From IMG/VR virus record IMGVR_UViG_3300043410_000387, positions 1-22,943 of that record: a stretch of 22,943 nt of DNA. One strand, given 5' to 3'. Made by a program: the position numbers and the translations under genes. This DNA comes from a virus. The notes beneath the pieces were generated by a model that was not told where the DNA came from, did not search any database, and saw only the letters and a list, made by a program, of their open reading frames with translations. Within the stretch, counting starts at the first letter, position 1, and every line of letters starts with the position of its first letter. Positions 1 to 22,943 of the stretch are shown piece by piece.

Positions 1-1450
1 TTTTATCAGCAGCTTCAAGTTCTTTCTTAGCTACCAGCATAAGCTTCTTGATCTTAACGCGTTCATCATACATCTCTTCGATGATCTTTGGCATGAAACC
101 TTGTTTTTCGTTAGAGAACATCTGACCGCTACCAGCGATACCATATTCTGTCTTTTCAGGTTCATAACCTTCGAGGATAGAATCAGGTGATACACGATGA
201 TCGTGACGACCTCTTACGATTGTTTCAGGTGACATGTTCCATTGAACAATGATGTTTGGATATAGTGAGTTAACGTCGAACGATGCAACCCAATCGTGTA
301 CACCACAATGAGGATCTTTAACATAACCACCATCATAAGCTTCTTTGAATGACTCTTTGTTTGGTGGCACTACAATATTCTGTGGTAACAGATAACGATA
401 GATGAGTGTATCCCAAATACCAGTTGTACCGAATGTGTCGTTATAGTTTACACCTGCTTTGTATGCCATAGTGAAACATAACACAATCAAACCAACTTTA
501 TCTTCCATGCGATCAACAAGATCTACGTCACGAATGTTATAGTCAATAAATTTTTGGTGGTCAGTCATGTACAATGTATGTAGTGTACCATCATAATCAA
601 GCTTGCGTTCACCGAGTACAGTATTGGCAATCGTATCTAAACGATAGTTTTCCTGTGGACCATACGAGTAACCAAACTTCTTAAAGAGATCCATCCAGTC
701 AAGTTGTGCTACGCCGATGATGTCATACATCTGCACTTGCTTTTTCTGCATAGTGACTTGCTTCTCTTCGACTCTACCCCATGGAGATAGCTTCTTAATC
801 GTATCTTCATGTACGATGCGAGCTGCACGATTGATGATGTATGGGATATCGAAGTTACGAATATTCCAACCAGTCACAACATCTGGCATGTGAGAAGGTG
901 TACCCCAATGGGCAATGAACTTGATTAGTAGTTCATGCTCATCACGACACTTCTCATACTTAACACGATTATCTTGCATGATTGACTTAGAGACATCATA
1001 GTCACCAAGACCCCACACATAGAAAGTGTTGTCGATCGTATTCTTGATCGCGATTGAGATGATTGGATATTTTGCTTCTTCAGGTTCAGGGAAACCTTCA
1101 TTAGAAGCTACCTCGATATCGATCGTGGTAATGTTGATTAGCGAAGGATCAAATTGAATCTCGCCTGGGAATTTCTCAGTTACGAACTGAGCGATGTAGT
1201 TTGTGTTGCCATAGATCTCAAAGTTCGATACGTCTTTGTATCGTTCCATAAATTCTTTGGCTTCACGCATAGTCTCGTGTCTGACAGGTTCAACGAACTT
1301 GCCATCTAACGCTTTCCATGCAGTAGGTTTTTCTACTGGAACATAGAGCGTAGGAGAGAACGGGATTTTGGTTTGGATCCGTCTACCGTCTTTATAACCA
1401 CGGTAGAGGAGTTGATTGCCATAACGAGAGATATTTGTATAGAATTCCAT
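1..1450 (-). CDS. 43: DNA polymerase gp43, N-terminal part (3' end outside window)
   Basis: Replicative family B DNA polymerase with 3'-5' proofreading exonuclease. About 483 codons are present, and the gene runs off the left edge before the end of the polymerase domain. The N-terminus MEFYTNISRYGNQLL lines up with the start of T4 gp43, which fixes the ATG at 1450. Exonuclease motif I is DIE at residues 111-113 (T4 D112/E114). Exo II is GWNIRNFD near 195-201, and exo III is YNIRDVD further on. Polymerase motif A is FDVNSLYPNII just before the edge. It is the last gene of the 45-44-62-regA-43 series, as in T4. A strong promoter match at 1458-1486 ends so close to the start codon that its transcript would have almost no leader. 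A weak AGG lies 6 nt before the ATG for read-through transcripts. Confidence 0.97.
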   Translation of the reverse strand, partial: MEFYTNISRYGNQLLYRGYKDGRRIQTKIPFSPTLYVPVEKPTAWKALDGKFVEPVRHETMREAKEFMERYKDVSNFEIYGNTNYIAQFVTEKFPGEIQFDPSLINITTIDIEVASNEGFPEPEEAKYPIISIAIKNTIDNTFYVWGLGDYDVSKSIMQDNRVKYEKCRDEHELLIKFIAHWGTPSHMPDVVTGWNIRNFDIPYIINRAARIVHEDTIKKLSPWGRVEEKQVTMQKKQVQMYDIIGVAQLDWMDLFKKFGYSYGPQENYRLDTIANTVLGERKLDYDGTLHTLYMTDHQKFIDYNIRDVDLVDRMEDKVGLIVLCFTMAYKAGVNYNDTFGTTGIWDTLIYRYLLPQNIVVPPNKESFKEAYDGGYVKDPHCGVHDWVASFDVNSLYPNIIVQWNMSPETIVRGRHDHRVSPDSILEGYEPEKTEYGIAGSGQMFSNEKQGFMPKIIEEMYDERVKIKKLMLVAKKELEAADK

Positions 1451-1457
1451 ATTGCCT

Positions 1458-1486
1458 ATTATACCACAACGAGTTAAAAAAGTACA
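1458..1486 (-). promoter_or_regulatory. Early-type promoter for gp43
   Basis: Minus-strand -35 TGTACT, 17-bp spacer ending in TGTGG, and -10 TATAAT. This is the same architecture as five other promoters in the window. The -10 ends 8 nt from the gp43 ATG, so initiation is expected at or beside the A of the start codon. Confidence 0.8.
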
Positions 1487-1499
1487 TAGCCTTGTTAAC

Positions 1500-1793
1500 T
1501 TATTTTGGCATTACATTGGCAATCTGGATACCACTCCCAAACATCTTGTTATAATTATTCCGCATTTCGATTGTAGGATCTAGTTCAATCGCGATAGCTT
1601 CTTTTTTGACCTTAATCTTGCTGCCTTCAGCATACGGCATAAACGGAATCATTGCAATCCCGAAAGTGCTTTGTTGATTTTGATTTGGAACTAGATGTAC
1701 TGCTGCTGGTTCTTTGATAATCCAAACTGGACCATCTTCTGTTGCATCACCAATAATATCGTGACCAGTTACGAGTTGAAAACATTTAATCAT
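1500..1793 (-). CDS. Sm/LSm-like small protein (copy 1)
   Basis: 97-aa protein of unknown role. The order LxTGxxIxG, a loop, IxxPxxVHxV, then a KKxxIxIExDP strand and a terminal YNKMF looks like the small beta-barrel fold of Sm/Hfq-like RNA-binding proteins. It shares this whole order with the 138-aa protein at 15716-16132. The two look like paralogues in one phage. Its start overlaps the stop of the preceding 66-aa gene in an ATGA, so translation is probably coupled. It ends 50 bp before gp43. The Sm fold is an inference from pattern, with no structure prediction run. An RNA-related role would fit its place beside regA and 43 but is unproven. Confidence 0.75.
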   Translation of the reverse strand: MIKCFQLVTGHDIIGDATEDGPVWIIKEPAAVHLVPNQNQQSTFGIAMIPFMPYAEGSKIKVKKEAIAIELDPTIEMRNNYNKMFGSGIQIANVMPK

Positions 1794-1990
1794 AAATCAC
1801 CTTTTTCAATAACATATTCAATAATTAAGTTTGCTTTGTGCACATCGTCGACATGCTGCAATATAAACTTACCAGTATAAAAATTAGTCATTATCAATAG
1901 AACGTAGCCTTTCATCTGACTGGCTTTTATAAACCAATCGCCCAATCGGACTGTGTCCATCGATACTAAAACGTTTATTTTCTCTTTCAT
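1790..1990 (-). CDS. Hypothetical 66-aa protein
   Basis: I do not recognise this protein. The ATG at 1990 (MKEKINVLVSM) is preferred over a GTG at 2032. The upstream start would place the coding sequence through a perfect inverted repeat (2011-2031) that looks like a transcription or RNA-structure element. The predicted protein has a hydrophobic stretch (KGYVLLIMTNFYTGKFI) in the middle that could be a buried beta hairpin rather than a membrane span. No strong Shine-Dalgarno sequence is visible. Its stop overlaps the next gene's start (ATGA), supporting co-translation with the Sm-like protein. Confidence 0.55.
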   Translation of the reverse strand: MKEKINVLVSMDTVRLGDWFIKASQMKGYVLLIMTNFYTGKFILQHVDDVHKANLIIEYVIEKGDL

Positions 1991-2010
1991 AGTATTATCT
2001 ATAAAAGAGT

Positions 2011-2031
2011 TGGGAGGCACTAAGCCTCCCA
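2011..2031 (-). terminator. Inverted repeat / possible terminator
   Basis: An 8-bp perfect stem (TGGGAGGC/GCCTCCCA) with a 5-nt loop lies 5 bases past the stop of the 28-aa gene. On the minus strand it is followed by AACTCTTTTAT, a poor U-tract. It could be a weak terminator or an mRNA-stabilising hairpin that lets some transcripts continue to the 66-aa gene. Confidence 0.55.
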
Positions 2032-2035
2032 CATT

Positions 2036-2122
2036 TTATGACTTTGGTTGCTGAGGAGTTTTAGGTGGAATACCGTTTACCCAATCCCAATCATCGTCGG
2101 TCATTGGTACCCAGTTATTCAT
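2036..2122 (-). CDS. 28-aa microprotein
   Basis: Short reading frame with ATG at 2122, preceded by AGGAG at 6-nt spacing, an excellent ribosome-binding site. The peptide begins MNNWVPMTDDDWDWVNG and ends in a proline/glutamine-rich tail (PPKTPQQPKS). The acidic Trp-rich core followed by a proline tail resembles a short linear binding peptide more than a folded domain. It lies between Hsp20 and a stem-loop. No function is known to me. The gene call rests on the RBS, the tight packing and the absence of any other gene in this gap. Confidence 0.6.
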   Translation of the reverse strand: MNNWVPMTDDDWDWVNGIPPKTPQQPKS

Positions 2123-2140
2123 GGTATTCTCCTGCTTTTA

Positions 2141-2184
2141 CGTTGCATCTCTTTAGCTTCATGCAACGTTGCTATAAAAGCAAC
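2141..2184 (-). repeat. Tandem GTTGC/GCAAC stem-loops between hsp20 and the 28-aa gene
   Basis: Two consecutive hairpins can form on the minus transcript. One is GTTGC-7 nt-GCAAC (2168-2184). The other is CGTTGCAT-12 nt-ATGCAACG (2141-2168). They share a junction that is itself palindromic (GCAACGTTGC), so alternative pairings are possible. They sit just past the hsp20 stop and just before the AGGAG of the 28-aa gene. Confidence 0.5.
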
Positions 2185-2194
2185 TAAAAAGTCT

Positions 2195-2731
2195 TTACAG
2201 TTTTTCAGCAGTTTCATCATATTCATCAGCCTCTGTTAAAAACTTTTTCTTTGACTTTTTAGATGATGATGAATCTTTCACTTCGATCTTCTTAACAGTT
2301 GAAATTTCAGCCAACTTGTCAAGAGCAATCTTTAACATACCATTAACCATCTCTGCAGATTCAACTTCGATCTTGTCAGCTAGTGCAAATGTGCGTGTGA
2401 ATGCACGATTTGCGATACCTTTAAATAGGTAATCTGTCTCTGCGTCATCTGTAGTCTTACCAGAAACAGTAAGCTTGTTACCATCAATAGTAACTTCTAC
2501 ATCAGATTGTGAGAAACCAGCAATAGCAAGTTCGATAACGTATTTGTTATCTGCTACTTTGCGAATGTTGTATGGTGGGTAGTTTGGAACGTTCTTAGCC
2601 AAGTCTTGTGACATCTTTGCAATCTTGTCGAATTGATCGTCAAAACCAACAAAGAACTTATCAAAGTCTTTTGAAGATACGTTTAGAGTTTCGAAAGGTT
2701 TTTCGAATAGTTGTTTTACTAATGCGTTCAT
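2195..2731 (-). CDS. hsp20: Hsp20 / alpha-crystallin small heat-shock protein
   Basis: ATP-independent holdase chaperone of the small heat-shock family, common in marine T4-like phages. The start is ATG 2731 (MNALVKQLF), because AGGAGC lies 5 nt upstream; a longer frame from 2782 lacks such a site. The 178-aa protein has a variable N-terminal arm (1-50) and an alpha-crystallin domain with YVIELAIAGFSQSDVEVTIDGNKL near 65-90. The conserved closing strand is VNGMLKI (family A-x-x-x-G-x-L). It ends in a Lys/Ser-rich then acidic tail. It lies directly downstream of regA. It probably protects phage or host proteins during infection (inference from the family). Confidence 0.93.
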   Translation of the reverse strand: MNALVKQLFEKPFETLNVSSKDFDKFFVGFDDQFDKIAKMSQDLAKNVPNYPPYNIRKVADNKYVIELAIAGFSQSDVEVTIDGNKLTVSGKTTDDAETDYLFKGIANRAFTRTFALADKIEVESAEMVNGMLKIALDKLAEISTVKKIEVKDSSSSKKSKKKFLTEADEYDETAEKL

Positions 2732-2839
2732 AATAGCTCCTATTAAGCGAGTTAAGTTATAGACCTTACCCCAAATGGGCATAAGGAACGATGTTTCTTT
2801 TTCTGGTACATCGCTTGAAACCAGTTCAATCCTTGCGGA

Positions 2840-3265
2840 TTAGAATTCTTTTCTTGTGTTACCTATGTTATACTTAGGACATAGTTCCCACTCATCGCGT
2901 TCCTTAAATGACAATACTTTGATCTGTCTTAAAGGAGCCCGATCTTTGGACTGCTCGACGTTATTTATACTCACAAGACCCCAATCCGATAATAGCACCG
3001 CAATTGTGTTTCGTCTTTGAATATCATTTTCTGTAATGGTTGACGGCTTGCCATCCAATACAAATAATTCTTTAAAATGAACGATGAAATATCTACCTTG
3101 CTTATGTAAGATATGGCAAGATTGATATAGTTTCCTATCTTTACGTGATGCTACTCCGATTCTAGTTAGAGTTTCACGTACTTTTAAGAAATCGTCCGGC
3201 TCGTTCAGTGTAACTTCCAGCATAGAAGCTGGTGTCCACTCGACGCTCTTTTCGTTATTTTCCAC
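2840..3265 (-). CDS. regA: RegA translational repressor
   Basis: RNA-binding repressor that in T4 blocks initiation on early mRNAs, including 44, 45 and its own. The match to T4 RegA is strong: LNEPDDFLKVRETLTRIG, YQSCHILHKQGRYFIVHFKE, RRNTIAVLLSDWGL and a C-terminal WELCPKYNIGN. The start is uncertain. GTG 3265 has AAAGGA about 8-9 nt upstream and overlaps the end of gp62. An in-frame ATG at 3223 (MLEVTLNEP) matches the T4 N-terminus exactly but has no clear ribosome-binding site. With the GTG the protein is 141 aa with a 14-residue polar extension; with the ATG it is 127 aa, closer to T4 (122). Synteny 62-regA-43 is as in T4, apart from inserted genes. Confidence 0.95.
   Translation of the reverse strand: MENNEKSVEWTPASMLEVTLNEPDDFLKVRETLTRIGVASRKDRKLYQSCHILHKQGRYFIVHFKELFVLDGKPSTITENDIQRRNTIAVLLSDWGLVSINNVEQSKDRAPLRQIKVLSFKERDEWELCPKYNIGNTRKEF
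2962..2969 (-). promoter_or_regulatory. Late-promoter-like TATAAATA inside regA
   Basis: Perfect T4 late -10 motif on the minus strand within the 3' half of regA. It could supply late transcripts of hsp20 and downstream genes. Eight AT-rich bases can occur by chance, so this is only a candidate. Confidence 0.3.
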
Positions 3266-3629
3266 CTTTAAAAATCCTTTGTCTCAATTGTCCCATTTGA
3301 TCATCGCTAAGCAGAGGCAGAACTTGACGGGCCTTCTCATTGCTATAGCCATAATACTCTTTAACCACTTCCAAATCATCTGAAGAAATAGGTTTGATCC
3401 ATTTGGCAAACCTTTTTTTCTTCCTGACTGTATTTATAAGAAACTCGTTTTGAAGCTTCTTATCCAGGAAATGGCGCTGGTTCATTTCATTGGCCAGCAG
3501 GACAGTGTCATAGTGATAGGACAAAGATCTATTCACCATGAAAGGATTATATAGTTTTTCAGATGCCTCGTCTACGATAAGGTTTTGCTTAGTATCGCAG
3601 ATGGCATTAATAAATTCAAATGGACTCAT
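3255..3629 (-). CDS. 62: Clamp-loader small subunit gp62
   Basis: Partner of gp44 in loading the gp45 sliding clamp. The recognisable segment is LYNPFMVNRSLSYHYDTVLLANEMN, the conserved YNPFxVNRxLSxxxDT core of the gp62 family (given here only as key positions around residues 25-50). The ATG at 3629 (MSPFEFIN) overlaps the preceding gene's stop as ATGA and is preferred over a TTG at 3641. At 124 aa it is much shorter than T4 gp62 (187 aa), as in other marine relatives. Unlike T4, it is not adjacent to 44: three tiny genes intervene, all chained by overlaps or a 1-base gap. Confidence 0.93.
   Translation of the reverse strand: MSPFEFINAICDTKQNLIVDEASEKLYNPFMVNRSLSYHYDTVLLANEMNQRHFLDKKLQNEFLINTVRKKKRFAKWIKPISSDDLEVVKEYYGYSNEKARQVLPLLSDDQMGQLRQRIFKGGK
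3431..3438 (-). promoter_or_regulatory. Late-promoter-like TATAAATA inside gp62
   Basis: A second perfect late -10 motif on the minus strand within coding sequence, about 170 bp before the regA start. It may be fortuitous; it is recorded because two such sites flank regA. Confidence 0.25.
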
Positions 3630-3805
3630 GGTGTAGTCCAATCTTTAGCTAAGAATTCTACCCTTGGAACTGTTAGCCAACCATCGGTCTTGATAACATT
3701 GTTGTATTCATCACGATAAGTTTTTTTAACTTGTAGTTCAACTTTCCAAATCTTTCGAGAGTCTGGATCTTTGAACTCAACAACTTGAAATTCATATTGT
3801 ATCAT
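3626..3805 (-). CDS. Hypothetical 59-aa protein
   Basis: Reading frame MIQYEFQVVEF...FLAKDWTTP, with ATG at 3805 and TGA at 3626-3628. The product is basic and beta-rich looking, with alternating hydrophobic residues and a KDP turn. I do not recognise a family. Its start lies 1 base from the stop of the 49-aa membrane protein, and its stop overlaps the gp62 start in an ATGA. It therefore belongs to a translationally coupled chain 44 / 59 / 49 / 59 / 62. Confidence 0.7.
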   Translation of the reverse strand: MIQYEFQVVEFKDPDSRKIWKVELQVKKTYRDEYNNVIKTDGWLTVPRVEFLAKDWTTP

Positions 3806-3806
3806 A

Positions 3807-3956
3807 TCACCAATGCCTTATAACACCTGCTACAATGAACAGGTTTGTAACAACATAACATAACAAAATTAATGTTCTAATTAATGCAACCTTATCAGAT
3901 TCACGATCGCATTCACTAGCTTTTTCACCAAGAGCTTTGGCCCACAATCGCCACAT
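3807..3956 (-). CDS. 49-aa single-pass membrane microprotein
   Basis: Reading frame starting MWRLWAKALGEKASECDRES at ATG 3956 and ending in GVIRHW. The N-terminal half is amphipathic and charged. Residues about 28-47 (LIRTLILLCYVVTNLFIVAG) form one strongly hydrophobic membrane segment, followed by a short basic/aromatic end. The start lies inside the preceding 59-aa gene (32-base overlap). I recall very similar uncharacterised proteins in marine T4-like phages, but no function. A membrane protein inside the clamp-loader gene block is notable. Confidence 0.75.
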   Translation of the reverse strand: MWRLWAKALGEKASECDRESDKVALIRTLILLCYVVTNLFIVAGVIRHW

Positions 3957-4104
3957 TATTCTTCTCACCTTCCACCCAAATCAGCGCAGATTGGTTAGCG
4001 TCTTCTAATTCTTTAAATATTCCAACTGTAGGCAATCGTTCATAGTTATTGTCTATGAAGTCTACACACCAGAATCCTTCTTTGAAATATATATCTGCTC
4101 TCAT
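3925..4104 (-). CDS. Hypothetical 59-aa protein
   Basis: Reading frame MRADIYFKEGFWCVDFIDN...VAIVGQSSW with ATG at 4104, overlapping the gp44 stop as ATGA. The composition (aromatic-rich start, GIFKELEDANQSALIWVEG centre) suggests a small alpha/beta domain that I cannot assign. The tight coupling to gp44 and the absence of any other use of this 180-bp stretch support it as a real gene. Confidence 0.7.
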   Translation of the reverse strand: MRADIYFKEGFWCVDFIDNNYERLPTVGIFKELEDANQSALIWVEGEKNNVAIVGQSSW

Positions 4105-5039
4105 TTGAACTCCGCGGATGCCATAACTTCAGTCATACAAGCAACTACGTTTAGTTCATGATCAGCTACGAATGCATTCTTATACTGATAATCAGCTAAG
4201 ATAAGGATGACAGCAGGAATTGTTTGAGGTTGCAGGTGTTCACCTAAAGCATCATAGATCTTGCGGAAGATTGCGTGTGGTTCTGTATCAATGTTATTTA
4301 CAACCCATTCACGCATCGATTTAAAGTTCTTAGACTTAAGAGCTTCCATTAAATCTTTAATTGATTTGTCATTGAGTGTTACAAGGATACCAGCATCGAT
4401 AGTGCCACCAACAGAATAACGTTGAGCTTCATTAAGTACACGTCTCCAATCTGGAGCATGCTTCATAATTAGTTCAGCTAGTGTAGCTTCTTCGAATGTT
4501 ACACCTTCTGTTGTAAGGATCTCTTTAAGTCGTGTTAAGAACTGACCACAGAGACCAGCAAGTTGTTTCTTATCAAACCTAAAGTCAATGACACCACAAC
4601 GAGAATGGAGTGGTTCAATGATACGGTTCTTAAAGTTGCAAGTTAGGATGAAACGACAGTTATCAGCAAACTCTTCAATGAAACCACGAAGAGCTGGTTG
4701 AGTTGACTGTGGATTTAGATAATCTGCCTCGTCTAGGATCACACATTTATAACCGCCTTGTAGTGATACTGTTGAAGCAAACTGACGAATCTTTGTACGA
4801 AGGGTGTCGATGTTACCTTCTTCAGATCCGTTGATGATGATATAATCAATGCCAAGTTGTTCACATAAGGCACGTGCTACAGTGGTCTTGCCAAGACCTG
4901 CAGTTCCAGAGAACATTAGGTTTGGCAATTCACCGTTCTTGACTATTGTTTGAAAGGTATCCTTAAGAGCTTTTGGAAGGATACACTGGTCGATCGTTTT
5001 AGGACGATACTTTTCTACCCACAAAAATTGATCTTGCAT
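4101..5039 (-). CDS. 44: Clamp-loader ATPase gp44
   Basis: AAA+ ATPase subunit of the sliding-clamp loader (RFC/DnaX family), acting with gp62 to open and load gp45 at primer-template junctions. The N-terminus FLWVEKYRPKTIDQCILP is the classic RFC box. Walker A is GTAGLGKT (45-52), Walker B is ILDEAD (101-106), and the SRC arginine-finger motif is at 146-148. The length of 312 aa matches T4 gp44 (319). A GGAG lies about 9 nt before the ATG at 5039. It is transcribed with gp45 from the promoter at 6221-6249. Confidence 0.97.
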   Translation of the reverse strand: MQDQFLWVEKYRPKTIDQCILPKALKDTFQTIVKNGELPNLMFSGTAGLGKTTVARALCEQLGIDYIIINGSEEGNIDTLRTKIRQFASTVSLQGGYKCVILDEADYLNPQSTQPALRGFIEEFADNCRFILTCNFKNRIIEPLHSRCGVIDFRFDKKQLAGLCGQFLTRLKEILTTEGVTFEEATLAELIMKHAPDWRRVLNEAQRYSVGGTIDAGILVTLNDKSIKDLMEALKSKNFKSMREWVVNNIDTEPHAIFRKIYDALGEHLQPQTIPAVILILADYQYKNAFVADHELNVVACMTEVMASAEFK

Positions 5040-5070
5040 TCAAAAACTCCATAATATAATATAACAACAA

Positions 5071-5331
5071 TTAAGCGCTGATAGATTCGTAGAGATCTTC
5101 TACTTCTGATTGCTCAGCTTTAAACTCATTAAAGTTTTGTTTGTGGTAAATCTTTGCTAATGTGCGAGTATACTTTTGTGGTAACTCAAACCTAGTAGCT
5201 ACGTCTTTCAACGTTTCACGAATAAGATCGCGTTCAGCTTCCATACGAGTCATTGAATTCGAGATCTCAACGATTGCATCGTACACTGCTTTACGATCTG
5301 CAGGATTACTTAGTCTCTGTGTTAGGCTCAT
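5071..5331 (-). CDS. dsbA: DsbA-like dsDNA-binding protein
   Basis: Small DNA-binding protein resembling T4 DsbA, which binds duplex DNA and affects late transcription. The C-terminal half (LPQKYTRTLAKIYHKQN, then FKAEQSEVEDLYESI) follows the same pattern as T4 DsbA (FNRLLALYHKDN, then FEAETEEVVELYDTV). The ATG at 5331 (MSLTQRLSNPADRK) is chosen because AAGGAG sits 9 nt upstream. The longer frame from 5364 starts inside the previous gene without a better site. The resulting 86 aa is close to T4 DsbA (89 aa). The gene overlaps the end of the 69-aa gene by 26 bases and lies between 45 and 44. Confidence 0.8.
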   Translation of the reverse strand: MSLTQRLSNPADRKAVYDAIVEISNSMTRMEAERDLIRETLKDVATRFELPQKYTRTLAKIYHKQNFNEFKAEQSEVEDLYESISA

Positions 5332-5515
5332 TTGCTGGTGCTCCTTCTGCTGCTGGTTGTGCATTACCTTCTACTTGTTGTGCATTTGCTTTTACAAAGT
5401 CGATGATGCGTTCGCGAACTTCACCAACGGTTTTAAGATCTGCACCTTTGAATACACCCTTTTCAGATGCTAGGTCGATGATTTGTACTACTAATTGTAG
5501 GTCTGTCAGTTTCAT
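5306..5515 (-). CDS. Hypothetical 69-aa protein downstream of gp45
   Basis: Small protein MKLTDLQLVVQIIDLASEKG... with a helical N-terminal part (1-45, heptad-like hydrophobics) and an Ala/Pro/Glu-rich disordered tail. A GAGG lies 8 nt before ATG 5515, inside the end of gp45. The arrangement gp45 / 69 aa / DsbA is tightly packed. I recall short proteins with the motif LQLVVQxIDLA in marine T4-like phages but know no function. The helical part could be a dimerisation or partner-binding segment (inference). Confidence 0.75.
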   Translation of the reverse strand: MKLTDLQLVVQIIDLASEKGVFKGADLKTVGEVRERIIDFVKANAQQVEGNAQPAAEGAPANEPNTETK

Positions 5516-5517
5516 AA

Positions 5518-6192
5518 TTATGCCTCGTAAGTTGATGATTTTTCAAGAGCAATCCAGTATTCAATTGGAAGTGTCTTGTGTTTAAAGTGAGAGATAAGTT
5601 TACCAGAGATTGATACATCATAATCACCCGGTAAAATCTTAAAGTTACCGATATCGAAGTGGAATTTGAAAGTATGATTTCCGTTATTACCTTCAACCTC
5701 AGTACCATAAGAGTTAGAAGTGCTGTTCTTAGCATCCTTAACTCGAATTACCATACCTGATCCAGCGTCCTCAACCGCAACTGTGGATACAGATAATAGT
5801 GCTGTAGCTCGTTTCAATGAACTCAACGTTGCATCTGTGAGTACAAATGATGCATCAATTGGTGGCATCGCTACGTCTTTTTGAGGATATGTCAATGAAG
5901 CTTCATCAGAGAAGAAGTAAGTTAGAGATGATTTACCTTCTGTGATATATGCTGATTTACCATCTGCTGAGAAGTCAAATGTTGGATCATTGAATAGAGA
6001 TAGAGAAGATAGGAAATCGTTTACATCATAAATGCCAAAGTCCTGCGGGATTTGTTCTGTGATGGTTGCTTTAGCTACGATGTTCTTAGCTTCTGCGATT
6101 GTCTTAAGTTCACTACCCGCTTTGAACAAAAGGTTTGGTTGGATTGTTGCAAAGTTTTTTAAGATTGCAATCGTCTCTTTAGTTAGCTTCAT
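5518..6192 (-). CDS. 45: Sliding clamp gp45
   Basis: Trimeric processivity clamp for gp43 that, in T4, is also the mobile enhancer of late transcription through gp55. The N-terminus MKLTKETIAILKNFATIQPNLLFKAG matches T4 gp45 (MKLSKDTTALLKNFATINSG) in its first twenty residues. The pattern LPGDYDVSIS near the C-terminus matches T4's QPGNYKLLL, and ALEKSST matches ALEADST. The length of 224 aa equals the family (228). GAGGA lies 8 nt before the ATG at 6192. It is the first gene of the replication transcript, whose promoter lies within the end of the upstream gene. Confidence 0.97.
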   Translation of the reverse strand: MKLTKETIAILKNFATIQPNLLFKAGSELKTIAEAKNIVAKATITEQIPQDFGIYDVNDFLSSLSLFNDPTFDFSADGKSAYITEGKSSLTYFFSDEASLTYPQKDVAMPPIDASFVLTDATLSSLKRATALLSVSTVAVEDAGSGMVIRVKDAKNSTSNSYGTEVEGNNGNHTFKFHFDIGNFKILPGDYDVSISGKLISHFKHKTLPIEYWIALEKSSTYEA

Positions 6193-6220
6193 ATTGGTTC
6201 CTCAACGTATTAATAATATA

Positions 6221-6249
6221 ATTATACCACATTTTCAGTGGGTTGTACA
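6221..6249 (-). promoter_or_regulatory. Early-type promoter for the gp45 replication unit
   Basis: -35 TGTACA, 17-bp spacer ending in ATGTGG, -10 TATAAT on the minus strand. It lies within the last codons of the 124-aa gene, with the -10 overlapping its stop. About 28 nt separate the -10 from the gp45 ATG. Confidence 0.88.
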
Positions 6250-6596
6250 CCTTTTTTGCGATATTCTTCGAACTCTTTTACTAGTTTCTCATGCTGCTTA
6301 TCGCTGCAGTATAAGTACCATTCATTGATAGATGTACTAGTAGTTTCCACACCGTCCTTTACTTCAACCTTAGGAAGTGGATAACCAATAACAGTACATG
6401 GCAAGTTATCTTTAGCCATACGTTCAATAGAGAATGCATTCATCTTCTCAAAGTCAAATGCAAATGACGCATCGCGCATCGTTTTATTAATAGAATCGAT
6501 TAAATTTTTACTGCTTTCAAGTTCACGCTTGACTTTTTCAAGTTGTGCTTGTATTGCTTCAAGTTCTGCTTGTGCTGTTAGACCAAACCAATCCAT
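6222..6596 (-). CDS. Hypothetical 124-aa coiled-coil protein
   Basis: I do not recognise this protein. Residues 8-42 (AQAELEAIQAQLEKVKRELESSK and following) form a probable coiled coil with regular Leu/Ile/Val heptads. A globular part follows, with LPCTVIGYPLPK, INEWYLYCSDKQHEKLVKEFEEY and a basic end. The start overlaps the stop of the preceding gene (TAATG), so the two are likely translated together. Its 3' end carries the promoter for gp45. Confidence 0.8.
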   Translation of the reverse strand: MDWFGLTAQAELEAIQAQLEKVKRELESSKNLIDSINKTMRDASFAFDFEKMNAFSIERMAKDNLPCTVIGYPLPKVEVKDGVETTSTSINEWYLYCSDKQHEKLVKEFEEYRKKGVQPTENVV

Positions 6597-6946
6597 TATT
6601 TTTCATCCTTTGAATATTTTACGTCATGCTCATATAAAAACATAAGACAACATAGTGCATGTGCTAAGTGATTCTTTCCTGTTTCTGGATCATTTTGCTC
6701 GCCTTCTTTCCATGCCCAAACATGTCGTTGTAATGCATCGAAATAACGGCGTTTTGAATCTGGTACATATTTCCAATTGTCTGGTTCATATTTCTCTGCA
6801 CCAAATGTTAAGATTTCTGCTGTGGCTCTTAATGCCAAAGGTGGTAACAAACCATATTGAGCTTTGTTACCATCAAACTTTCGTCCACCAGTCGTTGCAT
6901 TTTGACTGGCTTTCACAATATCTTTTAGATCTTTCTTGCTAGCCAT
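6596..6946 (-). CDS. dATP/dGTP diphosphohydrolase-like protein (DUF5664 family)
   Basis: Small all-helical protein matching, as I recall it, the phage family annotated DUF5664 or dATP/dGTP diphosphohydrolase. The pattern is KxxYGLLPPLALRATAEILTFGAEKY, PDNWKYV, RRYFDALQRHVWAWKEGE, then DPETGKNHLAHALCCLMFL (each quoted in part). The conserved acidic residues (E44, E51, E82, D86 region) and the HLAHALCC helix fit a metal-dependent nucleotide pyrophosphatase related to MazG-like folds. It would adjust dNTP pools during replication (inference). The start at 6946 has only a weak GAGAAG upstream. The gene sits two genes upstream of the replication unit, just before gp45. Confidence 0.72.
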   Translation of the reverse strand: MASKKDLKDIVKASQNATTGGRKFDGNKAQYGLLPPLALRATAEILTFGAEKYEPDNWKYVPDSKRRYFDALQRHVWAWKEGEQNDPETGKNHLAHALCCLMFLYEHDVKYSKDEK

Positions 6947-7026
6947 AATTTAAACTTCTCACGTAATGTTAATTTTGTTGGAGAATAACCAGCGATCTGG
7001 TTCACAATGTGTTTCCACGTCTTCAT
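6925..7026 (-). CDS. Possible 33-aa microprotein
   Basis: Reading frame MKTWKHIVNQIAGYSPTKLT followed by a basic amphipathic end (REKFKLWLARKI). It overlaps the next gene's start by 22 bases and begins directly after a terminator. There is no good ribosome-binding site. The peptide composition is protein-like, very basic and helix-prone, and it occupies an otherwise empty gap, but the call is tentative. Confidence 0.35.
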   Translation of the reverse strand: MKTWKHIVNQIAGYSPTKLTLREKFKLWLARKI

Positions 7027-7038
7027 AATATAGTCTTT

Positions 7039-7081
7039 CAAAAAAAGAAGAAGAGAGGGTCGGTGTCCAATCTCCCCTCTC
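7039..7081 (-). terminator. Rho-independent terminator after the winged-helix gene
   Basis: Stem GAGAGGG/CCCTCTC (7053-7059 with 7075-7081) with a 15-nt loop. On the minus strand it is followed by TTCTTCTTTTTTT (7040-7052). It stands 23 bases after the stop of the 84-aa gene. Confidence 0.8.
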
Positions 7082-7103
7082 CGCTTCAACCGCTTAAAGA
7101 ATA

Positions 7104-7358
7104 TTAAGCAGTAAGATTTACATACTCACCATTGCGGAGAGCACGGATACCAGCAGCAATAACTGCTCGTGTAGGTGTGCCTAAACGATACGTAGTCATG
7201 CCGTTAGTTTTGTTTGCATAGATGCAAAAACCTTGTGAACGCAAGTTACTTACTGTAGCTGAAACGTTCTTGATACCGAAGCGTGATGCTACTTGACCTT
7301 CAGTAAAGTTTTGACCTTTTTGCAATGCTGCCAAGAAACGACCTTGTTTGCTTTTCAT
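7104..7358 (-). CDS. Small winged-helix DNA-binding protein
   Basis: 84-aa basic protein from ATG 7358 (MKSKQGRFLAAL), preceded by GGAG at a rather long spacing. An upstream ATG at 7397 is rejected as it adds a stray hydrophobic stretch. Residues 17-41 (FTEGQVASRFGIKNVSATVSNL) read as a helix-turn-helix with a recognition helix. They are followed by a beta-wing, IYANKTNGMTTYRLG. The C-terminus is helical and Ala/Arg-rich. It is flanked by terminators on both sides, so it is a discrete cassette downstream of the AAA+ gene. It could be a transcriptional regulator of phage genes; the target is unknown. Confidence 0.8.
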   Translation of the reverse strand: MKSKQGRFLAALQKGQNFTEGQVASRFGIKNVSATVSNLRSQGFCIYANKTNGMTTYRLGTPTRAVIAAGIRALRNGEYVNLTA

Positions 7359-7406
7359 ATTTAAAAATACTCCATAATAAAACACACTCAAAATCACCTT
7401 ATTAAA

Positions 7407-7435
7407 CGGAGGAGGAGCGTGTAAAATCTCCTCCG
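7407..7435 (-). terminator. Terminator-like hairpin after the AAA+ gene
   Basis: Perfect 8-bp stem CGGAGGAG/CTCCTCCG with a 13-nt loop, 11 bases after the stop of the 382-aa gene. It is followed on the minus strand by a short TTTAAT run, so its strength is uncertain. Confidence 0.6.
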
Positions 7436-7445
7436 AAGGTGTCTA

Positions 7446-8594
7446 TTAAAATGGCGTTACTGTATCTGTCGCCACTTCTTGTTCTGTTTGTGGTGCTACC
7501 ACTGCTTTAGAATCTACTTTAGTGTAGAGATCTAAGAACGCTACTCGTGTATCTTCATCAAAGCGAGAGATACAAAGATCAATTGCTTTGGCACGATCAG
7601 CAAAGATGCCATATGTTCGTGCGATATGTACTAAGCGACGAGTAGAGATAAGATCGTCTACGCCACCGTCCTTATATGTCTGACGAATGATATCTGCCCA
7701 AGTTGTAAGGTTATCTGCAAATTCACCATCAAGTTTGCCATAAGCTTCCATAGCGTTAAGGATAATCTTCTTCTCAACAGCAATTGAAGGATATGGTTGT
7801 TCAATCGTTGCGACGAAACGTTCAAGGAAGGCTTCATCAAGGATACGTGCTCCAGTAAAACGACCGTCCTCTGATCCTCTGCCTTTTGTATTAGCTGTTG
7901 CAATCACATTGAAGCCAATCTCGGGATTCACCACCGCACCTGTCTTCTTGATATACAAAGGCTTGCCTTCCAAAACTGCTTGTAAACACATGAGTTTATT
8001 TGATCCACGATCGATCTCGTCAATCAAGCAAATTGCACCTTGCTTCATGGCTTGTGGTACAGGACCATCACACCATACAGTTTCACCATTGACCAATCGG
8101 AATCCACCGATCAAGTCATCTTCATCTGTTTCTTCAGTAATGTTAACACGTACATACTTGCGTTTAGCTTGTGCACATGCTTGTTCAACCATCATAGTCT
8201 TACCGTTACCAGAAAGACCTGAGATGAAAACAGGATAGAATGCATTTGAGTCGATGATCTGTTTAATATCACGGAAGAATCCCCATGAAACATACATCGA
8301 ATCTTTTTGTGGTACTTCAATCTTCACTTGTTCAATTACCGTTTGCTTAACTGTTGCTTTAGGTTGATCTTCAACTTCTGCAACTGGTTGTTTTTTTAGT
8401 GGAACGACCGCTGCTAACATCTGAATTTGATATTTGCCTCGACCGACTCGATTTTCTGGTTTAGTGATAAAGTTAGGATAACCTAATCCCATATCGTTAG
8501 CATGATCGATCAATTCTTGTACATCAAAGATTGAACGGCCTGGAAACTTATCACCTAAAGTTTTTACAAATGCTTGTTTTACTTCTGCTTTCAT
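7446..8594 (-). CDS. cobS: CobS/MoxR-type AAA+ ATPase
   Basis: 382-aa AAA+ ATPase. Cyanophage homologues are usually labelled CobS (cobaltochelatase subunit). Walker A is GLSGNGKT (126-133), Walker B is LIDEID (190-195), sensor 1 is IATANT (231-236), the arginine-finger region is DEAFLERF (253-260), and sensor 2 is STRRLVHI. The insert after the Walker A and the GPVPQAMKQGAICLIDE layout are typical of the MoxR/CobS branch. An N-terminal domain (1-60) with GYPNFITKPENRVGRGKYQI may be a binding module, joined by a Val/Lys-rich linker. It lies beside the HExxH/VWA gene and shares its leader element AAGGTGTCCAA. MoxR-class ATPases act with VWA proteins as chaperone-like machines. No chelatase catalytic subunit is visible in the window. 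Confidence 0.92.
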   Translation of the reverse strand: MKAEVKQAFVKTLGDKFPGRSIFDVQELIDHANDMGLGYPNFITKPENRVGRGKYQIQMLAAVVPLKKQPVAEVEDQPKATVKQTVIEQVKIEVPQKDSMYVSWGFFRDIKQIIDSNAFYPVFISGLSGNGKTMMVEQACAQAKRKYVRVNITEETDEDDLIGGFRLVNGETVWCDGPVPQAMKQGAICLIDEIDRGSNKLMCLQAVLEGKPLYIKKTGAVVNPEIGFNVIATANTKGRGSEDGRFTGARILDEAFLERFVATIEQPYPSIAVEKKIILNAMEAYGKLDGEFADNLTTWADIIRQTYKDGGVDDLISTRRLVHIARTYGIFADRAKAIDLCISRFDEDTRVAFLDLYTKVDSKAVVAPQTEQEVATDTVTPF

Positions 8595-8596
8595 GG

Positions 8597-8607
8597 TTGG
8601 ACACCTT
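8597..8607 (-). promoter_or_regulatory. AAGGTGTCCAA leader element of the AAA+ gene
   Basis: Eleven bases containing the Shine-Dalgarno AAGG, 2 nt before the ATG. The identical 11-mer precedes the HExxH/VWA gene at 10945-10955, suggesting common translational control. Confidence 0.5.
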
Positions 8608-8648
8608 TCACTGTTTTACATTACAAAATAATACTGTCTATAGGGTAT

Positions 8649-8677
8649 ATTATACCACACTTTTAGCTCGTTGTACA
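8649..8677 (-). promoter_or_regulatory. Early-type promoter for the AAA+ gene
   Basis: -35 TGTACA, 17-bp spacer ending GTGTGG, -10 TATAAT on the minus strand, with a leader of about 48 nt to the ATG. A run of ten G (minus strand, 8681-8690) lies immediately upstream, 3 nt from the -35. Confidence 0.88.
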
Positions 8678-8680
8678 TAG

Positions 8681-8690
8681 CCCCCCCCCC
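8681..8690. repeat. C10/G10 homopolymer tract
   Basis: Ten consecutive C on the plus strand, in the 101-bp gap between the HExxH/VWA gene stop and the AAA+ gene's promoter. It is unusual in such AT-rich DNA and prone to slippage. Confidence 0.9.
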
Positions 8691-8695
8691 TTCTT

Positions 8696-10945
8696 TTACG
8701 CAATTGCATCAACAAAAGCGTTCAGCAGGATACGGTTTACACGCTTGGCCTTAGTCATCTTAGCGAATGCAGTCTTGATCTTATTCTTGCTTGCACCATC
8801 TTCTACAAGCTCACCAAACTCATCCTCTACGATGTCCATATACTTTGTACATAGACCGAAATAGCGATCATAACCAAACACATTATCTTCAATAAGAGCT
8901 TTATTCTTATTCATCTGGTTTGTGTACTTGTCTTTGTACTTAACATACATGCCAGCTGGAACTTCGCCCATAACTTTGTTGATGGCTTGGTTACGATACT
9001 GACTAATGAAGAATCCAAGCACATTACTATTGGTGTTCTTCTTTAAGAACTTCAAGAGCTCTTCAGTCATGTTCGAACCAGTAACTGAATTGACTTTCAA
9101 TGCATGGCCATCAACTCGTACGATTGCATTACGACCACGATAACTATAGAAGCTCTTAGTCTCTAAACGATGCTTGTCACCGTCTTCAGTCATACGAACT
9201 TGGAAGTTGTCAGAGTCACCATCTGATAAGAACATGGCTGTCATATTCTCAATGTTATGCTTAGCCTTATATGTCTTAATCATGTCATTTGCTAACACGA
9301 TACATGTATTCAATGGAGTGCTATGTAACTGGTTCCATTTGTTGATGTACCAATTTGTCATCTGACCGTCCCATGCCATTGACAAGTGCCATAGCATGTC
9401 TTGACCTTTTTGATACTCTGCACGTGTCATGCGAGATGACATTAGGTTCAGCAGATTAAACTTCTCAGGGATAATCTCGCAATCAGAGAAGTCTTCCCAT
9501 TTTTGATTACGATCATCGTTATCATCGCGCACACGAGTAGTGAATGCATACACTTCAAATGGGATCTGAACCATGCGACAGAATAATGTTAAGTTCAGCA
9601 GCTGACGAATAGTTGGTCCAATGTTGTCTTGCATTGATCCACTAAAGTCGATGAACATCATCATACCGTGGTTCTTATAATTTGCAAGCTTAGTAGACTT
9701 TAAGAAGATGTCCTCTGAATACTTGTAAGCATGCAACTTATTAGTGTTGATGATACCGGTCTTTTGAACACTTGAGCGAGAGTACTGATATGCTGCTTTA
9801 CGTAGCTCAAACTCTTTAGCCATATATGCTGCAGCCATCTCTGTGTCAGACTTGAACTTTGTGAACTTGTCTTTTAGTTCAATGCGACGATCATCAATAA
9901 GTTCTCTAGCATACTCATTATGAAGTGTGCGTAGATCTTCTTCCCACTTAGTATAGTATTCTTTATAATCGATCTCAACATTTGGTTGACGGATCTTATT
10001 GATCGTGAATACCATCGTGTCTTTTAGATCATCATTTGCAAGCAACTCATTCTCGCGTTCACGGAAAGCTTTATCAGTAAGAGATTCCATTGAAGCTTCT
10101 GGTTCATCTTGCTGAGATTTTTCATCTTGCTGAGATTTTTGTTTAGGACCTTCAGTCACGTCTTTGTCTGCTAAAGGATCTTGTCCTTCATAGTCATGGC
10201 CTTTACCTGTTTGACCATCTGCAGCTTGTTCGTCTTCTTCTTGCTGAGGTTGCTCTTGCTCTGGTTTTTCATAGTCATCAGGACTATCTTCACCGTCCAT
10301 GTCATCTTCAAGATCGACAATCTCTGGCAATGACACTTTACCATTTTCGTCTTTAGTAGATGCTTCGTCTAAAGCTTTTTGATATGCATAGATTTTTTTA
10401 GCAAGCTCTACAACTTCTTCAAATGTTTCAGTCTTAAATGCCGCATTATAAAAACCACGCTCAATAGCATCGAACTGAACTTCAATGTGTTGACCTAACT
10501 TAGATTTGACATTGATCTTATCGATCACGCGTACAGTATCCACATCAACATTATTTTGTTCGATGCCAAAGAAGTCTTCTTCCGATAATTGTTTGTATGC
10601 TTTTTGGAATTGTGAACGAAGACCAGGATACTTGTCTTGAACTTTGCGTTCAATACGTACGTCTTCTAACACATTAAGATATGCACGTGGTGCACCGTTG
10701 ACATCATCAACGGCGTCGTGCCATCCAACTGCAGGGGTATAAAGTGCATGTCCAACTTCATGACCTGTGAGTAAGTCATAGACTGCTTTACCTTTATTCT
10801 TCCATACAGGTAAAGCTAAGACACGCTTTTGAGGATCGAACCACGCTGTCTTATATGCACCGTGGATGACTTGAATATTTTCCTTAGCGAGTAATTTCGC
10901 TAAAGTCGATTGCTGTGATAAATTGACTGCAAGTTTTTCTAACAT
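8696..10945 (-). CDS. HExxH peptidase-like / VWA-domain protein (CobT-like)
   Basis: 749-aa protein with two recognisable ends. Near the N-terminus, LLTGHEVGHALYTP holds a zincin HExxH (62-66). A conserved-looking NVLEDVRIE (91-99) about 28 residues later could give the third zinc ligand (E94). Residues 210-285 are a strongly acidic, Gln-rich, probably disordered linker with a tandem KSQQDE repeat. The C-terminal part is a von Willebrand A domain with a MIDAS motif DFSGS (433-437) and a later SDGDSD. Acidic linker plus VWA is the layout of CobT/BchD and MoxR-partner proteins, but the zincin domain is not part of cobalt chelatase. It is probably the substrate-handling partner of the neighbouring AAA+ ATPase. 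Reported cyanophage relatives are labelled peptidase. Confidence 0.85.
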   Translation of the reverse strand: MLEKLAVNLSQQSTLAKLLAKENIQVIHGAYKTAWFDPQKRVLALPVWKNKGKAVYDLLTGHEVGHALYTPAVGWHDAVDDVNGAPRAYLNVLEDVRIERKVQDKYPGLRSQFQKAYKQLSEEDFFGIEQNNVDVDTVRVIDKINVKSKLGQHIEVQFDAIERGFYNAAFKTETFEEVVELAKKIYAYQKALDEASTKDENGKVSLPEIVDLEDDMDGEDSPDDYEKPEQEQPQQEEDEQAADGQTGKGHDYEGQDPLADKDVTEGPKQKSQQDEKSQQDEPEASMESLTDKAFRERENELLANDDLKDTMVFTINKIRQPNVEIDYKEYYTKWEEDLRTLHNEYARELIDDRRIELKDKFTKFKSDTEMAAAYMAKEFELRKAAYQYSRSSVQKTGIINTNKLHAYKYSEDIFLKSTKLANYKNHGMMMFIDFSGSMQDNIGPTIRQLLNLTLFCRMVQIPFEVYAFTTRVRDDNDDRNQKWEDFSDCEIIPEKFNLLNLMSSRMTRAEYQKGQDMLWHLSMAWDGQMTNWYINKWNQLHSTPLNTCIVLANDMIKTYKAKHNIENMTAMFLSDGDSDNFQVRMTEDGDKHRLETKSFYSYRGRNAIVRVDGHALKVNSVTGSNMTEELLKFLKKNTNSNVLGFFISQYRNQAINKVMGEVPAGMYVKYKDKYTNQMNKNKALIEDNVFGYDRYFGLCTKYMDIVEDEFGELVEDGASKNKIKTAFAKMTKAKRVNRILLNAFVDAIA
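10104..10139. repeat. 18-bp tandem duplication in the VWA gene linker
   Basis: Two exact copies of an 18-bp unit in frame, encoding the doubled peptide KSQQDE in the acidic linker. This is a recent, length-preserving expansion in a disordered region. Confidence 0.85.
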
Positions 10946-10955
10946 TGGACACCTT
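10945..10955 (-). promoter_or_regulatory. AAGGTGTCCAA leader element of the VWA gene
   Basis: Same 11-mer as at 8597-8607. Here it overlaps the A of the ATG, so the Shine-Dalgarno AAGG stands 6 nt before the start. Confidence 0.5.
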
Positions 10956-10986
10956 CTGCATGTTATTTATTATCTAATATAGGAAT

Positions 10987-11015
10987 ATTATACCATAAAA
11001 AAGGGCACTTGTACA
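10987..11015 (-). promoter_or_regulatory. Early-type promoter for the HExxH/VWA gene
   Basis: -35 TGTACA, 17-bp spacer ending ATGG, -10 TATAAT. The -35 lies within the loop of the deformylase terminator, and the spacer holds its T-tract. Confidence 0.85.
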
Positions 11016-11023
11016 TGCCCCTT
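10997..11023 (-). terminator. Terminator after the deformylase gene, nested in a promoter
   Basis: Stem GGGCA/TGCCC (11003-11007 with 11016-11020), extendable to AAGGG on one side with a bulge. It is followed on the minus strand by six T. The promoter of the next gene is built from the same bases. Confidence 0.7.
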
Positions 11024-11044
11024 GCAAGTCGTTGATTTTGTTAG

Positions 11045-11524
11045 CTATTTTTTCTTTGCATGCTTTAGTGCCAATGCCCGTTTAAGCGGTGATGCACGTT
11101 TTAAGAAGTTTGTACCTTCCATATGGTCGTATTCATGCTGAATGATACGTGCTGTAAGACCGCTAAAGTCTGCAGTAATACGTTCACCTTCTTGGTTAGT
11201 GTACTCAACCCTAATCTGCTTAGGACGCTTTAAGTTGATAAACACGCCAGGTTGTGATAAGCAACCTTCTTCAAACATCGTTTCATCCTTAGAATATTCC
11301 ACGATCTTAGGATCGAAGAATGTCTCAGCAAAATCATTGAATGCAATACAAAAGATACGGTTATCAATACCAACTTGATTTGCTGATAGACCGATACCAT
11401 TAAAGAATTTGCACGCATTAACTAGTTGTTCAGCAAACTTAGGCTTGTCTTCTACTTCTTTATATTCTACCACTTTAGTTAAGAGTGGATCATCATATGG
11501 GATGAGTTGATAATTTAGTTCCAT
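11045..11524 (-). CDS. def: Peptide deformylase
   Basis: Metalloenzyme removing the formyl group from N-terminal Met of new proteins. All three family motifs are intact: GIGLSANQ (43-50), EGCLS (86-90, metal ligand C88) and HEYDH (130-134, ligands H130/H134, catalytic E131). The length is 159 aa, short at the C-terminus as in other phage and organellar-like deformylases, with a basic Lys-rich end. The ATG at 11524 overlaps the gp46 stop (TAATG). Deformylases are known auxiliary genes of marine T4-like phages, thought to favour translation of rapidly made proteins. This copy is transcribed with gp55-47-46 and is followed by a terminator. Confidence 0.96.
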   Translation of the reverse strand: MELNYQLIPYDDPLLTKVVEYKEVEDKPKFAEQLVNACKFFNGIGLSANQVGIDNRIFCIAFNDFAETFFDPKIVEYSKDETMFEEGCLSQPGVFINLKRPKQIRVEYTNQEGERITADFSGLTARIIQHEYDHMEGTNFLKRASPLKRALALKHAKKK

Positions 11525-13239
11525 TATTTAATCCTCGAAAAATTTCTTTCTTTAACAAATTCAATCTTGTTTCTAAACTTAGAATCAAGCACATCACCTT
11601 TGTGTGAGATGACAAACACGTTGGTATCTTGTACGGATCCAAGGATCTTCATAAGGTTATCGATACCGTCATTGTCTAACGATGAATCAAAAGTCTCATC
11701 TAAGATCAATAAGTTTGTATTGGCAGAATTCTTCATCTTGGCGATCTGACGCCATGTAAACAGAAGACTTAAGTCAATACGTTGCTTCTCACCTTCAGAG
11801 AAACTTGCGTATGTAAATTCATCACGATAACGAGACTTAATGGTTTCGTTAAAGGACTCATCTAAGTTAAACAATACGAAGAAGTCCAAGATCTGTAAGT
11901 ATTGATTAACTAGCTTGTTGATGACTGGAAGATACTGCTTAACGATCTTAGTCTTGATACCAGTATCCTTAAGCATTTCGCTTGCAATCATATTATAATT
12001 TTGACCATCAATATGAGATAGCTTTAATTCTGCTAATCGTTCTTTCTCAACCTGTAAAGCTTTAAGATCTGCTGTTGCAGCACCAACATCTCCTTCTGTT
12101 CCTTCAATCTTAAGGATGTCTGCTTCTAACTTGTCGATTGCTTTTTGTAAAGCTGAGATTGATGCATTATTTGCAACGATATCCATCTGTGCATTTTGAA
12201 ATTGTTCTATCTCTTCTAAGAGAGTTGTCTCAATAGTTTCAACTGCTAGCAATTCCTCTTGGAGTTTCTCAAGGCCTTCACTGATCTTTGTGATCTCGCT
12301 ATCGCATCGATGGATATGCTTTGCCCTGGCTTCGGCAGATATTTCCTGATCGCAAGTGGGACATAACGTTGAATCAGTAAAGAACTTCTTATCTTGTTCG
12401 AACTGTGTAATGGAAGATGTAAATTTACCACCAAATGCGGCCAACTTGTTCTTCTTTGTTTCAACAGCTTTAAGAGATTTTTGTCTGTCAACCAACCTGG
12501 ATATTTGCTCAGAAAGGGCAGTATTTCTTTCCTGTAAGTCCCGTACCGATAACATGTTGTTTGAGATTTCTTCCTGCTTAAGAAGAACCTGATCTTTTGC
12601 AAGGGACTCGACGTCTGTAATATACTTGTTTTGTAGTTTAACTTTTTCTGATAAAATTTCCAACTGGTTATTGACGTCATTGATTTGTTCCTTTGTGCGT
12701 GCAATCTTTTCTTTAAGGAGTTGATTCATCCTTGAGAACACTTGAATATCAAGCAATTCCTCGATGATCGTTCTTCGTTGTGCTGGCGGTAACTGCATGA
12801 ATGGAGTAAAAGAGGCAGAACCGATTACAACTACTTGGTGGAACGATTTATGGTTTAGCTTTAACACATTTTGTTCGAGGAATGCTTGATAGTCTCGTGA
12901 ATTTGAATCTTGATTAATAAGATTACTATTCTGATAGATCTCAAAAGTATTTGGTTTAATACCTCTAACGATCTTAAACTCTGCTGCACCTACTGAGAAC
13001 TCAACTTCAACTACTGCATTCTTATTGTTGATTGAGTTTAATAGTTGTGGCTTAAGGATGTTTCTAAATGGTTTACCAAATAGACCGAAGGACAAAGCAT
13101 CTAATAGTGTAGATTTACCTGCACCATTTTGTCCTACGATAAGTGTACTATCGTTACGATTTAATTGAATCTCTGTAAATGTATCACCTGTACTTAAGAA
13201 GTTTTTCCATCGTACAGTTTTAAATATAATTCCAGCCAT
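11524..13239 (-). CDS. 46: Recombination nuclease ATPase subunit gp46 (Rad50/SbcC-like)
   Basis: SMC-like ATPase that works with gp47 to resect double-strand ends for recombination-dependent replication. Walker A is GQNGAGKS (36-43). Long coiled-coil arms flank the zinc hook CPTC (293-296). The ABC signature is SEGEKQRIDLS (from 481), and Walker B is LLILDE (510-515) followed by the D-loop. Its 571 aa match T4 gp46 (560). The ATG at 13239 abuts the gp47 stop with no gap. The motif GTGGTATAAAT just before the start looks like a -10 but has no matching -35. Confidence 0.97.
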   Translation of the reverse strand: MAGIIFKTVRWKNFLSTGDTFTEIQLNRNDSTLIVGQNGAGKSTLLDALSFGLFGKPFRNILKPQLLNSINNKNAVVEVEFSVGAAEFKIVRGIKPNTFEIYQNSNLINQDSNSRDYQAFLEQNVLKLNHKSFHQVVVIGSASFTPFMQLPPAQRRTIIEELLDIQVFSRMNQLLKEKIARTKEQINDVNNQLEILSEKVKLQNKYITDVESLAKDQVLLKQEEISNNMLSVRDLQERNTALSEQISRLVDRQKSLKAVETKKNKLAAFGGKFTSSITQFEQDKKFFTDSTLCPTCDQEISAEARAKHIHRCDSEITKISEGLEKLQEELLAVETIETTLLEEIEQFQNAQMDIVANNASISALQKAIDKLEADILKIEGTEGDVGAATADLKALQVEKERLAELKLSHIDGQNYNMIASEMLKDTGIKTKIVKQYLPVINKLVNQYLQILDFFVLFNLDESFNETIKSRYRDEFTYASFSEGEKQRIDLSLLFTWRQIAKMKNSANTNLLILDETFDSSLDNDGIDNLMKILGSVQDTNVFVISHKGDVLDSKFRNKIEFVKERNFSRIK

Positions 13240-14301
13240 TTATACCACTTCTTGGTTTTGTGCTTCTACGTATAAGCCTCGTAGAAGTGTTTTCAATTTC
13301 TCTTTGTCTGCTTCTGTTTCAACTGCATCAACATAAGAGTCTAATAATACTTGTGTATCGTCAAGCTTAATCTCTTCGTCTTCTACATTATCACCCATAT
13401 ATTCTGTAAAAGTTTCAGCGATCTTTAACTCGTGAATTGGTCGTTGTGTAATACGATCAATGAGTCTATCAAATGCAAAGAAGTCTTGTTTCTTCTCAAC
13501 GATAACCTTTACGAACTGATTATCGAGATGAGTAACATCCATACCATTATAATCTGTTTTTTCGTCGTTGTACACTACTTTTGTATGAAGTGTATGTGGA
13601 TTACGAACAGGCGTTATTTCGCGTGTATCAGTATCAAGGACGTGAAAATATTTGGGATCATCGCAATCACCCCAAGTAAACTCCATTTGGGAACCAAGAT
13701 AATGAATATTATCCCGACTAGACTTAGTATGAAAGTGGCCAGAGAGAACCATTTCAAAACGACTAAACTCTTTTGTGTCCATTCCATGGGGATTTGGAAT
13801 ACCTTTATACATTTCAAAACCAGAGAACTCAAAGTGACCTCCAACAATATCTGCTGAACATGTTTTGATGAAGTCCATGGTGTCAGCATAATTTTCTACA
13901 TTGATCCAAGGAACCAATGCAACTTTTAAACCATCATATTCAACTACTGTGTTCTCCATATAGATCTTCACTGCATCCATATAGTGTCCCATCAATTCTT
14001 TTAGAGAACACAACTCATTGGTATTTTTATAGAACACATCGTGATTACCAGGAATAATATCCATAGTAATATTATGCTCTCTTAGTTTATCTAAGAAGAT
14101 ACGACGATTGTGTTCTAGTGCTTTAAAGTTTACATACTTACGGTGTTCATAATAATCACCAAGGTGAATGATCTTGTCAATCTTATTCTCAATCAAATAT
14201 GGGAAAAACACATCACTATAAAACTTCTCTTGATACTCCATAAAGATATCAGAGGAATTACGTGCACCACAATGTGTATCGTTTAAGATAGCGATCTTCA
14301 A
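13240..14301 (-). CDS. 47: Recombination nuclease subunit gp47 (Mre11/SbcD-like)
   Basis: Calcineurin-like metallophosphoesterase nuclease, partner of gp46. All phosphoesterase motifs are present: DTH (8-10), GDYYEH (48-53), GNHD (85-88), GGH near 154-156 and GHFH (188-191). The length of 353 aa is close to T4 gp47 (339). It follows gp55 directly (stop of 55 and start of 47 adjoin), so 55-47-46-deformylase form one unit. Its 3' half contains an internal sequence that fully matches the early promoter hexamers. Confidence 0.97.
   Translation of the reverse strand: MKIAILNDTHCGARNSSDIFMEYQEKFYSDVFFPYLIENKIDKIIHLGDYYEHRKYVNFKALEHNRRIFLDKLREHNITMDIIPGNHDVFYKNTNELCSLKELMGHYMDAVKIYMENTVVEYDGLKVALVPWINVENYADTMDFIKTCSADIVGGHFEFSGFEMYKGIPNPHGMDTKEFSRFEMVLSGHFHTKSSRDNIHYLGSQMEFTWGDCDDPKYFHVLDTDTREITPVRNPHTLHTKVVYNDEKTDYNGMDVTHLDNQFVKVIVEKKQDFFAFDRLIDRITQRPIHELKIAETFTEYMGDNVEDEEIKLDDTQVLLDSYVDAVETEADKEKLKTLLRGLYVEAQNQEVV
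13546..13574 (-). promoter_or_regulatory. Possible internal promoter within gp47
   Basis: TGTACA-17 bp-TATAAT on the minus strand, about 310 bp upstream of gp46. It lacks the TGTGG extension seen at the other sites and is fully coding, so it may be a chance match or a secondary promoter for gp46 and the deformylase. Confidence 0.35.
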
Positions 14302-14919
14302 TTAAGCAGCCTCAGTATTTTCAGCAATGAAAGATTCTAGTTCTTCAACCATAGAATCAGTCATAAACAACTCTAAAGATTTATTTTTCTTTTCTTTCTT
14401 AGCGAACTCTTTGATCTGCGCATCTTTTTCTTTGATACGACCAATACGTTCTCTTAGAGAATCGATGAATGCTTGTTCACCGTGAGTATCATCACCTTCT
14501 ACACTAGCGATAAACTCTTCAATACCTGATTGCTCAATAAACTTAAATTTGATATCTTGTTGTTTCTTCTCTTTTTCAATACGACGTAAGAAGGCAAAAA
14601 AGCAAATTTGAGTAAAGTATGAGAATGCGTTTTGAGTACCTGTTCGTGTCTCTGCATTTGGATTATAATTAGTGATTGCGCGTAAGCAATTCTCTACAGC
14701 ATCCATAACCATCTCTTCACGATAAGTGTATCTGATAAAATTTACTTTATGAGATAAACCTTCTGCGATCTTGAGAAAGCATTCAGCAATGTAGTTCGGT
14801 ACGACAGGGATTGGTTGATTTTCGGATTTTGCTTTTTCGACTATAGCTGCATAGTCTACTAAGGCTGCACCGAACTTCTTATTGTCCACGTAATGCGGAC
14901 GAGTCTTTGGTTCAGTCAT
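14302..14919 (-). CDS. 55: Late sigma factor gp55
   Basis: Phage-encoded sigma factor that redirects host RNA polymerase to late promoters (TATAAATA) and, in T4, is activated by gp45. The segment AEGLSHKVNFIRYTYREEMVMDAVEN resembles T4 gp55 AEGLSKRFNFSGYT..EEMIADGIE. NAFSYFTQICFFAFLRRIEKEKK resembles T4 [23 protein letters not shown], a sigma region 2-like stretch. It is 205 aa versus 185 in T4, with a long Lys/Glu-rich C-terminus. GGAG lies 11 nt before ATG 14919. It is the first gene behind the promoter at 14958-14986. Confidence 0.94.
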   Translation of the reverse strand: MTEPKTRPHYVDNKKFGAALVDYAAIVEKAKSENQPIPVVPNYIAECFLKIAEGLSHKVNFIRYTYREEMVMDAVENCLRAITNYNPNAETRTGTQNAFSYFTQICFFAFLRRIEKEKKQQDIKFKFIEQSGIEEFIASVEGDDTHGEQAFIDSLRERIGRIKEKDAQIKEFAKKEKKNKSLELFMTDSMVEELESFIAENTEAA

Positions 14920-14957
14920 TTATTCATTCACTCCAATGTATTTGGGACACATACTAT

Positions 14958-14986
14958 ATTATACCACATTAATAACGAAATGTACA
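14958..14986 (-). promoter_or_regulatory. Early-type promoter for gp55-47-46-deformylase
   Basis: -35 TGTACA, 17-bp spacer ending ATGTGG, -10 TATAAT on the minus strand, with a leader of about 30 nt to the gp55 ATG. It stands back to back with the plus-strand promoter at 15016-15044. Confidence 0.88.
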
Positions 14987-15015
14987 ACTATTTTTAATTT
15001 ATTTTCACTGGCCTA

Positions 15016-15044
15016 TGTACAACAGATTATTTACAGTATATAAT
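15016..15044 (+). promoter_or_regulatory. Plus-strand promoter-like site facing the oxygenase gene
   Basis: TGTACA, 17 bp, TATAAT on the plus strand. The upstream flank CTATGTACAAC is identical to that of the AAA+ gene promoter. There is no plus-strand gene downstream; the first transcribed bases run into a CCCCCCGGGG tract and then the 3' end of the minus-strand gene at 15078. The spacer lacks TGTGG. Confidence 0.55.
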
Positions 15045-15077
15045 AGATCTACCCCCCGGGGCCAGCAGGTATAACTT

Positions 15078-15707
15078 TTAAGACCTGAAGTAAAGATTAC
15101 CAGCAATCGTTATTCTACGTTCATCTGATGTATAGAATGGATACACTCCATGATGGAGAACAGCTGGAAAGAAACAGATAACACCTTCATAAGATTTATC
15201 AACGGGGATAGTTTCAAACTGTTGAAGGCCTAATGCATCCATATACCCAAATTCAAAACATGATGCTTTAGAATGTTGCGTCTTGAATAAAGCTACTTCA
15301 TCTTCTAAATTATACGGAATTGTATGCCATAGTGCAAATGAGTATACACCTCCGTGCTTATGAAGCGGATTAAACTCATACTTCTTCTGAAGATTTAACC
15401 ACAATCCTTGCAGATATAGTGTCTGTGAATCTTCACGGGTTTGAAATCTACGCATATAGTCATAATGAAAATCATAATGATGAGCCAAGTCATACAAGAA
15501 TGGCGTGATAGCATCAACACAGTCTTGCCGATCCATCAAATTTATTTGATTATCTAAGTGCCCAGCTAATTTATACGCAACATCTTCACCACCCACATCT
15601 TGTACATCTTTAATCGCTGCATTAAAGACATCCATGATAGGTGCTGGAACTTTAGCTGTGATATAACCTGGTGATTTCAATTCATGTATATAATATTCAA
15701 ACTGCAT
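15078..15707 (-). CDS. 2-oxoglutarate/Fe(II) oxygenase-like protein (PF13759 type)
   Basis: 209-aa protein with the double-stranded beta-helix signature. NPLHKHGGVYSFALW has the metal-binding H116/H118 position, and FFPAVLHHGVYP (179-190) has the distal His (185 or 186). RRITIAGNLYF (197-207) has the Arg expected to bind 2-oxoglutarate and ends in the usual N-x-x-F. The N-terminal 90 residues are helical and His/Asp-rich (HHYDFHYDYM). Such genes are frequent in marine T4-like phages; substrates are unknown. AGGA lies 8 nt before the ATG at 15707. It is the last gene of the uvsY-uvsW unit. Confidence 0.82.
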   Translation of the reverse strand: MQFEYYIHELKSPGYITAKVPAPIMDVFNAAIKDVQDVGGEDVAYKLAGHLDNQINLMDRQDCVDAITPFLYDLAHHYDFHYDYMRRFQTREDSQTLYLQGLWLNLQKKYEFNPLHKHGGVYSFALWHTIPYNLEDEVALFKTQHSKASCFEFGYMDALGLQQFETIPVDKSYEGVICFFPAVLHHGVYPFYTSDERRITIAGNLYFRS

Positions 15708-15715
15708 AATAAATC

Positions 15716-16132
15716 CTAATGATATGTTGGCGGTGTACCGTCGTCTTCTTCATCCAATAAGTGTAACGTTGGAGTTGCTTGCACTACTGAAGGATCTGCG
15801 GCTTGTTCTGCCTTAGTGATCGGAGTTTGTAAATCTTGTTCAATATTAACTGTCATCTTATTATAATAGACTGCTACAGCATCATTGACTAAAGCTTCTA
15901 TGATAATATGTTTCTTGTTGATGATAAACTCATCATTATCTGCTAAGCTCATCCATCGAGTAAACAAGTTTGCTTCTCTAGATATATTTCCTAGTTGAAC
16001 CTTCTCTCGATGAACCAATAACGGGTTTCTTATAAGAACTTCTTCGCGATCTTCCCCAACAACCTCTGTTAGGATCTCTTCGCCGCTAGTAAGTTTTATC
16101 TGTCTAATATCTCTTGGGAGGTATTGTGTCAT
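15716..16132 (-). CDS. Sm/LSm-like protein (copy 2)
   Basis: 138-aa protein. Its first 95 residues follow the same order as the 97-aa protein at 1500-1793: IKLTSGEEIL, ED, VLIRNPLLVHRE, an arm ending WMSLAD, then INKKHIIIEALVND and VYYNKM. This suggests a shared small beta-barrel (Sm-like) domain. The C-terminus is acidic and proline-rich (DEEDDGTPPTYH), probably disordered, a feature seen in Hfq tails. The start overlaps the uvsW stop in an ATGA, implying coupled translation with the helicase. RNA binding is an inference. Confidence 0.8.
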   Translation of the reverse strand: MTQYLPRDIRQIKLTSGEEILTEVVGEDREEVLIRNPLLVHREKVQLGNISREANLFTRWMSLADNDEFIINKKHIIIEALVNDAVAVYYNKMTVNIEQDLQTPITKAEQAADPSVVQATPTLHLLDEEDDGTPPTYH

Positions 16133-17607
16133 GTAAGTTTTACCTCGTGGATCTTATAATTGAACTGCTCCTTACTATATATTTGAATTCGGATTCCGGC
16201 ATGGACAAGAGTAAAGTTCTTCTTGGTCTTCCAATGCAAGTCATCTGATATATCATATAGTACAGTATCTCTACCATCATCAGCTTTTCTTAATCCGCGT
16301 CCGATAGATTGTAACACCTTAATCTGTGATTTAGATGGAGAAGCAAATACGATGTTGTGTAGGTTCTTAATGTTGATACCAGTTGAGAACGTTCCTAACG
16401 ACGCCACAATAATAGCGTTCTTTTCTTTCTCTGTAATAGCACGAATAGTTTCACGATCAGTAACATCTGTTTCTCCAGAAACGTAAAAGACTTTACGATC
16501 TTCTTTAGCGTTCTCTCTAATTAATTTGAATAGCGGTTTACCATGCTTATCTACTCGATTAAACAACACTAACGTATTACCTTGCTGATCTAGCGTCAGG
16601 TTCTTAATAAAATTATTCCGCTTTTGATGAGCTATGATAAAATCAATCTCTTCAGCATAAGTCTTATCTTTAACTGACTTACATTCTTCGTCTGAATATT
16701 TCATCACCAAACATTTGATATCTAATTTAGCAAGCTGATCTGCATCCATCAATGCTTTAGTGGTTGTAACTTGATAAACTGGTCCGAATAATCCTTCTAA
16801 GACAAGCCTATGTGTAAGTGTACCATCTAAAGTACCAGTTAAACCAAATCTGTATGGACAGTCAACCAACTTCTCCATTATCGATGATAAAGATTTAGCT
16901 TGGAATGTATGTGCTTCATCACCAATAACCATTCTAAATGGCTCAAACCACTGTTTAGGTAATTTGTAAATTGATTGCCAAGTTGTAATAACGATCGGAG
17001 CTTGTGTATCTTTTTCTTTACCGCTATAAATTGTATGGATCAGAGACTCATCAAACGAATCATCATTCTGAGCATAAGTCAAGAAGTCTGAACGCATCTG
17101 TTCTACGAGTGATGTTGTGGGTACTATGAGAAGCAGACGTTTGCCCTTCAACACATTCATGTAAAAGCGTAATAGTATGTAGATGATTAATGATTTACCA
17201 GAAGCGGTAGGTGATACGAGCAATGCTCGCTTGTTACGTAAGCCGTGCGTAGCAGCTTCGTATTGATAATCTCTTGGAGTAAATGGAAGATGAAGAAACT
17301 TGGTAACAAATGTCTGAAGATCTTCTTCATTGACTTTTGTAATTTGACTAGGAAAGTTTACTTCGACTTCATATTCACGCTCTTCAGCAAACTTCTTAAC
17401 ATAACCTAACAGCCCAACATATAGTGTGTTAGAACGCAAGTCATATAATCTAATCTTTCCATCCCACATTTTATTCTTAAATGCAGGCATGAATTTATAA
17501 CCAGGAACATAGAACGTGAAGTAGTCTGCTAGTTCTTGTCTAGCACCACCTTCACATTCAATTCTCATGTGAACATCATTGACTTTACTGACTATTAGTT
17601 TTTCCAT
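16129..17607 (-). CDS. uvsW: RNA-DNA helicase UvsW
   Basis: Superfamily 2 helicase that in T4 unwinds R-loops and branched recombination intermediates and shifts the phage from origin- to recombination-dependent replication. The N-terminal small domain (1-110) is followed by motif Q FTPRDYQ and Walker A SPTASGKS (132-139). DEAH is at 230-233, TGT at 257-259, and motif VI is QSIGRGLRK near the C-terminal third. The ATG at 17607 (MEKLIVSK, 492 aa) is preferred over a TTG at 17622. Either overlaps the end of the preceding oxygenase gene. The length matches T4 UvsW (about 500). Confidence 0.96.
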   Translation of the reverse strand: MEKLIVSKVNDVHMRIECEGGARQELADYFTFYVPGYKFMPAFKNKMWDGKIRLYDLRSNTLYVGLLGYVKKFAEEREYEVEVNFPSQITKVNEEDLQTFVTKFLHLPFTPRDYQYEAATHGLRNKRALLVSPTASGKSLIIYILLRFYMNVLKGKRLLLIVPTTSLVEQMRSDFLTYAQNDDSFDESLIHTIYSGKEKDTQAPIVITTWQSIYKLPKQWFEPFRMVIGDEAHTFQAKSLSSIMEKLVDCPYRFGLTGTLDGTLTHRLVLEGLFGPVYQVTTTKALMDADQLAKLDIKCLVMKYSDEECKSVKDKTYAEEIDFIIAHQKRNNFIKNLTLDQQGNTLVLFNRVDKHGKPLFKLIRENAKEDRKVFYVSGETDVTDRETIRAITEKEKNAIIVASLGTFSTGINIKNLHNIVFASPSKSQIKVLQSIGRGLRKADDGRDTVLYDISDDLHWKTKKNFTLVHAGIRIQIYSKEQFNYKIHEVKLT

Positions 17608-18232
17608 AACCAAACTTACCAAAGAATACTATAGTAAGGCGTGAATCATCTTTACCTTTACCAAAGTATTTATTGGCTCTATGCCATGCGTGTGCATCAT
17701 ATATAACACAACGATTATAGACATTATGCACAGTTGTAACCTCAGTGAACTGAGAATGGCGTTTATCTCTTAATGCAATATAATCATCTCTAAACTCAAG
17801 TTTAGATAAGAACTTCTTTTTCAATTCCAGATCTTCTTCGCTAAAATAACTTAGAGTGTCTGTTGTATGATGATACATTGAAGTACCGCTATCTGGCGGT
17901 GGATTTGGATTTAAGTATATCAAACCCGCAAAATGCAAATCAGTGCCATCATCGTGTATCCAACCATCAATGTATTCTTCTCCAACAAGTTGGAACATTA
18001 CATCAAATTTCTCAAATTCATCGCACTGTGATGTTATGTTTCTAGGTAAACAATTATATACTGACCACGCTAGTTCATTGTGATTCTCTGATGCAAATGT
18101 GTGAAGATTTTTTGTCCTCACTCCAGGCCATCTTAATTCTTCATCTTTATGCCAATCTTCTATAGACAGAGCATACTCTCTAATAGCATCTGGATTTGGA
18201 AAAAAATTATCAATGACAATTGTTGGAACCAT
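17585..18232 (-). CDS. 2OG/Fe(II) oxygenase-like protein (DUF6445-like)
   Basis: 215 aa from the ATG at 18232, which overlaps the uvsY stop in TAATG with AGGTG 6 nt upstream. A longer frame from 18259 would run through the end of uvsY. Metal ligands fit H93-x-D95 (WIHDDG) and H181 or H184 (YDAHAWHRA), with R198 (SRLTIVFF) for the cosubstrate. LIYLNP and GTSMYHH are the other conserved strands. It resembles uncharacterised oxygenase-like proteins of marine phages and bacteria; the substrate is unknown. It lies between uvsY and uvsW. Confidence 0.8.
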   Translation of the reverse strand: MVPTIVIDNFFPNPDAIREYALSIEDWHKDEELRWPGVRTKNLHTFASENHNELAWSVYNCLPRNITSQCDEFEKFDVMFQLVGEEYIDGWIHDDGTDLHFAGLIYLNPNPPPDSGTSMYHHTTDTLSYFSEEDLELKKKFLSKLEFRDDYIALRDKRHSQFTEVTTVHNVYNRCVIYDAHAWHRANKYFGKGKDDSRLTIVFFGKFGYGKTNSQ

Positions 18233-18681
18233 TATACACCTGAAGTGAATTGACGCCATTTAATCATGTTGCCAATTGTTTGATGTCTCCATGTAATATT
18301 AGAGACGATGTCTGATAAAGTGTCTATCACAGTTTTCCAATACTCAATCTGTGATTGTATTGTTTGTATCTGCGGATCACTCTCATAGAAGTAATCCATA
18401 TCGCTCTTCATTGGCTTTGTGAGGCCATCAAACGGATCATATTCCCAACCTTTTTCATCCATGGTTGCTTTGTCCATCTTGCCGTTATACCACATAAACT
18501 TATCCTTCAAGAGTTTTTTAAACTCCATCTCTTTACGGTGTTTTTGTAGTTTAGCTTGTGATAGGAGTTCTACATACTTAGCATGTAGTTTAGGAGTTTC
18601 ACGCGAAGACTTATCAAGTTCGACATCATCGATCTCACAGTCTTTTTTCCAATTATCTAATATTTGTTCAAGTGTCAGCAT
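18232..18681 (-). CDS. uvsY: Recombination mediator UvsY
   Basis: Mediator that helps load the UvsX recombinase on gp32-coated single-stranded DNA. The 149-aa protein follows T4 UvsY (137 aa): N-terminal LEQILDNWKKDCEIDDVELD against T4 LEDLQEELKKDVFIDSTKL. The central segment is KLHAKYVELL..., then LLKDKFMWYNGKMDK (T4 LKARLDYYSGRGD). The C-terminal helices are IQSQIEYWKTVIDTLSDIV and IGNMIKWRQFTSG (T4 IKHIQDMRAFEAG). AAGG lies 10 nt before the ATG at 18681. It is the first gene of a unit that includes uvsW. Confidence 0.93.
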   Translation of the reverse strand: MLTLEQILDNWKKDCEIDDVELDKSSRETPKLHAKYVELLSQAKLQKHRKEMEFKKLLKDKFMWYNGKMDKATMDEKGWEYDPFDGLTKPMKSDMDYFYESDPQIQTIQSQIEYWKTVIDTLSDIVSNITWRHQTIGNMIKWRQFTSGV

Positions 18682-18711
18682 GTTATAAACCTTAGGGTTA
18701 TTTTATACCCT

Positions 18712-18740
18712 ATTATACCACATTTTTATGTAAAAGTAAA
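18712..18740 (-). promoter_or_regulatory. Early-type promoter for uvsY-uvsW unit
   Basis: -35 TTTACT, 17-bp spacer ending ATGTGG, -10 TATAAT on the minus strand. The wider -35 (GTTTACTT) is closer to the classical T4 early form than the TGTACA sites. Confidence 0.82.
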
Positions 18741-18743
18741 CAG

Positions 18744-19244
18744 TTATTCGAACGTGAAATAGTCGTATCTAAATGTTACTTCTAGTGTAGCATATACTAC
18801 ATCTGCCTCAGTTGCGGTAAATGTGATGTTACCTATGGTCGTTGGAAATATATTTCGGAACGTTATTGCCTTATTAGGATTATTTTTACTCGTTAAGATG
18901 TAAATTGTAACGTCATCATACTTATCTTCCATTGTGTTACTATTAATCTCGCGATATAACCAATCGAACATCTCTTTAAAGTTGTCCATATCCTCAGAAA
19001 CAAGCATTGTAACGGTCAAAGGTTCAAATACGATTGCATCTCCAGGAGCATAAACATTTTGTTTTCCACGAGGAATAACAGTCTCATTTACCGCTACTGA
19101 TGGGATGCTAAAACCCTGTAAAAAATATTGTACATTAGGCGCACGTGAGAATACCATCCGAAACGAGTCTGTTGAGACCAGCGGATTCTTGTTTTGAGTT
19201 ACTAGGTTTGGTGATCCACCAATGCTATACTTTTTATTTGCCAT
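18744..19244 (-). CDS. Tail-tube-like structural protein (gp19/gp54-like; gp3 position)
   Basis: 166-aa protein resembling the T4 tail-tube fold as used in tube and tube-initiator proteins. FRMVFSRAPNVQYFLQGFSIPSV is followed by IPRGKQNVYAPGDAIVFEPLTVTM (quoted in part), DMDNFKEMFDWLY, ITFRNIFPTTIGNITF and a terminal VTFRYDYF. T4 gp19 shows a similar layout (PAGIVEKIPVG, DDWTVTVMND, KFVDWQ, LWPTNVGELQL, FEVTLALDY). In related marine phages the gene after 23 is often called gp3 (tail completion), so gp3 is an alternative by position. GGAG lies 9 nt before the ATG 19244, and a perfect late promoter lies 23 nt upstream, fitting a virion protein. Confidence 0.7.
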   Translation of the reverse strand: MANKKYSIGGSPNLVTQNKNPLVSTDSFRMVFSRAPNVQYFLQGFSIPSVAVNETVIPRGKQNVYAPGDAIVFEPLTVTMLVSEDMDNFKEMFDWLYREINSNTMEDKYDDVTIYILTSKNNPNKAITFRNIFPTTIGNITFTATEADVVYATLEVTFRYDYFTFE

Positions 19245-19266
19245 TCTTTATCTCCACGATATAATC

Positions 19267-19274
19267 TATTTATA
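19267..19274 (-). promoter_or_regulatory. T4-type late promoter
   Basis: Perfect TATAAATA on the minus strand, 23 nt upstream of the tail-tube-like gene and directly after the gp23 terminators. It is the expected target of gp55-directed RNA polymerase. Confidence 0.85.
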
Positions 19275-19286
19275 TGTCCCACCAGA

Positions 19287-19336
19287 TAAAAAAAGAGGAC
19301 CGAAGTCCTCTTAAGACAAAGGGGACCGAAGCCCCC
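19287..19336 (-). terminator. Tandem UUCG-loop terminators after gp23
   Basis: Two consecutive hairpins with a C(UUCG)G cap. The first on the minus transcript is GGGGGC/GTCCCC (19321-19336), followed by TTTGTC. The second is AGAGGAC/GTCCTCT (19294-19311), followed by seven T. The second is a textbook rho-independent terminator. Confidence 0.92.
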
Positions 19337-19379
19337 TCTGTATTATCTTATAGTTATTATTCTATAAAATCACGTTTGA

Positions 19380-20777
19380 TTACGCGTTATCTAAAAGGCC
19401 AGTAACCTTGAAAATACGGAAGTAAACGTTAGTACGATTTAAACCTGTATCATTAACTGGTGATGAACCTGGGTTAGAGAATGGGTTTGCAATCATACCG
19501 TAACGTGTTTTGAAGCCGATCTTAGGTTGGAAAGAACCTTGATCAACTGCACGAACCATTGTTAGTGGTACATATGGAGCGTAGAATAAACCAGCGTCAT
19601 ATGGGTTTGTACCACGGTAACCAACAGTTACGTAGTCTTGTGTAGCATATGGATCGATGTACACTTTGATCTTGCCGTTTAGAACACCAGCAAATGTATT
19701 GCCAGTATCATCAATTGCTAGATCTGTAGACAATGATGGGTTGTAAACTAACATACCTGAAGCAGCGAGGGCAGTTGCAACGTCTGATGAACAAACGATG
19801 AAGTTGCCTTTACCACGACGTGTATCTTTAGCGATTTGGTTAGCTTCGCGGTCGATCTGAACTAGAAGACCTTTGAATTTTTCAACTGACCAACGACCGT
19901 CAGCATCTGTTACCAAGTTAAACACACCAGCGTTTGTGCAGTTAGCTGTTTGAGCACCTAACTTAGCTTTAACGTTGATTGTACGGATAACTTCACGGTT
20001 AATTTCAGCAAGAATTTCAGCTGAAAGGATGTTTGCTAATTCAGTTTCAGCGTCAAGACCATGAACTGCTTTCAAGTCTTGTGCTAATTCCATTGTGTAC
20101 TCAGCTTTTAGAGCACGTGTCTTAGCAGTAACAGTTGCTTTCTCGATTGAGAATGCCATTTGAGCGAAAGAGTTAGATGAAGAATCACCTAAAGCTTCAG
20201 CTTCTGCTGTAGTCATACCACCACCAACACCGAATGCGTCAGCAACAGTGTCAGCACCAGTTGTACCAGCTGTACCAGAACCACCAGCGTTAACTGTTGT
20301 GTCTGTACCTGGTAATGAATCAGATGAACCACCGTGTGTACCATTTTTGTTAGTACCAGTAGAACCGTTGTATGAAGATGATGAGAAATCTGTATCAGCT
20401 TCGTTGTAAAGCGCTTCTGTACCGCCTTGTGAAGTGTAACGTGATTTCATCGCGAAGATCAAACCAGTTGGACCTGACATTGGTTGAACACCAGCGATGT
20501 CATAAGCGATTAGGTTAGGCATTGAACGACGAACCAAGCTAATAAGGATTGGGTCGAAGTTAGCCATGTTACCTGTACCGCCAGTTGTAGCGTTAGCAGG
20601 AGCTGCTTCTTGTAATGAACCGTAAGAAGCTTGTGCACGCTCTTCAGCAAGTGCCTTCTCTTGGTTTTCTAGGATAACGGCAGTAACTGCGCGTTTGTAT
20701 GGGTCACTAATCTTTGGAAGATCAGCGTGGTCAAGAACCTCTGCCCATTTTTGTTGTGCTTGTTCAGCTAAAAACAT
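19380..20777 (-). CDS. 23: Major capsid protein gp23
   Basis: HK97-fold major head protein, 465 aa (T4 521). The conserved block VRRSMPNLIAYDIAGVQPM begins near residue 84, and a C-terminal block YAPYVPLTMVRAVDQGSFQP is present. The N-terminal 57 residues are a predicted propeptide: SLQE at 54-57 fits the gp21 cleavage rule (L/I-x-E), with AAPAN starting the mature protein, comparable to cleavage after E65 in T4. A low-complexity Gly/Ser/Thr-rich stretch (about 150-190) probably forms an exposed loop. AGAGG lies 9 nt before the ATG at 20777. Confidence 0.98.
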   Translation of the reverse strand: MFLAEQAQQKWAEVLDHADLPKISDPYKRAVTAVILENQEKALAEERAQASYGSLQEAAPANATTGGTGNMANFDPILISLVRRSMPNLIAYDIAGVQPMSGPTGLIFAMKSRYTSQGGTEALYNEADTDFSSSSYNGSTGTNKNGTHGGSSDSLPGTDTTVNAGGSGTAGTTGADTVADAFGVGGGMTTAEAEALGDSSSNSFAQMAFSIEKATVTAKTRALKAEYTMELAQDLKAVHGLDAETELANILSAEILAEINREVIRTINVKAKLGAQTANCTNAGVFNLVTDADGRWSVEKFKGLLVQIDREANQIAKDTRRGKGNFIVCSSDVATALAASGMLVYNPSLSTDLAIDDTGNTFAGVLNGKIKVYIDPYATQDYVTVGYRGTNPYDAGLFYAPYVPLTMVRAVDQGSFQPKIGFKTRYGMIANPFSNPGSSPVNDTGLNRTNVYFRIFKVTGLLDNA

Positions 20778-20791
20778 GTTATGTTTCCTCT

Positions 20792-21871
20792 TTATTTTTT
20801 AGTAGTACGGGATATAGCGCTTAAATAAGCAGCCATACGTGGTGAAGCAGTTTGCTGTTCAGTTTGCTCTTCAGCTTCTTCTACGATTGTAGAACTTGTA
20901 GCAGCTTTAGTGAAGTGAGCTTCTTTGATGATAGAAACTTTCTTAGCGAAACCTTCTTGATCTTCAAAGTCGATACCTTCAACTAATGACTTAAGCTTCT
21001 CAGCGTCAGTCGCGATCATGCCTTCAGTAGCTTCTGTTACAATCTTTTCACGAGTCAATGTTTCTACTGACTCAGCAAGCTTAACTGATTTCTCAGTAGC
21101 AGCTTGTAATTGTGTTTCAAGTTCTTCAACTTGTTCAGCTAAACCGTCAACTAGATCAGCCTTGCCTTCTGGAACTTCAACATAGTGCTCAACGAACACT
21201 TGTTTTAGGGAGTCAATGAAACTCTCAGCGATCTCAGCGCGTAGGCCAGTCTCGATAGCAAGTTCATTTTCTTCCATCCATTGTTCAACAACATAGTTCA
21301 AATAACCGTCGATCTTCTCAACGAGTTCTGAACGAATGCTTTCTACTTCTTCATCTAATTTAGATTGATACTGCTCTTCTAACTTATCTTTCTCAACTGC
21401 AACGCGAGATGTTAAAGCTGCTTCAAATAGAATTGCAGATTTCTCTTTAAATTCTTCTGAAAGATTTGCATCTGAATCAACAAGAGCTTTTAGGTCTTCT
21501 GATACATCGATAGCAACCGCTGCTTCTTTAACTTCTTCTGTAGCTTGCTCTTCTGTGAAGAGTTGAGCATAGACAGCTTGAAGATCTTCTTTTTTCAAGC
21601 TAGACAATTTTTCAACTGCTGCTGCGATGATACCCGATTTAGTCTTAGGTGCTTCAGCTGTTTTCGTTGCGCCAAGGTCGGCAAGAGTTTTCTTCTTGTC
21701 GTCTTGGAAGTCAGCGCCTTGACCAAAGTTAGCAGACTTAGCGTCGCCCTTTGGATCAATAGATGCTGCTGCATCGCCTTCAGCTAGAGTTTGTTCCTCA
21801 GAAACTTCAACGAGTTGTTCATCACTAAGCTGTTCGTCTAGTTGATCTTGGTTAAGATCTTTTTGTGACAT
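20792..21871 (-). CDS. 22: Prohead scaffold core protein gp22
   Basis: Internal scaffold on which gp23 assembles, later digested by gp21. The 359-aa protein is highly acidic and rich in Glu, Lys, Gln and Ala, with long coiled-coil segments (about 110-280). It has several L/I-x-E sites suitable for protease cleavage, such as LAE at 29-31. It is longer than T4 gp22 (269 aa), mainly in the acidic N-terminal part. AAGGAG lies 8 nt before the ATG at 21871. Its position between 21 and 23 is as in T4, which is a main part of the evidence. Confidence 0.93.
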   Translation of the reverse strand: MSQKDLNQDQLDEQLSDEQLVEVSEEQTLAEGDAAASIDPKGDAKSANFGQGADFQDDKKKTLADLGATKTAEAPKTKSGIIAAAVEKLSSLKKEDLQAVYAQLFTEEQATEEVKEAAVAIDVSEDLKALVDSDANLSEEFKEKSAILFEAALTSRVAVEKDKLEEQYQSKLDEEVESIRSELVEKIDGYLNYVVEQWMEENELAIETGLRAEIAESFIDSLKQVFVEHYVEVPEGKADLVDGLAEQVEELETQLQAATEKSVKLAESVETLTREKIVTEATEGMIATDAEKLKSLVEGIDFEDQEGFAKKVSIIKEAHFTKAATSSTIVEEAEEQTEQQTASPRMAAYLSAISRTTKK

Positions 21872-21889
21872 TCAAATCACTCCTTAGTG

Positions 21890-22537
21890 TTAAAGTTTAG
21901 AGAGGAAATGTTGGAAAACACGTACTTGAGCTTCAGCAAGCTGAGCCTTTGGAGTTCTCTTAATTTCAGTCTCAATCTTTTCAATTTCTTGAGGCTTGTA
22001 AATACCGTTCTCTACGATCCATTCTACACCTTCCATGATTCCGTTAACGAAAGCTGCCGGTGCTGATGGATCTTGAACGATATCAACAGTAGCTAGGTGA
22101 AAATCATCTTTCACATAGTTTGTACCGTTGCGTTGCTCAAGACTACCCATACCACGAGATGATACTCCTAATTTTACACCGCCTTCAAGCAAACCTTTTA
22201 CGATTTGACCCATAGGTGTGTTTAGGATTTTTGCCTTACCTACTACATTGTTACCTTCGAAACGAAGGTCTGTAATTAGGTGAGAAACTTTGTCAAGGTT
22301 GATAGTTGGGCCATCTGGATGATTAAGCTCTCCAACTGCTCTACCTGATTTAACTTGCTCTTGAATATATTTTTCAACAGCAGGTTTTAAAATCTTTGAT
22401 TCGTAAATACGACCGTTACGATTCTGTGCATCAGCCATCATAAATACGCCTTCAATGAAAACGTCTTTAGTGCCGTTTTGTTTTGCCTCTGTAATAACAG
22501 AGATATCAGAATCCATACGTTCTAGAATTAACTTCAT
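21890..22537 (-). CDS. 21: Prohead maturation protease gp21
   Basis: Serine protease (T4 gp21, MEROPS S80 type) that processes scaffold and capsid proteins. The catalytic His lies in ELNHPDG (H73), and the catalytic Ser is in GVSSRGMG (S126 or S127). NRNGRIY (39-45) and the ending block VDIVQDPSAPAAF are also family features. The length of 215 aa matches T4 (212). The ATG at 22537 overlaps the previous stop as ATGA, with AAGGA 6 nt upstream. Confidence 0.97.
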   Translation of the reverse strand: MKLILERMDSDISVITEAKQNGTKDVFIEGVFMMADAQNRNGRIYESKILKPAVEKYIQEQVKSGRAVGELNHPDGPTINLDKVSHLITDLRFEGNNVVGKAKILNTPMGQIVKGLLEGGVKLGVSSRGMGSLEQRNGTNYVKDDFHLATVDIVQDPSAPAAFVNGIMEGVEWIVENGIYKPQEIEKIETEIKRTPKAQLAEAQVRVFQHFLSKL

Positions 22538-22737
22538 TTGTTATCCTTTAATGCCTCAGCAGTTTGTTCTGCAACTGTTAAAGCCATTTCTTTAGTTTTA
22601 AACGTCTCAACTACTTGGTCGTTAATTACAATATCATAGTGGTCGATGTCCTGTTGGACCTCGATCCTATCTTCTCCAGCTTCGAATCTTTTGATCGTTG
22701 CTGGTTCTCTAAAATATTTAAACCTCTTCTGATCCAT
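22534..22737 (-). CDS. Small prohead core protein, gp68-like by position
   Basis: 67-aa protein MDQKRFKYFREPATIKRFEAG... between gp67 and gp21, where T4 has gp68 (141 aa). The sequence shows a short basic start, a beta-like EVQQDIDHYDIVINDQVVETFKT stretch and a C-terminal helix. I cannot show sequence similarity to T4 gp68, so the name rests on position. It overlaps gp67 by 20 bases and gp21 by 4, so the three are translationally linked. Confidence 0.7.
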   Translation of the reverse strand: MDQKRFKYFREPATIKRFEAGEDRIEVQQDIDHYDIVINDQVVETFKTKEMALTVAEQTAEALKDNK

Positions 22738-22943
22738 TTTCAGATGCTACCGTTTCTGTTTCTGTAGTGCCTGCATCATCATTAGTCTCAGCTGCTTGTT
22801 TAGCCTGTACATCGCCATAGATGCGTTGTGCAAGCTCTACTTTTCTAGCTTGAAGGGTATCATTAATCTTATCATTCATTGCAGCTGAAAACCTAGCATT
22901 CATTTCTTCTTGGTTACCAGTTGCTATAGCGTCTAATAGACTA
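22718..22943 (-). CDS. 67: Prohead core protein gp67 (5' end outside window)
   Basis: Internal head core protein (T4 PIP precursor). The frame stays open to the window edge. The residues before the first in-frame ATG (22903) read SLLDAIATGNQEE, which align with the start of T4 gp67 (GLIEAIKSNDLVAA). The following MNARFSAAMNDKI resembles T4 KLFAEAMAARTI. The true start is therefore very near or just beyond 22943, and the 61-aa reading from 22903 is too short. The C-terminal third is acidic and Thr/Asn-rich, as in T4. Confidence 0.82.
   Translation of the reverse strand, partial: SLLDAIATGNQEEMNARFSAAMNDKINDTLQARKVELAQRIYGDVQAKQAAETNDDAGTTETETVASENGSEEV

Follow-up and report, generated by a model that had tools for sequence, protein, structure and literature searches.

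Two neighboring genes in the stretch of viral DNA analyzed here (the window, 22,943 nucleotides) encode, on sequence evidence, a homologous pair to CobS and CobT. The CobT-like subunit retains an intact zinc site. The explanation that we favor, at a probability of about 60%, is that the pair is an AAA+/VWA machine that includes a gluzincin-like metallopeptidase, and that it resembles the ancestor of CobST. The genes themselves are already known: they belong to the phage families phrog_249 ("porphyrin biosynthesis/CobS") and phrog_459 ("peptidase") and form a cyanophage core pair (PMC3037559, PMC8651126), so the suggestion of an undescribed system, made in an earlier note on this DNA, does not hold. 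The same note had described an AAA+-VWA module with a peptidase-like site that is not a cobalt chelatase. The machine, the conserved site, the lack of a phage CobN and, probably, the lack of a cobaltochelatase function stand, but its assignment to MoxR and its view of the pair as unlike CobT do not.

Architecture and conservation of the two proteins

The HExxH domain, acidic linker and MIDAS-bearing VWA domain that had been ascribed to a single protein were all located (Table 1), as was every ATPase motif claimed for the AAA+ partner.

Table 1. Features of the gene pair in the window (aa, residue numbers of the encoded protein).
Feature	Position	Strand	Basis
CobS-like AAA+ ATPase, phrog_249, 382 aa	7446..8594	-	open reading frame; family match and tree; TIGR01650 67 bits
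Sensor-2-like RR, aa 319-320 of AAA+	7635..7640	-	sequence and alignment; role inferred
Putative arginine finger ER, aa 258-259 of AAA+	7818..7823	-	sequence and alignment; role inferred
Sensor-1-like TAN, aa 233-235 of AAA+	7890..7898	-	sequence and alignment
Walker B LIDEI, aa 190-194 of AAA+	8013..8027	-	sequence
Walker A GLSGNGKT, aa 126-133 of AAA+	8196..8219	-	sequence
Leader/RBS AAGGTGTCCAA of AAA+ gene, at start codon	8597..8607	-	sequence
Promoter-like TGTACA-17-TATAAT upstream of AAA+ gene	8649..8677	-	motif scan; extended -10 element conserved in relatives
CobT-like zincin-VWA protein, phrog_459 "peptidase", 749 aa	8696..10945	-	open reading frame; family match, profiles, model
VWA domain, aa 421-749	8699..9685	-	model and structure matches
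MIDAS DFSGS, aa 433-437	9635..9649	-	alignment
Acidic low-confidence linker, about aa 200-285, 35% D+E	10091..10345	-	pLDDT <50 at 201-284
N-domain, gluzincin-like, aa 1-200	10346..10945	-	predicted model md554e65b99b5, pLDDT 89.9; weak structure matches
NVLEDVRIE, aa 91-99; E94 putative third zinc ligand	10649..10675	-	alignment
HEVGH zinc motif, aa 62-66	10748..10762	-	sequence and alignment
Leader/RBS AAGGTGTCCAA of VWA gene, at start codon	10945..10955	-	sequence
Promoter-like TGTACA-17-TATAAT upstream of VWA gene	10987..11015	-	motif scan; extended -10 element conserved in relatives

All five AAA+ motifs are invariant or nearly so, as far as the Ochrobactrum phage. The ER pair is presumably the arginine finger, a role taken from general knowledge of the AAA+ family. 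In the partner protein, T543 and D575 complete the MIDAS. All 68 aligned relatives have the same zinc-site residues (H62, E63, H66 and E94) and the same MIDAS residues (D433, S435, S437, T543 and D575). Since the mean column identity of this alignment is only 33% and the codons of the conserved residues vary synonymously (CAT/CAC, GAA/GAG), these residues are under selection and not conserved by chance. Counts obtained with a GHEVGHA pattern would be circular, whereas VWA-only patterns collect loci independently of HExxH; among loci found in the latter way, all 72 complete N-termini keep the motif. The four zinc-site residues are also among the 19 invariant columns of 73 N-domains. The zinc-peptidase-like site in this AAA+/VWA machine is thus conserved. 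The earlier note had named a lack of HExxH conservation across phage homologues as a finding that would refute it, and this finding was not borne out.

In the predicted model of the N-domain, HExxH lies on one helix (52-69) and the downstream Glu on a second (87-105). The leading structure matches are nearly all HExxH metallopeptidases (Ste24p, ArdC, BepA, PprI, minigluzincins and BlaR1), at weak Z scores of 4.3-6.0; the best Foldseek E value, 0.14, is weak as well. The CobT structures 9uka and 21vu are absent among the structure matches listed, and both may postdate the structure library (April 2026). The comparison of the N-domain with metallopeptidase profiles, which the earlier note had suggested, gave no Pfam peptidase family that fits well. 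A direct hmmscan of the zincin-VWA protein against Pfam and NCBIfam returned no matches, and its phmmer and A3 profile searches against PDB sequences returned chance and acidic-linker noise only. We infer protease activity for this protein; its metal site could serve metal handling in place of proteolysis.

Relation to CobS and CobT and loss of the zinc site

In the AAA+ tree, the phage protein and CobS share a group that contains neither NorQ nor MoxR (96/69, a branch without a star). NorQ/CbbQ lie outside this CobS/phage group, and so do the MoxR proteins that partner DUF2201, whose clade (100/100) sits on a branch of 5.7. The proposed placement with MoxR rather than CobS is thus replaced by one in the CobS lineage, although the TIGR01650 score remains below the equivalog cut-off of 558 bits. 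AAA+ matches from Staphylococcus, Listeria, Enterococcus and Gordonia phages were left out, as their neighbors, when tested, gave no significant CobT match. The neighbor of the Gordonia match does contain HExxH and DxSGS.

The tie of the zincin-VWA protein to CobT appears through intermediates and profiles. Direct hmmscan placed it in neither PF06213 nor PF11775, and TIGR01651, the CobT equivalog, gave no match. Its VWA region (the MIDAS and the preceding helical region) aligns with CobT over 110 columns (hhalign E 1.3e-8). For the N-domains, the profile-profile score is 28.9, compared with a maximum of 17.3 among 60 column shuffles and with 12.9 for the reversed profile. The connection is made by a second phage/plasmid clade (Klebsiella/Rhizobium), which aligns with cellular CobT from end to end (hhalign E 1.5e-64, 590 columns) and also with the window family (E 1e-27, 422 columns). 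A Klebsiella phage protein with HEVGH intact reaches 81 bits against PF06213, for which the cut-off is 26.1, and the profile of the clade matches the N-domain of the solved CobT 9uka_G (E 2e-9), with DHEvAH opposite DSMALR.

Between phage and cellular proteins, DHEVAH changes to DAxALR and NxLEDxxIE to FDAxEQxRVE. None of 19 aligned cellular CobT proteins has HExxH at the columns of H62, E63, H66 and E94; one apparently intact site (CobT_L131) was rejected, its match lying outside the aligned site, where the columns read S, Y and R. Judged by these alignments, the CobT N-domain is the same domain as the phage one, in a degenerate form that has lost its zinc ligands. The argument that CobT has no zinc peptidase, and that the pair is therefore not CobT-like, is not supported: the N-domain is homologous and the pair is homologous to CobS/CobT. 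On the tree, the site was lost four times, once at the base of the cellular CobT proteins (100/100) and three times in phages. Several phage/plasmid lineages that lack the zinc site still keep the gene pair, so catalysis is not always needed.

Distribution, CobN and alternative explanations

The two genes keep their synteny in Kyanoviridae, and about 460 isolate genomes carry them; the virus that has them here is T4-like. In the cyanophage P-SSM4 (PSSM4_124 and PSSM4_122) both families occur in the order gp46 - zincin-VWA - CobS - gp45, with about 32% (VWA) and 50% (AAA+) identity to the window proteins. The window differs in that a peptide deformylase gene separates gp46 from the VWA gene, an arrangement that it shares with the Ochrobactrum phage OC. 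On plasmids, a CobT-like protein occurs in 229 Escherichia records (the one that was read has HEVAH intact) and a Klebsiella-type query matched 969 records; with the Ochrobactrum phage protein as query, tblastn gave no plasmid match. In the literature, no biochemical test of the cyanophage core pair was found.

It has been proposed that phage CobST uses the CobN of the host to insert cobalt, thereby raising vitamin B12 during infection (PMC8651126). The aerobic cobaltochelatase (TIGR01650/TIGR01651, PF06213 and PF11775; PDB 9uka, 21vu) indeed shares a homologous AAA+ protein, N-domain, linker and VWA domain with the phage pair, and the CobN family occurs in Synechococcus elongatus, which is related to cyanophage hosts. 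We nevertheless regard this function as improbable. The zinc site that real CobT lacks is strictly selected in the window family, and the phage proteins score far under the equivalog cut-offs. CobN was found neither among the window genes scanned nor in 10 related records, 8 of them phage records searched whole, as the earlier note had said of the catalytic subunit; that note had named a CobS-type AAA+ together with a phage CobN as the finding that would overturn it, and only the CobS grouping was seen. Moreover, phage-like E. coli plasmids carry the pair although control E. coli lacks CobN, and CobN did not turn up in 27 of the 55 alphaproteobacterial genomes that have CobT.

The pair might instead insert or remodel a metal cofactor in the manner of NorQ-NorD, with an N-terminal site that does no cutting and binds metal either for delivery or for a structural role. 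Both NorQ-NorD and CbbQ-CbbO combine an AAA+ ring with a VWA partner of similar fold (the phage ring being predicted), NorD bound to NorQ is among the folds nearest to the VWA model (Z 15.4), and the repeated site losses indicate that the machine can work without the site. This is unlikely, however, given that the catalytic E63, which plain metal binding would not need, is kept in all aligned members of the window family; the peptidase-dominated structure matches (weak, Z ≤6.0) point the same way. Membership in the cellular MoxR + DUF2201 (metallopeptidase-VWA) system is very improbable: the layout is alike (AAA+, HExxH domain and VWA-like domain in adjacent genes), but the AAA+ partners are remote on the tree, the comparison with the peptidase-domain profile (PF13203) was not significant, and sequence kinship was undetected beyond a short VWA motif. 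The nearest structure match of the VWA model, the MIDAS domain of Midasin/Rea1 (Z 16.4), belongs to a single-chain eukaryotic ribosome-assembly machine, unlike the phage pair.

Proposed action, meaning and expression of the pair

Because the zinc-enzyme site is intact in the phage protein, yet lost from CobT, the data suggest that the pair cuts or remodels proteins and does not act in B12 synthesis. In the favored metallopeptidase machine, the AAA+ subunit would form a hexameric ring like those of CobS and NorQ, onto which the VWA domain would dock via its MIDAS. ATP hydrolysis would then pull or remodel a client protein, and the gluzincin-like domain, held by the acidic linker, would cleave it. 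In cells, the same machine minus the zinc site may have been taken over as the ATPase motor of cobaltochelatase. A broader proposal, to which we give slightly less than even odds, is that CobS/CobT is in origin a metallopeptidase that an AAA+ protein gates and that belongs to phages and phage-like plasmids, that cobaltochelatase arose by cellular takeover and zinc-site loss, and that the cyanophage core cobS serves proteolysis or remodeling in infection instead of B12.

The cobS gene has long figured among the cyanophage core genes as an auxiliary metabolic gene for "vitamin B12", and it serves to mark communities of myo-cyanophages (PMC3037559, PMC9983427). The "peptidase" label on its neighbor has been called a mistake (PMC8651126); the present data say otherwise. 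In the literature searched, no mention of CobT together with HExxH was found. Should the zinc site prove active, much existing annotation would be wrong, one of the common gene pairs of ocean viruses would be a protein-cutting or remodeling machine, and the CobT N-domain, solved in 9uka and 21vu, would be explained as a dead metallopeptidase.

The parallel promoters and identical leaders reported earlier were recovered for both genes (Table 1). The promoter of the pair is conserved in close relatives, and five exact copies of TGTACA-17-TATAAT were observed with 0 expected. The motif also precedes gp43, gp45 and gp55 and is thus not private to the pair. Late motifs TATAAATA were not above chance, and the late/early argument is drawn only from the TGTAC-GGTATAAT motif. 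This promoter class, which the pair has in common with replication genes (gp43, gp45 and gp55), suggests that the pair acts with the replication program and not in late capsid maturation.

Conservation of the zinc site

Both open reading frames of the pair were found where the earlier note had described them. Re-reading of the sequence recovered the ATPase motifs in the CobS-like AAA+ protein, and HEVGH...NVLEDVRIE (the zinc site), an acidic linker and the MIDAS motif in the CobT-like VWA protein. The former belongs to phrog_249 (E 5e-114) and the latter to phrog_459, labeled 'peptidase' (E 8e-202).

Loci for a census of HExxH were fetched with patterns drawn solely from the VWA half, which recovered 74 long proteins. 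The motif is kept in all 72 complete N-termini; the other two proteins are N-terminally truncated. H62, E63, H66, N91, E94, D95, R97 and I98, together with the MIDAS residues, are identical in 68 aligned relatives, and each zinc-site position uses both synonymous codons (141 different proteins). The zinc site of the window's phage relatives (the window family) is under selection. The 'peptidase' annotation in cyanophages was previously called a mistake (PMC8651126), a verdict that conservation of the site does not support. Four phage CobT-like proteins (L233, L255, L259 and L261) carry a variant with one added residue (HEAAGH-type, HExxxH).

The full VWA protein was modeled with a pLDDT of 80.5 and a pTM of 0.76, the linker being disordered. 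The VWA domain has its closest structural matches in the Midasin MIDAS domain (Z 16.4) and in NorQ-bound NorD (Z 15.4). Modeled alone, the N-domain is confident (pLDDT 89.9). Its structural matches are weak, and the top ones are nearly all HExxH metallopeptidases (Ste24p, ArdC, BepA, PprI/IrrE, BlaR1 and minigluzincins). From family knowledge and NorQ-NorD, the AAA+ protein would form a ring on which the VWA domain docks, with peptidase steps to follow. What rests on data here is homology, conservation, co-occurrence and promoter sharing only.

Relation to cellular CobT

In a direct profile comparison with cellular CobT, the match of the window VWA protein is significant over the VWA part only (E 1.3e-8). 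When the N-domain alone was compared, NVLEDVRIE fell opposite FDAVEQARVE of CobT (score 28.9; highest value among 60 column shuffles, 17.3). Proteins with CobT_C as the VWA half are encoded by phages of Klebsiella, Rhizobium, Pseudomonas and Vibrio, and most of them have HExxH in the N-domain. This set (80 loci, fetched by a VWA-only scan) gives an alignment of 590 columns to cellular CobT (E 1.5e-64) and one of 422 columns to the window family (E 1e-27). In the joint alignment, phage RGF[LI]DHEV[AG]H.LFTD stands opposite cellular RGxxDxxALRLRHHD, and NxxEDxxIE opposite FDAxEQxRVE. A Klebsiella phage N-domain with HEVGH intact scores 81 bits on PF06213 (cut-off 26.1), and the profile of the set also hits a CobT chain of known structure, 9uka_G, in its N-domain. 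The CobT and 'peptidase' labels are both partly right, as the VWA protein is homologous to CobT and its metallopeptidase-like site is intact. A limited literature search found no paper joining CobT and HExxH.

A tree was built with the motif columns left out (root not set by the data), and four changes of zinc-site state are enough to explain it. One falls on the branch leading to cellular CobT (100/100), the other three within phages, and it is simpler to take the zinc site as ancestral. Further losses are seen, among them one in an Acinetobacter plasmid (L374, QEVAK). Independent losses with the VWA protein retained occur in phages and plasmids (L374, L189, L226, L232, L229 and L245). At three loci the CobT-like protein is split into a gene for the zincin half and one for the VWA half, overlapping at TAATG; this is a domain fission, probably with translational coupling.

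CobS, CobN and the chelatase question

The AAA+ tree was built from both phage sets and cellular CobS, with NorQ/CbbQ and the MoxR proteins that partner DUF2201. On it, the window AAA+ protein falls in a phage clade with full support (100/99). Support for a group of CobS and both phage sets, to the exclusion of NorQ and MoxR, is 96/69, so that this grouping is likely but not firm.

It was proposed that the cyanophage pair hijacks host CobN, the catalytic chelatase subunit (PMC8651126). For cyanobacterial hosts, which possess CobN-family proteins, this proposal may hold, at a low probability. Searches of eight phage records over their whole length, and of two large contigs, turned up no CobN. 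The Klebsiella-type CobT occurs in 969 plasmid records, 229 of them from Escherichia. The one E. coli plasmid protein that was read keeps HEVAH and NALEDVFIE and has an adjoining AAA+ gene, and a control search found no CobN in E. coli. CobT is present in 55 of the 76 alphaproteobacterial genomes sampled, and 27 of those 55 show no CobN-family protein; several of the 27 are single-contig (G015, G020, G036 and G060), while others may be incomplete. From these genomes, the cellular CobST pair may also do something other than B12 synthesis.

Distribution, gene context and promoters

By tblastn, 463 isolate phage records contain the VWA protein and 750 the AAA+ protein, with equal counts within Synechococcus (365), Prochlorococcus (24) and 'Cyanophage' (61) records. 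The AAA+ gene lies within 3 kb of the VWA gene on the same strand in 125 of the 158 loci with room (median gap 98 bases). Eight records without a nearby AAA+ gene were checked, and in four of them one lies elsewhere; these four are a metagenome-assembled genome and contigs of 87, 94 and 50 kb. Contigs with a window-family VWA gene that are binned into bacterial MAGs (L026-L034; Gammaproteobacteria, Rhodopirellula, Muricauda and others) are probably misbinned phage contigs.

The window is a 22.9 kb IMG/VR fragment of a T4-like myovirus. It carries genes for partial gp43, Hsp20, RegA, gp62, gp44, DsbA-like, gp45, dGTP diphosphohydrolase-like and HTH proteins, then the AAA+ and VWA pair, peptide deformylase, gp46, gp47, gp55, 2OG oxygenase, UvsW, UvsY, tail tube, gp23, gp22 and gp21. 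No tRNA genes were found in the window.

The bipartite, promoter-like motif TGTAC-N-GGTATAAT has five exact copies in the window (0 expected). Its extended -10 part is retained before both pair genes in nearly all close relatives. The set is probably a phage regulon, and the motif, being common to the pair and gp43, gp45 and gp55, links the two genes with the programme of replication. Promoter sharing is uninformative on the client protein of the pair. Minor features of the stretch are included in the table; the arrangement of the peptide deformylase gene is the same in Ochrobactrum phage OC.

Coordinates of features in the window and of split genes at three related loci
Feature	Position	Remark
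AAA+ gene	7446-8594 (-)	382 aa
VWA gene	8696-10945 (-)	749 aa
Motif copy	1458-1486	before gp43
Motif copy	6221-6249	before gp45
Motif copy	8649-8677	before AAA+
Motif copy	10987-11015	before VWA
Motif copy	14958-14986	before gp55
G run	8680-8690	about ten G, VWA-AAA+ intergenic stretch
Tandem duplication	10103-10138	18 bases, exact; KSQQDE twice in acidic linker
Peptide deformylase gene	11045-11524	adjoins CobT-like gene
Split CobT-like protein	L228:4956-7714	
Split CobT-like protein	L230:4983-7741	
Split CobT-like protein	L249:4968-7552
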